Of a stretch of 64,000 nt of DNA, positions 1-64,000 are shown one piece after another (positions within the stretch are counted from its first letter, which is position 1; each line of letters begins with the position of its first letter). The translations under genes were made by a program, and so were the position numbers. The notes below the pieces were generated by a model. That model was not told the DNA's origin, ran no database searches, and saw only the letters and a list, made by a program, of their open reading frames with translations. This DNA is from Spartobacteria bacterium LR76. GTDB lineage: Bacteria > Verrucomicrobiota > Verrucomicrobiia > Chthoniobacterales > Terrimicrobiaceae. The stretch covers positions 248,001 through 312,000 of the forward strand of contig QAYZ01000016.1 of assembly GCA_003054655.1 (NCBI GenBank), given 5' to 3'.

Positions 1-2065
1 TCGAGCCGGAATTGCTCCATGAGAGCGAGTCCAGCCCCTCGACCTGAATCTCATACCAGGGATAGGTAAACGGCGTGCCGCTGGTGGGATCGTACATCTG
101 AAGAAAGAATCCTGCCTGCACACGCTGGGTCCCGTTGACGGTGATGGTCGGGAAGGTGTAGCTGGAGAATCCCGGGTAGCCGGAGACAACGGGATTGAAC
201 GACGGGCTGTTATTGCCTGCTCCGATGAAGACGAGAAACGCCTGTTGAATCGTGGGGAAGCGTCCGAAGCCGCGAGGGTGGACGGATTTTCCCGTGGCGG
301 AGTCGGATACGGTCGTCGCCATATCCTCGATGGGGATGACCTGGCCTTTCCCGGGGTCTCCATCGGTGGCATTGGAAAATAGCGCACGCGCATAAGGTGT
401 CGCGCCAGTGGTGGTGTCCTGGAGATTCGTCGTACGGATGTAGTCAAAGATCTCCGTCAGGATCTGGTTGCGGTCATCGCCGTACTTGGATTGAAATGAG
501 CCCGTGCTGAATCCGGGGGCGGGCAGAGAGGTGAGTTTGCGGAGATATTCAACAAGCTGCCGGTTGCGGGCGAGGCCCGTGCCGGAGCCACTGGCCGGCA
601 GATCGGCTGTGGGGCTGTTTGCGTCCTGGCGCTGAAAGTGAAAGATGTGACCGTTGATTGCCGTGCAAAATGCGATGAGCTTGTCGAATGGAGTCATCGC
701 CGGACTCCCGGAAGAGTTCAGGGTGATCGGCCACATCGACACCCGGGGGAGATTGTAAATATTCACGTCCGGGGCCTGGCTGCTGGCGGTCAGGAAAAAC
801 CGCGCGCGGCGAAGCGTGGCGGGATCAAGGGCGCTCGGTGTCGCCAGCAATTCGGCATTTTCCTTGCGTACGCCGGAGGTTCCCAAGGCCGTCTGAAAGA
901 GGAATTCGTCCACGGTGCCGTACAGCCGGGTGACGCTTGGCGGCAGGTTGTTCGATGTCGGCGATGTGTCGGCATTGCCTCCTTTGGAACCCCCGGCCTT
1001 GGTGGCGGGGGTGACGGGATATAAATCTTCCAGGCCGAGGTGGCTGGAGGGATCGCTGGGACTCCATGCGGTCGAGGTAATACCGAGGCCGAGGACGGTG
1101 CTGAGACTGACCGTGGCCGGATGGCCGGGATAACGCTGGAACTCACCCTGGACGGGCTGGCGCGTGGCCAGATAAAAATCCTGCGTCGTATAGGTGCGGG
1201 GTGTATCCCAGAAGGTGCCTTCCGAGGCGGTGTTGATGTTGATCTTTGCTGTTTCATCATCGGCCCAGAAGGCGATGCGGCCGACGATCTGGTTGCTTTC
1301 GGAGGGGCGCGCTCCCGAGGCGTTGAACGAGACGACGCCATTCGCACTGGATGCCGGCACGATGATCTTTCCATCCTGCAGGACGTAGAGCCATTTGACC
1401 GGCATGGGTGCCTGGTCCGGGGATTGCGGGTCGGCCGGCGCGTCCTTGAGCCAGAACCCCTCGACCGGGGGGGCGCCGTTGATGAATGGACCGTATGTCT
1501 TGACTGGTCCTGCCTGTGCGGATGTATAGCTGGCGAGATCGGATGCATCGCCGCTCAGGATCGGGTAATAGTTGGTCGATCCGATCCGTATCGGCTGATT
1601 GAGGTCGGTGTAAACGCCGCGCTGGGAGTACCAGTTTGCCGGCACGCCATTGGTGGCGCTCGTGTGGTCAAACTTTCCGGCCCCCTGCATCGCGGCGTCG
1701 GAGTACAGCTTGTAGTAGCCTTCGGCCTGGCCCGCGGTGTTGTAGGTGCGGATCATGCCCGGCTGGGAGGCCCAGTTCAGCGAAGGATCACCGGTGGCGA
1801 CGCGGATCTGACCCTCGACGAGGTTGACGGCCGTATCGGCCAGAAGCTTGAGCGAGGCCCCGCTGGAATAGACCTTGGAAGTCTGCACTTCGGTGCGCAC
1901 CGTGGCCAGGAAGGCCAGGAGGAGGATGGAGATCAGCGTGATGCCGATGAGTACGAGGACAAGGGACGCGCCTCGCTTGCGGCAATGCCTGTCGCGAGTC
2001 ACGGGCCGGGGGAGGCGATTCATAAACGGCTTGGGAGACGCAGGAAAGATGCTCGGCTTTGCCAT
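1..2065 (-). CDS. Verru_Chthon cassette protein A (pseudopilin-like), 3' end outside window
   Basis: I translated this frame from the reverse strand; it stays open from the ATG at 2065 to the window edge, about 688 residues. A second in-frame ATG at 2023 is an equally possible start; neither has a clear Shine-Dalgarno. The N-terminus has a basic stretch ending in RKRGASLVLVLIG, then one hydrophobic helix, then LATVRTEVQTSK. This is the layout of PilX/PilK-like minor pilins. The rest is a large Ser/Thr/Pro-rich extracytoplasmic domain without a known catalytic motif. Size, N-terminus and position directly after a B-type pseudopilin match Verru_Chthon cassette protein A, the large member of a four-gene set known from Verrucomicrobia. 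It probably acts at the cell surface in a type II/IV-pilus-like assembly; function is unknown. Confidence 0.75.
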   Translation of the reverse strand, partial: MAKPSIFPASPKPFMNRLPRPVTRDRHCRKRGASLVLVLIGITLISILLLAFLATVRTEVQTSKVYSSGASLKLLADTAVNLVEGQIRVATGDPSLNWASQPGMIRTYNTAGQAEGYYKLYSDAAMQGAGKFDHTSATNGVPANWYSQRGVYTDLNQPIRIGSTNYYPILSGDASDLASYTSAQAGPVKTYGPFINGAPPVEGFWLKDAPADPQSPDQAPMPVKWLYVLQDGKIIVPASSANGVVSFNASGARPSESNQIVGRIAFWADDETAKININTASEGTFWDTPRTYTTQDFYLATRQPVQGEFQRYPGHPATVSLSTVLGLGITSTAWSPSDPSSHLGLEDLYPVTPATKAGGSKGGNADTSPTSNNLPPSVTRLYGTVDEFLFQTALGTSGVRKENAELLATPSALDPATLRRARFFLTASSQAPDVNIYNLPRVSMWPITLNSSGSPAMTPFDKLIAFCTAINGHIFHFQRQDANSPTADLPASGSGTGLARNRQLVEYLRKLTSLPAPGFSTGSFQSKYGDDRNQILTEIFDYIRTTNLQDTTTGATPYARALFSNATDGDPGKGQVIPIEDMATTVSDSATGKSVHPRGFGRFPTIQQAFLVFIGAGNNSPSFNPVVSGYPGFSSYTFPTITVNGTQRVQAGFFLQMYDPTSGTPFTYPWYEIQVEGLDSLSWSNSGS

Positions 2066-2099
2066 CAGAGCAGCGGAGGGCTCGCAGGCTATCGGGCGC

Positions 2100-2582
2100 T
2101 CACGGAGAGGCGTGACCTCTTTTGTTGGCTACGATCAGGGAATACTGGTTGATCTGCTGCGGCTGGTTTACGCGGGAAATCTGGATGCGGACATTGTACG
2201 CCTCGTTGCGGGCGGCGGAGTCTTGCAGCCGCACAGGATAGGAGGCGAGGCTGTCGACGGCCTCGAGCTTGACCGTGGCGGTGTAGATGGTTGCCGGATC
2301 TCCGGCGATGGTGGATATGCCGCTATTATCGTAGGTGAATTTTTTTCCTGCCAGGTCGGAGAGATTCGAAAAATCGGTGAGAGCGATCTCTTCGGAAAGC
2401 CCCTGAACGATCTGAGATTCGATCGTCTGGGAAATCGCCGTCTGAAAATTACTGAGTCCCGCCGGCAGCAATCCCACGAGGCTCACCATGACAAAAGCCA
2501 CGATGCCCAGCGAGATCGTCACCTCGATCAGCGTAAAGCCCGAGCTGCGAAAGGCCCGGGAATCATTGCGGGAGGAAATCAT
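2100..2582 (-). CDS. Verru_Chthon cassette protein B (type IV pilin-like)
   Basis: The product is a 160-residue protein with a textbook prepilin N-terminus: a short charged leader, then SSGFTLIEVTISLGIVAF, where the peptidase would cut after Gly and the Glu at +5 is present. A single hydrophobic helix follows, then a small globular domain. I chose the ATG at 2582 because it gives a short prepilin leader; the frame is open further upstream but that part has no prepilin character. It lies 34 bp upstream of protein A on the same strand, so the two are probably cotranscribed. Similarity to Verru_Chthon cassette protein B is inferred from the prepilin motif, size and neighbour. Its promoter faces the sialate esterase gene, and two copies of a shared palindrome lie between them. 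Confidence 0.75.
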   Translation of the reverse strand: MISSRNDSRAFRSSGFTLIEVTISLGIVAFVMVSLVGLLPAGLSNFQTAISQTIESQIVQGLSEEIALTDFSNLSDLAGKKFTYDNSGISTIAGDPATIYTATVKLEAVDSLASYPVRLQDSAARNEAYNVRIQISRVNQPQQINQYSLIVANKRGHASP

Positions 2583-2631
2583 GACAACGCAGACCTTATC
2601 CCTCCAGAAAAGAGACTCAACCGCGAGCGAC

Positions 2632-2645
2632 GTCAAACTGTTGAT
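2632..2645. promoter_or_regulatory. Palindromic operator copy 1
   Basis: GTCAA-ACTG-TTGAT lies about 50 bp upstream of cassette gene B. On the minus strand it reads ATCAACAGTTTGAC and fits TCAAYRGWTTGA, the consensus of six intergenic copies in this window. The binding protein is not identified. Confidence 0.6.
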
Positions 2646-2682
2646 CGAGGGCTGTCGCGCCTCTCCTCTGGGAAACGAATTG

Positions 2683-2696
2683 GTCAACAGATTGAT
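2683..2696. promoter_or_regulatory. Palindromic operator copy 2
   Basis: GTCAA-CAGA-TTGAT lies about 84 bp upstream of the sialate O-acetylesterase start, in the same divergent intergenic region as copy 1. It fits TCAAYRGWTTGA. Having one copy for each direction suggests both divergent promoters are controlled by the same factor. Confidence 0.6.
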
Positions 2697-2779
2697 TTCT
2701 CGACCACTGGCACCCGTCCATTCCCGGACATATGGTGGGACTCGTTAGGCCTGTCGCCGTTTCCCCAACATCATCCCTT

Positions 2780-4861
2780 ATGCAGAATTTCCTTGCTGGT
2801 ATTGCCTTGTTCCCCGGCGGCTGCCGCCGCTGCCTCTCCCTGATGCTCATCGTTGCTTGGCTTGGCGGAGCGGCGCACGCCGAGGTCTCGCTCCCTCGGC
2901 TGTTTTCCGATCACGCGGTGCTGCAGAGGTCGGACTCGGTGCCAGTGTGGGGCAAAGGAACTCCGGGAGAGGCCGTGACGGTGACGCTGGATAAGGCAAC
3001 TGCCCAGGCCGTCACGGGATCTGATGGAAAATGGAAGGCGGTACTTAACCTGAGCGAGGTCGGAACCGGGCCATATGACCTGGTCGTGCAGGGAACGAAC
3101 ACGCTTACGGTGCGCGATGTGCTGGTGGGGGAGGTCTGGCTTTGCTCGGGACAGTCGAACATGGATTTTCCCCTGGGTTCATTCCCGGTTGCAAAAACCG
3201 AGGTCCCGGTATCGGCCAATCCGAACCTGCGGCAGTTCCTGGTCAAGCGGAAGCCTTCCGGCGAACCGCTTGATGATGTCGAAGGAGAGTGGATGGCGGC
3301 CAGCCCGGGGACTGCTGCAAAATTTTCCGCGGTGGCGTATTTCTTTGGCAAGCAGATACAGAAGGAACTAGGAGGGCCGGTCGGGCTGGTGAACTCCGCC
3401 CTGGGCGGAACGATGATCGAGGCATGGATGAGCGATGCGGCGCTGGCATCCGATCCCGTGCTGAAGGCCGGAGCAGAGAAGGCTCAGGGCAACCGGCGCG
3501 CATTTGATCAGTACGCAGATCTCTACAAGGCCTGGCAAAAGAAGTACGGGCGCGAAGATAGGAAGCAGGGCGATGCCGCCGCGTTTGCCGGCGCAGATGT
3601 GGACACCTCGGACTGGAAGCCCGTGACTCTGCCGGGGTTTCTCGCAGAGGCCGGTTTACCCGAGAGCGGTGCGATCTGGGTGCGCCGCAAGGTGCCCGCG
3701 CCCTCACCGCCGGACATCTCTCCGAAAAATGGCGTCGACATGTTTCTCGATAACATCCGCGACTCGAACGAGGTTTACTGGAACGGGCGAAAGGTCGGGA
3801 GCAGCGCGGTGGATAGCGTCGTGCATCGCTATGGCGTCAAAGGCGATTTCGTGAACGAAGGGGACAATGTGCTGGCATTGCGTATTTTCAGCGCCGGCGA
3901 TAGCGGCGGTGTGGCACCGGGCGGCCAGCGTTTCCAGGGAAATCACGTCCCCTTCAAAGGCGAGTGGCTGGCCAAGGTGGAGTACGAGTTTCCTCCGCTC
4001 GACGCAGCGGCGAGGGCGGAATTTCCCGAGCGGCCTGTAACGCCGATCGATGCCCAGAACGTCGCCGGGTACATGTACAATGCCATGATCAACCCCCTTA
4101 TTCCCTATGCCATTCGCGGCGTGATCTGGTATCAGGGCGAGGCAAACTGGAATCGCGGATACCAGTATCGCACGGCATTTCCCGCTCTGATCACCGACTG
4201 GCGGGCCAAGTGGGGACGCGGCGATCTGCCGTTTTATTACTGCCAGATCGCGAACCTCGGGCCGCACAGCAAACAGCCCGAGAAGACATCGATGTTTGCT
4301 GAAGTGCGCGAGGCGCAAAGCATGGCGCTCTCGCTGCCCAATACCGGGCAGGCTGTGCTGATCGATCTCGGCGAGGAGAATAACATCCATCCGGCGGACA
4401 AGGTGTCGGTCGGAGACCGTCTGGCACGGATTGCTCTTGCCCGGACTTATGGAAGGAATGTGGTGTATTCCGGCCCTGTCTTTGACTCCATGACCGTCGA
4501 AGGAGACAAGGCAAGGATCCGGTTCAGGCATGCCGAGGCCGGGCTTGTTGCCAGACCGATGCCTGAGACGTATGCACCAGACTCGAAGAATCCCCGCATG
4601 GTTCCGCTCGTGCGCAACTCCCCTCTGTCGGAACTCGAGGGCTTCGCGATCTGCGGGGAAGACATGAAATGGGTATGGGCCAATGCAAAGATCGACAGCG
4701 ACACCGTGGTCGTCTCCTCCGAGGCTGTGCCCAAGCCGGTGGCCGTGCGCTATGCCTGGGCTCAGAATCCCTTTTGCAACCTGTACAACGCTGCGGGATT
4801 GCCGGCCAATCCCTTTCGTACGGATGATTTCCCGCTTGCTTCGAGGCACGCAAAATATTGA
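2780..4861 (+). CDS. Secreted sialate O-acetylesterase (SGNH family)
   Basis: The 693-residue product has an N-terminal signal peptide (hydrophobic LMLIVAWLGGAAHA near residue 30) followed by the family opening LPRLFSDHAVLQR. The catalytic serine is visible in CSGQSNMDFP (Ser126), and the C-terminal Asp/His block in NNIHPADK. A jelly-roll insert around residues 270-400 (MFLDNIRDSNEVYWNG) is typical of the long bacterial forms. It should remove O-acetyl groups from sialic acids or other acetylated sugars in the periplasm or outside the cell. The start at 2780 is preferred because it directly precedes the signal peptide; the frame is open upstream to 2732. The next gene begins 12 bp downstream, so the two form an operon. 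Confidence 0.88.
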   Translation: MQNFLAGIALFPGGCRRCLSLMLIVAWLGGAAHAEVSLPRLFSDHAVLQRSDSVPVWGKGTPGEAVTVTLDKATAQAVTGSDGKWKAVLNLSEVGTGPYDLVVQGTNTLTVRDVLVGEVWLCSGQSNMDFPLGSFPVAKTEVPVSANPNLRQFLVKRKPSGEPLDDVEGEWMAASPGTAAKFSAVAYFFGKQIQKELGGPVGLVNSALGGTMIEAWMSDAALASDPVLKAGAEKAQGNRRAFDQYADLYKAWQKKYGREDRKQGDAAAFAGADVDTSDWKPVTLPGFLAEAGLPESGAIWVRRKVPAPSPPDISPKNGVDMFLDNIRDSNEVYWNGRKVGSSAVDSVVHRYGVKGDFVNEGDNVLALRIFSAGDSGGVAPGGQRFQGNHVPFKGEWLAKVEYEFPPLDAAARAEFPERPVTPIDAQNVAGYMYNAMINPLIPYAIRGVIWYQGEANWNRGYQYRTAFPALITDWRAKWGRGDLPFYYCQIANLGPHSKQPEKTSMFAEVREAQSMALSLPNTGQAVLIDLGEENNIHPADKVSVGDRLARIALARTYGRNVVYSGPVFDSMTVEGDKARIRFRHAEAGLVARPMPETYAPDSKNPRMVPLVRNSPLSELEGFAICGEDMKWVWANAKIDSDTVVVSSEAVPKPVAVRYAWAQNPFCNLYNAAGLPANPFRTDDFPLASRHAKY

Positions 4862-4873
4862 GCATGCTCCGCT

Positions 4874-6286
4874 ATGCGGATTCCCCTTTTGAATGTTGCG
4901 GCAGTTGGATGCCTGGGCCTGATCCCTGTTGGCGCGGTTCAAGCCGAGGTCACAGGCTATTTTCACACCGAGAAAAGGGATGGACGGTGGTGGATAATCA
5001 CACCGCAGGGCGACATGTTTATCTCCAAAGGCGTCTGCGCCGTGCAATACGCCCCGGACAAGATCATGGGCACCGGTCCCTCTCTTTACGGAGAAGCCAA
5101 TGCGAAGAAATATGCTTCCGAGGAGGCGTGGCGCGCAGCAAAGGCGACGCAGCTCCTCGACTGGAATTTCAACACCCTGGGCGCATGGAGCAATGAGGGG
5201 GTGGCGCACGCGGACAGGTACGGGCGCAGCCTGGCGCACACGCCCATCCTGAATATCGCGGCGGATTTTGCGAAGAAGCAGATCGAGGCGCAGGGAGGAG
5301 AAAAGAGCGCGTGGGAAATGGGTGTGTTTCCGGATGTCTTTAGCCCCAGCTTTGAAACATTCGCGCGGGAGAAGGCAATGCGGATTTGCGCGCCGCAGGC
5401 CGGGGATGCCGGCATCCTGGGCTGGTTTGTCGACAATGAATTGCGCTGGGGACCCGACTGGCGCAGCCAGGAGGAACTGCTCGTCACCTTCCTCAATGGG
5501 CCGAAGGATTCCGCAGGCCGCAAGGCGGCTATCGAGATGCTGCGCCAGCGGTATGACAGCATGGCTGCGTTTAACGATGTATGGAAAACCGGCGAGGCAT
5601 CCTGGGAGGATCTGGCGATCGCCGGGGAGATCAAGACGCCATTTGAGCGCAAGGACAAGGCGAAGCAAAATCAGGAGGTGGATCGCGCTACGGAGGCCGC
5701 GGGAACGCGACGCAAACAGTATGTGGCGGATTGCGACGCCTTTCTCGGGTTGCTGGCGGAGCGCTATTTCGCAGTGACAGCCGAGGCGGTGCGCGCCGCG
5801 GCGCCGAATCACATGGTGTTTGGCTGCCGGTTTGCCTATGCGCCCGCCGCACCTGTGCTGGAGGCTGCAGCCCGCCACGCGGACGTGATCTCCTATAATT
5901 GCTACGCGACCGATCCCAAAGGAGTCACCGAGAAATATGCCGTTTACGGTCGTCCGCTGTTGGTGGGGGAATTCGCCTTTCGCGCGACCGACTCCGGCCT
6001 GCCCAACACCAAGGGAGCCGGGCCAAAGGTCGCCAGCCAGGCGGAGCGTGCGGCGGCATTTGAAAAATATGTGCGGACCATCATGTCCAACCCCGCCGTG
6101 GTGGGATACCATTGGTTCAAGCATGTCGACGAACCGGCTGAAGGGCGCTTCGACGGGGAAAACTCGAACTACGGATTGCTAACAACCAATGACGAGCCGT
6201 ACGATGAGTTTGTCGCCTGGGTCCAACAGGGCAATGGTCGGGCCGAGGCCTGGCATGCGGCTGCACCGGTCGATGGGGGAAAATAG
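4874..6286 (+). CDS. Secreted agarase/beta-galactosidase-like glycoside hydrolase
   Basis: The 470-residue protein starts with a signal peptide ending AVQAEV and continues as a TIM-barrel hydrolase. The block GWFVDNELRWG carries the likely acid/base Glu189, and LLVGEFAFRA carries the likely nucleophile Glu366, the spacing expected of clan GH-A enzymes. GVCAVQY after PQGDMFISKG resembles beta-agarases (GH50/GH42-like), but I cannot fix the family by eye. The substrate is therefore unknown; a galactan or another plant or algal glycan is plausible. It follows the sialate esterase at 12 bp, so deacetylation and glycosidic cleavage may act on the same polymer. Confidence 0.75.
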   Translation: MRIPLLNVAAVGCLGLIPVGAVQAEVTGYFHTEKRDGRWWIITPQGDMFISKGVCAVQYAPDKIMGTGPSLYGEANAKKYASEEAWRAAKATQLLDWNFNTLGAWSNEGVAHADRYGRSLAHTPILNIAADFAKKQIEAQGGEKSAWEMGVFPDVFSPSFETFAREKAMRICAPQAGDAGILGWFVDNELRWGPDWRSQEELLVTFLNGPKDSAGRKAAIEMLRQRYDSMAAFNDVWKTGEASWEDLAIAGEIKTPFERKDKAKQNQEVDRATEAAGTRRKQYVADCDAFLGLLAERYFAVTAEAVRAAAPNHMVFGCRFAYAPAAPVLEAAARHADVISYNCYATDPKGVTEKYAVYGRPLLVGEFAFRATDSGLPNTKGAGPKVASQAERAAAFEKYVRTIMSNPAVVGYHWFKHVDEPAEGRFDGENSNYGLLTTNDEPYDEFVAWVQQGNGRAEAWHAAAPVDGGK

Positions 6287-6348
6287 CGTTTCATCCGCCG
6301 CGATGCGCTGAATGCTGCGACAGGCGCAGAGGTTTGCTGAGAATATCG

Positions 6349-6362
6349 TTCAATGGTTTGAG
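6349..6362. promoter_or_regulatory. Palindromic operator copy 3
   Basis: TTCAA-TGGT-TTGAG fits TCAAYRGWTTGA. It lies after the hydrolase stop and about 78 bp upstream of the deacetylase start. A TATGGC hexamer lies about 36 bp from the centre, a spacing close to that seen at copy 5. Confidence 0.55.
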
Positions 6363-6439
6363 CGATGTGTTGCTTTCGCTATCTCACGAATATGGCAAAT
6401 GAAGAAAGGTTCTCCAGCCTCTCCCCAATTCCCCAAGAT

Positions 6440-7891
6440 ATGAAAGCCTCCCTGTTTGCCCGAACGCTTCCGGCCATGCTGCTTGCCTATGGAATCACTG
6501 GTTTTACCCAGATGTGTCCGGCTCAGACAGAGGCACCCAAGATCACCGCGACATATGTGATCCTCAAACTCGATGATGTGACGAACGGCACGCCGCAGTG
6601 GAAGCGGACGCTCGACTATCTGAAGAGCAGGAACGTCAAGTCCTCCGCCGGCATCATTTGCAACTCGCTGGAAAGCGGCAAGCAGGCCTATTACGACTGG
6701 CTCAAGGAAGTGCAGCAGTCGGGATTGGTGGAATTCTGGCTCCACGGGTACGATCATAAACAGTGGAAGGAAGACGGCAAGGACGTCTGGGAGTTCAGCG
6801 GACCATCGTTGGAGCAGCAGAAGGAGCACATCGCGAAAAGCCAGCAGCTCGCCAGACAAATCCTTGGTGCCCCCTTCGCTGTCTTTGGTGCTCCCTTTAA
6901 CAAAACGGACGCAGCGACCGTAAAGGCTCTCGCTGCCGATCCTGACATCAAGGTGGTGCTTTTTGGAAATCCCAAGGATGCCGCCGAGTTGCCGAACGCC
7001 CTGATCCTCGACCGCACGGAGATGAACGTCGAGGCTCCGCTCTTCGTACCCAACTCCCAAAAGGTGAAGCACGACTATGAGGCGTTGGCTGGTACGCGCG
7101 ACTGCTTCGTGATCCAGGGGCATCCGAACCAGTGGACAGACGAGCGGTTTGCCGAGTTTCAAATGCTCGTCGAGTACCTTCAGTCGCAGGGAGTAGTCTT
7201 TACCACGCCATCCGAGTATCTCAAGACGCGCCAGCCGGGTGCGCTCAAGGTGACGGTCATTCCCTCTGCGAACAACAAGTCGGGGACAAAAGACATCGCG
7301 CCGATCGCGACAGAGCCGCCGCCGCTTTCCGAGAACCTGCTGGCCAATGGCGATTTTGAAAACGGCAGCCGCGGATGGTCGCTGTACGACCCGGTGAAGT
7401 CCTCGTCGGCCGCACGTCAGTTTCAAGTCGTGGCCGATACTCCCCATGGCGGCAGTGGAACGATGGAACTCTCTTCGGCGGGGCCTTCTCGATATGCGGT
7501 GCTGCAATATCTCAAGAGTGCGAATTTTGCCGCCGGACAGAAATACCGGGTCTCGGCCTGGGTGCGGGCGGGAGAGGATTTTGTCGCCTCGTCAAATACG
7601 CCGGGGTTCGTGCTCCGTGTTTCGATGTTCGGGCCAAACTTTAGCAACAGCGGCATGTACTTCCTGGGCTTCAACGGCATGGGAGGAGACAGCACCTCGG
7701 TCCTCGCCGGGCAGGAGGTTCCCCGCACCTGGACAAAGATCGAAGGAGTCTTCGAGATGGCGGCCAACGTGGAAAAAGTGAATGTCTGTCTCCTGGTCGA
7801 CAGCGGCGTCGGACATGTTTATGCCGACGATGTCTCGATCGAGCGCGTCGCGGACTCGACACCGGTCGGCGCGGTCGCGGCGGCGCGATAG
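6440..7891 (+). CDS. Secreted polysaccharide deacetylase-like protein with C-terminal carbohydrate-binding module
   Basis: The product is 483 residues with a signal peptide (MKASLFARTLPAMLL..., cut near CPAQ). Residues 35-260 look like an NodB/DUF2334-type deacetylase barrel: VILKLDDVT supplies the paired Asp residues, EFWLHGYDH a metal-binding His motif, and FVIQGHPNQW the late His. Residues 290-470 form a beta-sandwich carbohydrate-binding module beginning LLANGDFENGSRGWSLYD, as in CBM4/9/16-like domains. It probably deacetylates an extracellular glycan while bound to it. The ATG at 6440 is chosen because it begins the signal peptide; upstream in-frame ATGs at 6365 and 6392 would bury it. 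It has its own upstream palindrome, so it is probably a separate transcript from the hydrolase pair. Confidence 0.75.
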   Translation: MKASLFARTLPAMLLAYGITGFTQMCPAQTEAPKITATYVILKLDDVTNGTPQWKRTLDYLKSRNVKSSAGIICNSLESGKQAYYDWLKEVQQSGLVEFWLHGYDHKQWKEDGKDVWEFSGPSLEQQKEHIAKSQQLARQILGAPFAVFGAPFNKTDAATVKALAADPDIKVVLFGNPKDAAELPNALILDRTEMNVEAPLFVPNSQKVKHDYEALAGTRDCFVIQGHPNQWTDERFAEFQMLVEYLQSQGVVFTTPSEYLKTRQPGALKVTVIPSANNKSGTKDIAPIATEPPPLSENLLANGDFENGSRGWSLYDPVKSSSAARQFQVVADTPHGGSGTMELSSAGPSRYAVLQYLKSANFAAGQKYRVSAWVRAGEDFVASSNTPGFVLRVSMFGPNFSNSGMYFLGFNGMGGDSTSVLAGQEVPRTWTKIEGVFEMAANVEKVNVCLLVDSGVGHVYADDVSIERVADSTPVGAVAAAR

Positions 7892-7939
7892 ATCTTTTTC
7901 AGAAGCAGCGGATCTCTGGAGAGATGCTTCGGTCGTCGG

Positions 7940-7953
7940 CTCAACAGATTGAC
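7940..7953. promoter_or_regulatory. Palindromic operator copy 4
   Basis: CTCAA-CAGA-TTGAC fits TCAAYRGWTTGA and lies about 140 bp upstream of cassette gene C in the 202-bp gap after the deacetylase. I see no convincing -10 element here. Confidence 0.55.
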
Positions 7954-8093
7954 TTGCTGCGGATTTGAACCGAGGTCGAAAGCGGTCGAGTCTGGGACCT
8001 CGTGGCGATTCCCTCTGAACAACACGCCTCCTGGACACTGACTCTGGATCGCACGGCGAACGGACCGAACGCCAGGCGCAGCGCTTTCCTTAC

Positions 8094-9173
8094 ATGACGT
8101 CCCATCTTTTCAGACCGAGGTCCGGCAAAGGCAGGCGCACCTGCAGCGGCTTTTCCCTGCTGGAGATGCTGGCGGCGAGTGCGGTGTTTCTTTTGCTGGT
8201 CGGGCTGGTGATGAAGATGACGCAGGCGACGGCGGATTCGTGGACAAACTCGACCGGAAAAACAGAAAGCTTTCGCGACGCCCGGGCCGCGTTTGCCACC
8301 ATCACCCGGGCGGTGGGGCAGGCCACGCTCAATCCCTACCTTGACTATGCGGACGCCAGCGGGAAGTTTCGCGATCAGGTGTCGTCCGGGAGCTTCACCC
8401 CGACGCAATATATCCGGCGGTCGGACCTGCAATTCGTCGCGGGGAAAAACCTCCTTGGCAACTCGGTGCAGAATCCGATAGGCGACGCGATTTTTTTCCT
8501 GGCACCGCTGGGTTTCACCCTCGATGGCAGCTACCGCAATATGGATGGATTTTTGAACGCCTGCGGGTTCTATGTTTTCTACGGGGAAGACCCTTCCATT
8601 CCGGCGCATCTGTCGGGAGTTCTTCCCGCTTCGCGGAGGAAGTTTCGGCTCATGCAGTTTCTCCAACCCACGGAGAATCTCGCGATCTACGATACATCCG
8701 TGACGAACGGTTCGGCGAACTGGCGGAATACGAAGTGGTTCACCGACGCCCTCGCCAGGACCTCGGCCCCCGCCTCTCAACTGGCGGAAAATGTGGTGGC
8801 GCTGGTGATCCGGCCGAAGGCCTCCGATACCGATGAGGCGGCTTCCAATGCGATCCTGTCCCCGGATTATGAATACGACAGCCGTGACGCGGGATCGCCC
8901 GCAAGCTGGAACCAACTGCCCCCGGTGGTGGAGGTCGTGATGGTGGTGATCGATGACACCTCGGCATTGCGCCTGGGCAATGGAGCGACGCCGCCCGACC
9001 TGGGAGGCAATGACCTGTTTCAGGATGCGTCCAAACTCGAAAGTGACCTCGCTCAACTGGAAAAAAATCTCGCTGCGGTCGATGGCAACGCCGCGGGGAA
9101 CACGACTCCCCTGCGGTATCAGGTGTTTCGCACGGAAGTCGCCCTGCGGAGCGCGAAATGGAGCAGTCAATGA
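8094..9173 (+). CDS. Verru_Chthon cassette protein C (prepilin-like)
   Basis: This 359-residue protein has a class III prepilin signal: a basic leader and then CSGFSLLEMLAASAVFLLLVG, with Gly at the cleavage site, Glu at +5 and one hydrophobic helix. The remaining extracytoplasmic domain has no recognised catalytic motif. Length and position before a D-type pseudopilin fit Verru_Chthon cassette protein C. The gene overlaps cassette D by 4 bp (ATGA), so translation is coupled. No clear Shine-Dalgarno precedes the ATG. Unusually, it is separated from A and B by three polysaccharide genes and reads the other way. Confidence 0.78.
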   Translation: MTSHLFRPRSGKGRRTCSGFSLLEMLAASAVFLLLVGLVMKMTQATADSWTNSTGKTESFRDARAAFATITRAVGQATLNPYLDYADASGKFRDQVSSGSFTPTQYIRRSDLQFVAGKNLLGNSVQNPIGDAIFFLAPLGFTLDGSYRNMDGFLNACGFYVFYGEDPSIPAHLSGVLPASRRKFRLMQFLQPTENLAIYDTSVTNGSANWRNTKWFTDALARTSAPASQLAENVVALVIRPKASDTDEAASNAILSPDYEYDSRDAGSPASWNQLPPVVEVVMVVIDDTSALRLGNGATPPDLGGNDLFQDASKLESDLAQLEKNLAAVDGNAAGNTTPLRYQVFRTEVALRSAKWSSQ

Positions 9174-9829
9174 AGGAGAGCTGGCGGTTTCCCGAGGCGC
9201 GCGGAACATCGTCCCGGCGCGGGTTTTCGCTGGTTGAGCTGCTCATGGTGATAGCCATCATCGGCATCCTCACGGCTTTGGTGATGCCCGCAGTGTCGAG
9301 CATCTCGCGCGGATATGGACTGAGCACCGCCGGGCACGCCGTCGTGAACAGTCTGGTGCAGGCCCGCCAGACCGCGATGACCCGCGGGTATCCTGTGCAG
9401 GTCCGCATCTACAAGCTTCCCTCCTACACTCAGCCGAGTTCGGCCTCTCCGTCGAGCTTTCGAGCCATGCAGATCTTTGTCGAGGGCGATCCGTCCATGG
9501 CAAATAGCGCGGCCAGCGTGGCGGTGACCCCGCTTTCCCGGGCGGTATTCTTCAACGCCCCGGTCGAAATTCTCAGTGATACCAACAAATCGCCGATTTT
9601 AGGATTAACCTATGAGTCTTCCCCGCAGGAGACGCTGCCCGGATATGGAAGGAATTACGGATACGTGGCCTTTCGATTCAAGCCGAGCGGGCAGGCTGAT
9701 CTGCCCGCTGATGCTGCAGGACTCACGCTCGTGCTGGGGACGGAGGCCGGCAGCGGCGCACTGCCCGCGAATTTCCGCGCCATTGAGATCGATCCGATCA
9801 CGGGATCGGTGAGGGACTATTCGCCATAG
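9170..9829 (+). CDS. Verru_Chthon cassette protein D (prepilin-like, GspH type)
   Basis: The 219-residue product has the strongest prepilin motif of the set: RRGFSLVELLMVIAIIGILTALVMPA, with Gly/Phe cleavage site and Glu at +5. The following region (GHAVVNSLVQARQTAMTRGYPVQVRIYK) is typical of GspH/FimT pseudopilins. I chose the ATG at 9170, which overlaps the stop of cassette C in ATGA, rather than the in-frame ATG at 9158. It likely forms a minor pseudopilin together with A, B and C in the cell envelope. What the assembled structure does is unknown. No prepilin peptidase or secretion ATPase is encoded in the window. Confidence 0.8.
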   Translation: MKESWRFPEARGTSSRRGFSLVELLMVIAIIGILTALVMPAVSSISRGYGLSTAGHAVVNSLVQARQTAMTRGYPVQVRIYKLPSYTQPSSASPSSFRAMQIFVEGDPSMANSAASVAVTPLSRAVFFNAPVEILSDTNKSPILGLTYESSPQETLPGYGRNYGYVAFRFKPSGQADLPADAAGLTLVLGTEAGSGALPANFRAIEIDPITGSVRDYSP

Positions 9830-9898
9830 AAAACGCAGAGGCATCAATCGCAGATGATTTCGATGAATCGGAACGAGGGAGCGGCTGCTTTGGCGTAT

Positions 9899-9912
9899 GT
9901 CAACAGTTTGAC
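9899..9912. promoter_or_regulatory. Palindromic operator copy 5 (perfect arms) with nearby -10
   Basis: GTCAA-CAGT-TTGAC has perfect 5-bp arms and is the best of the six TCAAYRGWTTGA copies. It lies 70 bp upstream of the PEP-CTERM gene. A good -10 (GATAAT, 9941-9946) lies about 36 bp from its centre and has no matching -35. This spacing would suit an activator near -45 (inference). Confidence 0.6.
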
Positions 9913-9981
9913 TTTTAGCTCCCTTGCGACAGCCGGGCCGGATAATTAGATTTTCGCCAGCCCGAATCCTAATACCCCTCC

Positions 9982-11352
9982 ATGAAAAATCGAGTATCAC
10001 TGAATTCTGTTGTCCACACCGCCGCCTGCATGCTGCTCGGGCTGGCATTGATCGCCGTCCCCTCCGCACAGGCCACCACCTACTCGTGGGTTGCGGCTGG
10101 CTCGGGAACCTGGAACACCTCCACCGCCAACTGGAGCGATGGCGTCACCAACCCGACCACGTGGGTCAACGGATCGGGAAACGATGCCTTCTTTAACGCA
10201 TTTGGTTCATCCACCACAATTACGGTTTCCAACAGTGTCGTGGCAAACAGCCTGTCCACGAACGGCGGCGCTGGCGTCGTTATTTTTAACGGTGGCCAGA
10301 CGATGGACATCACCACGATCAACACCGCCGGTGGAGGAAATGTCGGTCCCATCGATATGTTCAATGTGCTGACCGGCAATCATGATCTGAATTATTTCGG
10401 TGGAGGAACCGGCAGTTCGGGCCGTCTCAACCTCAAAGCAGCCAATACCTACACCGGCGATACCAATCTCAGCGGACTGGCCTACCTCTTTCTCGGAACG
10501 AGCGCCAATGTGGCCTATCTGCCCACCAGCACGACGCTGAATATGGGATCCACGGCGACGACCCTCCGATTTGGCGCGAATAACCAATCCCAGGAAATCA
10601 CCGGCCTCACGAGTTCGGGCAACAGCGCCTCAATCATCGCAACCGGATTGACGGGAAATACTCTGATTATCAATACGAAGTCGGGAGTAACGACAACGTA
10701 CACGGCAAAAATTGGAAACAGCCTGAGCCTGGAAATCAAAGGATCGGGCACGCAGGCCCTCAACGCAGGCGGCACGAAGGACTATACCGGCTCGACCACG
10801 GTCTCCGCGGGAACACTCCTCCTCGGAACTACGCTTACTCAAACCAGCGCCGTCAACGTGACTGGCGGCACATTGCGGACCAGCGGCGCGAATCTGACTG
10901 CGGCCTCAGTCGCCAACATAACGATGAGTTCGGGAGCTGTTGACCTCAATGGCGTGGGAGCCGTCGGCAAATTGACCATTGGAGGCACCAAGGATTTGAT
11001 CACCACGGGTGGCACAATCAAATTTGACCTCGATACCACCTCCACTTTGGACCAGATCGTGGGTTCGGGCGCTGGCTCCAACTTCAGCCTCACAAATACG
11101 ACCATCGAACTTAATCTGATCACATGGACGGCTCCGAACTACGCGAGCACCTACACCCTCTTCACGGGCTTCGTTGACCCCGGCGTGGTGTCGAATGTCA
11201 CCATCACCGGCTACGACACCGCCAACTACACGGCCACCCTTGGCACGGACGGAGTGTTGTCCTTTACGGCTGTGCCCGAACCCTCGACGGTGGCTCTCGG
11301 CGCATTCGGCATTGCGCTTGTCGCATTCCGCCTTCGCCGGCGTACGGTGTAA
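9982..11352 (+). CDS. PEP-CTERM surface protein with autotransporter-associated beta-strand repeats
   Basis: The 456-residue protein has an N-terminal signal peptide (cut near AQATT). Its body is Gly/Thr/Ser/Asn-rich with the passenger-type repeats of PF12951, for example NTYTGDTNLSG near 155 and KDYTGSTTVSAGTLLLG near 265. The C-terminus is VPEPSTVALGAFG, a hydrophobic helix, then RLRRRTV. This is the complete PEP-CTERM sorting signal recognised by exosortase. It is therefore exported, processed and anchored or released as a glycoprotein or matrix protein. No outer-membrane autotransporter barrel is present. No exosortase gene is seen in the window. A shared palindrome upstream ties its control to the pseudopilin cassette. 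Confidence 0.9.
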   Translation: MKNRVSLNSVVHTAACMLLGLALIAVPSAQATTYSWVAAGSGTWNTSTANWSDGVTNPTTWVNGSGNDAFFNAFGSSTTITVSNSVVANSLSTNGGAGVVIFNGGQTMDITTINTAGGGNVGPIDMFNVLTGNHDLNYFGGGTGSSGRLNLKAANTYTGDTNLSGLAYLFLGTSANVAYLPTSTTLNMGSTATTLRFGANNQSQEITGLTSSGNSASIIATGLTGNTLIINTKSGVTTTYTAKIGNSLSLEIKGSGTQALNAGGTKDYTGSTTVSAGTLLLGTTLTQTSAVNVTGGTLRTSGANLTAASVANITMSSGAVDLNGVGAVGKLTIGGTKDLITTGGTIKFDLDTTSTLDQIVGSGAGSNFSLTNTTIELNLITWTAPNYASTYTLFTGFVDPGVVSNVTITGYDTANYTATLGTDGVLSFTAVPEPSTVALGAFGIALVAFRLRRRTV

Positions 11353-11488
11353 GTGGAAAAGGAATAACTCGACATCAAGGCAAAGGCCGGAGCGTGTGGG
11401 GGAACCGTACACCTTTGTCTTGTTGCTTTTCCGCCCCGAGATGGCCTACTGATTGAGAGCCTCTTCCCCCCGAAAAAAGGTGTCCCCT

Positions 11489-12175
11489 ATGAAAACGCGT
11501 CTGTTCCTGTTAGCCTTTTCGCTTCTCGCTGGCCCGGTGTTCGCGGGTCAGCCGGTCTTTGAGGAATCCATCGTCCAACTGCCGAGGACTTCGGGTTGGA
11601 AGACTCAGGGAGCCGTGGAGGTTCAGGGAGACAAACTGGTTTTGAGAGCGACCGGAGATGAGGGTGCGTTTGCCAACGGGGTACTGCTCACGACGGAGCC
11701 ATCGGATGCACTGAACTTCACGGAGCATCCGTTGCAGATCCGCGTCTCAGGAATCGAACTCAGCGGGGATGCTCCGGATGCGAAGAAGGCATTTGTCATC
11801 CTCTTGAGCACGGACAAGGCCCTGGAAACCTCGGCTGCGGCCTACGTGAGATTCTGCCTCAATGGCGATGGCTCGTTCAATGTGGCAGGCCCGAAGAGCG
11901 GAGGCGGGGAGGGCGTGATTCCCGTCGACCTGGTGACTGGCAAGGCGGTCCTTCCGATATCCGAGATCGTGCTTTCCCTGAGCCGGGAGAATGTCATCGT
12001 CAAGATCAAGGACGGGGCGGGGGATCAGGAAATTCAGGGAGAGATCGGCGACAAGATCGACCTGTCCCTCTGGCAGGGCGTGTCACCGTACTTCGTGCTC
12101 AAAGCGGTGCGTCGGCCAGCCGCCGGATATTTTGAGGCCTCGGTAGCGGGGTTGGAGATTTCCTCCGGGAAATAA
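11489..12175 (+). CDS. Secreted protein of unknown function, predicted beta-sandwich
   Basis: The product is 228 residues and begins with a clear signal peptide (MKTRLFLLAFSLLAGPVFAG). The start is set by AAGGTG 7 nt upstream; the frame is open back to 11453 without a signal peptide. The mature part is predicted all-beta, with alternating strands such as AVEVQGDKLVLRATGDEGAF and PLQIRVSGIEL. This resembles concanavalin/LamG-like or DUF1080-like domains, but I see no diagnostic motif. It precedes the sugar transporter gene by 31 bp and may be cotranscribed, suggesting a role in binding a carbohydrate at the cell surface (inference). Confidence 0.6.
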   Translation: MKTRLFLLAFSLLAGPVFAGQPVFEESIVQLPRTSGWKTQGAVEVQGDKLVLRATGDEGAFANGVLLTTEPSDALNFTEHPLQIRVSGIELSGDAPDAKKAFVILLSTDKALETSAAAYVRFCLNGDGSFNVAGPKSGGGEGVIPVDLVTGKAVLPISEIVLSLSRENVIVKIKDGAGDQEIQGEIGDKIDLSLWQGVSPYFVLKAVRRPAAGYFEASVAGLEISSGK

Positions 12176-12206
12176 ATCGACAGCCTGACCTCGCGGAAAA
12201 ATTCTG

Positions 12207-13601
12207 ATGTCCCCGCATTCAACCCCGGAGAAAATTTCGCCTGAAGAGGCGGCCACCGAACGCTCCGCCACGGGTGCGAAGGTGTGGAGCGTCGGCACGT
12301 TGCAATACACGGCGGGCGGATTGGTCCTGCTCTTCCTGCTCTTGTTGCTGGGAGATTTTTCCTGGTCGATGAGGGATCGCTCGGTCGGGCCGATGGCTCA
12401 ATGGTATCTCAAGCACCTCGATGTCCCCAACTACCTCTTCGCCCTCCTGATCAGTTCGTTCCCTTCGCTGGTCGGATTGATCCTGGGGCCGATCATCAGC
12501 GTCAAATCGGACCGCCATCGCGGCCCGAGGGGGAGGCGCATTCCCTTTCTCCTGGTCACGACGCCAATCGCGGCATCGGGCATGATCGGGCTCGGCGTCA
12601 CGCCGCATGTCGCGCGGTGGGTTCACAGCCATTTTCCCAACCAGAGCGAGATGGTCGTGGCGGTGATCTGCTTCGGCGTCTTCTGGGCCGTCTTCGAGTT
12701 CGCCACCATCGCGGCGATGGCGATCTTTGGCGGCCTGATCAATGACGTAGTGCCCCAGCAATTCCTTGGACGATTCTATGGACTCTTCCGTGCGGTGAGC
12801 CTCGTGGACGGGATGATCTTCAACTTCTGGATACTGGGCCAGGTGGAGACGTACTACACGGTGATCCTGGTGGTCATCGGATTCATTTACGGCCTCTCAT
12901 TTTACTGGGTGTGCCTCAAGGTGAAGGAAGGGCAATATCCTCCCCCCGAGACTCACCCGGGAACCCACCCGCTGGTCGAGGTGAAGAGCTACTTCCGCGA
13001 GTGCTTCCGCCGTCCCTACTATGTCGGCCTCTTCGTGATGATGATGGCGGCCTCGCTCGTCTTCATGCCTGTGAATATCTTTATGATTCCCTATGCGAAC
13101 AGCCTGGGAATGAGCATGGATGCGTACGGGAAATGCCTTGCATTGACTTTTCTCATCTCGCTCATCCTGGCCTATCCGCTCGGGTGGCTGGCCGATGTCT
13201 TTCATCCGCTGCGCATGTGTATCTTCAGCCTGTTGGGGTATGCGGTGGTGACGGGCTGGGGAGCTCTGAACGCGAGAACGCCGGAGACATTTGCCATTGC
13301 GCTGGTGCTTCACGGCGTGCTGTCGGGATGTTATTTTACGGTGGGGGCGTCGCTGGGAGCGCGGCTTTTTCCGAGGACGCGGTACGCCCAGTTTGCCAGC
13401 GCCTCTGGCATCGTTGGTTCCCTGGGCGCGATGACGGTAGGCCCATTGGTCGGCGGCTTGGTGGACGCGACAGGCAATGCCTACTATCACACGTTCACGG
13501 CAGGTTGTGTCATGGCCGTGATTGCGCTGCTGGCTGCAATCGGGGTTTACCTTCGATTCATGAGCCTGGGCGGTCCGAGGGGCTACGTTGCACCAGAGTA
13601 G
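12207..13601 (+). CDS. MFS transporter, SLC45/sugar-cation symporter-like
   Basis: The 464-residue protein has twelve predicted transmembrane helices in two halves. The loop after helix 2 contains SDRHRGPRGRRIPFL, close to the SDR...GRRRPFI motif of the SLC45/GPH sucrose-proton symporters and a variant of MFS motif A. The cytoplasmic N-terminus is about 35 residues. It probably imports a di- or oligosaccharide with protons. It follows the secreted protein by 31 bp and converges on a GH37 trehalase, so trehalose or a related glucoside is a reasonable but unproven substrate. Confidence 0.75.
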   Translation: MSPHSTPEKISPEEAATERSATGAKVWSVGTLQYTAGGLVLLFLLLLLGDFSWSMRDRSVGPMAQWYLKHLDVPNYLFALLISSFPSLVGLILGPIISVKSDRHRGPRGRRIPFLLVTTPIAASGMIGLGVTPHVARWVHSHFPNQSEMVVAVICFGVFWAVFEFATIAAMAIFGGLINDVVPQQFLGRFYGLFRAVSLVDGMIFNFWILGQVETYYTVILVVIGFIYGLSFYWVCLKVKEGQYPPPETHPGTHPLVEVKSYFRECFRRPYYVGLFVMMMAASLVFMPVNIFMIPYANSLGMSMDAYGKCLALTFLISLILAYPLGWLADVFHPLRMCIFSLLGYAVVTGWGALNARTPETFAIALVLHGVLSGCYFTVGASLGARLFPRTRYAQFASASGIVGSLGAMTVGPLVGGLVDATGNAYYHTFTAGCVMAVIALLAAIGVYLRFMSLGGPRGYVAPE

Positions 13602-13723
13602 TCTCCTTTAAATCGCGAGGCGCTTTTCCAAAAGGCTTCCTCCGGGCGTGGTGGCTGCCTCTTGCTTTACGGGATTGTAACCAGGACCCGGGGAATTGAC
13701 CGCTTGCCAGCAGGTGGGGCGAG

Positions 13724-15052
13724 TCAAGACTTGCTGTCGGCCAGAAAGTCCTGGGCATCGACGAATATCCCGGCAGTCCAGCCCATCATGGACGGAGTCT
13801 CTGCTTCGGGGACATCATTGCCGCCAGAGGCCAGATTGACCGGATTTTTGAAATACCCGGCTTCATTTCTCGCGATATGCGAGCCATCGGCGACGTTGTA
13901 CTTTTCCCAAAGATCCCCCGTCAGGGCAAAGGCCCGTGTTACGCAGCCGATGTATTTTTCCGCGATACGCCGGGCCTCGCCGATGTATCCGTAACGCGCG
14001 AGGCCGCGATAGGCGATATGCTGCACGGGGGGCCACATATTCGGGTGATCCCACTGGTATGGGGTGGCACCATTCGGCGGGAGGGTCGCGGTGATGCCGT
14101 GGTCAAATTCCAGCTTGGGCAGGGCATTCGCGACCACCGCGGCGGCTTGCTCCGGGTTGGCGAGGCCGACCCAGAGCGGCTGAAACAACCCGGCATTCCA
14201 TACGCTGGATCGGCGGCAGTGCACATGATCGTAGTCAAACCACGCGCCCCGTTCTGCGTCCCAGCAGAGTGAGTTGATCAAAGTGCGGCGGCGGTCTGCC
14301 CGTTCGGTCCAGAGTGAACTCTCATCCCCGGTGGTCCAGCGGGCGAGGAGAGTCTCGTACAGCCAGAGATTGCTGTTAAGATCGACTGGGAAGAAATCCG
14401 GGCAGCGCTTGGCGAAGCGAGAGTTCATGTCCCAGCCGGTTTCACACTCAGCCATGACGCGGGCAGCGAACTCCAGATTGTCCTCGGCGAGCGCATCGGG
14501 CATCCCGAGCCGATCTCTTACGGTGGGAAAAAATTCGATCAACTCCTCGCGTGTTGCATGGCAGCCATGGCGGGCGAGCCCGGGAGAGACCGTGCGGCGG
14601 TTGATCCAAAATTCATATTCCCGCTTGAGCAATGGGATGGCTTCTTGCAGGAACGCAGGATCCTGGCTTGCCTCAGCCAGGAGGCCCACTAGCGGCGCGA
14701 GGTAGGGAGGCTGGGAGCGGCTGAGGTAATACTTGCGATTGCCGTTGGGAACGAAACCAAATCTCCCGACCTCCGCAAGGAGATTGCGCGTGTTGTTGAG
14801 CGCGAGTTCTTCGCGCCCGGTGGCGACAAGGCCCACGCAGGTGAAATAGGTGTCCCAGTAATAAAGCTCCTGAAAGACATCCTTGCGCGAGGGAATCGTG
14901 TAGGGGTGCGGCAGCCCGATCAGCGTTCCGTCGTCTTTCGGTGAGTGGCGAACGGTATCATCCCAATGGGATTCGATGAAAGCTCGTACATGGTCGGGAG
15001 ACGGTGACGTCGCCGACCGGGTGGCGGAAACGGGGGGCGAGTTATGCGGCAT
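13724..15052 (-). CDS. Alpha,alpha-trehalase, GH37
   Basis: This 442-residue enzyme carries both trehalase signatures: PSRKDVFQELYYWDTYF, equivalent to PGGRFxExYxWDxY, and YQWDHPNMWPPVQ. The catalytic acid Asp sits in ETGWDMNSRF and the basic Glu in LWEKYNVADG. It splits trehalose to two glucose units. There is no signal peptide, so it acts in the cytoplasm and would need an importer such as the MFS protein downstream on the opposite strand. It is somewhat shorter than E. coli TreA/TreF (about 550), mainly at the N-terminus. Related GH37/GH63-like enzymes acting on other glucosides cannot be excluded. A shared palindrome lies 55 bp upstream. Confidence 0.82.
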   Translation of the reverse strand: MPHNSPPVSATRSATSPSPDHVRAFIESHWDDTVRHSPKDDGTLIGLPHPYTIPSRKDVFQELYYWDTYFTCVGLVATGREELALNNTRNLLAEVGRFGFVPNGNRKYYLSRSQPPYLAPLVGLLAEASQDPAFLQEAIPLLKREYEFWINRRTVSPGLARHGCHATREELIEFFPTVRDRLGMPDALAEDNLEFAARVMAECETGWDMNSRFAKRCPDFFPVDLNSNLWLYETLLARWTTGDESSLWTERADRRRTLINSLCWDAERGAWFDYDHVHCRRSSVWNAGLFQPLWVGLANPEQAAAVVANALPKLEFDHGITATLPPNGATPYQWDHPNMWPPVQHIAYRGLARYGYIGEARRIAEKYIGCVTRAFALTGDLWEKYNVADGSHIARNEAGYFKNPVNLASGGNDVPEAETPSMMGWTAGIFVDAQDFLADSKS

Positions 15053-15106
15053 ATCGGGTATGCCATCAAAATCGCAGCAGCCTCCGAACGCTCAATCGGC
15101 ACCTCG

Positions 15107-15120
15107 GTCAAACCGTTGAG
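15107..15120. promoter_or_regulatory. Palindromic operator copy 6
   Basis: GTCAA-ACCG-TTGAG on the plus strand reads CTCAACGGTTTGAC toward the trehalase, whose start is about 55 bp away. It fits TCAAYRGWTTGA and lies in the short gap between esterase and trehalase, both on the minus strand, giving the trehalase its own control point. Confidence 0.55.
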
Positions 15121-15132
15121 CGGAGCGGAGTT

Positions 15133-16065
15133 TCAGTCTGGTCTTTTTTTCGCAGGCAGATCCTGCCCGAGGTATCTGGCTAGAAAGGCGAGGACAGCGG
15201 GGCGCAGATCCTGCTCCGGAGGCGTAAGACCAAAAGCGTGTTTGGCTCCGGGAATCTCGATGTACTCATGGGGTACGCCCAGTTCCGCAAGCTGTGCGAC
15301 AAGCCTGCGGCCGTAGGAAACGGGGACGATGTCATCGGCATCGCCCTGTACCGCGAGTACGGGTGGCATTTTTGATGTGAGGTGGGTGGCCGGGGAGGCA
15401 GCGATGACATTAGCCTCAGTTTCCTCCTCGGTTGATCCGGCGAAGTGCGGCCGCCGGTCGACCGTGACATCATGCCGCCCATAGAACTCGATCACAGCGC
15501 GGATGTCGTTGCTTTGCTCGGGGTAAAGGCCGCCTTTGTTCCATTGATCGGAGTCCTCGGTCGCAGCGACCAGCAGGGCGAGATGCGCGCCAGCAGAGGC
15601 ACCCATGATGGCGATGCGGTCGGGGTCTATTCCAAAGTCGCCGGCGTTCTTGCGCAGGAAACGCACGGCAGTCTTGCAATCGAGAAAGTTCTGCGGCCAG
15701 GCGACCGCATCAAAATGGGTCCGTCCCTCCGCGTCCTTGCGGGCTTTGTTCAGGAGATAATCGATGGAGACGGCGACGTAGCCATTTTCGGCCAGGGCAT
15801 TGCAGAATTCCTTTGAGCGCTCATCGCTCTTGCTTCCCCCGCTCCAGCCTCCGCCATGAATGAAAATCACTGCGGCCCGGGGGCGGGGAAACTTCGCGGG
15901 AGGGAGATAGACGTCCAGTTTCTCAACTCGTTCCGGCCCCAGATAAGGAATGTCGGACTTGATCTCGATCTGGTTCCCGGCAGGCAGGGCCGGGGCGAAA
16001 AAGCCGAGAGCGATGACCGTGGCGGCGAGAAGGCGGGAAGGTCGTGAAAATCGAACAGGAATCAC
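15133..16065 (-). CDS. Secreted alpha/beta-hydrolase esterase (BD-FAE/lipase-like)
   Basis: The 310-residue protein has an N-terminal signal peptide (LLAATVIALGFFAPALPAG). The alpha/beta-hydrolase core shows the oxyanion motif FIHGGGWSGG, the nucleophile elbow IMGASAGAHLA, an acidic residue in VQGDADDIVP and the catalytic His in GAKHAFG. Such enzymes remove acetyl or feruloyl groups from polysaccharides or act as carboxylesterases. The neighbourhood of sialate esterase, polysaccharide deacetylase and glycosidase supports a glycan deacylating role; the actual ester is unknown. Confidence 0.8.
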   Translation of the reverse strand: MIPVRFSRPSRLLAATVIALGFFAPALPAGNQIEIKSDIPYLGPERVEKLDVYLPPAKFPRPRAAVIFIHGGGWSGGSKSDERSKEFCNALAENGYVAVSIDYLLNKARKDAEGRTHFDAVAWPQNFLDCKTAVRFLRKNAGDFGIDPDRIAIMGASAGAHLALLVAATEDSDQWNKGGLYPEQSNDIRAVIEFYGRHDVTVDRRPHFAGSTEEETEANVIAASPATHLTSKMPPVLAVQGDADDIVPVSYGRRLVAQLAELGVPHEYIEIPGAKHAFGLTPPEQDLRPAVLAFLARYLGQDLPAKKRPD

Positions 16066-16148
16066 CCGGCGAGCCTATCGAAACATCGCGGCGCGGTACA
16101 CCGGAAGTTGAGAGAAAGGGGCTGGCTGGTTATGTCGTGACTTTCTCT

Positions 16149-16174
16149 GTTTCAAATATCTCGACATTTGAAAC
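16149..16174. promoter_or_regulatory. Perfect inverted repeat upstream of mdcA
   Basis: GTTTCAAAT-N8-ATTTGAAAC has two identical 9-bp arms and ends 35 bp before the mdcA start. Its symmetry and position suggest an operator for a dimeric regulator of malonate use. No MdcR-type regulator gene is adjacent, so the protein is unidentified. Confidence 0.65.
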
Positions 16175-16209
16175 CGGTTGCGGCAGGGAGTGGGAAAACC
16201 ACGTGCTCA

Positions 16210-17847
16210 ATGAGTTCCCCTGATAAAGTTGCCCGTCGGAAAGAAAAGCTCGATCGGGTCGCAAAGGTGTTTGGTCCGAGCAAGGTCATCCCGGCGGAGC
16301 GCACGGTCGAATTTCTCGAACTCATCCTCTCACCCGGTGATCGCGTCGTGCATGAGGGGGATAACCAGAAACAGGGGGACTTCCTCGCGGAAAAGCTCGC
16401 CCAGGTCGATCCGAAGAAGGTCAATGGCTTGAAGCTCGCCGTATCGTGCATCGGTCTCCCGGAGCATCTGGATCTTTTTGAGAACGGCATTGCGGAGGTC
16501 GTCGACTTCGCCTACGCCGGGCCGCAGGGAGGACGCCTCGCAGAGCTGGTCGGCAACGGCACGGTGAAGATCGGAGCAGTCCATACCTACGTGGAGCTTT
16601 ATGCCCGGTACTTTGCGGAGTTGCGTCCGGACGTGGCGTGTCTCGTCGCGATCGACGCCGACGCAGAGGGCAATCTCTACACCGGGTCGAATACCGAGGA
16701 AACGCCTGCGCTGGTCGAGGCGACAGCCTTTGGCGGCGGCATCGTGGTCGTGCAGGCCAACAAGCTCACCGACAACCTCCGCCGCGTCGACATCCCGGGC
16801 GAATGGGTCGATTTTGTCATCGAAAGCCCGAAGCCATTTCATCTTGAGGCGCTCTTTACCAAGGACCCGGCGCTGCTCGATGAGACGCGCATCCTCATGG
16901 CCATGATGGCGATGAAGGCGATTTACCAGAAGTACCTGCCCAAGGTGCTCAACCATGGTGTGGGCTTCAATACCGCCGCCATCGAACTCCTCCTGCCGAC
17001 CTATGGCGAGGAGCTCGGGCTCAAGGGAAAGGCCTGTACGCACTGGGCGCTGAATCCGCACCCGACGATGATCCCCGCCATCGAGAGTGGTTTCGTCGAG
17101 GCCATCGCCTGCATCGGCGGTGAGGTCGGCATGGAGGACTATGTGGCCTCGAAGCCCGACATCTTTCCGCTGGGCCGCGACGGCAGCCTGCGGTCCAACC
17201 GTTTCTACGGCCAGATGGCTGGCCATTTTGCCGACATGTTCGTCGGGGCGACGCTCCAGATCGACCCCTTTGGAAACAGCTCGACTGTCACCGCGGATCG
17301 GCTGGCCGGTTTTGGCGGCGCTCCGAACTTCGGTGCGGAAAACCGGGCGAGGCGTCATCTTTCCGAGGCCTTTCTCCGCGCCGGGGCTGAGGCCCATGCG
17401 GGCGAGTACATGCCGCAGGGGCGCAAGCTCGTGGTGCAGATGGTCGAGACCTTCCAGGGTGCGAACAATCCGACTTTCGTGGAAAGGCTGGAGGCCTGGG
17501 ATGCGATGAAGACGGCGGGCTTCGCTGTGCCGCCCGTGATGATTTATGGCGATGATGTGAGCCACATCGTGACTGAGGAGGGCGTGGCCAATCTGCTGCT
17601 CTGCCGTACGATGGAGGAGCGCGAGCAGGCTGTGCGGGGCGTGGCGGGGTTCACTCCTGTCGGCCTCAAGCGCGATCATGCGATGGTGGCCAATCTCCGC
17701 GATCGCGGCATCATCCAGCGGGCCGAGGATCTCGGCATACGCAAGAGCGATGTTTCGCGCGACCGTCTCGCCGCCCGCAATATCCACGATCTCGTCCGCT
17801 GGTCCGGCGGGCTTTACAATCCGCCGAGCCGATTCCGTAACTGGTAA
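16210..17847 (+). CDS. mdcA: Malonate decarboxylase subunit alpha (acetyl-S-ACP:malonate ACP transferase)
   Basis: The 545-residue protein (MdcA is about 550) opens the operon. MdcA exchanges the acetyl group on the MdcC thiol for malonate, releasing acetate, so that malonyl-S-ACP can be decarboxylated. Visible family blocks are ERTVEFLELILSPGDRVVHEGDNQKQGDF near the N-terminus, HTYVELYARYFAELRPDVACL in the middle and the C-terminal SGGLYNPPSRFRNW. I placed the start at 16210, which matches the family N-terminus; the frame runs back to 16168, inside the inverted repeat. mdcC follows after 6 bp. With all of mdcACDEGBH present, the cytoplasmic biotin-independent enzyme should be functional. Confidence 0.93.
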   Translation: MSSPDKVARRKEKLDRVAKVFGPSKVIPAERTVEFLELILSPGDRVVHEGDNQKQGDFLAEKLAQVDPKKVNGLKLAVSCIGLPEHLDLFENGIAEVVDFAYAGPQGGRLAELVGNGTVKIGAVHTYVELYARYFAELRPDVACLVAIDADAEGNLYTGSNTEETPALVEATAFGGGIVVVQANKLTDNLRRVDIPGEWVDFVIESPKPFHLEALFTKDPALLDETRILMAMMAMKAIYQKYLPKVLNHGVGFNTAAIELLLPTYGEELGLKGKACTHWALNPHPTMIPAIESGFVEAIACIGGEVGMEDYVASKPDIFPLGRDGSLRSNRFYGQMAGHFADMFVGATLQIDPFGNSSTVTADRLAGFGGAPNFGAENRARRHLSEAFLRAGAEAHAGEYMPQGRKLVVQMVETFQGANNPTFVERLEAWDAMKTAGFAVPPVMIYGDDVSHIVTEEGVANLLLCRTMEEREQAVRGVAGFTPVGLKRDHAMVANLRDRGIIQRAEDLGIRKSDVSRDRLAARNIHDLVRWSGGLYNPPSRFRNW

Positions 17848-17853
17848 ATAGCC

Positions 17854-18162
17854 ATGGAACACTTGTCTTTTGAATTTGATGGCGGTCCCAATGCGCCAAA
17901 GTCGGGGAAACCGTATTCTGTCGCCGGAGTGGTCTCCTCCAGCAATCTCGAGGTGCTCGCCCAGCCGAAGGACCTCGGCGGCAAGGTGCGCTTCGAGGTG
18001 AATACGACCGTCGCGCACTTTGAGGACGCGTGGCGCGCTGTCTTCGCCGATTTTGTCGAGCGCAGCCAGCCGCGCGACGTCCTGTTCTCCATCAATGATT
18101 TCGCCGCGATCCCGCCCGTGGTAAGCTTGCGGCTGGATCAGGCCTGGGAGGCATTGGCATGA
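17854..18162 (+). CDS. mdcC: Malonate decarboxylase acyl carrier protein (subunit delta)
   Basis: At 102 residues this is the size of MdcC. The segment SVAGVVSSSNLEVLAQP corresponds to the GSGDLEVL block where a serine carries the 2'-(5''-triphosphoribosyl)-3'-dephospho-CoA prosthetic group; the serines near residue 28 are the candidates. It shuttles acetyl and malonyl groups between MdcA and MdcDE. The gene overlaps mdcD by 4 bp (ATGA). The usual Gly-Ser-Gly around the acceptor is replaced by Ser-Ser-Ser, so which serine is modified is not obvious. Confidence 0.9.
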   Translation: MEHLSFEFDGGPNAPKSGKPYSVAGVVSSSNLEVLAQPKDLGGKVRFEVNTTVAHFEDAWRAVFADFVERSQPRDVLFSINDFAAIPPVVSLRLDQAWEALA

Positions 18163-19037
18163 AACTGACTCCGCGTATTTCCTTTTACGAAGCCTCGGCC
18201 CGCCAGCGTGTGGCGGGGATTCTCGATCCCGGTTCTTTTCGCGAGATACTGCCGCCCACCGAGCAGCGAATCAGCCCGCATCTCGGGATGTTTGGAGCGC
18301 CGGTGGCATTCGATGACGGCGTAGTGGCGGGCGAGGGGACGCTCGACGGCAAAGAGGTCTATATTTTCGCCCAGGAGGGCAAGTTTCGCGGCGGTTCGCT
18401 CGGCGAGGTGCACGCGGCCAAGATCACGGGCCTGCTCCGGCGCGCCGCCATTCGCAAGCCCGCGGCGGTGATCGGCCTGTTTGACTCGGGTGGCGTACGC
18501 CTCGAGGAGGCCAATGCTGGCGAGATCGGCTCGACGGAGATCATGCGCGCCATCCTGGAGGTTCAGCGTGCCGGGGTGCCCGTGATCGGGCTGCTCGGCG
18601 GGAGCTGTGGATGTTTCGGCGGCTCGGGCATCACGAGCAGTTGCTGCGATGCGCTCATCGCCTCGGAGGAGGCCCGGCTCAGTGTCTCCGGTCCGGAGGT
18701 GATCGAGACCGTCATGGGCGTGGAGGCTTTTGACTCTCATGATCGCGCCCTCGTCTGGCGCACCACGGGTGGAAAAAATCGTTTCCTTTTTGGCAAGGTC
18801 GTCACTCTCGTGGATGATCACATCCCCGCGTTCCGTGCGGCTGCTTCCGCGCTTATCAAGCCCAGCGAGCCGCTGACCGTGGCAAGTCTCCGTGCCGAGC
18901 GTGCCCGTCTGGCAAAGCGTATCGACGAATACGGCTCCTGTACCGATGCGCGCCAGATCTGGCAGAAGATGGGCCTCGATGCCGATCGCGTGCCGGACAT
19001 GACCGCCGCTGAACTGACTGCCGCCAAACCCGCCTGA
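18159..19037 (+). CDS. mdcD: Malonate decarboxylase subunit beta (malonyl-S-ACP decarboxylase)
   Basis: The 292-residue product has the crotonase-like carboxyltransferase fold of MdcD. Recognisable blocks are SFYEASARQRVAGILDPGSFREILPP at the N-terminus, VIGLFDSGGVRLEEANAG, and GGSCGCFGGSGITSSCCDALI, which forms the oxyanion-hole glycines. With MdcE it decarboxylates malonyl-S-ACP to acetyl-S-ACP. The ATG overlaps the mdcC stop; mdcE starts 3 bp after its stop, so all are cotranslated. Confidence 0.92.
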   Translation: MKLTPRISFYEASARQRVAGILDPGSFREILPPTEQRISPHLGMFGAPVAFDDGVVAGEGTLDGKEVYIFAQEGKFRGGSLGEVHAAKITGLLRRAAIRKPAAVIGLFDSGGVRLEEANAGEIGSTEIMRAILEVQRAGVPVIGLLGGSCGCFGGSGITSSCCDALIASEEARLSVSGPEVIETVMGVEAFDSHDRALVWRTTGGKNRFLFGKVVTLVDDHIPAFRAAASALIKPSEPLTVASLRAERARLAKRIDEYGSCTDARQIWQKMGLDADRVPDMTAAELTAAKPA

Positions 19038-19040
19038 GAC

Positions 19041-19736
19041 ATGGAACTCCCCATCCTGCTTGATCAACTTTTCCCCGAAGGCCATCGCGTCGCTGTCGAT
19101 GACTGGCTCGTCTCCGGCGAAGCCACTCTCGGCGGGCAACCGGTGGCTGTGCTGGGTAGCACGAACCACGTCTTCATTGGCATCCGGGAATCGCTCGCTC
19201 TTTCCGGCAAGCTCCTCGATATCGTGGAAAAGAGGCCCGGCATTCCGATCATCATGCTGGTCGACAACAACGGCCAGCGCATGGCGCTCGATGAGGAGTT
19301 GCTCGTCCTGCCGGAGTATATCGCCCACCTCCTGCGTGCCCAGCAGCTTGCCCGCAACAACGGCCACAAGCTGATCGCGGTCGTCTATGGCAACTCCATC
19401 GCCGGCGGCTTCATCGCCTTTGGCATGCTGGCCGATCGCATCGTCTCAGTACCCGGCGCGGAAACCTCGGTGATGAAACTTGAGGCCATCGCCCGCGTGA
19501 CGAAGATGCCGCTGGAAAAACTCCAGGACCTTGCGAAGCAGGTGTCGGTTTTCGCTCCGGGCTGCGAGAATTTCTTCCGCATGGGTGGGCTGCACGAGAT
19601 GTGGACGGATGATTTCTCCAATCGTTTGCAAAAGATCCTCGCAGAAGATGACGCGCAGGACACCCGCGCCGCTCTCGGTAACGAGCGTGGCGGTCGCAAG
19701 GCTGCCCAGGCAGTCATCGACGAAGTCCGGGGCTGA
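19041..19736 (+). CDS. mdcE: Malonate decarboxylase subunit gamma
   Basis: This 231-residue protein is the second carboxyltransferase-fold subunit. IMLVDNNGQRMALDEELLVLPEYIAHLLRAQ and IAVVYGNSIAGGFIAFGMLADRI are typical of MdcE, whose glycines form the other half of the decarboxylation site. It pairs with MdcD in the cytoplasmic complex. mdcG begins 1 bp after its stop codon. Confidence 0.92.
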   Translation: MELPILLDQLFPEGHRVAVDDWLVSGEATLGGQPVAVLGSTNHVFIGIRESLALSGKLLDIVEKRPGIPIIMLVDNNGQRMALDEELLVLPEYIAHLLRAQQLARNNGHKLIAVVYGNSIAGGFIAFGMLADRIVSVPGAETSVMKLEAIARVTKMPLEKLQDLAKQVSVFAPGCENFFRMGGLHEMWTDDFSNRLQKILAEDDAQDTRAALGNERGGRKAAQAVIDEVRG

Positions 19737-19737
19737 C

Positions 19738-20310
19738 GTGTTTCGGCGTCACGCCTTCGTCCGGCTCGCCGAAAACGCGTGGCGCGAAGCGACGCCGGAG
19801 GGCGGAGACATTGAGGTTCTTCGCGAGTGGCTGGCACATGGGCGTCCGCTTATTGTGCGGAGACCCTGTTTGTCGGATGACGGACTGGAGGCTTATCTCG
19901 GCCTTGCTCTGCCCGGCAAAAAGCGGATGGCCTTTCGCGTGCCGCTTGCGAGCGTTAAATCCATCGAGGCGCCGCCGATTTGGGATGGCAAGGGAACCCA
20001 CAACCCGGGATTCGTCTTTCGCCTCTATGGCAGCCGTGCCTGGGGACTCCTCACGGGCCTGCTCTATGTGACACCCGACTCCGATCTCGATCTGCTCGTG
20101 GATATCGACTCCCCGGCTGAGTGGGAGTCTTTTCTCTCCGCCGACCTCCGGCTTCCGGATGAACTCAGGGTCGATCTCGAAGTGATTTTTGGCGGTGATG
20201 CGTCGTTTAGCTGGCGGGAATATCTCGGACCCGCCGAAGACATTCTCATCAAGTCCAATCGCCGCGTCTGGCTTGAGCGCAAAGACCAGCTCGCGACTCT
20301 GTTCACATGA
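19738..20310 (+). CDS. mdcG: Phosphoribosyl-dephospho-CoA transferase
   Basis: I start this gene at the GTG at 19738, immediately after mdcE; the frame is open upstream but overlaps mdcE. The 190-residue product has a nucleotidyltransferase core, FRLYGSRAWGLLTG followed by TPDSDLDLLVDI with its metal-binding Asp pair, as in MdcG. It attaches the triphosphoribosyl-dephospho-CoA group to the MdcC serine, making holo-ACP. Together with MdcB it explains why the operon can be self-sufficient. It overlaps mdcB by 4 bp. Confidence 0.88.
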   Translation: MFRRHAFVRLAENAWREATPEGGDIEVLREWLAHGRPLIVRRPCLSDDGLEAYLGLALPGKKRMAFRVPLASVKSIEAPPIWDGKGTHNPGFVFRLYGSRAWGLLTGLLYVTPDSDLDLLVDIDSPAEWESFLSADLRLPDELRVDLEVIFGGDASFSWREYLGPAEDILIKSNRRVWLERKDQLATLFT

Positions 20311-21107
20311 CATCATTCGCCGAGGAAATCGCCCGGTGCGCTGCCAATGCGTTGCGTGAGGAATTGGAGACCTATCCCAAACCCGGGCTCGTCAGTATGG
20401 TCGACCAGGGCAGCCATCCCGACATGGACGCCCAGTGTTTCCTTGCCTCCATAGAGGCGATCACTCCCGGGTTTGCCGAAATGGCCGATTGTGCCGGAGG
20501 CTCGCTGCATGATCTTCAGCGCATCGGGGTGGAGATGGAGGAGGCAATGCAGAATGCGACAAGTGGCCGCAATGCTCACCGGGGCGCGATCTTCTGTCTC
20601 GGCCTGCTGTGCGCGGCGGCAGGGGAGAGGCGGGAATCCGCCGAGCCGCTTGGCGAGATCGTTGCCCGGCGGTGGGGTGCCGGGATTCCCCAACCGGACT
20701 TCCTTGATGTCACCAGCGATGGCATTGCGATGTGCCGCCGGTATCAGATGGGTGGTGTGCGGCGCGAGGCAGCGCTGGGATTTCCTTCCGTTTATCAGAT
20801 TGGATTGCCTGCCTATCGCGAGGCCCTGCCGTACGGTCGTGCCGCGGCCCGGGTGCAGGCCTTCTTTGCCATTCTCGAACATTGCGAGGACACCACGCTG
20901 CTGAAGCGCGGCGGCCCTGAAGGGCGGGATTTCGCACGGCAGTGTGCGCGGCGGTTCTTGGATTGCGGCGGGGTGGCTGCCCCCGATTGGTGGCAACGTG
21001 CTCAGGAGACGCATCACGAGTTTGTCCGGAGGAATCTCACTGCGGGCGGTGTCGCAGACTTGCTGGCGGCCACGCTCTTCGTCGAGGATATGGAGAGGAG
21101 ACCATGA
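20307..21107 (+). CDS. mdcB: Triphosphoribosyl-dephospho-CoA synthase
   Basis: The 266-residue enzyme shows the MdcB/CitG signature LETYPKPGLVSMVDQGSHPDMD and the later NAHRGAIFCLGLL block. It condenses ATP and dephospho-CoA into the prosthetic-group precursor for MdcC. It overlaps mdcG at its start and mdcH at its end, both by ATGA. The closest alternative, CitG, is excluded by the operon. Confidence 0.92.
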   Translation: MTSFAEEIARCAANALREELETYPKPGLVSMVDQGSHPDMDAQCFLASIEAITPGFAEMADCAGGSLHDLQRIGVEMEEAMQNATSGRNAHRGAIFCLGLLCAAAGERRESAEPLGEIVARRWGAGIPQPDFLDVTSDGIAMCRRYQMGGVRREAALGFPSVYQIGLPAYREALPYGRAAARVQAFFAILEHCEDTTLLKRGGPEGRDFARQCARRFLDCGGVAAPDWWQRAQETHHEFVRRNLTAGGVADLLAATLFVEDMERRP

Positions 21108-22033
21108 GCCAGCTTGCCATCGTTTGTTCCGGTCAGGGCGCGCAGACGCCCGATCTCTTCACACGCTTCCCTTTCACGGAAAAGGGACTCACTCTTCGGG
21201 AGCGAATCCTTGAAGCGCGCTGCCTCGATCCCGAGGTGGGCGACTGGCTGGCCGACCCTTCCCGCGATCCTTCGGCGGTTTTCCAGAATCACTATTCCCA
21301 ACCGCTGATCTGCCTCTATCAGGCAATGGTGTGGGCCGAGATCGCGGACTTGCTGCCTGCTCCCGCCATGATCGCAGGCTACAGTCTGGGCGAACTCACC
21401 GCCTACTTTTGCGCCGGGGCGATCTCGCCGGAGGATGTCGTGCGACTCGCCGGAATCCGCGCGCGTGAAATGGATGCCGCTGGTCCGCGCGGGAAGCTGA
21501 TCGCCGTCACCGGGCTTTCACCGGTCAGGGCCTCTTCCCTCGATGGAGCCTTGCTGGCCATCGTGATCAGCGAAGACCATTGCGTGATCGGGTGCGCCGC
21601 CGACCGGGCGGAGTCCCTGGCCAGGGATCTCCTCGATGCCGGGGCTCGCGATGCGGTCGTGCTCGCTGTGACGGTGCCCTCTCACACCGCGCTTCTCGAT
21701 GGCGCAGTCGAGCCGTTTCGATCCGCCCTGCAGCAGGTGGCGTGGCAGGATTTAAAAACTCCGGTACTGGCCGGGATCAGCGCGGCCAAGGTCATGCGCC
21801 GCGAGCAGATGGAGCAGGTGTTGCCTGAGCAGATCCATCATACCGTGCGCTGGGACCGCATCCAGCAGCGCTTTCAGGAATCCGGCTGCCGGGTGGTGCT
21901 GGAGCTAGGTCCCGGCAATCAGCTCGCCCACATGGCTGTCGCCTGCGGGATCGAGGCTCGCGGCGTCGACGAGTTTCGCTCTGCGGAAGGTATTGCCGAA
22001 TGGGCGAGGGCGACCATGGCGCGGCTGGGGTAG
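21104..22033 (+). CDS. mdcH: Malonyl-CoA:ACP transacylase of malonate decarboxylase
   Basis: The 309-residue product has the FabD-like fold: IVCSGQGAQTPDLF at the N-terminus and IAGYSLGELTAYF carrying the nucleophilic serine, with a His in VPSHTALLDG. MdcH loads malonyl onto the ACP thiol to start the catalytic cycle. I use the ATG at 21104 that overlaps the mdcB stop; the open frame back to 20942 lies in mdcB. It is the last mdc gene. No malonate transporter (MdcLM, MadLM or MdcF type) follows it, so uptake must be encoded elsewhere. Confidence 0.9.
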   Translation: MSQLAIVCSGQGAQTPDLFTRFPFTEKGLTLRERILEARCLDPEVGDWLADPSRDPSAVFQNHYSQPLICLYQAMVWAEIADLLPAPAMIAGYSLGELTAYFCAGAISPEDVVRLAGIRAREMDAAGPRGKLIAVTGLSPVRASSLDGALLAIVISEDHCVIGCAADRAESLARDLLDAGARDAVVLAVTVPSHTALLDGAVEPFRSALQQVAWQDLKTPVLAGISAAKVMRREQMEQVLPEQIHHTVRWDRIQQRFQESGCRVVLELGPGNQLAHMAVACGIEARGVDEFRSAEGIAEWARATMARLG

Positions 22034-22219
22034 CAGGTTTTCCAGCTTCAGCCGGAAGCATCATCGCTTTGCCTCCGGAAGTGATCGCCCTGAATTTCGG
22101 AGCATCTTCGGATATGATCTCGAAACTGCCCTCAGTGCCCCAGTTTATCAGCACTTCTCCGGCTGGCTGATCTGCCTATCGGGGTTGACTCTGGGGCAAA
22201 CGATGCTGGAATATCTGGC

Positions 22220-23179
22220 ATGGCTTCCTCTCGACGTGGCTTCATCAAGACGACGGCACTGGCCGGAGCCTCATACGCTGTCCTGGGTTCGGAAAGCCGT
22301 GCGGGAAACCTCGCCCATCTGCCCCGGCGGCGTTTTGGCCGTCACAATGATGAACTTTCCATCATTGGTTTTGGCGGCATCGTGGTGAGGGATGCCGATC
22401 CCGTGGAAGCCGCTCGCAGGGTGGCCGAGGCATTTGAGAAGGGCGTCAACTATTACGATGTCGCGCCATCCTATGGCGACGCGGAGGTGAAGCTCGGTCC
22501 GGCTCTCGCTCCCTATCGCAAGCGGTCATTTCTCGCGTGCAAGACGGGGAAGCGTGATCGCGCCGCCGCCGAGCAGGAGTTTCAACGCTCGCTGGAGCAT
22601 CTTCAGACCGACTACTTTGATCTGTACCAACTCCATGCCATCACGGATGTCGCAAAGGATGTTGACGCCGCATTCGCGCCGGGTGGAGTGATGGAGTTTC
22701 TGATCGAAGCCAAAAAGCAGGGCCGCGTCCGCTATCTCGGCTTTTCCGCGCATTCCATCGAGGCCGCGCAGGCCGCATTGGACCGGTATCCATTCGACTC
22801 GATCTTGTTTCCCGTCAATTTTGCCAGTTATGTGGCGGATGACTTCGGTCCTCAGGTTCTCAAGCTGGCCGAGGAAAAGGGAGTCGCCCGGCTCGCGCTC
22901 AAGGCTCTGGCCCGGCAAAGCTGGCCGAAGGACGACCCGATGCGCGAAGAGTACAAGAAGTGCTGGTATCAGCCGCTGACCGATCCACACCAGGCGGCGC
23001 TCGCTCTGCGCTTCACCCTGAACAAGCCCGTCACCGCCGCCATCCCGCCGGGCGACGAACGGCTCTTCCGTCTCGCCCTCGACCTTGCGCTCAGGGACAT
23101 CCAGCCCCTCAACTCAAATGAGGAGAAAGAGCTGTATGCCTTGATCGATGGGCTCAACCCGATCTTTCGCAAGGCGTAG
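22220..23179 (+). CDS. Aldo/keto reductase with Tat signal
   Basis: The 319-residue protein starts SSRRGFIKTTALAGASYAVLG, a twin-arginine signal, so it is exported folded with its cofactor. The AKR barrel shows NYYDVAPSYGDAE with catalytic Asp and Tyr, FLACKTGKRD with the catalytic Lys, and YFDLYQLHAI with the active-site His. It would reduce or oxidise an aldehyde or sugar in the periplasm with NADP(H)-type chemistry, although how it gets cofactor turnover there is unclear. It lies 186 bp downstream of mdcH, far enough for its own promoter. Similar Tat-tagged oxidoreductases are numerous in Verrucomicrobia and Planctomycetes. Confidence 0.85.
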   Translation: MASSRRGFIKTTALAGASYAVLGSESRAGNLAHLPRRRFGRHNDELSIIGFGGIVVRDADPVEAARRVAEAFEKGVNYYDVAPSYGDAEVKLGPALAPYRKRSFLACKTGKRDRAAAEQEFQRSLEHLQTDYFDLYQLHAITDVAKDVDAAFAPGGVMEFLIEAKKQGRVRYLGFSAHSIEAAQAALDRYPFDSILFPVNFASYVADDFGPQVLKLAEEKGVARLALKALARQSWPKDDPMREEYKKCWYQPLTDPHQAALALRFTLNKPVTAAIPPGDERLFRLALDLALRDIQPLNSNEEKELYALIDGLNPIFRKA

Positions 23180-23377
23180 CCGGCCATCGCTGGGAGCGCC
23201 ATGTTTCCCGTCTCGGGAGCAGACGGCCTTCGACCATCTCGATCAGGTGAAGGTGCGAAACCCGGCGATCACCGCAGAATGGCAGGACGGTATATTTCCA
23301 TCCCGGGCAGGCTTCTCCTGTTGACGAAAGGGAGCGGTGGCCCTCACCATCAGAACACATCACAAGGAATCTATTGA

Positions 23378-24442
23378 ATGAATAAAACAGTTGTTGCCCC
23401 CTCGGATTTCGAACGCCAGATCGAGATGGATTTCCTGAGAGCTACGGAAATCGCAGCGCTCAATACCCTCCAATGGCTCGGCAAGGGAGAAAAGGAAAAG
23501 GCCGATGAGGCCGCCTCGGATGCGATTCGAGGAATGTTTGACCTCATGGACATCAGCGGGGAAGTCGTGATCGGCGAGGGGATCAAGGACCAGGCTCCCG
23601 GGCTGTTTAAAGGTGAGCGGGTAGGCACCTGGAGGGAGGGGACGCCGCGCTTTGACATCGCGCTCGATCCCGTGGACGGTACGACCAACGTCAGCAAAGG
23701 CATGCCGAACTCTGTCAGTTGCATCGCCGCGACTCAGACGGCTGCGGATGGCCAGCCGAGTCTCCAGGATATCCCGGCCTTCTACATGAAAAAGCTGGCC
23801 TACCCGCTCAAGGTTCGCCAGGCGTGGATGAAGGATCCGGCTCTCCCGATCGACATCAATGCGCCGATCGAGGAGGTCATTGACGTCACAGCCCGGATTC
23901 TCGGCAAGGAAGTGCGTGACGTGGTCGTCTGTGTCCTTGACCGTCCGCGCAATGGAGAACTCATCGAGGCGGTTCGCCGCAAAGGCGCTGCCCTGAGGAT
24001 GATCATCGACGGCGACATCGCCGCTGCGCTGGCCCCCGCCATGCGCACGTCGAATATCAACCTCTATGCCGGCATCGGCGGCGCTCCCGAAGCAATCCTC
24101 TCGGCCGCGGGCCTCCGTTGCCTCGGAGGCGGGATGCGCGCTCAGATCTGGCCCAAGGACGAGGAGGAGCGTCGATCGCTCATCGCGGCCGGATGGGGTG
24201 ATATGCTCGACAAACAGTTCATGTCGCGCGATCTCGCCCGGGGCGAGAGCATCATCTTTGCGGCGACAGGCATCAGCAACAGCCCGCTGCTCAAGGGCGT
24301 CGAGGTGGAGGGATCCATCGCCACGACACATTCCGTACTGATGCGCGCCCGCAGCGGTACCGTACGATTCATCGAGGCTCATCACAATCTGGAGCGCAAG
24401 ACGATCCATCTGCGTTCCACCCAGGCGGAACGAAAAGTTTAG
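23378..24442 (+). CDS. glpX: Fructose-1,6-bisphosphatase, class II
   Basis: The 354-residue enzyme has the lithium-sensitive phosphatase fold of GlpX: VIGEGIKDQAPGL in the first metal site and IALDPVDGTTNVSKG as the central metal-binding motif. GGAPEAILSAAGLRCLGGGMRAQ is typical of class II FBPases. It catalyses the gluconeogenic step from fructose 1,6-bisphosphate to fructose 6-phosphate in the cytoplasm. GAATCT-type sequence just upstream gives a weak ribosome-binding site (AAGGAA about 10 nt before the ATG). It appears to be a single-gene transcript. Confidence 0.93.
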   Translation: MNKTVVAPSDFERQIEMDFLRATEIAALNTLQWLGKGEKEKADEAASDAIRGMFDLMDISGEVVIGEGIKDQAPGLFKGERVGTWREGTPRFDIALDPVDGTTNVSKGMPNSVSCIAATQTAADGQPSLQDIPAFYMKKLAYPLKVRQAWMKDPALPIDINAPIEEVIDVTARILGKEVRDVVVCVLDRPRNGELIEAVRRKGAALRMIIDGDIAAALAPAMRTSNINLYAGIGGAPEAILSAAGLRCLGGGMRAQIWPKDEEERRSLIAAGWGDMLDKQFMSRDLARGESIIFAATGISNSPLLKGVEVEGSIATTHSVLMRARSGTVRFIEAHHNLERKTIHLRSTQAERKV

Positions 24443-24560
24443 CTCTGGCGGAAAATCTGAATATGGGCCGGGGCGGGGGGAGCTAAACCCACCATCCCGG
24501 TCCTTTTCGTGCCGAGCAACTGGATGTTGCGGGAATTCCTAAGTAGGATAGCATGGACAC

Positions 24561-27500
24561 ATGTCGTCACAAAGATCGACGTGTGTTAGTCGATCATCCC
24601 CCGCGCCAGGGGGAGGTTCGCCATCGTCGTGGAGGAGGGTTTTCCTCAGGCATGGCGGGACGGCGGCACGCTGCCTTAGTGCGGGTGTCTTCGTCCTGGG
24701 GCTGATCGGACTCGGGGGGTGGCTGCTTGAAAACGAGATCCTGAAGAGAGTCGATCCCGAGTGGGTGACCATGAAGGTGACGACCGCGCTGGCTCTTGTG
24801 GCGTGCGCCGTTGCTCTTTATCTCTCCCTATCCGGGGGCGGTCTGAGCCGGATATTAGCGAAGAGTATCGGTGCCGTGGTCGCATGCTTCGGCTTGTTAG
24901 TTATCGCCGAGTATGTGTTCGGATTGGATCTCGGGTTTGATAGCGCCTTCTTCCGGGAGCATGTCACGCCGGAGTGGACCGCGCGCGCTCGTCCATCGCC
25001 GTCGACCGCGTTGAATTTTGTCCTGATGGGGACGGCCTTCCTTTTGGTCAATGGAGCCGGGTTTCGTCGCTATCTTCAGGTGGCCAAGTCACTTGGATTT
25101 ACGGTCGCGGGCATCGGCCTCTTCGCCGTTGTGGGTTACATGGGTGATGCACTTGTCGGGTTTCACGGCTGGATTTATACGGGCATGGCCTTTCATACGG
25201 CGGGGTCATTTCTGATGCTCGGGCTGGGGGTGATCATCCTGGCGCTACTGAACGACGAACTCCGGTGGTCGGTGGACATCACGACGACCCTGGTGTTCTT
25301 CTCAGGCCTCGGTCTCATGGTTTTTGCGGCCGAGATGACCTATGCCCACACCAGGCACTTGTATGATGCCTCGAAGATGGTTGCCCACCGGGAGGAGGTG
25401 CTCAAGGAGATTCAGGAGGTGGAGAAAGGCATCTCGAATCTTCAGGGTTCGCTTCGGAACTTTTTGATGACGGCTGACGAAGCGTTTCTGCATGGACGCC
25501 CCGAGGCCATCCGCGCCATCTGGAGCAACCTCCAGCAGGTGAAAAGCCTTACCAGCGATAATCCCTCGCAGCAGGCCCGAGCGATCGAGATCAGCTTTTT
25601 GTTCTCGCGGTGGCTCGCTGCCGAGGGGACAGCGATTTCCGCACGGAGATCGGGCGGGCTTGAGGCTGCGATCGAGGTGCTGAAAAGTGGCAATTCGGCG
25701 ATGTATTGGGGGAATCTTGAGTTGATCCTTGCCAGCATGGAGAACGAGGAGGGCCGCCTGCGGGGCGTCGATCAGAGTGTCATGCGCGACGCTGCGGCGG
25801 ATACCTTCCTATTGCTGCCGCTGGAGGCGTTTCTTGGGGTCGCGATATTTCTCGTCGCCTTGTTCTCCCTGGATGCGGGCTTGCGCAAGCGCGATCAGGC
25901 CGAGCGCGCTCTCAGAGCGGCATTGAAGAAAGAGATGGATCTCCGCAATGCAATCGATGAGCATGCCATCGTTGCGATCACCGATACACAGGGAACGATA
26001 GAGTTCGTCAACGACAAGTTCTGCCGTATTTCGGGGTATTCCCGGGAGGAGTTGATCGGCAGGGATCACCGGATCATTAACTCAGGCCATCATCCCCCCG
26101 AGTTTTTTCGAGATCTCTGGGTCGCCATCAAGAAAGGGAATGTGTGGAAGGGCGAGATCAAGAACCGTGCAAGCGACGGTTCTTTCTACTGGGTGGATAC
26201 CACGATCGTTCCCTTTATCGGCGAAGACGGCAGCCCGAGCCGCTTTGTCGGCATCCTGACGGACATCACTCCCCTAAAGGCCACGGAAGAGTCGTTGCGG
26301 CATAGCGAGTCCTGTCTCGCCCAGGAGCGCACCCTTCTTCGCACACTGCTCGATACCATCCCTGATCTCATTTTCATCAAGGATCAGAATTACGCCTTTG
26401 TTTACTGCAACAAGGCCTTCGAGGGATTTTTTGGGAGAACATCCGCGGAACTCATAGGGCTGGGGGATGAAGACGTCTTTCCTCCCGAGCATGCCGCCAT
26501 GTCGCGTTCGCTGGAGGTGCGGGTGTTGGAGACACTTCAACTGCAGCGAAGCGAGAAGATCATCGTATCACAGTCCGGTCGGAGGATGGTCGTGGAGACG
26601 TTGCGATCTCCTCTCTTCGACCCGGCTGGGAACTGCACCGGGCTGGTCGGGATCAGTCGAGACATTACTGACCGAAGGTTTTCCGAGGCCCAGGTCCGTA
26701 CGCTTCTCGATCGCCTCCGTATCGCCTTGCAGGCGTCGGGAGCCGGGATATGGGAACTGGATCTCACCACTGGCGAGGTGACATGGGACGAGCAGATGTA
26801 TGCCTTGTATGGCATGAACCCAGCCTCGGCGGAGAAAGGTATTCAACGCTGGTACCGGCACATTCATCCTGACGATCTCGGAAGGTGCCAGCAGCTTCCG
26901 GAGGAGATTCCCAAGACCGGCAAGGATCTCTTCGAGATCGATTTTCGGATCTTTCGCGAGGACGACGGCGAAATGCGGTTCATCCGGGCGAACGGCATCC
27001 TCAAGCGCAACGAATCCGATCAAATCGTAAGGGTGATCGGAAGCAGCCGGGACGTAACCGAGGAGCGGAAGCGCGAGGAGAAGCTGGCGGAAGCGCTGGC
27101 GCTGCAAAAGAGCCTCGTGGCGCGAGCGCAGGAGGGAGAAAGAGCCAAAGGGCAGTTTCTTGCCACCATGAGCCACGAACTGCGCACACCGATGAACGGC
27201 ATCTTGGGTTTTATCCAGCTCCTTTGCGATTCGCCCGGCTTGTCATGCGCCGCCAAAGATTACGCCGCGATCATTCGCGAAAGCGCGGAGTCATTGCTGC
27301 GCATCCTGGACGACATCCTTGATTTCAGCCGCATGGACGCCGGACGGCTCGACCTGGAAAGCAAGACGTTTTCGCCGAGGCAGCTTGTCAGCGACATTTC
27401 CCGGCTCATGGCCAAGCAGGCCGAGGACCGCGGCCTGCACTTTGAGACGATCGTGGCAGACGCCGTGCCGGAGCGCCTGAAAGGCGATCCCGGGCGGATC

Positions 27501-28316
27501 CGACAAATCCTGCTCAACCTGATCGGCAATGCCATCAAGTTCACGCCCGCCGGCAGTGTCATTTTGGAAATGACACCGACCTGCCTCGGCGATGTCGCTC
27601 CGGCGGCCCCGGATTTGATGTGTTTCGATTTTTGCGTTCAGGATACCGGGATCGGGATTTCCAAGGAAAAGCTCGCGATTTTGTTCAAGCCTTTCGTGCA
27701 GGGGGACTCGAGCATTTCCCGTCGCTTCGGTGGCACCGGTCTGGGACTCTCGATTTCGAGAAAACTGGCGGAGTGCATGGGTGGCTCCATCGTCGTTGAA
27801 AGCGAGGAGGGGCGCGGATCGTGTTTTATCGCCCGGCTCCCTTTGGCATCCGCTCCCGAGGAGCCTGTTGATGGATGCCTGTCGGGAAGGGAAACACTCG
27901 ATGCAACCTTTGCCCAAAGACATCCCTTGAAGGTAATGGTGGTCGAGGATGACCGGATCAACCTAATGCTGATTCAATCGCTGTTGAAGAGGCTGGGATA
28001 TGAGTCCTCTTCCGCAGAGAATGGCAGGGATGCCATCAGATTATACGAGTCTGTTCAGCCGAACTGCATCCTGACGGATATTCAGATGCCTGTGATGGAT
28101 GGTATTGAACTCACGCGAGAGATCCGGTCTCTGGAAAAACGCGGAGGCGGATCGCGAAGGGTGGCCATCGTTGCGGTGACCGCCAATATTTTGCCGGCAG
28201 ACCGGCAGCTTTGTTCTGAGGTGGGGATGGATGAGTACCTGAACAAGCCCATCAAGGTTGAGGCGCTTGCCAATGTGCTCTCTGCGGCATCACGGCAGGC
28301 CGATGAGACGCATTAG
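24561..28316 (+). CDS. Hybrid sensor histidine kinase with multi-helix membrane domain, three PAS domains and receiver
   Basis: The 1251-residue protein begins with about seven hydrophobic helices (residues 35-260). A CHASE3-like helical region (265-425) and another membrane helix (about 430-450) follow. Three PAS domains follow: FVNDKFCRISGYSREELIG near 485, a second near 610 (DLIFIKDQNYAFVYCN) and a third near 735 with a PAC segment. The HisKA domain has the phospho-acceptor His872 in TMSHELRTPMNG, and the ATPase domain shows NLIGNAIKFTP and GGTGLGLSISRKL. The C-terminal receiver has Asp1173 in LTDIQMPVMDG. The PAS domains could sense redox or small ligands. No partner regulator is adjacent, so output is through the receiver or an unlinked HPt protein. 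Confidence 0.9.
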   Translation: MSSQRSTCVSRSSPAPGGGSPSSWRRVFLRHGGTAARCLSAGVFVLGLIGLGGWLLENEILKRVDPEWVTMKVTTALALVACAVALYLSLSGGGLSRILAKSIGAVVACFGLLVIAEYVFGLDLGFDSAFFREHVTPEWTARARPSPSTALNFVLMGTAFLLVNGAGFRRYLQVAKSLGFTVAGIGLFAVVGYMGDALVGFHGWIYTGMAFHTAGSFLMLGLGVIILALLNDELRWSVDITTTLVFFSGLGLMVFAAEMTYAHTRHLYDASKMVAHREEVLKEIQEVEKGISNLQGSLRNFLMTADEAFLHGRPEAIRAIWSNLQQVKSLTSDNPSQQARAIEISFLFSRWLAAEGTAISARRSGGLEAAIEVLKSGNSAMYWGNLELILASMENEEGRLRGVDQSVMRDAAADTFLLLPLEAFLGVAIFLVALFSLDAGLRKRDQAERALRAALKKEMDLRNAIDEHAIVAITDTQGTIEFVNDKFCRISGYSREELIGRDHRIINSGHHPPEFFRDLWVAIKKGNVWKGEIKNRASDGSFYWVDTTIVPFIGEDGSPSRFVGILTDITPLKATEESLRHSESCLAQERTLLRTLLDTIPDLIFIKDQNYAFVYCNKAFEGFFGRTSAELIGLGDEDVFPPEHAAMSRSLEVRVLETLQLQRSEKIIVSQSGRRMVVETLRSPLFDPAGNCTGLVGISRDITDRRFSEAQVRTLLDRLRIALQASGAGIWELDLTTGEVTWDEQMYALYGMNPASAEKGIQRWYRHIHPDDLGRCQQLPEEIPKTGKDLFEIDFRIFREDDGEMRFIRANGILKRNESDQIVRVIGSSRDVTEERKREEKLAEALALQKSLVARAQEGERAKGQFLATMSHELRTPMNGILGFIQLLCDSPGLSCAAKDYAAIIRESAESLLRILDDILDFSRMDAGRLDLESKTFSPRQLVSDISRLMAKQAEDRGLHFETIVADAVPERLKGDPGRIRQILLNLIGNAIKFTPAGSVILEMTPTCLGDVAPAAPDLMCFDFCVQDTGIGISKEKLAILFKPFVQGDSSISRRFGGTGLGLSISRKLAECMGGSIVVESEEGRGSCFIARLPLASAPEEPVDGCLSGRETLDATFAQRHPLKVMVVEDDRINLMLIQSLLKRLGYESSSAENGRDAIRLYESVQPNCILTDIQMPVMDGIELTREIRSLEKRGGGSRRVAIVAVTANILPADRQLCSEVGMDEYLNKPIKVEALANVLSAASRQADETH

Positions 28317-28335
28317 CATCCGGTTGGTTGCGGAC

Positions 28336-28509
28336 CTAGCGGGCAAAGAAGAAGATATAAATCCCGAAGACGAAAAACATCACATAGATCAGCCCGGTGA
28401 GGATGAGCGTGAGCAGCACCCGGGCATGGAGCAGGTGATGATACCAAGGTCTCGCTCCATTCCCGGGAGCTTCCGTGCGGCTGCCTGGTGGCGCGGGATT
28501 TGTCGTCAT
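28336..28509 (-). CDS. Possible small single-pass membrane protein
   Basis: I found this 57-residue frame on the minus strand in the gap after the kinase. It starts MTTNPAPPGSRTEAPGNG, has a basic WYHHLLHAR, and then one strongly hydrophobic helix (VLLTLILTGLIYVMFFVFG, then IYIFFFAR). The N-terminal part is Pro/Gly-rich and polar, and the third codon positions in the helix region are mostly G or C, both as expected for a real gene. The upstream region has no convincing Shine-Dalgarno. It converges with the kinase (20 bp apart) and is divergent from the CydDC-like exporter. Function is unknown; a small subunit of a membrane complex is possible. Confidence 0.5.
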   Translation of the reverse strand: MTTNPAPPGSRTEAPGNGARPWYHHLLHARVLLTLILTGLIYVMFFVFGIYIFFFAR

Positions 28510-28930
28510 CTCGGTGTTGAGTGTCGTCCGGTACGGTCGATTTGAACAGTGGCAGTTTTTTCCATTATGGACCTGTACAGTTAGGTGCCATCTGTCATTG
28601 GCTGCCCGACGGTCTGCCGGGAATCTCAGGCGATATGGTGAATCAATCCACCGTAAACACGGGGGGGCGCTCCGTTGATCGCGGCTGCTCCCGGGCTGCT
28701 GACAGCAGCGACAAAGTCGGCGACTTCAAGGCCCGATGCCACCGATGGATGCCGTTGCCAAGGCGGTCGTTCCTGCAAGCAGTAGATCCATGAACATTAG
28801 AAACTGGACCGGAATGTCGCCGGGCGCAAATGGGTGCGACAGCTAGGCGGATTGAGTGATCGCAAGTTGCCGCAAAGAAAACGCAAGGTCGGGTGCGCGG
28901 AGTTCTTTCTGCGTTTTATAAGGTAATCTT
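28510..28930. other. Intergenic stretch before the CydDC-like exporter
   Basis: About 420 bp without a convincing gene. A 90-codon plus-strand frame at 28521-28793 has mixed composition and no start signal or recognisable motif. The last bases hold AAGG 8 nt before the ATG at 28931, the ribosome-binding site of the exporter. I see no strong promoter or terminator. Confidence 0.4.
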
Positions 28931-30625
28931 ATGCAAGTGACGCGCGATAACCAGTTGCCCGGGGCGAAGCAATCCCGCAGGTCGGTCTATGCGACTGCAG
29001 CCATGGGATGGGCGGGAATGGGTTGCACCGTCGCCCAGGCTCTCCTGTTGGGAGTGGCCATCGATCATCTCTGGCGAGGTGCGTCGGTGCCGCTTTGGAC
29101 GTTTGTTGCCGTGGGGGTGGTCATTGTTCTGCGTGCAGTGTTTGCCGGCGGCGGCAGACTGTGTGCCTTTGGTGCCTCCGCCTGGGCAAAAAGGGAAACC
29201 CGGCGGGCGATCCATCGCAAAATCCTGGAGCTGGGTCCGGCACGATCTGCCTCCGAACGTACTGGAGGTCTGGTCCACGATGCCGTCGAGGGAGTCGAGG
29301 CGTTGGACGCGAGCAATGGCCTCTATTTCCCGCAGTTCCTCGTCGGGCTCAGCGCACCCGTGCTCATCTGTGCCGTCATTGGCGTCATGGATTGGGTTTC
29401 CGGTCTGGTGCTTCTATTGACTGCGCCCCTCGCCCCGCTGCTCCTTGGCCTGACGCAAAGCCGGTTTCGCTCAGTTTCTACACGCTATCATGCCGCAGCC
29501 AATGCCCTGAGCGCGCGATTTCTCGATGCGGTGCAGGGACTGCCGACGCTCAAGGCCTTCAATGCGGGCAAGGCGCAGGGAATGGAAATGGCGAGGGCGG
29601 GGGAACATTTCCGGAAGGAAACGATGAAGCTTCTCGCCGTCAATCAACTGGCCATCTTTCTGCTGGACTGGGGCTTTGCGGTGGGAGCCACGGGAGCAGC
29701 CTTTGTCGTCGCTGCTCTGCGCTGGAAGGCGGGCGCGATTTCCGTGGGCGAGGCCGTGGCCATCGTCCTTTTGAGCCTGGAGATCATCAGGCAGTTGAAT
29801 CTGCTCGGTGCCTTCTTCTTTGCTGGGGCGGGCGGGCGGGCCATGAGCCGGCGCATCCGGCAATACCTCGATGCTCCCCCCGCTGTGCAGGGTGCGGGTA
29901 AAAAAGTCTGTCGGTTGCCTTCCCGCCTGGGCATCCGCTTTGAAAGAGTTTCCTTCGCCTACCGCCCGGGTGCCGATGTCTTGCATGATGTGAGCTTCTC
30001 GATCCAACCCGGAGAGACGGTCGGATTGCTCGGGGCCAGCGGTGCGGGCAAGAGTTCCATCATTCATCTCCTGCTTCGTTTTGCCGATCCCCGGTCGGGT
30101 CTTGTTATGCTGGGCGGTCATCCTCTGCCCGAGCTTCCGCTGGACTGGCTGCGATCCCAGATCGCATGGGTCGCCCAGGATACCTGGTTGTTTCACGGCA
30201 CGGTAGAGGAAAATCTTCGCATCGCGTGTCCCGATGCAGGCCGCCGGGAGATCGAGGAAGCATCCCGTGCGGCCTGCATCCATGATTTTATCACCTCGTT
30301 GCCCGATGGTTATGCGACGCATATTGGCGAACGAGGCATGCGCCTCAGTGGCGGGCAGGCGCAGCGGCTCGCCATTGCGAGAGCATTGCTCAAGGACGCG
30401 CCCATCATTCTACTCGACGAGCCGACCTCGCATATTGACTTCGCCTGTGAGACCACGCTCAGGCATGCCCTGGAGCGGCTGATGGAGGGGCGCACGGTCT
30501 TGCACATCACCCACCGCAGGCACTCGCTCTCCACCGCCAGCCGACTGCTCTATCTGGAGGAGGGCAGGATCATGAGGGACGAGTGCGGTGTGGAGAGGGA
30601 AACTGTGGCCGCCAGAAGTTTATGA
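28931..30625 (+). CDS. cydD: CydD-like ABC exporter, membrane-ATPase half
   Basis: The 564-residue half-transporter has six membrane helices (about residues 20-310) and a C-terminal ATPase. The ATPase shows Walker A LLGASGAGKSS near 370, ABC signature LSGGQAQRL near 474 and Walker B IILLDEPTSHID near 495. FLDAVQGLPTLKAFNAGKAQ in the membrane domain is close to the FLxxxxGLxTLKxF block of CydD. CydDC exports glutathione and cysteine to the periplasm, which supports assembly of cytochrome bd oxidase. It overlaps the partner gene by 4 bp (ATGA). cydAB is not in the window, so a different substrate cannot be excluded. Confidence 0.75.
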   Translation: MQVTRDNQLPGAKQSRRSVYATAAMGWAGMGCTVAQALLLGVAIDHLWRGASVPLWTFVAVGVVIVLRAVFAGGGRLCAFGASAWAKRETRRAIHRKILELGPARSASERTGGLVHDAVEGVEALDASNGLYFPQFLVGLSAPVLICAVIGVMDWVSGLVLLLTAPLAPLLLGLTQSRFRSVSTRYHAAANALSARFLDAVQGLPTLKAFNAGKAQGMEMARAGEHFRKETMKLLAVNQLAIFLLDWGFAVGATGAAFVVAALRWKAGAISVGEAVAIVLLSLEIIRQLNLLGAFFFAGAGGRAMSRRIRQYLDAPPAVQGAGKKVCRLPSRLGIRFERVSFAYRPGADVLHDVSFSIQPGETVGLLGASGAGKSSIIHLLLRFADPRSGLVMLGGHPLPELPLDWLRSQIAWVAQDTWLFHGTVEENLRIACPDAGRREIEEASRAACIHDFITSLPDGYATHIGERGMRLSGGQAQRLAIARALLKDAPIILLDEPTSHIDFACETTLRHALERLMEGRTVLHITHRRHSLSTASRLLYLEEGRIMRDECGVERETVAARSL

Positions 30626-32373
30626 ACCATCGACAAACCATTTTCCGCCTTTGGGAAGTGCTGCGCCCCTTGCGTGGAACCCTGGCGATTTCCGCAGGCA
30701 TGCGTATCGTGAATCAGTCGCTCGCCATCGTCCTGATCGTACTGGCCGTCTGGGGTGTCGCAGCCATTGCCCGGGGAGCCGGCGGCAAGGAACTTTGGAG
30801 CGTCGCACTATCTTTGGTTGGACTTGGCATGATCAAGGGTGTGTTTCGCTACCTGGAGCAGTTTTCCGGACATTATGTGGCGTTTCGCCTGCTTGCCGAT
30901 TTGCGGCGTCAGTTGTTCGACTCCCTTGAAGCGCTGGCTCCGGCAGGATTGGGGAGCGAGCGGAGCGGCGACCTGGTGTCACGTGCCATTGCCGACGTCG
31001 AGAGGGTGGAGGTATTCTATGCCCATACCATTGCCCCCGCCATTGTCGCTGCGGTCGTCCCGATGGCAGCGCTCGGGGCGTTGGCGGTCGTGAGTCCGTT
31101 CGCTTCGCTGGTTCTGCTTCCCATCGTTCTGCTGGTCGGGGTGGGTATTCCGTATGCTGCACATCGGCTCGGGGTGCATGCTGCGCAAAGTGCGAGGAGC
31201 GGACTCGGCGACATCGCGGTACGACTTACCGATGCCATCCAGGGCATCCGGGAGATGGTGGTTTTTGGCTATGGAAGCCGCAGTGAAGCGCTCCTCGATC
31301 GCTCGGGCGAGGATGTCGGCAATGCTCAAAAAGGCCTGGCGCGCTGCTCGGCCTTCCAGAGCATGGCGACGGAGCTTGGCATGGGAGCCGGGGTGCTGGC
31401 TGTGATGATCCTGGGGAGCCGGGAGGTTCATTCGGGAGCGATGCCGGCATATGATTTTCCCGTAGTAATCGCCCTGACTCTGAGCGTGTTTGTCCCGCTG
31501 CTGGGGGTCACCAACCTGATTCCCGATTTTGAGCAGGCGATCAGCAGCGCCAGGAGACTCTTTTCGATCATTGATCGTCCGGAGAAAAATCTTCCATTAC
31601 GCGTCTCCGGTCGTGGGGTTAAGGATTCTGGTATCGTCTTTGACCGGTTGTCCTTTTCTTACGACAGCGAGGGGGCGCGTGTGCTGGATCGAGTTTCTTT
31701 TGCTGTTGAGCCGGGGGAGATCACTGCCATCGTCGGTGCCAGTGGAGCGGGGAAATCCACCATCGTTAACCTCCTGTTACGCTATTGGCGGGAGGATCAG
31801 GGAGACATCCGCATCGGGGGTGTTTCCCTTCGAACTTTGACGCCCGAGCGAGTGCGTGAGCTGATAGCGGTGGTTCCTCAGCGCGTGCACATCTTTAATA
31901 TGACCTTCCGGGAAAACATCCGCGTTGCCCGACCCGAGGCTACCAATGTGCAGATCGAGGCGGCAGCCCGTCTGGCCCGGATTCACGACTTTATCATGAG
32001 CCAGCCGCAGGGCTACGATACACCGGCACACGAGGGTGGCTCCCGGCTTTCCGGAGGGCAGCGTCAGCGGATTGCCATCGCACGCGCCTTCTTGCGGGAT
32101 GCTCCAGTACTCATTTTCGACGAAGCCACCGCTCACCTCGACGAGGAAACCGAGCGTCAGGTCATCGGGTCGGCGCGCTCCTGGCAGGCGATGTCGGAGA
32201 GCCGTACCGTAATGGTCATAGCCCATCGGCTGGCGTGTGTGAGGGACGCCTCGCAGATCGTCGTGCTGGAGCACGGGCGTCTCGTCGGTGTTGGCAACCA
32301 CCTGGATTTGCTGGAGACGTGTGAGGCCTATGCGGATCTTTTCGCCGCACAATCTGCTGAGACGCTGGTCTAG
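30622..32373 (+). CDS. cydC: CydC-like ABC exporter, membrane-ATPase half
   Basis: This 583-residue protein is the second half of the heterodimeric exporter. Its membrane domain contains SGDLVSRAIADVERVEVFYAHTIAP, similar to the LLSRLVSDVDALQxLYLR block of CydC. The ATPase has IVGASGAGKSTIVNLLLRYW near 372 and SRLSGGQRQRIAIARAFL near 476. The start at 30622 overlaps the cydD stop; the frame is open back to 30583. It would pump thiols or a related small molecule out of the cytoplasm with CydD. It converges with rarD, the two stops overlapping by 4 bp. Confidence 0.75.
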   Translation: MNHRQTIFRLWEVLRPLRGTLAISAGMRIVNQSLAIVLIVLAVWGVAAIARGAGGKELWSVALSLVGLGMIKGVFRYLEQFSGHYVAFRLLADLRRQLFDSLEALAPAGLGSERSGDLVSRAIADVERVEVFYAHTIAPAIVAAVVPMAALGALAVVSPFASLVLLPIVLLVGVGIPYAAHRLGVHAAQSARSGLGDIAVRLTDAIQGIREMVVFGYGSRSEALLDRSGEDVGNAQKGLARCSAFQSMATELGMGAGVLAVMILGSREVHSGAMPAYDFPVVIALTLSVFVPLLGVTNLIPDFEQAISSARRLFSIIDRPEKNLPLRVSGRGVKDSGIVFDRLSFSYDSEGARVLDRVSFAVEPGEITAIVGASGAGKSTIVNLLLRYWREDQGDIRIGGVSLRTLTPERVRELIAVVPQRVHIFNMTFRENIRVARPEATNVQIEAAARLARIHDFIMSQPQGYDTPAHEGGSRLSGGQRQRIAIARAFLRDAPVLIFDEATAHLDEETERQVIGSARSWQAMSESRTVMVIAHRLACVRDASQIVVLEHGRLVGVGNHLDLLETCEAYADLFAAQSAETLV

Positions 32374-33296
32374 GCGGCGGGTTCAATCACCGATTCCCGC
32401 CGCGTGCGGAATCGGGAGGAGACCAGAAAGATCGCGATTGCCGTCCATATGAACGCAAAGGCGATGCCATCGCGAAGGGTGAAGCGTTCGTGAAAGACGA
32501 AAACCCCGACGAGTAGCTGCAGCGTGGGCGCGAGGTACTGGAAGAACCCCAAGGTCGACAGGGGGAGCAGTTTGGCTGCCGAGATGAACCAGATGAGCGG
32601 AAAAGCTGTCACGACGCCGCCCCCCATCAGGAGCAGGGTGATTGTGGGAGTATCGAGGAAATGCATCGACCCATGCCGAGCGAACACGCCCAGCAAGACC
32701 AGCGCCACCGGAGACATGACCGCCGTCTCAACGATCAATCCCGGCAGGGGATCGATCGGCACCATCTTGCGAAGCAATCCGTAGATGCCAAAGCTCGAGG
32801 CGATACCCAGCGCGATCCAGGGGACTTTCCAGAGATGCCAGCCGAAATAGACGACGCCCACGGTCGCCAGGAGTACGGCGATGACTTGCGCCCGGTTGAG
32901 GCGCTCCCGCAGGACCAATGCACCCAGGAGGACATTCACCAGGGGGTTGATAAAATATCCGAGACTCGTTTCTACCACCTGCCCGGTATTGACTCCGTAG
33001 ACAAAGAGCCCCCAGTTAAAGCTCAGCAGGGTGGCGGTGAGAAACAGGATGGCGACCAGCCTCGGGGATCGGATGACCCGCAGGCAGGGGGCGAGCTGTT
33101 TCCAGGCCGCCGCGAGAGCGACGAGGAACACCAGCGACCAGAGCAGGCGGTGGCAGATGACCTCCGCCGCCGGGATCGTGCCAAACTGCTTCCAGTACAG
33201 CGGGAATAAACCCCATGAGCCGTACGCGAGCAGCGCATAGATCACTCCCTGGCGGGTCTTGGACTCCGTATTCAAAACAAGGCAGGGATTCTGCAC
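32370..33296 (-). CDS. rarD: RarD-type EamA/DMT permease
   Basis: The 308-residue protein has ten predicted membrane helices arranged as two EamA repeats. The opening GVIYALLAYGSWGLFPLYWKQF and AAEVICHRLLWSL are characteristic of RarD (chloramphenicol-sensitive protein). The family probably exports amino acids or other metabolites; substrates are rarely known. It is on the minus strand, convergent with cydC and 105 bp downstream of the AraC gene, which may read through into it. Confidence 0.85.
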   Translation of the reverse strand: MQNPCLVLNTESKTRQGVIYALLAYGSWGLFPLYWKQFGTIPAAEVICHRLLWSLVFLVALAAAWKQLAPCLRVIRSPRLVAILFLTATLLSFNWGLFVYGVNTGQVVETSLGYFINPLVNVLLGALVLRERLNRAQVIAVLLATVGVVYFGWHLWKVPWIALGIASSFGIYGLLRKMVPIDPLPGLIVETAVMSPVALVLLGVFARHGSMHFLDTPTITLLLMGGGVVTAFPLIWFISAAKLLPLSTLGFFQYLAPTLQLLVGVFVFHERFTLRDGIAFAFIWTAIAIFLVSSRFRTRRESVIEPAA

Positions 33297-33400
33297 GCAT
33301 CCCCCGCAAAGGACAGATGCAAATCCGGCAATTTTAGACCATTACAGATGCGCGTTTCAGGCAGGTCGTCAGGTGAACGTCGCAAAAGAACCCTTCGATG

Positions 33401-34234
33401 CTATGCGGGGGTTCCGCGCTCGGCGCTTGGCGGATGTTTCCAAAGGCGGCGATAAAGCCGGGAGAAATACAGCGGGTCGTCATATCCCACCTCGGAGGCG
33501 ATCCGCTTGAGCTGCCAGTTGGTCTCCCGCAGGAGGTATCTGGCGTGCCGGAGGCGCAAGTGCTCGATGTACTCGTGCGGCGTGCAGAGGGTGGATTCCA
33601 GGAACAGGGTGCGCAGGTAGTTGGGGCTCAGGTCTGCCACCTGCATCAATCCGGAAAGCGCATCCCGCCTGGCAAAATGTTCGTGCGCCCAGCGCAGTGT
33701 CTCTTTGATGCGGGGATGGACATCCTCTGCCACGACCGCTTGATCCGCCCCCGCAGATGTCTCGGCGTGCTGGAGAAATCGAGTCAGCATGGCTTTCAAT
33801 GCCGCCTCGAGATGCAACGGATGCCAGTCATCCCGTGGCTTCTGAAACAATGCCTTCAGCTTCGCGTAGGCCGACTGTTCCTCCTTCTGCTCGGCGGGAG
33901 AGAGCCTCCGGCGAAGTAAGGACCGGATGACCTCGCTCGGATCGTCGTACTCGCACCATGTGATCGTGCAGCCCTGGCCCGCGGGAGTCGTCCAGACCCT
34001 GCGCACCCACGCCGGCACGAGAAACTGAGAGCCTGCCCGGAGCCTCAGCGTCACTCCATCCAAAGTATAGCGAAGCTCACCCTCCAGGATGAGGATGAAG
34101 CGATGGGTCGTAATGATCTCATCCCTGGTGCTCTCGCCCTTGGAAAAGAAGCGGCGGTCGACATTGCTGACCTCCAGTTTCTTGCGCAGACACTCTGCTG
34201 CGAGCTGAGGAGCGGAGAGGGCGGGGGAGGGCAT
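33401..34234 (-). CDS. AraC-family transcriptional regulator with N-terminal cupin
   Basis: The 277-residue regulator has an N-terminal sensor region containing a cupin-like stretch (RFILILEGELRYTLDGVTLRLRAG, residues 45-70). The C-terminal 100 residues hold two helix-turn-helix motifs: SGLMQVADLSPNYLRTLF and WQLKRIASEVGYDDPLYFSRLYRR, the standard AraC/XylS signature. It is divergent from an FAD-dependent oxidoreductase with a 106-bp gap, the usual layout for a regulator and its target. The inducer is unknown; cupin sensors of this type often bind sugars or their acids. Confidence 0.88.
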   Translation of the reverse strand: MPSPALSAPQLAAECLRKKLEVSNVDRRFFSKGESTRDEIITTHRFILILEGELRYTLDGVTLRLRAGSQFLVPAWVRRVWTTPAGQGCTITWCEYDDPSEVIRSLLRRRLSPAEQKEEQSAYAKLKALFQKPRDDWHPLHLEAALKAMLTRFLQHAETSAGADQAVVAEDVHPRIKETLRWAHEHFARRDALSGLMQVADLSPNYLRTLFLESTLCTPHEYIEHLRLRHARYLLRETNWQLKRIASEVGYDDPLYFSRLYRRLWKHPPSAERGTPA

Positions 34235-34340
34235 CTGTAAAAACTATAGACCGGAAGTGGTGGTTTCATCCATGTCATTATTCGCGATACCCATGCCATG
34301 GTGCTGGCGGCTGGAAAGCCGGTCGGACGATAGTGGGCGG

Positions 34341-35684
34341 ATGACTGACAGCATTCATGAACCCGCCCGGGAGCTTCCTGTGATAGGGGAGTGCGATCTC
34401 TGCGTCATCGGCGGCTCTTGCACCGGAGTATTTGCCGCCTTGAGAGCGGCCCGGCTGGGGCTTTCTGTTGCCATCGTCGAGCGCATGGGGAGTTTCGGTG
34501 GAGTCGCGACTCTTTCTCTCGTCAATGTCTGGCATAGCCCATACGACGAGACGTTCCAGCGCAGGATCTTCCGGGGACTCTCCGAGGAACTCATCGATCG
34601 CCTGCGTAAACGTGGAGCGGTGAAGGATCGGGATCGCGATCCTGCCTGGGCCTGGGCTTTCAACTCCGCAGAGATGCAGATCGAGCTCGATGAACTCGTG
34701 GCCGGGCACGGCATCACTCCCTGGCTCCACACCGCTTTTTCCGGGCCTCTGATCGAGGACGGCCGGTTGGTCGGCGTCGCAGTGGAGACCAAGTCGGGGC
34801 GAGGCGCCATCCTGGCGCGATTCTTCATCGATGCGAGCGGCGATGGCGACCTCTGCAACCGCTCGGGGGCGGAAACATACACGGCGAGCAGGCACCAACC
34901 AGCCACCACTTGTGCTCTCTTTGGCGGATGGGATGACCTGCGGGATACGAACTGGCAGGGGCTGATCCGCCAGCATGGCGCGGAGTTTGGCTTGCCCGAG
35001 GGGTTTGCCTGGGGGGCGACGGTGCCGGGTTCCGATGCGTACATGCTGGCTGCCACGCGGGTGCATGAGGATTGCTCAACCGCCCGCGGCTTTACGGCTG
35101 CCGAGATCGAAGGGCGGCGACAGGTTCGGGCCATTCACGACCTCCTGCGCAAATATGCGCCCGCGGCCCGGCTGGCTCTTCTTGCTCTCCCAGCTCGCAT
35201 CGGAATTCGCGAGACGCGGCATGTGCGATGCCGGTATCGGTTGACCGGCGAGGATATCTTGTATGGGCGTCGATTTACCGATGCCATCGCAAATGGCTCT
35301 TACCGGGTCGACATTCATCATACGGACAAGCCGGGCATCACCTTTCGATACCTCAATGGCCTGGAGGTTTACGCCCGGCCTGGTTATGAAAATGTTTGTT
35401 CGCGCTGGCGCCCTGCGACCGATAAGAACCCGACCTTTTATCAGATACCGTATCGCTCGCTCGTGCCGGTCTGCTCATTCGGAAATCTGCTCGCAGCGGG
35501 ACGGTTCATCGATGCCGACGAGCAGGCCCACGCGGCGATCCGTGTGATGGTGAATATGAACCAGACCGGCGAGGCGGCCGGAGCGGCTGCCTTTCTGGCC
35601 CTGCGAGACAATGTGCCAGCCGCTCAGGTTGATCCGGACGAGTTGCGTTCGATCTTGGAGGCGGGCGGTTCGGTGATAATTTAG
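34341..35684 (+). CDS. FAD-dependent oxidoreductase (FAD_oxidored, PF12831-like)
   Basis: The 447-residue protein has an N-terminal Rossmann fold for FAD: CDLCVIGGSCTGVFAALRAARLGLSVAIVER, with the glycine motif in the form GGSCTG. FFIDASGDGDLCNRSG is the second FAD motif, and the Gly-rich AGGSVII ends the protein. FGGVATLSLVNVWHS resembles the family block where the isoalloxazine sits. PF12831 proteins often act on sugars or their acids in polysaccharide-degrading bacteria; the substrate here is unknown. I place the start at 34341 just before MTDSIHEPARELP; the frame is open to 34257 but that segment is not family-like. The divergent AraC gene is the likely regulator. Confidence 0.82.
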   Translation: MTDSIHEPARELPVIGECDLCVIGGSCTGVFAALRAARLGLSVAIVERMGSFGGVATLSLVNVWHSPYDETFQRRIFRGLSEELIDRLRKRGAVKDRDRDPAWAWAFNSAEMQIELDELVAGHGITPWLHTAFSGPLIEDGRLVGVAVETKSGRGAILARFFIDASGDGDLCNRSGAETYTASRHQPATTCALFGGWDDLRDTNWQGLIRQHGAEFGLPEGFAWGATVPGSDAYMLAATRVHEDCSTARGFTAAEIEGRRQVRAIHDLLRKYAPAARLALLALPARIGIRETRHVRCRYRLTGEDILYGRRFTDAIANGSYRVDIHHTDKPGITFRYLNGLEVYARPGYENVCSRWRPATDKNPTFYQIPYRSLVPVCSFGNLLAAGRFIDADEQAHAAIRVMVNMNQTGEAAGAAAFLALRDNVPAAQVDPDELRSILEAGGSVII

Positions 35685-36069
35685 GCGGGATGGGTGAAGG
35701 TCGGGATTGTGCGGGTGTGAGGTCCTCCCGAGGCCTGCTCTTCTCCATGGGAACCCGCCTTTCCGACCGTAATCTGGGAGGAGCCGAAACCTTGTTTCCG
35801 AACTGGTTGGGTGTGTACCAGTGAATGGCTGGGAAGGGAGGCGGAGCAGTCAGCATATCGACTCCGGGAGCCTGCGTGTTGCGGGGTGTGAAAAGATGGG
35901 AAGCCTCTTGTTGGCAGTTCCCTGCGTGTGAATACGTTGCGCTGTGACCGGGGGCGATGTTTGTTCGGAAAAATAGCCTCAAGGGGTTGCCTCATATGGG
36001 GTGTCCGGCTACCTTGTCGCCGCCGGTCCGCCGGCGGGATGCTTGAGCATCTGCCCCGGAGATTTCGAC
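35685..36069 (+). promoter_or_regulatory. Long leader region of the Mrp antiporter operon
   Basis: This 385-bp stretch lies between the FAD oxidoreductase and mrpA. Open frames on both strands lack recognisable protein features. The 3' end folds into two hairpins that abut the Shine-Dalgarno (listed separately). Na+-responsive riboswitch classes (DUF1646 motif, nhaA-I) occur before sodium antiporter genes in Verrucomicrobia; I cannot recognise their consensus by eye, so this is only a suggestion. Confidence 0.35.
36020..36051 (+). promoter_or_regulatory. Tandem hairpins next to the mrpA ribosome-binding site
   Basis: CCGCCGG-TCCG-CCGGCGG (36020-36037) is a 7-bp GC stem with a UNCG-type tetraloop. 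The adjoining GATGC-TTGA-GCATC (36038-36051) is a second perfect 5-bp stem. GGAG of the ribosome-binding site begins 6 bases later, 8 nt before the mrpA ATG. The pair may influence translation initiation or RNA stability; there is no U-tract for termination. Confidence 0.5.
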
Positions 36070-38457
36070 ATGCCATCCACGACACTCACATTCAGTATGT
36101 TCGCGGTGATTTTGCTGCCGGCCCTGGCAGTGCCGCTGGTGCTGGCCCTGGCTCCCCGGCTCGGGCAGCGGGTGGGGTATCTCGTGGGTGCCGCGCCGCT
36201 AGGGTCTGCGGGCCTTCTGGCATGGCTCGCAGCGTCGACCGGGTCTCAGCCTCGGGTGATCCTTGAGATCCCGTGGGTGCCTCAACTTGGGGTGAATCTC
36301 TCGTTTCTCATCGACGGGCTTTCCATCTTTTACGGTTTCGTCATCTGCGTCATAGGAGTGCTCGTCTGCTGGTACGCGGCGGAGTATCTCGGCAGGAAAT
36401 ACGCCCATGCCCGGTTCTACTCCTGCCTCCTGTTCTTCATGACGGCGATGCTGGGGACGGTTTTTTCCAACAATCTGCTCCTCCTGTTTGTTTTCTGGGA
36501 GCTGACCGGTGTGGCCTCATTCCTTCTCATCGGATTTTTTCACGAGAGCGATGAATCCCGGCGTGGCGCGAGGCAGGCCCTGCTCGTTACCGCGGCCACG
36601 GGGCTCTGCATGCTGGTTGGCATTATCCTTCTCGGGCTTTCGTCCGGGACGTATTCCCTGGCCACGCTGGCTGATGGTTCGCTGAGCGATTACAAGGATG
36701 GCGGGTGGATCGCCGCCTCGTGCGTGCTGCTTCTGGTCGGGGCGTTTGGCAAATCGGCGCAGTTCCCGTTTCAGTTCTGGCTGCCCGGTGCGATGGCGGC
36801 TCCGACTCCGGTCAGCGCCTACCTGCATTCCGCCACGATGGTGAAGCTCGGAGTGTTTCTGACCGGGCGCATTTTTCCCATTTTCCATTCGCTGGATCTC
36901 TGGTTCTGGCTCGTTTGCGGGGTTGGCTTTTTCACCATGCTGTTCGGCGCGTTTCTCGCCCTCCGTTCGAATGACCTCAAGGCCATCCTGGCTTATTCCA
37001 CCGTCAGCCAGCTTGGTTTCCTCATCGGAGCCTACGGCGTGGGCAGCAAGACAGGCATACAGGCCGATACGCTCCATGTCCTGAGCCATGTGCTTTACAA
37101 GGGCTCGCTCTTTATGACGGCGGGTATCGTGGATCATTGCACGGGTCTGCGCGACGTTCGGAAACTCGGCGGCCTGGGCCGCTACATGCCGGTGACGGCA
37201 TTCTCTGCGGCCATCGGCGTAGCCGCCCTGGCCGGTCTGCCTCTTACGACAGGATTCATCAGTAAGGAACTCCTCCTGGCCGATCTTGTTGATGCCAGGG
37301 CCTGGGTGTGGTTTGCGCTCGTCGCTCTTTCCGCGACGCTGACCGTGGCCTTCGCCGCGCGTCTCTTTTTCAATGTCTTCACCGGTTCCAAACCGGAGGC
37401 ACTCTCCGTGCATCGTCCGGGTTGGGCGATTCAGACCCCGCCGCTGCTGCTCGCTCTGGCCGCGCTCATCCTCGGCACCTTCCCGGGATTGCTCGATGGA
37501 ACGCTGAACGCCATCAAGGTCGCCGGACTCCATGGAGAAGAGCCAATTCATCTCGCGCTCTGGCATGGCTTCAACCTGGAGGTGCTCACCACGGCGCTCA
37601 TCATCGTGTGCGGTGGCGGACTGTATCTTCTCTGTCAGAAAAGCGGATGGAAGCGAGCGGAGATTCCCACCTTCCTCCGCTTTGATGCGGCTTTCGAGCG
37701 CGGTCTCGATGGCTTGTCCGTTTTTTCCAAAAGGCTCACGCTGGCTTTGCGAGCCGACTGGCCTCCGGCCTATCTGCCCATCGTGATTTTCTTCCTGCTC
37801 GTCTCGCTGGCTGGCACGGTAGCTGTTTCCTCGAGCCGCTTTTTTGAGGGCTTCAGCGCCATCGATATCAGCCTCTCACCGCTACATACTTTCGTGGCCG
37901 TTATGATCGCGGCCTCCCTGGTGGGTGTGATCGTCCTTCGGCGCTGGACCACGCAGTTGATCGCGCTTTCCGTGGCGGGATTCTTTCTCACCTTTTACTT
38001 CGTTCTGTATCGCGCTCCGGACCTTGCCATGACGCAGATCCTCGTGGAGAGCGCCTCGGTGGTGATGATTCTCCTGCTTCTTTCGCGATTTCCAAGTTCC
38101 CGGCTTTTCCGCTCTGAGGAAAAGCGCGAGGCCAAGGGACGCATCTTCCGCGTGATTCTTTCCGGCGGAGTCGGGTTGGTGATGACCGGCCTCGTCCTCT
38201 TCGCCGACAGGCATTCGCATCCCGACCCCATCGGGCCGAAGTATCTGGAACTCTCCAAGCCTCTGGCGGAGGGCACCAATGCCGTGAACACGATTCTTGT
38301 GGATTTCCGCGGCTTCGACACGCTCGGTGAAATTACCGTCCTTCTCATCGCCACGCTCGGCGCGCTCGGTCTCATGATGCGCTACAAACGCGGCCGTGCG
38401 GGCAATGATCCCGCGCCAGCCCCCGGGTTTTTCCTGGAAAAGAAACGCCGGCCATGA
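36070..38457 (+). CDS. mrpA: Mrp Na+/H+ antiporter subunit A (with fused MrpB-like domain)
   Basis: The 795-residue protein (MrpA is about 800) is the largest subunit of the Mrp antiporter. It contains a complex I NuoL/NuoM-like region with LLLLFVFWELTGVASFLLIGFF and SAYLHSATMVKLGVFL, the DUF4040 block around 620-700, and a C-terminal MrpB-type domain (NTILVDFRGFDTLGEITVLLIA). It forms the proton/sodium pathway in the inner membrane. I start at ATG 36070, which follows GGAG by 8 nt; the frame is open back to 36001. It overlaps mrpB by 4 bp. The seven genes mrpABCDEFG are complete and tightly overlapped, giving pH and Na+ homeostasis. Confidence 0.95.
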   Translation: MPSTTLTFSMFAVILLPALAVPLVLALAPRLGQRVGYLVGAAPLGSAGLLAWLAASTGSQPRVILEIPWVPQLGVNLSFLIDGLSIFYGFVICVIGVLVCWYAAEYLGRKYAHARFYSCLLFFMTAMLGTVFSNNLLLLFVFWELTGVASFLLIGFFHESDESRRGARQALLVTAATGLCMLVGIILLGLSSGTYSLATLADGSLSDYKDGGWIAASCVLLLVGAFGKSAQFPFQFWLPGAMAAPTPVSAYLHSATMVKLGVFLTGRIFPIFHSLDLWFWLVCGVGFFTMLFGAFLALRSNDLKAILAYSTVSQLGFLIGAYGVGSKTGIQADTLHVLSHVLYKGSLFMTAGIVDHCTGLRDVRKLGGLGRYMPVTAFSAAIGVAALAGLPLTTGFISKELLLADLVDARAWVWFALVALSATLTVAFAARLFFNVFTGSKPEALSVHRPGWAIQTPPLLLALAALILGTFPGLLDGTLNAIKVAGLHGEEPIHLALWHGFNLEVLTTALIIVCGGGLYLLCQKSGWKRAEIPTFLRFDAAFERGLDGLSVFSKRLTLALRADWPPAYLPIVIFFLLVSLAGTVAVSSSRFFEGFSAIDISLSPLHTFVAVMIAASLVGVIVLRRWTTQLIALSVAGFFLTFYFVLYRAPDLAMTQILVESASVVMILLLLSRFPSSRLFRSEEKREAKGRIFRVILSGGVGLVMTGLVLFADRHSHPDPIGPKYLELSKPLAEGTNAVNTILVDFRGFDTLGEITVLLIATLGALGLMMRYKRGRAGNDPAPAPGFFLEKKRRP

Positions 38458-38987
38458 AAGCGACCACCGATTCCTTTCTCGTGCGCGCTCTCATCGGGCT
38501 GGTGTTTCTGCTGGTGAATATCGTCTCGGTGTATCTCCTGCTGCGTGGGCATAACCTGCCTGGCGGCGGCTTCATTGGCGGTCTCATGACCGGCATGTCC
38601 TTCATTCTCCTCGGCCTCGTGCGCGGCTGGGAGGAGCTTCAGCGCGAACTCCCCGTGCCCCCGCTGCGCCTCGCCTCGTTTGGACTGCTCCTCGCCATGA
38701 TCACGGGCACGGCACCGATGCTCTTCGGCCGGCAGTTCCTCACCCAATATCAGCTCCATCTCGACTATGTGCCTCTCATTGGCGAGGTGCATATCGGCAC
38801 TCCGCTCCTTTTCGATATCGGCGTGTTTCTTTTGGTAAGCTGCATCACGGTGAAGCTGGTGATCGTTCTCGCCCGCTCCACTTCCGGCCTCCCGGCCTTT
38901 ACGCCGGGCGAAGTGCCATACTACGCATCGGAACTCGAGGGACCCATCGAGGAAACTGCCAACAAGGAGGATCGTCATGCAAATTGA
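38454..38987 (+). CDS. mrpB: Mrp antiporter subunit B
   Basis: The 177-residue membrane protein has four helices and the MnhB block LRGHNLPGGGFIGGLMTG near residue 25, with a later DIGVFLLVSCITVKLV. It is an essential structural subunit of the heptameric antiporter. It overlaps mrpA by 4 bp and mrpC by 11 bp. Confidence 0.93.
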   Translation: MKATTDSFLVRALIGLVFLLVNIVSVYLLLRGHNLPGGGFIGGLMTGMSFILLGLVRGWEELQRELPVPPLRLASFGLLLAMITGTAPMLFGRQFLTQYQLHLDYVPLIGEVHIGTPLLFDIGVFLLVSCITVKLVIVLARSTSGLPAFTPGEVPYYASELEGPIEETANKEDRHAN

Positions 38988-39324
38988 GACTGCTCTCCTC
39001 GTTGGTCTGCTCTTTGCTGTCTCGGTCTACCTCCTGCTGCACAAGAGCTTTGTCCGCATTCTATTTGGATTCGTCACCCTCACAAACGCGACCAATCTCT
39101 TCCTCATTTCCATGTCCGGCGACCCGGATGGTAAACGCGCGCCCATCCTCGCGGAAGGCTCCGGCCCGATCGTTGATCCGCTGCCTCAGGCGCTCGTCCT
39201 GACAGCCATCGTCATTGGCTTTGGCCTGACCATCTACCTGATCATGCTGCTCTACCGCATCTTCCTCGACGCGAAGACGACGGATGCGAGCAAGCTCTTC
39301 CTGCCGGAGGCTGACGATGAATAA
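38977..39324 (+). CDS. mrpC: Mrp antiporter subunit C
   Basis: This 115-residue NuoK-like subunit has three helices and the family stretch LLLHKSFVRILFGFVTLTNATNLFL. PIVDPLPQALVLTAIVIGFGLTIYLIMLL is the conserved C-terminal part. It packs against MrpA and MrpD in the membrane. It overlaps mrpB by 11 bp and mrpD by 8 bp, so translation is coupled. Confidence 0.93.
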   Translation: MQIETALLVGLLFAVSVYLLLHKSFVRILFGFVTLTNATNLFLISMSGDPDGKRAPILAEGSGPIVDPLPQALVLTAIVIGFGLTIYLIMLLYRIFLDAKTTDASKLFLPEADDE

Positions 39325-40828
39325 CCTCCTCGTGCTCCCGTTTTTGCTCCCTGTTCTGACGGCGGTGATATGCTGCCTGTTCGTTGGGCGTCCCGGGGTG
39401 GGGCGGCGGGTTTTCATCGCCATCTCAGCCGCCGCGCAGTGTGCGCTCGCTTTCTATCTCGCCGTGCGCGCTTTTCACGAACCACCTCTGGTTCTGCTCA
39501 TGGGCGGATGGGCTCCTCCTCTCGGTGTGGTATTGGTCGTCGATGGCCTGGCCGCCATCATGCTCTGCCTTTCGACGGTCGTCGCTCTGGCCTGCATCCT
39601 GTTTTCCTATGCCGAGATCCCGGTGTGGGCGGAGCAGCCGCTGCGGCTCCCGCTCATGCAGTTGCTCGTGGCGGGTATCAATCTCTCCTTCCTCACCGGA
39701 GACCTTTTCAATCTCTTCGTTGCCTTTGAGATCATGCTGGTTGCTTCCTATGCACTCCTGACGCTGGAGGCTAATGATCGGCATATTAAAGAGGCATTTC
39801 CCTATCTGGCGGTGAACATGTTTGGCAGTGCGCTGTTTCTCGTCGCGGCAGGTCTCGCCTACTCCGTTTTCGGCACGCTCAACCTCGCCGATATTTCCCG
39901 CCGGGCGGAGGCCATGCAGGGGGACTTTGGCGTCATGGTCGTGGCCGTGCTGCTCGTCGTGGTCTTTGGCATCAAGGCCGGCGTCTTTCCGCTCTACTAC
40001 TGGCTGCCGAATAGCTATCCGATCCTGCCGTTTTCGCTGGGGGCGTTTTACTCCGGCATGCTGACCAAGGTGGGCATCTACGTGCTGCTGCGCACTTTTG
40101 GCACGGTCTTCCCGCACAACCTCACTCAGCTTTACACCGCTCTCGCGTGGCTGGCGGGACTGACCATGGTGCTGGCCGTGCTTGGCGCGGTTTCGCGCAA
40201 TTTCATCCGTGGCATCCTGTCGTTTCACATCGTCAGCCAGATCGGCTACATGATTCTCGCCATCGGCTTTTTCACGCCGCTCGCCATCGCTGCGTGCATC
40301 TTCTATGTGATCCACCACATCATCGTGAAATCCTCGCTCTTCCTCATTGGTGGCACGGCGATGTTTTACAACCGCACGGATAATCTCGCGCGCATGGGGG
40401 GACTGCTCAAAGCCAGCCCGATTCTCGCCACTTGCTTCATCATTCAGGCCTTTTCCCTCGCGGGGGTTCCGCCGCTCAGCGGCTTCTGGGGCAAATACGC
40501 CATCATCCTCGTGGGTCTGGAGGAACATCGCTACTGGCTGGTCGTGGCCGCGCTGGTGGCGTCGGTGCTCACGCTCGTCAGCATGCTCAAGATCTGGATG
40601 GGTGCCTTCTGGCAGAAGCTGCCTGCCGATGGCACCGCCGATCCCGAGGCGCCTGCCGCCGCTCGCACGATGACCGCCATCGTTTGTGCCCTGACGCTCA
40701 TTTCCCTGGCGATCGGCTTCGGAGCGGAATTCTTTTTTGGCATCGCTCAGACTGCGGCGACCTCGCTGCTCGATCCGGCGCAATATCGCGAGGCGGTCTT
40801 TTCGCTGACCGGAAAGGGGGGGCAATGA
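39317..40828 (+). CDS. mrpD: Mrp antiporter subunit D
   Basis: At 503 residues this is the second NuoL/M/N-like ion-channel subunit. LFNLFVAFEIMLVASYALLTLE (residues 135-155) holds the conserved Glu of the proton path, and IKAGVFPLYYWLPNSYPILP the lysine helix typical of MrpD. FSLAGVPPLSGFWGKYAI is the late family block. The start at 39317 lies inside the mrpC end; the frame is open to 39284. It overlaps mrpE by 4 bp. Confidence 0.94.
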   Translation: MNNLLVLPFLLPVLTAVICCLFVGRPGVGRRVFIAISAAAQCALAFYLAVRAFHEPPLVLLMGGWAPPLGVVLVVDGLAAIMLCLSTVVALACILFSYAEIPVWAEQPLRLPLMQLLVAGINLSFLTGDLFNLFVAFEIMLVASYALLTLEANDRHIKEAFPYLAVNMFGSALFLVAAGLAYSVFGTLNLADISRRAEAMQGDFGVMVVAVLLVVVFGIKAGVFPLYYWLPNSYPILPFSLGAFYSGMLTKVGIYVLLRTFGTVFPHNLTQLYTALAWLAGLTMVLAVLGAVSRNFIRGILSFHIVSQIGYMILAIGFFTPLAIAACIFYVIHHIIVKSSLFLIGGTAMFYNRTDNLARMGGLLKASPILATCFIIQAFSLAGVPPLSGFWGKYAIILVGLEEHRYWLVVAALVASVLTLVSMLKIWMGAFWQKLPADGTADPEAPAAARTMTAIVCALTLISLAIGFGAEFFFGIAQTAATSLLDPAQYREAVFSLTGKGGQ

Positions 40829-41304
40829 TACCGGGGGCGGTCATGCACCTGCTCATCGCGCTCGTTGCGATGTTCCTGAGCGGCAATCCGACCCTGGGCG
40901 GTCTCGCCCTCGGCCTCGTGGGCGGCTTCATCCTCATGGCTTTCTTCCGCAGCGCCCTCGGCTGCCAGAGTTACATCCGCCGCGTCATGGCGGTGATCGC
41001 CTTTGCCTTTATTTTTCTTCAGCAGGTTGTTTCGTCGAACCTCCGCCTTGTCGGCGCAGTACTGCGGCGCGATGCCGGCAGGCTGGAAGGAGTCTATATT
41101 TCCTACTCCGTGGAGGGTTTGACCAACCTGGAGGTTCTGCTTATTGCGCAGTGCATCAGCCTTACACCCGGCACCATCGTTGCAGACAGAAGCGACGACG
41201 GCAGCGAACTCATCCTGCATACCTTTGCCTCCGGCAGCCCTGACGAAATTCGCCACGCCCTCGACGAGGGATTGAAACGGCCCATTCTGGCGATCACCCG
41301 ATGA
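40825..41304 (+). CDS. mrpE: Mrp antiporter subunit E
   Basis: The 159-residue protein has the MnhE layout: two or three N-terminal helices and a cytoplasmic tail. NLEVLLIAQCISLTPGTIVADRSDDGSELILHTF is the family signature. MrpE supports complex assembly. The ATG at 40825 overlaps the mrpD stop; the frame is open back into mrpD, which I do not use. It overlaps mrpF by 4 bp. Confidence 0.92.
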   Translation: MIPGAVMHLLIALVAMFLSGNPTLGGLALGLVGGFILMAFFRSALGCQSYIRRVMAVIAFAFIFLQQVVSSNLRLVGAVLRRDAGRLEGVYISYSVEGLTNLEVLLIAQCISLTPGTIVADRSDDGSELILHTFASGSPDEIRHALDEGLKRPILAITR

Positions 41305-41612
41305 TGACCTCAGTCGTAATCCTCACCTTTGCCCTCCTGGCCGCAGCCTCCGTGCTGGCGCTGGTTCGCGTCTTGATCGGACCGACGATCATCGACCGCA
41401 TCATCGCCTTTGACCTCGTGGCGATCAGCATCGTCGGCATGATGGTGGTTCTCTCCGTCTGGTGGAAAACCCAGCTCTTCATCGAGATCATGCTCATCTT
41501 CTCGCTGCTGGGCTTTGTCGGTACGGTCGCCTTTGTTTGCTATCTGCACAACGACCCAACGAAACTTAAACGGGTGGGAAGAAAGGGAACCTCGAAAAAG
41601 GAAGCGCAATGA
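41301..41612 (+). CDS. mrpF: Mrp antiporter subunit F
   Basis: This 103-residue subunit has three helices and the conserved LVRVLIGPTIIDRIIAFDLVAISIVG block of MrpF, whose Asp in the second helix is part of the ion path. It overlaps mrpE and mrpG by 4 bp each. Confidence 0.93.
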   Translation: MMTSVVILTFALLAAASVLALVRVLIGPTIIDRIIAFDLVAISIVGMMVVLSVWWKTQLFIEIMLIFSLLGFVGTVAFVCYLHNDPTKLKRVGRKGTSKKEAQ

Positions 41613-41962
41613 TCCGAGAAATCCTCATTTCCGTGCTGCTCCTTGTGGGCTCTCTGCTCGTCTTCCTCTCGGGCTTGGGACTCCTGCGATTCTCTGACGC
41701 ATTGTGCCGTTCTCACGCTCTGGCCAAAGCCAGTACCTGCGGCATCTGCCTCATGCTGGCTGCGCTGATCCTTGCCCTCGATAACGACATCTCCGGCCTG
41801 AAAATTTTCCTCGTGATGACCTTCACGCTCCTGACGATTCCGCTCGCCGGTCATCTCACCGCGCAGCTTGTTTATCGGCACGAGCAGGGGAGATTACGCA
41901 AACCCGCATCCGGGCAGAAGAAATCCGCCGAAAGCAAAAGCTCGCTCCCGGCGGATCGGTAA
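41609..41962 (+). CDS. mrpG: Mrp antiporter subunit G
   Basis: The 117-residue protein ends the operon. SGLGLLRFSDALCRSHALAKASTCGICLMLAAL near residue 25 is the MrpG signature, with FSDALCRSHA equivalent to the usual FPDVYTRLHA. Three helices and a basic C-terminus are predicted. Its stop lies 12 bp from the convergent beta-ureidopropionase stop, so no obvious terminator is present. Confidence 0.92.
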   Translation: MIREILISVLLLVGSLLVFLSGLGLLRFSDALCRSHALAKASTCGICLMLAALILALDNDISGLKIFLVMTFTLLTIPLAGHLTAQLVYRHEQGRLRKPASGQKKSAESKSSLPADR

Positions 41963-41974
41963 ACCTGTCCTCAG

Positions 41975-42844
41975 CTAGAGTTGCGTAATCGGCCCGTAGG
42001 TCTCCGGACGCCGATCCCGGTAGAATTGCCACACGTTGCGAACCTCCTGGATGAGATCCAGGTCGACCGTTTCGACCAGCACCTCGTCCTTGTCGCGGGA
42101 GGCCACCGCCACCATCTGGCCGCGCGGGTCGCAGATGTAGGAGGAGCCGTAGAATTCCCCGATGTTCCAGGGCTTCTCCACGCCCACGCGGTTGACCGCG
42201 CAGAGGAAGTACTGGTTCGCCACGGCATGCGCGGGCTGCTCCAGCTTCCAAAGGTACTCGCTCAGGCCCGCCACGGTGGCGGAGGGGTTGAAGACGATTT
42301 CCGCCCCATTCAACCCGAGGCAGCGCGCCCCCTCCGGGTAATGGCGGTCATAGCAGATATAAAGGCCGATCTTGCCGACGGCGGTTTCAAAGACGGGATA
42401 CCCGAGATTGCCAGGCTTGAAGTAAAACTTCTCCCAGAATCCCGGCTGGCAATGCGGCAGGTGGCTCTTGCGATACTTCCCCAGCCAGGTCCCGTCGGCA
42501 TCGATGATGGACGCCGTGTTGTAGTACACTCCGGTATTCTCCACCTCGTAAATCGGGACGATGAGCACGATGCCGAGGCGCTTGGCCGTCTCGATCATGA
42601 GCTGGGTGGTCGGGCCATCGGGAATTTTTTCCACCATGTCGTACCACTTCATCTCCTGTTCGGCGGCGAAGTACGGGCCAAAAAACAGCTCCTGGAGACA
42701 GACGATCTGAGCGCCGCGTTTTGCGGCCTCCTCGATGTAGCCGATGTGTTTCTCGATCATCGCCTGCTTGATCACCTTCGGGTCGGCGTCACCCGAGTGC
42801 GTGCAAGTGGCCTGGATGAGGCCGATGCGTACGTTGCGTGCCAT
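41975..42844 (-). CDS. pydC: Beta-ureidopropionase / N-carbamoyl amidase (nitrilase superfamily)
   Basis: The 289-residue enzyme has the full nitrilase Glu-Lys-Cys triad: Glu in VCLQELFFGPYF, Lys in GKYRKSHLPHCQPG and Cys in LYICYDRHYPEG. The HLPHCQPGFWEKFYFKPG stretch is typical of N-carbamoyl-beta-alanine or putrescine amidohydrolases. It should hydrolyse N-carbamoyl-beta-alanine to beta-alanine, CO2 and ammonia, the last step of reductive pyrimidine breakdown. The divergent preA-pydB pair supplies the first two steps, which makes pyrimidine use more likely than the putrescine (AguB) alternative. The 105-bp gap between them probably holds a bidirectional promoter. Confidence 0.87.
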   Translation of the reverse strand: MARNVRIGLIQATCTHSGDADPKVIKQAMIEKHIGYIEEAAKRGAQIVCLQELFFGPYFAAEQEMKWYDMVEKIPDGPTTQLMIETAKRLGIVLIVPIYEVENTGVYYNTASIIDADGTWLGKYRKSHLPHCQPGFWEKFYFKPGNLGYPVFETAVGKIGLYICYDRHYPEGARCLGLNGAEIVFNPSATVAGLSEYLWKLEQPAHAVANQYFLCAVNRVGVEKPWNIGEFYGSSYICDPRGQMVAVASRDKDEVLVETVDLDLIQEVRNVWQFYRDRRPETYGPITQL

Positions 42845-42949
42845 CGGACCATCGTTGCGATCTTCCGCGGGTGGTGCAACTGGATTTGAGAAATTGCGAT
42901 GGATTCCCGAGGCAAAAGGGGGAATTCTTTCCCTTTAACCCAACGCTCA

Positions 42950-44047
42950 ATGCCCACGCTTGCCACTACCGTCGATGGCCTGAAGCTCCCAAACCCCTTC
43001 CTGATCGCCTCCGGCCCTCCGGGGACCAATTTCAACGTCATCAGCCGCGCTTTCCGGGAAGGCTGGGGCGGGGTGGTCGCCAAGACCGTGAGCCTCGATG
43101 CCTCGAAGGTCATTAACGTTTCCCCCCGCTATGGCAAGCTTCACGCCGCCGATGGCCGCGAGGTCGTGGGCTGGGAGAATATCGAGCTCATCAGCGACCG
43201 TCCGCTGGAGATCTGGCTGGAGGAGTTCAAGAAGTGCAAGGACGCCTTCCCCGATCGCGTCCTGATCGCCTCGATCATGGAGGAGTACCGCCGCGATGCC
43301 TGGATGGAGATCATCGAGCGTTGCGAGGCGGCGGGTGTTGATGGCTTCGAACTCAACTTTTCCTGCCCTCACGGTCTGCCTGAACGGAAGATGGGTTCTG
43401 CCATGGGAGAGGACCCCGAAATTCTTTCTGAGGTTTGTAGCTGGGTAATGGCCGCAGCCAAAAAGCCGGTATGGGCCAAAATGACGCCAAACGTCACTCA
43501 TATCGAAGCCCCGGCGCGTGCCTCTCTAGCGTCAGGCTGTCACGGTATCAGTGCGATTAATACCATCCGCTCTGTCATCGGGGTAAACCTCGACACGCTT
43601 CGGCCCGAACCCACGGTGGAGGGTTATACGACCCCCGGCGGCTATTCTTCGAAGGCCATCCGCCCGATCGCGCTGCGCATGTGCATGGAAATCGCGACCA
43701 TGATCCGGAACGAATTCCCTGGCCGCACCCTGTCGGGTATCGGCGGTATCGAATCTGGTAAGGATGCGGCGCAGTTCATCCTTCTGGGTTCCGATACTGT
43801 GCAGGTCTGCACCGGTATCCTGAAGCATGGCTACGAGTTGATCCACTCGATGAAGGAGGAGCTTCTCGCCTTCATGGAGAAACATGGCTTTGAGACCCTC
43901 GAGGACTTTAAAGGCAAGAGTCTTCAGTATTTCACCACCCATGCCGAACTCGTCCGCCTCCAGCGCGAGGCCAAGAAAAAGGCCGAGACCGATGGCGACT
44001 GGAAGAGCGAAACCTTCGTGGCGCAATCTCACGCCCTGAGCCGCTGA
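42950..44047 (+). CDS. preA: Dihydropyrimidine dehydrogenase catalytic subunit, PreA-like, no C-terminal Fe-S domain
   Basis: The 365-residue TIM barrel shows the FMN-enzyme opening NPFLIASGPPGTNFNVI and the substrate-loop ELNFSCPHGLPERKMG, close to PreA and the DPD catalytic domain. The phosphate-binding end is IGGIESGKDAAQFILLGSDTVQVCTG. It would reduce uracil or thymine to the 5,6-dihydro form. Unlike E. coli PreA (about 411), it has no C-terminal ferredoxin domain. In the loop where eukaryotic DPD has its catalytic Cys (GLACGQ) this protein reads GSAMGE. No PreT-like electron-transfer gene is adjacent. The start at 42950 fits the family; the frame is open to 42899. pydB begins 1 bp after its stop. 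Confidence 0.82.
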   Translation: MPTLATTVDGLKLPNPFLIASGPPGTNFNVISRAFREGWGGVVAKTVSLDASKVINVSPRYGKLHAADGREVVGWENIELISDRPLEIWLEEFKKCKDAFPDRVLIASIMEEYRRDAWMEIIERCEAAGVDGFELNFSCPHGLPERKMGSAMGEDPEILSEVCSWVMAAAKKPVWAKMTPNVTHIEAPARASLASGCHGISAINTIRSVIGVNLDTLRPEPTVEGYTTPGGYSSKAIRPIALRMCMEIATMIRNEFPGRTLSGIGGIESGKDAAQFILLGSDTVQVCTGILKHGYELIHSMKEELLAFMEKHGFETLEDFKGKSLQYFTTHAELVRLQREAKKKAETDGDWKSETFVAQSHALSR

Positions 44048-44048
44048 T

Positions 44049-45422
44049 ATGGCCCTCCTCATCAAAAACGGCGAAATCGTCACCGCCGACTCCCGCTATA
44101 TCGCGGATATCTGGTGCGAGGGGGAAACCATCACGCACATCGCTCCCGACATCGAGGCGCCCGCCGGGGCCGAGGTGATCGACGCCACGGGTAAGTACGT
44201 CTTCCCCGGTTTCATTGATCCTCACACCCATATCTACCTCCCGTTCATGGGCACCTATTCCAAGGATGACTATGAGTCCGGGACAAAAGCAGCCCTGATC
44301 GGCGGCACGACGACCATCTTCGATATGTGCACGCCGGGGCGGGGGACGGCACCCTTGGATGGATTTGAAACTTGGACCAAACAGGCATCCGGCAGGGCGG
44401 CTTGTGATTACGCCTTTCATGTTGGCGTGGCCGGATTCGACGAGGGCACTCCGACTCAGTTGCGTGAAATCGTTGCGAAGGGTATCGGGTCCTTTAAGAT
44501 CTTCCTGGCGTACAAAGGGGCGTTGGGAATCGACGATGAAGAGCTTTACGAAACTTTGCGCATTGCCAAGGAGCTGGGTGTCATCACCGCCGCTCATTGT
44601 GAGAATCCCACCCTCATTTCCAGTCTCCAAAAAGACCTGCTGGCTCGCGGAGTGACCGGAACGGAGGGCCATCACGCGAGCCGTCCGCCCCGGGTTGAGG
44701 CTGAGGGGGTGCATCATCTGATGACCTTTGCGGAGCTTACCGGAGCCTCCGTGTATATTGTGCATCTGAGTTGCGTGGAGGCATTGGAGGAGGCACTGCG
44801 TGCTCGCCTACGGGGTGTTGATGTTTCGATTGAAACCCTTATCCAGTATCTTCTTATCGATAAAAAATACGCGGAAGTAGGAAATTTTGAGGGAGCCAAA
44901 TATGTGATGTCTCCGCCCCTCCGCGACGCCAGTAATCAGCCGATTTTGTGGAATGCGCTGCGCCAGGGACTCATCCAGACTGTGGCCACCGACCATGCGC
45001 CGTTCGATTTTTTCACACAGAAGCGTATGGGCGAACACGACTTCACCAAAATTCCCAATGGCATCCCGGCCATCGAGGATCGGGTGAATTTGCTCTACAC
45101 CTATGGCGTGGCTGAGGGCCGACTAGACCTCCAGACCTTCGTGGCGGTCGCGAGTACGAACGCCGCCAAGACCTTTAACCTCTTCCCCCGCAAGGGCACC
45201 ATTCAGCCTGGCAGTGACGCCGATCTGGTGGTTTACGATCCGACGTATCGCGGGACGATTTCCGCCGCAACCCAGACCCAGAATGTCGATTACAACGCGT
45301 TCGAGGGCTGGGAGATCAAGGGCAAGCCGGCCTATGTCGCCGTACGCGGAGAGCTTGCTGTTCGGGACGGGAAGTTCGTGGGCACGCCGGGCCGGGGCCG
45401 CCTGCTCAAGACAGCACGCTGA
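44049..45422 (+). CDS. pydB: Dihydropyrimidinase / hydantoinase
   Basis: At 457 residues the enzyme matches D-hydantoinases and dihydropyrimidinases. Zinc ligands are visible: FIDPHTHIYLPFMG, a likely carboxylated Lys in GSFKIFLAYKGALG, His in TAAHCENP and in VYIVHLSCVEAL, and Asp in TDHAPFDF. It opens the dihydrouracil ring to N-carbamoyl-beta-alanine for PydC. It sits 1 bp after preA, so the two are cotranscribed. The end of the gene overlaps the convergent 45406-45732 gene by 17 bp. It may also open hydantoins such as those derived from creatinine (inference). Confidence 0.9.
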   Translation: MALLIKNGEIVTADSRYIADIWCEGETITHIAPDIEAPAGAEVIDATGKYVFPGFIDPHTHIYLPFMGTYSKDDYESGTKAALIGGTTTIFDMCTPGRGTAPLDGFETWTKQASGRAACDYAFHVGVAGFDEGTPTQLREIVAKGIGSFKIFLAYKGALGIDDEELYETLRIAKELGVITAAHCENPTLISSLQKDLLARGVTGTEGHHASRPPRVEAEGVHHLMTFAELTGASVYIVHLSCVEALEEALRARLRGVDVSIETLIQYLLIDKKYAEVGNFEGAKYVMSPPLRDASNQPILWNALRQGLIQTVATDHAPFDFFTQKRMGEHDFTKIPNGIPAIEDRVNLLYTYGVAEGRLDLQTFVAVASTNAAKTFNLFPRKGTIQPGSDADLVVYDPTYRGTISAATQTQNVDYNAFEGWEIKGKPAYVAVRGELAVRDGKFVGTPGRGRLLKTAR

Positions 45423-45732
45423 GCAGCGCGTCCAGGTGAATGGCCATATCGGGCCGTGTTCCCGCCCAAGGAAACACGGCGTCGATCTCCTCGGGAGAAG
45501 CCTCCTCCGGCAGTGGCTCAATTCTCTTTAGTACGCTTGTAAGCGTAGGGGCGAACAAGGAGGCGTCCTGACCAATACAAAAGTCGAGGACCTTTGGCGG
45601 CTTATTGTTCACTCCCATGCGTACGCGCATTCCTGACGCGTACGCGTTCAGTCCTAAATCCCATGCCCCGCCTGCGGAGGTGAGCCTCAGGTCGCGGTAG
45701 TGTTCGTTCGGCTCGACGCGATGGAAGGTCAC
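45406..45732 (-). CDS. Small protein of unknown function
   Basis: This frame gives 108 residues from a GTG that overlaps the stop of the upstream membrane-protein gene (GTGA). A longer form from 45762 would overlap that gene by more. The protein is soluble and mixed alpha/beta, with VKRIEPLPEEASPEEIDAVFPWAG near the end and no known motif. It is translationally coupled to the membrane protein, so the two may act together. I do not recognise the family. Confidence 0.6.
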   Translation of the reverse strand: MTFHRVEPNEHYRDLRLTSAGGAWDLGLNAYASGMRVRMGVNNKPPKVLDFCIGQDASLFAPTLTSVLKRIEPLPEEASPEEIDAVFPWAGTRPDMAIHLDALLSVLS

Positions 45733-46487
45733 GACTCCTTGCTGCGGTCTGGGTGACCCCACCAGCTATTCTTCCGCTTGCCGTCGTAGTGTTTCTCGAT
45801 CAGGCGCACGGCGTCTTCCAGCGATCCATCGGCTGGAGCCCATTCCTTCACATCGGGGAAATCGATGGAGGCATTACGATTCTTCGCATCGCTCCGGAAG
45901 CGAATCGGGCACCAGAAGGACTCGATGTTGCGTAGCATCTCGCTGCCCAGGCTCCAAAGCCCGGTCATCCAATCGCAGTACCAGCACCAGAGCAAATCGT
46001 AGCCGACCAGCCCGTCATATTTGTGGCGCGACAGATTGACCCACTCACTTTGTTTGTAGGTGGGGAGCTTTCCGATGCCGGCCACGATCGGGTAGAGGAC
46101 GAGTTCCGTGGCGCGGATCGCGACGAAGGCGAGCACGGCCGGGGTCTGGAGCAGCAGGCACACCTGATTGCGGATCGGTCCCAGCACATGGGCCTGGGCA
46201 TCGGTGAGGGTGCGGCCCTTCTTGCCGCGAATGGCTCGGTGAACCAGACAGAAGAAATGGAGGAAGAGAAGTTGGGCGACGACAGCGGCGAAAAATCCGC
46301 GCCATCCGTCCCAGGTGGCTCCGACCGCCCACGGCACCCAGGTATAAAGGCTGACGAACGCGTCGAGCAGCGGAGCCTCGGTGATCTTCTCCGAGATGGC
46401 ATAGGCGATTCGCGTCAGAATCGCGGCGACGATGAGTCCGCAGAAGACAGTTCCGAGGACGCAGAAAAAGGCGGTCACTTCAAGCAT
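45729..46487 (-). CDS. Membrane protein of unknown function
   Basis: The 252-residue protein has an N-terminal helix (residues 5-25), helices near 45-80 and near 110-135, and a soluble C-terminus. An unusually aromatic block, YDGLVGYDLLWCWYCDWMTGLWSLGSEM near 155-185, is rich in Trp, Tyr and Cys. It ends in a charged tail with SWWGHPDR. No known family is recognised. It lies 45 bp downstream of the methyltransferase gene and overlaps the next gene by 4 bp, the last two of an operon beginning with gatC. It is probably a conserved verrucomicrobial membrane protein (inference). Confidence 0.65.
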   Translation of the reverse strand: MLEVTAFFCVLGTVFCGLIVAAILTRIAYAISEKITEAPLLDAFVSLYTWVPWAVGATWDGWRGFFAAVVAQLLFLHFFCLVHRAIRGKKGRTLTDAQAHVLGPIRNQVCLLLQTPAVLAFVAIRATELVLYPIVAGIGKLPTYKQSEWVNLSRHKYDGLVGYDLLWCWYCDWMTGLWSLGSEMLRNIESFWCPIRFRSDAKNRNASIDFPDVKEWAPADGSLEDAVRLIEKHYDGKRKNSWWGHPDRSKES

Positions 46488-46532
46488 CCCGCCAGCATGC
46501 CGAGGAGCGGGCTCCTCGGCGATGCAAAATCT

Positions 46533-47099
46533 CTAGCGGGCGGCTTGCGCCTTCTTGAACTCCAGCACGTTGATCGGCGGGACGTTCAGGGCGCAGTATT
46601 CTTTTTCGTGCAATTCGAAGAGATGGCTCTCGTCGCACAACTGGGTCGTCACCTGGTAGGTGATGAAGCGGCTTTCCTCGTGCATCGCATCCGAAATGCT
46701 GCCAAGGAGCTTGCCGCGAGCTTCCTCCGGAATGACCAGGAAGGGCAGGCCGGAGACAATGTAGTCGCAATGGGTGATCCCGTGCTCCGCGAGGACGTCG
46801 GGCATCTCCGTGGCGTTTCTGTGCAGGATTGTCACGCGCGGGTCATGGGCGAACTGCTTGCGCAGGTGCGCGACAAACTCCTCATCCAGCTCGAAGGCAA
46901 AGAGGCGGGAGTTTTTGTCCATCCGCTTCACGATCTTGCGGGTGTGGCAGCCCTCGCCGGGTCCGAGTTCCACGACGACGCGGGGCTTGGAAAAATCCAG
47001 GCGGCGAGAGGTCTGGCGGGTGAGGAAAGGAGAGCTGGGCACGATGTAGCCAACCTGCAAGGGGTTGGCCAGCACGCGCTTGAAGAAGAGTAGACTCAT
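46533..47099 (-). CDS. SAM-dependent methyltransferase, phospholipid N-methyltransferase/rRNA adenine dimethylase-like
   Basis: The 188-residue enzyme has SAM motif I in VVVELGPGEGCHTRKIVKRM and motif II in LFAFELDEEFVAHLRKQF. FFKRVLANPLQVGYIVPSSPFLTRQ at the start is close to the PmtA-type phospholipid methyltransferases, where YIVPSSPFL precedes the SAM domain. ATG follows the gatA stop codon directly (TAAATG). The substrate could be phosphatidylethanolamine in the membrane; a KsgA-like rRNA role is less likely because the C-terminal domain is missing. Confidence 0.72.
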   Translation of the reverse strand: MSLLFFKRVLANPLQVGYIVPSSPFLTRQTSRRLDFSKPRVVVELGPGEGCHTRKIVKRMDKNSRLFAFELDEEFVAHLRKQFAHDPRVTILHRNATEMPDVLAEHGITHCDYIVSGLPFLVIPEEARGKLLGSISDAMHEESRFITYQVTTQLCDESHLFELHEKEYCALNVPPINVLEFKKAQAAR

Positions 47100-48551
47100 T
47101 TATTTAAGGGGAGCGACCTGTTTGTTCCAGCCTGAGAGTCGCTCGTAGGCGTCGGCCACCCCGAGGAGCCGGGCGTCATCAAGCGGTTTTCCAAGGAACT
47201 GGAGTCCGACCGGGAGTTGCTTCCCGCCTTCTTCCACAAATCCACATGGAACGCTGATGCCGCAGATTCCAGCCAGGTTGGCTGCAATGGTGAAAATATC
47301 CGCCAGATACATGCGCAGCGGGTCGCTCGTGCGCTCGCCGATCGGAAAGGCCAGATCAGGCGAGGTCGGGCAGACGATGGCGTCGACCTTCTCATACGCG
47401 GCTCCAAAGTCGCGCCGGATGAGCGTGCGCACCTTTTGCGCCCGGAGGTAGTACGCATCGTAGTAGCCGCTCGACAGGACATAAGTACCCAGAATGATAC
47501 GCCGTTTTACCTCACTGCCAAATCCCTCCTCGCGCGAGCGCAGGTAGAGATCCATCAGGTCCTTCGGCTGATCGGCGCGTTTGCCGTAGCGTACGCCGTC
47601 GAAGCGGGCCAGGTTGGCCGAGGCCTCGGCCGTGGCGATGATGTAGTAAACCGACACCGCGTATTCCGTATGTGGGAGCGAGATTTCGACCAGTTCCGCC
47701 CCGGCGGATTCACACTGGCGGATGGCTTCCTCGACCTTGGCGCGGACGCGGGCGTCCATGCCGTCGACGAAATATTCCTTCGGGATGCCGAGCTTCACGC
47801 CCTTCAGATCGCTACCGAGCTGGGAGGTGAAATCCTCCGCCGGCAGGTCGAGCGAAGTCGAGTCGCGTGGGTCGCGGCCGGCGATGGCATTGAGCAGCAA
47901 GGCGCAATCCTTCGTCGTGCGGGCAAAGGGTCCGATCTGGTCGAGCGAGGACGCAAAAGCGATGAGGCCGTAACGCGAGACGCGGCCATAGCTGGGCTTG
48001 AGGCCCACGCAGCCGCAAAGGGCGGCGGGCTGGCGAATCGAGCCGCCGGTATCCGAGCCCAGCGTGGCTGGAACCTCAAGGGCCGCCACGGCAGCCGCTG
48101 ATCCGCCCGAGGAACCGCCCGGAATGCGGGAGGTGTCCCAAGGATTGCGGGTGACCTGGTAGGCGGAGTTTTCCGTCGAGGAACCCATGGCGAATTCATC
48201 CATGTTCAGGCGTCCAAACGGAATCGCCCCCGCCGCGCGGAGCTTGGTGATGACCGTGGCGTCGTAGGGCGAGGTGTAGCCGGTGAGAATCTTCGAGGCG
48301 GCTGTGCAGGACTCGCCCTTGACGTTGATCACGTCCTTGATGCCGATCGGTACGCCGCCCAGGGGGAGGGAGATGTCGGCGGTTTCGGCGGCCTTTTTTG
48401 CCGCTTCAAAGTCACGGGAGAGGAAGGCCTGCACTTGGGGCTCGACGGCCTCGATGCGTTTTTCCAGCGCCGTGATGGCGTCGACGGGAGTGAATTGACC
48501 GGCGCGGAAGCCAGCCTGGAGTTCGGCTGCGGAGAGGGTGGTCAGATCCAT
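47100..48551 (-). CDS. gatA: Asp-tRNA(Asn)/Glu-tRNA(Gln) amidotransferase subunit A
   Basis: The 483-residue amidase (GatA is about 485) has the Ser-cisSer-Lys triad: Lys in GGVPIGIKDVINVKG, and the two serines in PGGSSGGSAAAVAALEVPATLGSDTGGSIRQPA. It releases ammonia from glutamine for the GatB kinase, giving Gln-tRNA or Asn-tRNA in the cytoplasm. It overlaps the gatC stop by 1 bp (TAATG). GatB is not encoded in the window. Confidence 0.95.
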   Translation of the reverse strand: MDLTTLSAAELQAGFRAGQFTPVDAITALEKRIEAVEPQVQAFLSRDFEAAKKAAETADISLPLGGVPIGIKDVINVKGESCTAASKILTGYTSPYDATVITKLRAAGAIPFGRLNMDEFAMGSSTENSAYQVTRNPWDTSRIPGGSSGGSAAAVAALEVPATLGSDTGGSIRQPAALCGCVGLKPSYGRVSRYGLIAFASSLDQIGPFARTTKDCALLLNAIAGRDPRDSTSLDLPAEDFTSQLGSDLKGVKLGIPKEYFVDGMDARVRAKVEEAIRQCESAGAELVEISLPHTEYAVSVYYIIATAEASANLARFDGVRYGKRADQPKDLMDLYLRSREEGFGSEVKRRIILGTYVLSSGYYDAYYLRAQKVRTLIRRDFGAAYEKVDAIVCPTSPDLAFPIGERTSDPLRMYLADIFTIAANLAGICGISVPCGFVEEGGKQLPVGLQFLGKPLDDARLLGVADAYERLSGWNKQVAPLK

Positions 48552-48838
48552 TATTCGAGAACCTTCGGGACGATCAGGAGATTGTTTGCAGAGCGCGGGG
48601 CGATGCCGAGGAAGGCTTCGCGGGGCAGGCTTTCACCCGGCACGTCGTCGCGGGTGACGTTAAAGACCGGGTAGGTGTGGGCTGTCGGCTCCACATCCGA
48701 GACGTCCAGCTTCTTGAGATGCTCGATGTGCTCAAGGATGCGACCGAGCTGGTCTTGGAATGTGGCGACCTCCTCATCGGAGAGCGCGAGACGGGCCAGG
48801 GTGGCGACTTTGCGCACGTTCAGATCGGGTGAGCTCAT
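48551..48838 (-). CDS. gatC: Asp-tRNA(Asn)/Glu-tRNA(Gln) amidotransferase subunit C
   Basis: This 95-residue protein matches GatC in size and in its opening VRKVATLARLALSDEEVATFQDQLGRILEHIEHLKKLDVSDVEPTAH. It wraps around GatA and stabilises the amidotransferase. The next gene in the same direction is gatA, followed by a methyltransferase and two unknown genes. The 113-bp gap to the divergent dCache-LuxR gene holds both promoters. Confidence 0.92.
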   Translation of the reverse strand: MSSPDLNVRKVATLARLALSDEEVATFQDQLGRILEHIEHLKKLDVSDVEPTAHTYPVFNVTRDDVPGESLPREAFLGIAPRSANNLLIVPKVLE

Positions 48839-48951
48839 GACGAAAAGGGAATCACACTGCCCAGCGCGGGCGGGGAGGGAAAGTGTAAAGCGTCGCCCCG
48901 AGGGTGATTTTTGCGTTTTTCAACTCGGTACGGAAGTTGCTTTACGAGGGT

Positions 48952-49977
48952 ATGGACCACCCAAAAACAGCCGCTTCACCGCAAAGTGCGGGGCATTTGG
49001 CTGGCCTTCTCGCCTCGCTGCATGCCCTCGGAGTCCGCAATCGCGAGGTCTATAATGGCGTTCTTCGCTCAGTGCTCGACGCAAATCCGCACTTCCTCGG
49101 GGTGTGGTCGGTCTGGCAGCCGGATGCCCTCGACGGTCGGGATCATGAATACGCCGGTGCGCCGGGGCATGATGAATCCGGCCGCTTCGTGCCGCTCTGG
49201 CATCGCTTCGGCGGGGAGGTGCAGCTCGAGCCAAATACAGATTACGACGAACCCGGCGCCCAGTGGTACCGGCTCCCGGCCTGTCGCGGCAGTCAGGTCG
49301 TCATCGACCCGTACGAGTACCGGGTCGGCGGGGAGAATCTCTTTATCGCCAGCCAGGCCGCCCCGATCAAATTCGGCGACCGCTGCGTGGGTGTGGCTGG
49401 ATTTGACGTTCACATGGACGTGCTGATCGACGCGGATGTCCGGCCGCGCAGTGTCGAACCGATTGAGAACGCCCTGAATCGCCACCACGTCATATTGGAC
49501 GATGGGGGTGATGTCCGCTTCTGGAGTCCCGTCACGCGCCAGTTGATCTGGCGCTATGTTGGCGGACGTCCCGCCGGGCAGAGCGAACTGCCTGCGCCCT
49601 TGCACGAAATGGTCGCTTCCCGGCTGCAAAATCCCTCGCGCCGCGAGGCATCGTGGACCTTTCCCAAGGGAACGAGGGAGCTGGTAATACGATTCACTCG
49701 TCATCCGCACGCGGGTTGCGTTCTCCTTCTCGTGGAGGAGCGGGGCCTGGAATGCGCTCCCTTGGCACCCGAGAGCGGGTTGAGCCTGCGTGAGCGCGAG
49801 GTGGCCGACTGGATGTGCCAGGGCAAATCCAATGAGGAAATCTCCATCATCCTCGGAATCAGCGCCCACACGGTAAAGAACCACCTGGAGAAGATTTTTC
49901 GCAAACTCGGCGTGGAAAACCGCCACGCCGCCGCACTCGCATTTCAGCGCGAATACGCTGAATCAGCCGCCTCATAG
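48952..49977 (+). CDS. LuxR-type regulator with N-terminal dCache-like sensor and no membrane helix
   Basis: The 341-residue protein begins without a signal peptide or transmembrane segment. Residues 40-190 resemble the membrane-distal half of a dCache sensor: [60 protein letters not shown] and [13 protein letters not shown]. Such domains normally face the periplasm of chemoreceptors and bind amino acids, amines or purines. Residues 195-265 look like a PAS-type linker. The C-terminal NarL/LuxR helix-turn-helix is complete: [49 protein letters not shown] start at ATG 48952, which begins a normal helical N-terminus. It lies 49 bp upstream of the ligase operon and probably controls it in response to a cytoplasmic nitrogen metabolite (inference). 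Confidence 0.8.
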
Positions 49978-50005
49978 GAAGGTCTTCCTATTGTTGTACA
50001 GGAAG
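49975..50005. promoter_or_regulatory. Inverted repeats between the LuxR gene and the ligase operon
   Basis: TAGGAAG-GT-CTTCCTA (49975-49990) is a perfect 7-bp dyad that begins at the stop codon of the regulator. A third half-site AGGAAG follows at 50000-50005, so CTTCCT (49984-49989) can pair with either neighbour. This could be a LuxR operator or two alternative RNA hairpins in the leader of the ligase gene, whose start is at 50027. Confidence 0.5.
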
Positions 50006-50026
50006 GACGGAGGCAGTGTGCGAGCC

Positions 50027-51379
50027 ATGTCGGACGTAGAAGCAATCAAACAGGATCTTCAGGGAAAAGGTGTGAAGTATTGCATCGGCGCTTACGTGGA
50101 TATCCACGGTGTCCCCAAGGGGAAGGTCGTCCCAATTTCGCATTTCGAGGACTTTGCGGCAGGCTCGGAGCTTTACACGGGATACGCACTCGATGGTCTC
50201 GGTCAGAGTCCCAACGACGATGAGATCGCCTCGGTGCCTGATCTGGAGCGCGGCATTCAGCTTCCCTGGCAGAAGGAAGTCGCCTGGTTTCCGGCGGACA
50301 ATACCTATCACGGCGAGTCCTATCCGCTGAATACCCGCAACGTCCTGAAGGGCGTTCTCGCCCGCGCCGCGGAGAAAGGCTGGAAGTTCAATCTCGGCAT
50401 CGAATGCGAAGTCTACTTCCTTAAGCTAACAGACGACGGAAGGCTTGAGGTGGCTAACAAGGACGACAATCTTTCCAAGGCCGCCTACGATGTGAAGCGC
50501 TTCCTCGATAGTTATCCCATGCTGGATGAGATCGCCGGGTACATCGATGATCTGGGCTGGGGATTGTATTCCTTCGATCACGAGGACGGCCACGGGCAGT
50601 TCGAGTTTGATTTTGGCTATTCCGACGCGCTGACCATGTGCGACCGTTACATCTTCTTCCGCTACATGGCGAAGCAGGTTGCGGCGAAGTATGGGCTTAT
50701 CGCTACCTTCATGCCGAAGCCGTTCGGCGACAAGACGGGCAACGGTGCGCATTTCAACATGTCGCTGGCCAGCCTGGAAAGCGGTGAGAACCTTTTCAAA
50801 CAGGCGGATCGGAGTGATCCGTACGGTCTCGGGCTGTCCACGCTGGGCTATCAGTTCACCGCTGGTATCCTTCGTCACGGCCAGGCCCTTTGCGCCGCCT
50901 GGGCACCGACGGTGAACAGCTATAAGCGCCTCGTGCGTCGCGGCCTCATGGGCTACTACTCATGGGCTCCGGTCTTCAATTCCTTCGGCACGAACAACCG
51001 CACCAACTCGATCCGCATCCCCATGGCGGGCGGACGGGTGGAATCGCGCAACGCCGACTCAAGCTGCAATCCCTATCTCGCCGCCGCTCTCGCGCTTGCT
51101 GCCGGGCTAGAGGGCATCGAGCAACAGCTCGATCCCGGGCCGCCACGCACGGAAAATCTTTACGAACACACTGATGCCGAGCTCGCTGAACTCGGTGTCC
51201 AGCATCTGCCTAGATCGCTCGGCGAAGCTGTTGCGGCCTTTGACCGTGACCCATTCGTCGAGCAGGTTCTCGGGGCGGAGCTGAAGAAGGAATTTATCAC
51301 TTACAAATCCGCGGAGTGGGAGGAGTACAACCTCACTGTCACGCCGTGGGAAATTCACAAATACGCCCGCCTATACTGA
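50027..51379 (+). CDS. Type III glutamine synthetase-like ligase (GlnT family)
   Basis: The 450-residue protein has the GS fold with IECEVYFLK and [13 protein letters not shown] supplying metal ligands and [22 protein letters not shown] the ATP/glutamate block. [33 protein letters not shown] matches GlnT-type (type III) ligases. This group contains glutamine, gamma-glutamylmethylamide and related gamma-glutamylamide synthetases. The neighbouring amidotransferase and amidohydrolase suggest an amine or amide substrate rather than ammonia assimilation. Start: ATG 50027; an in-frame GTG at 50018 lies closer to the GGAGG at 50009-50013 and is equally possible. The amidotransferase begins 3 bp after its stop. 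Confidence 0.85.
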
Positions 51380-51382
51380 CCC

Positions 51383-52087
51383 ATGCGCTCGAAGAAAGTC
51401 CTGTTCGTCCAACACGGAGATACCGACAAACCCGGCCTGCTCGGTGAAGTCCTCACCCAGCGCGGCATCAGCCTTGATGTGCTAAGGTCCGACCTTGGTC
51501 AGTCGGTTCCCGTCACGTTGGAAGGATACGATGGACTTGCCTTGGGCGGTGGAGCACAGGGAGTTTACGAGCAGGAACAGTATCCCTATCTAGGAGCAGA
51601 GACGAATCTGGTGCGTCAGGTCGTCTCCGAGGGCAAGCCGATCATCGGCCTGTGCCTCGGCGCGCAGTTGATGGCGGCGGGCCTTGGCGCGGAGGTGCGC
51701 AAGGCGCCTCATCGCGAGGTGGGATTCTATCGCGTCACGCTCGATCCCATCGCGGATTACGACCCGATCTGGGGCGGTCTGCCGAAAAACTTTGTCACCA
51801 CGCACTGGCATGGCGACGTGTTTGAGATCCCGGTCGGCGGCATGCGTCTCGGGTCCTCGGAACTCACCCCGAACCAGCTCTTCCGCTACGGTCACTCGCT
51901 TTACGGCATGCAGTTTCATCTGGAGATGACGTCTGAGATTCTCGCCGAGATGGTGGAGGATTCCCGGGATTATCTCACCGAATCGGGAGTCGATCCCGAC
52001 ATCATGGTTTCTCAGGGAAAGGAATGCCTGCCGGTACTGCGCGAAACGGCGATCGAGGTGTTCACACGCTGGAGCGATCTCTTATGA
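51383..52087 (+). CDS. Class I glutamine amidotransferase
   Basis: The 234-residue enzyme has the triad of class I GATases: nucleophile Cys in PIIGLCLGAQLMAAGLG, His in GMQFHLEMTSEI with the following Glu. It resembles GMP synthase-type stand-alone domains and PuuD-like gamma-glutamyl hydrolases. Next to a GlnT-like ligase it may remove the gamma-glutamyl group from a gamma-glutamylated intermediate, or feed ammonia to another enzyme. It starts 3 bp after the ligase and overlaps the creatininase gene by 4 bp. Confidence 0.85.
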   Translation: MRSKKVLFVQHGDTDKPGLLGEVLTQRGISLDVLRSDLGQSVPVTLEGYDGLALGGGAQGVYEQEQYPYLGAETNLVRQVVSEGKPIIGLCLGAQLMAAGLGAEVRKAPHREVGFYRVTLDPIADYDPIWGGLPKNFVTTHWHGDVFEIPVGGMRLGSSELTPNQLFRYGHSLYGMQFHLEMTSEILAEMVEDSRDYLTESGVDPDIMVSQGKECLPVLRETAIEVFTRWSDLL

Positions 52088-52875
52088 TTTACGGGGCGGG
52101 GGATTCACGCAAGCCGGTGCGGCTCGAGCACCTTTCCTGGACGCGCATTCGCGATCTCCAGGCAGGCGGCTGCGATATGCTTCTCCTTCCCGTCGGAGCC
52201 ACGGAACAGCATGGCCCGCATCTCCCGATCAATACGGATACCGTGATCGCCACCGCCGCGTGTGATTATGCCTCCGCCGTTACCGGAGTTCCGGTATTGC
52301 CTGCTCTTTCCTATACGGTGTCCGTCGGTCACACCGAGAAATGGCCGGGAACCTTTTCGATTTTCCACGAGACCTTCATTCACACCCTGCGCGAGATTGC
52401 CGCCTGGGCCGTCGCGACGGGATGGAAGCGCCTCCTTCTCGTGAATTCCCACTTCGGCAATGACGCCTCGCTCCGCGTCGCGGTGGATCGCTTGCGCTTT
52501 GATTGCGTCAACCGGCTCCAGATCGCCACGCGTAACACTTTCAATCTCACGCCCTCCATCTGGGAGTATTTTATCAGCGACGCCGCCGACCTCCACGCCA
52601 ACAAGGCGGAAACCGACCTCATGTTGCACCTCGCTCCGGAGACCGTGGATATGGCTGCCGCCGAGGATGATCCCGATCGCACCACGGAGACGATATTTAA
52701 CTACATGGTCGCCAATACGAGCCGGAATGGCGTCACCGGCAACCCAACCGAAGGCACCGCCGAACGCGGAAAGCTGCTCTTTGAGGAAATCGGCGAAGCG
52801 CTGGCCGCCATTGTCGAAAAAGCCCGCCACGAGACCGCCCCGGTCGAGTGGCAGCGAACTGCCGGAGTCTTTTAA
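52084..52875 (+). CDS. Creatininase-family amidohydrolase
   Basis: At 263 residues this belongs to the creatininase family (PF02633). Metal ligands are visible in PVGATEQHGPHLPINTDTVI (Glu, His, Asp), in LVNSHFGND and in HANKAETDLMLH. The family opens cyclic or linear amides: creatinine, formylaminopyrimidines and others. Its substrate is unknown here. It overlaps the amidotransferase by ATGA, so ligase, amidotransferase and amidohydrolase are made together. Start chosen at ATG 52084; the frame is open to 52024. Confidence 0.87.
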   Translation: MIYGAGDSRKPVRLEHLSWTRIRDLQAGGCDMLLLPVGATEQHGPHLPINTDTVIATAACDYASAVTGVPVLPALSYTVSVGHTEKWPGTFSIFHETFIHTLREIAAWAVATGWKRLLLVNSHFGNDASLRVAVDRLRFDCVNRLQIATRNTFNLTPSIWEYFISDAADLHANKAETDLMLHLAPETVDMAAAEDDPDRTTETIFNYMVANTSRNGVTGNPTEGTAERGKLLFEEIGEALAAIVEKARHETAPVEWQRTAGVF

Positions 52876-52911
52876 CCCCTCGAACGATTCAACAACAAAC
52901 GGAGAACAACC

Positions 52912-53877
52912 ATGATGAAAAAAACACTGATGGGTCTGCTCGCTGCCGCGCTCTGTGGCGGTGTCGCGCAGGCGGAACCCCTGAAGATCGGTTACAGCGA
53001 CTGGCCGGGCTGGGTGGCCTGGGAGGTTGCAATCCAGAAGGGCTGGTTCAAGGAAGCCGGCGTGGATGTTCAGTTTGAATGGTTCGAGTACGTGCCCTCG
53101 ATGGAAGCCTTCGCCGCAGGCAAGCTCGACGCTGTCTGCATGACGAATGGCGACGCCCTCGTGACCGGCGCGACCGGAGCACCGAGCAAGACGATTATCA
53201 TTAATGACTTTTCGAACGGCAATGACATGATCGTCGGACAGCCGGGCATCGAGAAGCTGCAGGATCTCAAGGGCAAGAAGATCGGCGTCGAAGTCGGTTT
53301 CGTCGACCACCTCCTCCTGCTCAAGGGCCTTCAGGCCGTGGGCATGAAGGAATCCGACGTCGAGCTCGTCAACGTACCGACAGGGGAAACACCCAAGGCT
53401 CTCGCCTCCGGTGATGTCGCCGCCATCGGCGCCTGGCAGCCGAACTCCGGGCAGGCAATCAAAGCCGTCCCCGGTGCCAAGCCGATCTACACCAGCAAGG
53501 ACGTCCCGGGCCTGATCTATGACGTTCTTGCGGTGAACCCGGCCAGCCTCTCGGCTCATCCCGAGGAGTGGAAAAAGATCGCCAAGGTTTGGTACAAGGT
53601 CGTCGACTACTTCTATGATCCCGCCACGCATGATGATGCGGTCAAGATCATGGCCTCCCGCGTGAATCTCTCGCCTGAGGAATATGCGAAGTTCGTCAGC
53701 GGCACGAAGATCCTGAAGCTCGACGAAGCCAAGAAGGCGTTCAAGAAAGGCGAGGGCCTCGATTCCGTCTACGGCTCGAATGTCGTGGTCGACGAGTTCA
53801 ACGTCTCCAACAAGGTCTATGACAAGCCGCAGCCCACGGCGGACTACATCGCTCCGGCTATCACGGACTCTCTGTAA
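52912..53877 (+). CDS. ABC transporter substrate-binding protein, SsuA/TauA type (urea carboxylase-associated-like)
   Basis: The 321-residue protein has a signal peptide cut at AQAEP and a periplasmic NMT1/SsuA-like fold. [59 protein letters not shown] and [15 protein letters not shown] strongly resemble binding proteins found beside urea/guanidine carboxylase genes in other bacteria (recollection of family pattern, not a search). It delivers a small N- or S-containing solute to the permease. It is 36 bp after the creatininase. A GC hairpin after the stop may keep its mRNA more abundant than the membrane genes. Confidence 0.82.
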
Positions 53878-53894
53878 GATAATTGCAAATTCGG

Positions 53895-53924
53895 ACCGGC
53901 CGCCGATGTCCCTCTGCGGCCGGT
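53895..53924 (+). other. Intercistronic GC hairpin in the ABC operon
   Basis: ACCGGCCGC (53895-53903) and GCGGCCGGT (53916-53924) pair perfectly over 9 bp with a 12-nt loop. It lies between the binding-protein stop and the permease start and has no U-tract. Such hairpins often protect the upstream mRNA or reduce readthrough, raising binding protein over permease. Confidence 0.6.
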
Positions 53925-53937
53925 TCCACCACTACTC

Positions 53938-54975
53938 ATGAGCAAGGGAAAGAAATGGCTGGTTCCATTCGGGACGCTCTCGGAGCCCCGGCAGTTGATT
54001 CTGCTGTGGATCTCCTTTACCCTCCCGCTGGCGGTCTGGGCGATCGTCAGTTATGTGCCGTTCGTCTGGCACCCGCTGGTGAAGATCGATGATCCGGGCG
54101 ACGTTTCGTATTTCACCCGCGACGCGCTGATCGAGCGCACGACTTTCAAAGCTGAGAATGCGAAGCTGGCAGCCTCGGGCGGTCACATCGCCACCGGCAC
54201 CCCGGCGAATCCGGTCTTTCTTCCCGCACCTCATGAGGTAGCTGTTGCCTTTTACAAAAGCTTCACCACGCCGCCCAAGCGAAAGGGCGACAAGTGGCTG
54301 CATGAAAGCCTCTGGCAAAGTATCCAGGTCATCTTCTGGGGCTTTCTCTGGAGTTCCGTCGTAGGGGTTCCAATCGGCATCCTCTGCGGCACCTTTCCGT
54401 TTTTTTCCCGCATCACCGAGCCTTTTGTGGACTTTACCCGCTACATGCCTGCGCCGGCCTTTGGCGCGCTGGCGGTGGCTGTCCTCGGTATTTACGAAGC
54501 ACCAAAGATCGCCATTATTTTCATCGGCACGTTCTTTCAGCAGGTGCTGGTGATAGCCAATACGACCCGCAAACTGGATACATCCCTTGTTGAAGCAGCG
54601 CAGACGCTGGGTGCGAATCGCCGCCAGCTCCTGTTTCGCGTGGTCGTGCCTGGCATCGCGGTTGACCTCTACAATGACATGCGCATCCTGCTCGGTTGGG
54701 CCTGGACCTACCTGATCGTGGCGGAGTACATCGGTGCCAGCTCCGGCATCACGTTCTTCATCAACCAGCAGGCGAAGTACCGCATCTACGACAATGTCTT
54801 CGCGGCCATCATCATCATTGGCATCATTGGCTTTACCTCCGACCGTATCCTTGACTGGATCGGCCGCCAGCTTTTCCCATGGCAGAAGGGCGTGAAGAAG
54901 TCGCTCCTGCGCGCCATCCTCGATCGTCGTCGTAACAGCACACAGAACACGGAGACAGCCAATGCAAACGCTTAA
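53938..54975 (+). CDS. ABC transporter permease, SsuC/TauC type
   Basis: The 345-residue protein has about six to seven membrane helices and the binding-protein-dependent permease loop [21 protein letters not shown] around residue 220. An extended periplasmic loop between helix 1 and 2 (residues 45-110) is longer than in SsuC. It forms the import channel as a homodimer. It overlaps the ATPase gene by 14 bp. Confidence 0.88.
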
Positions 54976-55846
54976 CCTGCCCAGCCACCTCGATCAGAGT
55001 CCGGAAGTCGCCGCCCGATTCTCCAAGCTCAAGAGCCGCCCGGTCATCCTCGACGTCAAACATCTCAACAAGACGTTCCACACCCACACGACGCTCAACG
55101 ACATCTCGCTCCAGGTTTTTCGTCGCGAGTTCATGTGCGTGGTCGGCCCGTCCGGTTGCGGTAAATCGACGCTCATCCGCATCATCGCGGGGCTGGAGAC
55201 ACCCACCTCGGGCGATGTGTTGCTGGAGGGAACCCAGGTTTCCGCCCCGGGCTCGGATCGCGGCATGGTCTTTCAAGGCTACACGCTCTTCCCCTGGCTC
55301 ACGGTGAAGAAGAACGTCATGTTTGGTCTCGAAATCGGAGGGCGTTCCCCGGTGGAATCCGAGAGCGAGGCGCGCCAGTGGATCGACCTCGTCGGACTCA
55401 GCAAATTCGAGAACTCCTATCCGCACGAACTCTCCGGCGGCATGAAGCAGCGCGTCGCCATCGCCCGCGCGCTGGCCAACAACCCGCGCATCCTGCTCAT
55501 GGATGAGCCTTTCGGTGCCCTTGATGCCCAGACGCGGTGCAAGATGCAGAGCTACCTGCTGGAGATCTGGAAGCGCGTGGACGTCACGATCATGTTTGTC
55601 ACGCATGATCTGGACGAGGCGATCTACCTTTCCGACCGCATCCTGGTGCTCGGCACCAACCCGAGCCGCATCATGGAGGTCATCGAGGTGCCCGTTCCGC
55701 GCCCGCGCAGTTCCAGCCAGTTTCTCTCACCCGAGTTCCTTGCCACCAAGGCCCGTCTTGAGGAACTGATCCACGGCACGGAAGAAGCTGAACCCATGCC
55801 GCTGCCGAAGATCCGTCTCACCCATGCGGGGGACGACGTGGAGTAG
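54962..55846 (+). CDS. ABC transporter ATP-binding protein, SsuB/TauB type
   Basis: The 294-residue ATPase has Walker [20 protein letters not shown], the Q-loop [16 protein letters not shown] signature [16 protein letters not shown] and Walker [16 protein letters not shown]. It powers the importer. The N-terminal segment of about 35 residues before the ABC domain is slightly longer than usual. The stop (TAG) directly abuts the trpB stop on the other strand (TAGCTA), leaving no space for a terminator between the two operons. Confidence 0.92.
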
Positions 55847-57058
55847 CTACACGCTCTTCTTCAGCAGGATCTCCGCAGCCTGCGAGACGTCTTTGTCGCC
55901 GCGACCGGAGAGATTGACGATCACGAGTTGATCAGGGCGCATCTTGGGCGCGACTTTGATCGCGTGAGCCACCGCATGGGATGACTCCAGCGCCGGGATG
56001 ATTCCCTCGACGGATGCCAACGTGCGGAAAGCAGCCAGCGCCTCATCGTCCGTGGCGTAGTCATACTCCGCCCGGCCGATTTCGCGCAGGTAGCAATGCT
56101 CCGGCCCCACTGCGGCGTAGTCGAGACCCGCCGAGATGGAGTGAGTCAATTCGATCTGTCCATCCTCGTCGGCCAGCAGCCATGTCTTTGCCCCCTGGAG
56201 CACGCCGAGGCGTCCGCCCTGGAAGCGCGCCGCATGGCGGCCCTTGATAATGCCCTCGCCACCCGCCTCCACGCCCACCAGACGCACGGAGGAGTCTTCA
56301 AGGAATGGGTAAAACAGGCCGATGGCATTGCTGCCGCCGCCCACGCAGGCCACGAGCAGGTCGGGCAGGCGGTTCTCTTTTTCCAGAATCTGCCGCCGCG
56401 CCTCGTCGCCGATGATGCGATGGAAATCACGCACCATCACAGGGTAGGGGTGCGCGCCGTAGGCGGTGCCGAGAATGTAGTGCGTCGAGCGGACATTCGT
56501 CACCCAGTCGCGCATCGCCTCGTTGACCGCTTCCTTCAGCGTGGCCTGACCAGCGGTCACGGGCACGACTTTCGCGCCGAGAAATTCCATGCGGGCCACG
56601 TTGAGCGCCTGGCGCTTCATGTCTACCGCGCCCATGTAAATCACACACTCGAAGCCAAACCGCGCCGCCACTGTCGCCGTCGCAACGCCGTGCTGGCCCG
56701 CGCCCGTCTCGGCGATGACGCGCTTCTTGCCCATGCGCCGGGCGAGGATGGCCTGCCCGATGGCGTTGTTGATCTTGTGCGCGCCGGTGTGCAGGAGGTC
56801 CTCCCGCTTGAGATAGATCTTGGCTCCACCCAGGTGCTTGGTCAGGCGTTCGGCATAGTAAAGCGGCGTCTCGCGGCCGCAGTAGTCGGTCAGCAGGTTC
56901 ATGTACTCCTGCTGAAACGCCGGGTCGTCCTTCGCCTTCAGATACTCCTCTTCGAGCTCCTCCAGGGCGCTATAAAGCGTCTCGGGAACGAACTTGCCCC
57001 CGTACTGGCCGAAGTGACCGGTGGCATCGGGCGCGTAGACAGGTGAAGGAGAGGACAT
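55847..57058 (-). CDS. trpB: Tryptophan synthase subunit beta
   Basis: At 403 residues the enzyme matches TrpB. The PLP lysine is in [23 protein letters not shown], and the cofactor phosphate loop is [14 protein letters not shown]. It joins indole and serine to tryptophan. The gene lies 3 bp after mutY on the minus strand and is probably cotranscribed with it; trpA is not adjacent. Confidence 0.96.
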
Positions 57059-57061
57059 AAG

Positions 57062-58078
57062 TCAGCCAATATGCCCGTTTCTGATCAACGCTGCAACAGC
57101 TCGCCGATGCGGAGATGGCATTGGGGGCAATTCCGTGAGCGAAAAGCCCTTGAGCAACTCACCCTGTTTCGGCTCGGCATGGACGCTCATGGTCACCCGA
57201 TACCGGGTGATGGGGTAAATCTCCGTGTGCAGGAGCCGACCGCCTCCCTCCGAGGGAGGTAGCAGCCACATGCCTTTCCAGCGAGGGCCGTGGGAAGGTT
57301 CCAACCAGAGTTTCCCTTTCTCAAAAATGCAGGCCCGGCTTTCCGTGACGAATTCCACCTGGGGCCGCGCCCGCTTCACGGGTAACGCCTCCGGATTTTC
57401 CGCCCGGCAATCGAGCCGCACGGGGCATCCATCGCAATCCGGATTCCGCGCCGTGCAAACGAGCGCGCCCAGCTCCATCAGGGCCGAGGTGTGGAGGCGT
57501 CCCCCCTTGGCTGGCAGGAGCGCGCGCGCCGCATTTTCGAGAAAAACCTTCCCCGCCGCATCGTCGATCGGTTTTTGCCAGTTGTTCAGTCTTGCGAGCA
57601 CGCGGGCGATGTTGGCGTCGATCACCGTTTCCACGGCGTCGAAGGCAAACGCCGAGACCGCCCCGGCGGTGTAGTCGCCAACGCCCGGCAGCGCTCGCAG
57701 TTCCGCCCGCGTGCGGGGCACCATGCCCCCATGGCGCTCGACCACCGTCCTGGCCGCCGCATGGAGATTGCGCGCCCGGCTGTAGTACCCGAGCCCCTGC
57801 CAGAGATGCAGCACCTCCTCCTCGCTGGCCTCCGCGAGGTGCCGGACGGTCGGAAACCGCTCCATCCAGCGGTAAAAGTACGGCTTCACCGCTGCCACGG
57901 TCGTCTGTTGGAGCATAAACTCGGAGACGATGATGGCGTAAGCGTCGGTCGTCTCCCTCCACGGGAGCTTCCGACCGTTGCGCCGGAACCACCTGGCCAG
58001 CGACTGGCGAATTTTTTCCTCCGCCTCTGCCGTGCTCCGGGTATTACTGGGTGTTCCTGTGTCCGAAAAAGCCATCAC
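57062..58078 (-). CDS. mutY: A/G-specific adenine glycosylase
   Basis: The 338-residue DNA repair enzyme removes adenine mispaired with 8-oxoguanine. It shows the catalytic Glu region VSEFMLQQTTVAAVKPYF, the helix-hairpin-helix with catalytic Asp in LPGVGDYTAGAVSAFAFD, and the four-cysteine Fe-S cluster CTARNPDCDGCPVRLDC. A C-terminal NUDIX-like domain (LWLEPSHGPRWKGMWLLPP) recognises the oxidised base. The start region overlaps the divergent RNase HIII start by about 20 bp. trpB follows at 3 bp. Confidence 0.94.
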   Translation of the reverse strand: MMAFSDTGTPSNTRSTAEAEEKIRQSLARWFRRNGRKLPWRETTDAYAIIVSEFMLQQTTVAAVKPYFYRWMERFPTVRHLAEASEEEVLHLWQGLGYYSRARNLHAAARTVVERHGGMVPRTRAELRALPGVGDYTAGAVSAFAFDAVETVIDANIARVLARLNNWQKPIDDAAGKVFLENAARALLPAKGGRLHTSALMELGALVCTARNPDCDGCPVRLDCRAENPEALPVKRARPQVEFVTESRACIFEKGKLWLEPSHGPRWKGMWLLPPSEGGGRLLHTEIYPITRYRVTMSVHAEPKQGELLKGFSLTELPPMPSPHRRAVAALIRNGHIG

Positions 58079-58979
58079 TCTCTACAATACGCCGCTCACC
58101 TCCGAGCAAGCTGCGAAACTCAAGCTGCTGCTCCAGGCGGACGGTTACAAGTTCGAGACGCGTCCTTACACGCTTTTCTTTGCCCAGAAGGACAAATTGA
58201 CCATCGCGGTGTATGAAAAAGGACCGAAGGTCGTCGTTCAAGGCCGTGGTACGGAGGAATTTGTGCAGTATCGACTGGAACCCGAGATTCTCGGCGAGGC
58301 GAAGCTCGGCTACGACGAGGTGCTCAAGCCCGAGATGTTCGAGCCGCACTTCGGCATCGACGAAAGCGGCAAGGGCGACTTCTTCGGTCCGCTGGTCATC
58401 GCTGGAGCCTACGTCGACCGCGATATCGCTCAGCAGTTCAAGAAACTCGGCATCACCGACAGCAAGCGCATCAGTTCGGATAAGAAGATCCGCGACCTCG
58501 CCAAAGCCATTCGCGAATCCCGCACCCCGCAGAGCGTGGTCACCATCAGCCCCGACCGGTATAACGAGCTGTATAAAAAGATCGGCAACCTGAATCGCCT
58601 CCTCGCGTGGGGCCATGCTAGGATCATCGAGAATCTCTGCGAGTTGAAACCCGATTGCCCGCGCGCTCTTTCGGATAAATTCGCCGATGTGCGAGTCCTC
58701 CAGCGCGCTCTTATGGAAAAGGGCCGCGGCATCGTCCTCGACCAGCAGACCAAGGCGGAGTCCGACTACGCCGTCGCCGCCGCCTCCATCCTGGCTCGCG
58801 AGAAATTCATCGACTGGCTCGACGCCCACGGCAAAGAGGCCGGGGTGCCTCTCCTACGAGGTGTTTCCAAGGCGGTAAAGGCCGCCGGACGCCAGATCGC
58901 CCAGCAGGGCGGAAGCGAGGCCCTAGCGAAGTTCGCCAAGATGCATTTCAAGACCGCACAAGAGGTTCTCACCGATTAA
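58059..58979 (+). CDS. rnhC: Ribonuclease HIII
   Basis: The 306-residue enzyme has the TBP-like N-terminal domain of RNase HIII (ITLYNTPLTSEQAAKLKLLLQADGYKFETRPY) and the RNase H fold with FGIDESGKGDFFGPL and LGITDSKRISSDKKIRDLA. It cuts the RNA of RNA-DNA hybrids. I start at the GTG at 58059, which gives the family N-terminus; the frame is open back to 57978 inside mutY. The two divergent genes therefore share about 20 bp. RNase HIII is common in Bacillota and the PVC group. Confidence 0.93.
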   Translation: MSEKAITLYNTPLTSEQAAKLKLLLQADGYKFETRPYTLFFAQKDKLTIAVYEKGPKVVVQGRGTEEFVQYRLEPEILGEAKLGYDEVLKPEMFEPHFGIDESGKGDFFGPLVIAGAYVDRDIAQQFKKLGITDSKRISSDKKIRDLAKAIRESRTPQSVVTISPDRYNELYKKIGNLNRLLAWGHARIIENLCELKPDCPRALSDKFADVRVLQRALMEKGRGIVLDQQTKAESDYAVAAASILAREKFIDWLDAHGKEAGVPLLRGVSKAVKAAGRQIAQQGGSEALAKFAKMHFKTAQEVLTD

Positions 58980-58995
58980 CCCTCAAAGACTGACT

Positions 58996-59529
58996 ATGGA
59001 CATCAACGCCTGGACCCAAAATCTCCGACTGATCTACGACAAGGCCGTCAAATCCTACCAGGACGGCAATCGCGACCTCGCCTCCTACTTCAGCGACGCC
59101 GAAAAACTCTTTCTCGCCACGATCGGTCTGAAACCCATCAACGTCTATGACTACGCCGAGGATTTCGTGAAATACGGCGAACCGGACTGGGATACGTTCC
59201 TCCTCATCGTCGCCGCGCGCCGTGACTATTTTCTCTATGAGCAACAGGGCATGCCCAGCTCCGGGGAAATCGACGAAAGCGACCTCCCGCCCAAAACCTC
59301 GGACCTGGAGGGAGTCACCTGGCTTCCTCGTATTACCCGCAAGGCGAAGTGCTTCCTCCATGGCGACCTCTGCCACGACATCATGTACGGATGTAGCGGC
59401 GACCGGCGCTTTCTCAGGGAGCACAACCTCCATCCGGCCGACTTCCTGAGGGCGGTCTGGGCTTCTCACGGGGACGACCGGAAGGTGCTTGCCTTCGTCC
59501 GCAAGGTCGAGGGACGCCAAAGCGCTTAA
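58996..59529 (+). CDS. DUF5069-type protein of unknown function
   Basis: The 177-residue soluble protein has the recognisable core WLPRITRKAKCFLHGDLCHDIMYGCSGDRRFLREHNLHPADFLRAVW, as in DUF5069 proteins of Verrucomicrobia and Planctomycetes. These have no known function. Conserved Cys and His residues (CFLHGDLCHD) might bind metal. It lies 16 bp after rnhC and is probably cotranscribed. Confidence 0.7.
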   Translation: MDINAWTQNLRLIYDKAVKSYQDGNRDLASYFSDAEKLFLATIGLKPINVYDYAEDFVKYGEPDWDTFLLIVAARRDYFLYEQQGMPSSGEIDESDLPPKTSDLEGVTWLPRITRKAKCFLHGDLCHDIMYGCSGDRRFLREHNLHPADFLRAVWASHGDDRKVLAFVRKVEGRQSA

Positions 59530-59548
59530 CGCTCAAGACCTTCGTAAC

Positions 59549-59580
59549 GCGAATTTTTCGCAATTCCCGCGAGTTTTTTA
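59549..59580 (+). terminator. Possible rho-independent terminator upstream of gltB
   Basis: GCGAA-TTT-TTCGC (59549-59561) is a short hairpin followed, after 13 bases, by GAGTTTTTTA. The U-tract lies farther from the stem than in a classical terminator, so the call is weak. It lies 20 bp after the DUF5069-type gene stop and may separate that gene from gltB. Confidence 0.35.
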
Positions 59581-59679
59581 ATGACAATCTGCTCGCGTGG
59601 AATGAAATTTGCTGCCCAGTTTTTTCTCTGAAAACGCTGACCTGCTACTGCATCTCTGGAAACCTACGGGGAAACACAC

Positions 59680-62600
59680 ATGAATCAAAATAGCCTGAAT
59701 ACCGAAACGCTCCCAACTTGTATGTACCGTCCGGAGCACGAACATGATTCGTGCGGGGTGGGTTTCGTCGCTCAGGTCAGTGGACGCCGTTCCAACCGCA
59801 TCCTGCGCATGGGCCTCCGGTCCATCTGCAATCTCATGCACCGCGGCGCCCTCGACGCTGATGCCAAGACGGGTGACGGAGCCGGTATCCTGACCCAGAT
59901 CCCTTACAAACTCTTCGTGCCGGAGGTGACCCGCCTCGGCCACACGCTGTACAAGGAAAGCGATCTGGCTGTCGGTGTGCTCTTCCTGCCGCACGACAAT
60001 GCCTACGCCCAGGCTCGCGCCAAGGCCATCACCGAGGAGGTGCTGGAGAAGCGCGGTCTGTTCCTTTTCGGCTGGCGTGAGGTGCCCATCAATCTCCGCG
60101 TTCTCGGCGAAAAGGCCCAGACGACGCTGCCGCGCATCGAGCATGTCCTCATCGGCAAGCCCTGGGGCATGGCCGACGACGACTATGAGCGCCGCCTCTT
60201 CCTCGCTCGCAATGAGATCGAGGACATGGCCGCCGCCGCCAAGATCAACAATTTCTACATCCCGTCGTTCTCGCACCGCGTGATCGTCTATAAGGGATTG
60301 CTCGTCTCCGCCTCGGTCGAGAAGTTCTACCCGGACCTCTCGAATCCCGACTACGAGACCTCGATCTGCGTCTATCACCAGCGCTACAGCACGAACACCT
60401 TCCCGAAGTGGCCGCTCGCGCAGCCCTTCCGCATGCTCGCGCACAACGGTGAGATCAACACCGTGCGCGGCAACCGCATTTGGATGAGCGCCCGCGAGGC
60501 GGAGCTTCAGGCGGATTTCTGGGGCAAGGACATTGATCTGCTCAAGCCGATCATCCAGCCCGGCGGTTCCGACTCCGCCAGCCTCGACAACGCCCTCGAG
60601 GTTCTCACCATGAGCGGCCGCAGCCTGCTGCACGCCGTGACCATGCTCGTGCCCCCGGCCTGGAGCTCCGACAAGAGCCTGCCCAAGGTCGTGAAGGAGT
60701 TTTACGAATATCACCGCTGCATCTGCGAACCGTGGGACGGCCCCGCCGCCCTGTGCTTCAGCGATGGCATCACCGTCGGCGCTTCGCTCGACCGCAACGG
60801 TCTGCGCCCGGCTCGCTACAAGCTGACCGACGACGGTATCTTCGTTCTCGGTTCCGAGGTGGGTATTGACGGACTCGACCTCCGCAATGTCGTTGAGATG
60901 GGCCGTCTCGCCCCGGGCGAGATGATCGCCATCGACACGGCCGAGGGGACGCTGCTCCGCGACGCAGACATCAAGCTCGGCCTGGCTTCCCGCAAGCCGT
61001 ACGGCGAGTGGCTGGCCAACAACCTCGTGCGCTTCGAGCACACGAAGGAGGAGGAGCTCAAGCCCTCGGAGGGCGAGCTCGACATCATGTCGCTCACCCA
61101 GCAGCAGATCGCTTTCGGCTACTCCAGCGAGGAGCTCGATATGATCCTCAAGCCCATGTACAAGGATGGCGCGGAAGCCGTCGGCTCCATGGGCGATGAT
61201 ACGCCGCTCGCGGTGCTCTCGCTGCGTCCGCGTCTGCTCTACACCTACTTCAAGCAGCTCTTTGCCCAGGTGACGAATCCGCCGATCGATCCGATCCGCG
61301 AGAAGCTCGTCATGTCGCTCGCCACCATCATGGGATGGCGTCGCAACCTGCTCTCCGAGTCGCCCGAGCATTGCCATCAGGTCGTGATGGAGTCTCCGAT
61401 CATCTTTGACGCCGAGCTGAACAAGCTCCGCGCCATCGGCGGCGATTTTGAGTCGCACACCATTCCCTGTACGTGGCCCGTCTCGGAAGGTGCGGCTGGT
61501 CTGGAAAATGCCGTCCACCGCATCTGCCTCGAGGCGGAGAGCGCGGTCGACAATGGCGGTCGCCTGATCATTCTCTCCGATCGCGGAGTGGATCACCAGA
61601 ATGTGGCCGTGCCGATGCTCGTCGCCGTGGGTGCCGTGCATCATCACCTGAGCCGCGTCGGCAAGCGCATGCGCGCCAGCATTATCGCTGAGACCGCCGA
61701 GGCCCGTGACGTGCATCAGATCGCCTGCCTCATCGGCTACGGCGCGAGCGCCATCAACCCGTATCTCGCCTTCGAGACCGCTCGTGAGCTGATCGAGAAG
61801 GGCCAGGTCGAGGGTGGCTTCGCAGCCGCAGCCATCAACTACAAGAAGGCTCTCGAAAACGGCATCCTCAAGATCATGTCCAAGATGGGCATTTCGCTCG
61901 TGAGCAGCTATCGCGGCGCCCAGGTCTTCGAGGCAATCGGTGTTTCCACCAAGGTCATCGACGAGTGCTTCGCTGGCACCACGACCCAGATCCAGGGCGT
62001 TGGCTTCAACGAGATCGCTACGGAAAGCCTGACCCGCCATCATATGGCATTCGGCGAGGCTGTCCCGGTTGAGGAAGGCAAGCTGGAAGACCCCGGTTAC
62101 TACCGCGTGCGCCGCGGTGGCGAGCTCCACGCCGTCACTCCGCCGGTGCTCCAGAGCTTCCACACCTTCGTCGGCATCAAGGGCGAAGACAAAGCCGGCA
62201 AGTGGGAGGATTACCAGAAGTACGTCGACGCCGTGCTGACGAACCGTCCGCACTCGCTCCGCAACCTTCTGGACATGATTCCCGCCCCGACCGGCCCGGT
62301 GCCGATCGAGGAGGTCGAACCTATTGAGGATATCCGCCGCCGCTTTACCTCGGCGGGCATGTCGCTCGGCGCGTTGAGTCCCGAGGCTCACGAGGCCCTG
62401 GCCATCGCCATGAACCGCATCGGCGGCAAGTCGAACAGCGGTGAGGGTGGCGAGGACCCGGTGCGCTTCAAGCGCCGCGAGGACGGCGATTGGGCCAACA
62501 GCGCCATCAAGCAGATCGCAAGCGGTCGCTTCGGCGTCACGGCGGCCTATCTCGCCAGCGCGAAGGAAATCGAGATCAAGATGGCTCAGGGTGCCAAGCC

Positions 62601-64000
62601 CGGCGAGGGCGGTCAGTTGCCCGGCCACAAGGTCAATGCGTACATTGCCAAGCTCCGCCACTCGGTGCCCGGCGTCACGCTCATCTCGCCTCCGCCGCAC
62701 CACGACATTTACTCGATCGAGGATCTGGCTCAGCTCATCTATGACCTGAAGCAGGTGAACCCGCGCGCCCGTGTTTGCGTGAAGCTCGTCGCCGAGGCTG
62801 GCGTCGGCACCATCGCGGCTGGCGTGGCCAAGGCTCATGCCGACATCATTCTGGTCAGCGGCCACGACGGCGGCACCGGTGCTTCTCCGCTCAGTTCGGT
62901 GAAGAACGCTGGCGGTGCCTGGGAAATGGGCGTGGCGGAAACCCATCAGGTTCTGCTGCTCAATGGCCTGCGCAATCGCGTCACGCTCCGCACTGACGGC
63001 GGCATGCGCACGGGTGAGGACATCGTTTACGCGACCCTGCTCGGCGCTGAGGAATATAACTTCGGCACCGCTGCGCTCATCGCGCTCGGCTGCGTCTACG
63101 TGCGCCAGTGTCACCTGAATACCTGCCCGGTCGGCGTTGCCACCTCGCAGGAGAAGCTTCGCGCGAAGTTCAAGGGCACGCCCGACAACCTCGTCCGGTT
63201 CTTCAACGCCGTGGCGCAGGAAGTCCGCGAGATCATGGCCAAGCTCGGCTATCGCACGATCAATGAAATGATCGGCCGCACCGAGTCGCTGCGCCAGCGC
63301 GTGGTGCCCGATCATCCGAAGGCGAACACCCTCGACCTCAGCCCGCTCCTCGTGGACGTGGCCAAGGGCGACTCGACCATGGTGCGTTATGCCACCCGCT
63401 CCCGCAACGATGCTCCCGAGGATCGCACTCTCGACGACATCATCATGCAGGACGCGAAGGAGGCCATCAACGACGCCCAGCCGATCACGCTTTCTTACAA
63501 GATTACCAACGTCAACCGCTCCGCCGGCACCATGGTATCGGGTGAGATCGGCTACCAGTGGGGTGAGGAAGGTCTGCCTCCGGGCACAATCAACCTGCTC
63601 CTCCATGGCAGCTCGGGCCAGAGCTTCGGTGCGTTCCTCGCGCCGGGCGTGCGGCTCGTTCTCACGGGTGAGGCCAACGACTATGTCGGCAAGGGCATGA
63701 GCGGTGGCGAGATCGTTATCAAGCCGGTCACTCCGCGGAAGTACACTCCGTCCGAGTGCATCGTCCTCGGCAACACCGTCATGTACGGTGCGACCGGCGG
63801 TGCCTTGTACGCGAATGGCCGCGGCGGCGAGCGTCTCTGCGTCCGCAACTCCGGCGGCACTGCCGTCGTCGAGGGCGTGGGTGACCACTGCTGCGAATAC
63901 ATGACCAACGGCACCGTTGTGGTCCTCGGTCCGACCGGAAAGAACTTCGGCGCGGGCATGACGGGCGGCGTGGCTTATGTGCTCGACGAAGGCAACACCT
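59680..64000 (+). CDS. gltB: Glutamate synthase large subunit, 3' end outside window
   Basis: The frame runs 1440 codons to the window edge. The first 24 residues are a propeptide; cleavage exposes Cys25 in HEHDSCGVGFVAQ, the nucleophile of the glutaminase domain (about 25-430). The central domain, the FMN-binding synthase domain (about 840-1210, KSNSGEGGEDPVRF and GQLPGHKVNAYIA) and the 3Fe-4S cluster cysteines at 1138, 1144 and 1149 in CVYVRQCHLNTCPVG are all seen. It transfers the glutamine amide nitrogen to 2-oxoglutarate, making glutamate in the cytoplasm. GltD is not in the window. There is no strong Shine-Dalgarno at the start. Confidence 0.97.
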   Translation, partial: MNQNSLNTETLPTCMYRPEHEHDSCGVGFVAQVSGRRSNRILRMGLRSICNLMHRGALDADAKTGDGAGILTQIPYKLFVPEVTRLGHTLYKESDLAVGVLFLPHDNAYAQARAKAITEEVLEKRGLFLFGWREVPINLRVLGEKAQTTLPRIEHVLIGKPWGMADDDYERRLFLARNEIEDMAAAAKINNFYIPSFSHRVIVYKGLLVSASVEKFYPDLSNPDYETSICVYHQRYSTNTFPKWPLAQPFRMLAHNGEINTVRGNRIWMSAREAELQADFWGKDIDLLKPIIQPGGSDSASLDNALEVLTMSGRSLLHAVTMLVPPAWSSDKSLPKVVKEFYEYHRCICEPWDGPAALCFSDGITVGASLDRNGLRPARYKLTDDGIFVLGSEVGIDGLDLRNVVEMGRLAPGEMIAIDTAEGTLLRDADIKLGLASRKPYGEWLANNLVRFEHTKEEELKPSEGELDIMSLTQQQIAFGYSSEELDMILKPMYKDGAEAVGSMGDDTPLAVLSLRPRLLYTYFKQLFAQVTNPPIDPIREKLVMSLATIMGWRRNLLSESPEHCHQVVMESPIIFDAELNKLRAIGGDFESHTIPCTWPVSEGAAGLENAVHRICLEAESAVDNGGRLIILSDRGVDHQNVAVPMLVAVGAVHHHLSRVGKRMRASIIAETAEARDVHQIACLIGYGASAINPYLAFETARELIEKGQVEGGFAAAAINYKKALENGILKIMSKMGISLVSSYRGAQVFEAIGVSTKVIDECFAGTTTQIQGVGFNEIATESLTRHHMAFGEAVPVEEGKLEDPGYYRVRRGGELHAVTPPVLQSFHTFVGIKGEDKAGKWEDYQKYVDAVLTNRPHSLRNLLDMIPAPTGPVPIEEVEPIEDIRRRFTSAGMSLGALSPEAHEALAIAMNRIGGKSNSGEGGEDPVRFKRREDGDWANSAIKQIASGRFGVTAAYLASAKEIEIKMAQGAKPGEGGQLPGHKVNAYIAKLRHSVPGVTLISPPPHHDIYSIEDLAQLIYDLKQVNPRARVCVKLVAEAGVGTIAAGVAKAHADIILVSGHDGGTGASPLSSVKNAGGAWEMGVAETHQVLLLNGLRNRVTLRTDGGMRTGEDIVYATLLGAEEYNFGTAALIALGCVYVRQCHLNTCPVGVATSQEKLRAKFKGTPDNLVRFFNAVAQEVREIMAKLGYRTINEMIGRTESLRQRVVPDHPKANTLDLSPLLVDVAKGDSTMVRYATRSRNDAPEDRTLDDIIMQDAKEAINDAQPITLSYKITNVNRSAGTMVSGEIGYQWGEEGLPPGTINLLLHGSSGQSFGAFLAPGVRLVLTGEANDYVGKGMSGGEIVIKPVTPRKYTPSECIVLGNTVMYGATGGALYANGRGGERLCVRNSGGTAVVEGVGDHCCEYMTNGTVVVLGPTGKNFGAGMTGGVAYVLDEGNT

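Follow-up and report, generated by a model that had tools for sequence, protein, structure and literature searches.

The gene at 48952..49977 of the window (the whole stretch of 64,000 nucleotides that was analysed) encodes a membrane-free protein, P0001, in which a chemoreceptor-type sensor module and a DNA-binding domain are joined in one chain. P0001 is probably a cytoplasmic one-component regulator with an amine-type PDC ligand, operating via dyads on operons for amine and urea nitrogen. Judged by homology, its layout is PDC, PAS-like domain and LuxR helix-turn-helix (HTH):

48952..49977, plus strand: regulator gene P0001, PDC - PAS-like - LuxR HTH; 341 aa, no membrane helix
48985..49431, plus strand: single PDC (membrane-distal Cache) module, residues 12-160; from Pfam PF22673, PDB matches and the alignment to PctD
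49444..49767, plus strand: PAS-like domain, about residues 165-272; from a profile match to REC/GAF-LuxR regulators
49780..49938, plus strand: LuxR/GerE HTH, residues 277-329; GerE, 64.6 bits (cut-off 23.5)

Architecture of P0001 and its membrane-free family

The open reading frame 48952-49977 is a real gene. Its product is 96-97% identical to the orthologues of two congeners and the computed dN/dS values (0.026-0.065) indicate purifying selection. A missed membrane helix or an upstream start was considered and was ruled out by hydropathy and by the codons of the congeners. The highest 19-residue hydropathy window of P0001 reached 1.16, whereas it was at least 2.46 in every membrane-bound relative examined, in agreement with the absence of a signal peptide or hydrophobic helix noted in the preliminary description. 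An upstream GTG (48904), located 48 bases 5' of the ATG at 48952, is GGG or GCG in the congeners, with an indel in one of them; since this GTG is not conserved, translation likely begins at ATG 48952, which leaves no room for an overlooked N-terminal helix. The extracytoplasmic site with flanking membrane helices that defines dCache_1 is therefore lacking in P0001. An AlphaFold2 model built from three sequences had a mean pLDDT of 49.5 and was confident for the HTH only.

The complete LuxR HTH that had been described was confirmed by the GerE match. The dCache module assigned to the first 190 residues was retained in part: one membrane-distal PDC is present, as evidenced by Pfam PF22673 (MCP-like_PDC_1) on residues 35-158 (36.2 bits, cut-off 27) and by the similarity to 3LI8, but of the two tandem PDC modules of dCache_1 only the first was matched. 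A whole dCache was rejected, because in place of a second PDC the protein has a PAS-like region that is homologous to the linkers of response regulators. Residues ~165-272 displayed a PAS-like pattern and were aligned by hhalign to the pre-HTH region of cytoplasmic REC- and GAF-LuxR regulators of the same order with a probability of 97% (E 2e-11). Neither the autoinducer-binding domain of quorum-sensing LuxR proteins, in whose place P0001 has the PDC, nor the REC domain of two-component response regulators gave a Pfam match in P0001. This architecture, together with the lack of a membrane helix, supports the earlier suggestion of a cytoplasmic Cache-type module acting straight on a LuxR HTH.

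PF22673 matched exactly two proteins in the genome of the window, both of them LuxR fusions; the second, a paralogue 44% identical to P0001, is located on another contig. Further membrane-free members were sought in the order, the class and the phylum, and 21 membrane-free PDC-LuxR proteins were found in Verrucomicrobiota. Long forms with the PAS-like domain occur, besides the genome of the window, in G269, G466 (two) and G588 (one), and short forms of ~240-275 aa, in which the PDC leads almost directly into the HTH, were found in G010, G021, G033, G043, G051, G184, G471, G588, G703 and G780. The profile separated the cytoplasmic members (E 1e-57 or better) from the chemoreceptors (1e-47 or worse), and in a maximum-likelihood tree all 21 cytoplasmic members fell on one side of a branch with support 90/94, with one change. 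By these sequence relationships, the family is consistent with a single move of the PDC into the cytoplasm.

A distant homologue was observed in G242 (L050, 2428-3462; 27% identity over residues 16-331), which has the PDC-like - PAS-like - HTH layout with a decayed pocket and a gene context different from that of P0001. In the scan of genome contigs the sole match was a congener protein, 96% identical. Among the plasmid records, 278 contained PDC relatives; no LuxR fusion was seen and all the annotated matches listed were methyl-accepting chemotaxis proteins. No PDC-LuxR relatives were found in the phages searched, and the viral contigs gave a single kind of match, a membrane receptor. One match in Neorhizobium (L063) was discarded as a PDC fusion, since it is an ordinary HTH match. 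No report of a chemoreceptor-type PDC joined to a LuxR HTH was found in the open-access literature.

Neighbouring genes and the candidate operator

The regulator gene is followed by a candidate operator and by six genes on the same strand:

49974..49991, no strand assigned: candidate operator, perfect 18-bp dyad ATAGGAAGGTCTTCCTAT; overlaps the TAG stop of the regulator
50021..51379, plus strand: GlnT/GmaS-like glutamate-amine ligase, starting at GTG 50021 or ATG 50030; TIGR03105, 591.6 bits (cut-off 469.6)
51383..52087, plus strand: class I glutamine-amidotransferase-like hydrolase (GATase); PF00117
52084..52875, plus strand: creatininase-superfamily amidohydrolase; PF02633, 204 bits, under the NCBIfam creatininase equivalog cut-off
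52912..53877, plus strand: NMT1/SsuA-type ABC substrate-binding protein; nearest to TIGR03427 (urea-carboxylase-associated), under its cut-off
53938..54975, plus strand: ABC permease, NitT/TauT type
54962..55846, plus strand: ABC ATPase, NitT/TauT type

The ligase is of the type III glutamine-synthetase-like family (TIGR03105) and its best PDB matches were the glutamate-methylamine ligase 9QUR (E 4e-112) and RhGmaS (7CQL). Alignment to both structures revealed the GmaS signature residues (taken from PMC7948447), namely a Trp in place of the Glu of the Glu flap, absence of Asp50' and conservation of D177, E179 and E186; two positions differ from RhGmaS (Q175 to S, N188 to D). An Rfam search, including guanidine riboswitches among others, gave no match.

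A nitrogenous ligand had been proposed from the nearby pyrimidine and amide genes. The ligand class was upheld, but the informative genes are those of the downstream GlnT/GmaS-like - GATase - creatininase-family - ABC operon. The genes at 47100-48838 are GatA/GatC-like (tRNA amidotransferase) and do not form a catabolic cluster, as deduced from sequence and gene order, and the pyrimidine genes (PreA/hydantoinase) lie ~3.5 kb away behind genes of the opposite strand; both clues were discounted because the former are of housekeeping type and the latter are distant and separated in this way.

Nearly all family members adjoin genes for a GlnT/GmaS-like ligase, a creatininase-family protein, a NitT/TauT-type ABC system, UAAP/urea carboxylase or a GbcA-like Rieske oxygenase. 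In other lineages the regulator is accompanied by the same ligase or a second one, the same ABC system, the creatininase-family protein and the GbcA-like Rieske oxygenase, and further neighbours are FGE-like and TIM-barrel proteins, biuret-hydrolase-like and PuuE-like hydrolases, and UAAP1/2 with urea carboxylase. This pattern does not hold for G471b, nor for G184 and the distant G242, in which none of these genes was seen in the stretch examined. Of the 210 genomes of the order, 15 carried the ligase (E 1e-120 or better) and 11 the regulator, these 11 being all among the 15; the ligase thus accompanied the regulator in 11/11 genomes vs 4/199 of the others (Fisher 2e-15, uncorrected for kinship).

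GlnT - creatininase - ABC - Rieske/UAAP clusters with neither the PDC-LuxR regulator nor the dyad were observed in G035, G456, G470 and G581 (L121-L123, L120). In addition, genes for a TIM-barrel protein, an FGE/EgtB-like protein and a GbcA-like Rieske oxygenase stand together in L053 (10554-13528), and so do their orthologues in L052, L056, L103 and L106, often with the second GlnT-like ligase; this set is possibly an uncharacterised oxidative amine pathway.

The dyad ATAGGAAGGTCTTCCTAT is placed between the regulator and the ligase and is unchanged in the congeners. The form AGGAAGNNCTTCCT has three copies in the 4.7-Mb genome, and none were found with the reversed control. Apart from the copy in the window, one copy precedes the second GlnT gene by 60 bp; here the core was kept between congeners and the upstream flank diverged. 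ATAGG-N8-CCTAT, the form common to the genome of the window and G269, has five copies in the former. Three of the five are kept in both congeners and precede GlnT (site 1), GlnT2 (site 2) and the UAAP1-UAAP2-urea carboxylase operon (site 3), whereas for the remaining two, which are inside coding sequence, no counterpart was found in the congeners. Site 3 is far from the window (L113, G000:C13:194000-203500, at 4705-4722), and the operon that it precedes is a predicted member of the regulon.

The consensus was first obtained from the sites of the genome itself, G269 and one site of G466, and the second G466 site and those of G010/G021 and G703 came afterwards. Dyads within ~130 bp of the regulator gene accounted for 2/2 genomic copies in G466, 1/1 in G703 and 1/1 in G010, a count to be read with a consensus built in part from the loci on which it was tested. 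Both copies of G466 flank the regulator, and the sole copy of G703 and G010/G021 is at the 3' end of this gene; G588 and G780 carry one-mismatch dyads at the 3' end of the regulator and before a permease gene of the cluster. Any copy of ATAGG-N8-CCTAT was present in 69/210 genomes.

A rather unlikely alternative, which deserves serious weight, is that this dyad acts as RNA, in a terminator or attenuator hairpin, or is bound by a different regulator, and is not the operator of P0001. An RNA role keeps some probability because several copies overlap stop codons and site 3 is part of a hairpin that resembles a terminator and has a T tract behind it. Moreover, no ATAGG dyad was found in the f9 lineage (G033, G043, G051, G471), in which the regulator is present. 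Against this, sites 1 and 2 have no T tract, the congeners have kept the 18-bp core of site 3 unchanged but not its outer stem, one copy of G466 is upstream of the regulator, and the four ligase clusters lacking the regulator also lack the dyad, even at one mismatch. In the f9 lineage a different dyad, TATTACGA-N10-TCGTAATA, precedes the same ABC and ligase genes (in L051, L054 and L104 those for the ABC substrate-binding protein and GlnT) and is perfect in G043 and G033. This dyad may belong to another regulator, or the operator may have changed.

Ligand pocket of the PDC module

Residues 1-173 of P0001 were used as query in a phmmer search against the PDB. The extracellular module of 3LI8 was matched at E 6e-26, far above chance, and the matches were, in order, 3LI8/3LIB (Methanosarcina mazei), 6PZJ, 9HEH, PacA (7PSG), TlpQ (6FU4/9KP3), PctD (7PRQ), McpX (6D8V) and McpU (6F9G). 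Every one of them covered the membrane-distal module alone. TlpQ and McpU are known as histamine/polyamine sensors. The domains of 3LIB (protein R1), PacA, PctD and McpX are among the amine-binding dCache_1AM domains (PMC10104139).

Pocket positions were numbered by alignment to the PctD sequence and conservation was assessed in an alignment of 41 domains. The pocket residues of P0001 are R31, D61, L82 (aromatic W155 in PctD), W83, W105-Y106, Y121, Y123, I132, S134 and D152. The PctD positions R103, D133, aromatic-188, Y189 and D235 were kept in 21/21 cytoplasmic members. The position of W155, with a documented cation-pi role, is aromatic in nearly all membrane relatives. P0001 has Leu there, and in the cytoplasmic family as a whole Y, F, L, C, S or R occur. 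With respect to the full dCache_1AM motif (PctD R103, D133, aromatic W155, F188, Y189, M215, S217 and D235), this Leu is the sole incompatible residue. P0001 was kept out of dCache_1AM because the published motif is incomplete at W155. Domains with a single mismatch in the motif were unable to bind the amines tested (PMC10104139).

The amino-acid motif was rejected, since the Arg before WY is absent, and so was the purine motif, since P0001 has an Asp at the position of D235, whereas purine sensors have none. Hence, of the amino acids, amines or purines offered as ligands in the preliminary description, the range narrows to the amine type, given the missing Arg, the purine-excluding Asp and the fact that the best relatives are amine sensors. 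A nitrogenous ligand is supported, at the level of sequence comparison, by the sensor structures, the motif residues, the conserved GmaS-like ligase operon and the candidate operator.

As one position of the amine motif is unmatched, the ligand could belong to a neighbouring class, e.g. guanidinium. P0001 might also respond to a pathway metabolite that is not an amine, e.g. a gamma-glutamyl amide or a ureide (allophanate, biuret or another). The departure of the pocket from the amine motif and the allophanate-hydrolase-like, biuret-hydrolase-like, PuuE-like and UAAP genes found next to its relatives point in this direction; however, amine sensors provide the nearest sensor structures and share most of the pocket residues, and we regard a non-amine metabolite as unlikely. 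Loss of ligand binding, with the PDC as a mere dimerisation or protein-interaction module and the signal coming from the PAS-like domain or a partner protein, would fit the variable W155 position (L, C, S or R in many members) and the distant G242 protein (L045), which retains the layout without the pocket motif, but it is very unlikely because none of the remaining pocket residues (R, D, aromatic-Tyr, D) varies among the 21 diverged members and short members without the PAS-like domain retain the PDC and the same gene context.

Proposed mechanism and relation to known systems

The position of P0001 at the head of a cluster for amine and urea- or guanidine-like nitrogen indicates that it is probably a one-protein switch for this cluster. 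Its PDC would descend from amine-sensing receptors of chemoreceptor type and would bind a small cationic nitrogen compound inside the cell, either an alkylamine or a cation related to guanidinium or ureides. The ligand-induced change would be relayed through the PAS-like domain, absent in the short forms, to the LuxR HTH; the latter, probably dimeric, would bind the ATAGG-N8-CCTAT dyads. We infer that these are bound by P0001, rather than by its 44% identical paralogue or another factor, and the same applies to the sign of the regulation. The putative targets are the GlnT/GmaS-like ligase - GATase - creatininase-family hydrolase - NitT/TauT-type ABC operon and, in addition, the operons of the paralogous GlnT2 and of UAAP/urea carboxylase. 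A more specific version, which is quite unlikely, has guanidine, methylguanidine or a creatinine-related cation as the guanidinium-type ligand of the altered pocket, and a gamma-glutamyl-amide and urea/guanidine regulon that is activated via the dyad. Riboswitches are, as far as we know, the principal means of guanidine sensing described elsewhere.

No class of extracellular sensor is commoner in prokaryotes than the Cache modules, whose use inside the cell is reported to be rare. The PDC-LuxR clade suggests that relocation into the cytoplasm and direct coupling to DNA are possible with just the ligand-binding half. P0001, for which a candidate operator and target operon can be named, offers a ready system for membrane-free signalling by such modules, a soluble scaffold on which biosensors of amines or similar compounds could be built, and a regulatory handle on a little-studied verrucomicrobial cluster of GmaS-like, creatininase-family, Rieske and urea-carboxylase/UAAP genes.

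With respect to known systems, the ligase of the window shares its active-site signatures with those of the GmaS/GlnT (gamma-glutamylmethylamide synthetase) operons but, unlike them, ligases of this type are linked to creatininase-family, UAAP/urea carboxylase and Rieske genes. NarL/LuxR-type response regulators have the PAS-like domain and the GerE HTH in common with P0001; their input is a REC or GAF domain, whereas P0001 has the PDC there and no receiver domain. The Diacid_rec regulators, like P0001, have a cytoplasmic sensor of the Cache superfamily. CdaR is a one-component transcription factor, and Diacid_rec differs from P0001 in Cache family, ligand class and HTH type. Diacid_rec (CdaR-type) is a principally intracellular Cache family (PMC4822843).

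The dCache_1AM domains (PctD, PacA, McpX and M. mazei 3LIB) have a distal PDC homologous to that of P0001 and share with it the Arg-Asp clamp, the aromatic-Tyr pair, the Ser and the terminal Asp of the pocket (PMC10104139). They are extracellular double Cache domains of membrane receptors, whereas P0001 has one cytoplasmic PDC, with Leu in place of the cation-pi aromatic residue, fused to PAS-like and HTH domains. In Actinobacteria, stand-alone dCache_1AM proteins were reported in operons with a transcription factor (PMC10104139), so that an amine-type Cache is also cytoplasmic there and probably involved in transcriptional control. Going by their description, these are set apart by having the sensor and the transcription factor as separate proteins, whereas in P0001, from Verrucomicrobiota, a single chain carries the sensor and a LuxR HTH. 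Intracellular Cache sensing is thus already known, and the union of a chemoreceptor-type PDC and a LuxR HTH in one chain is a new form of it.
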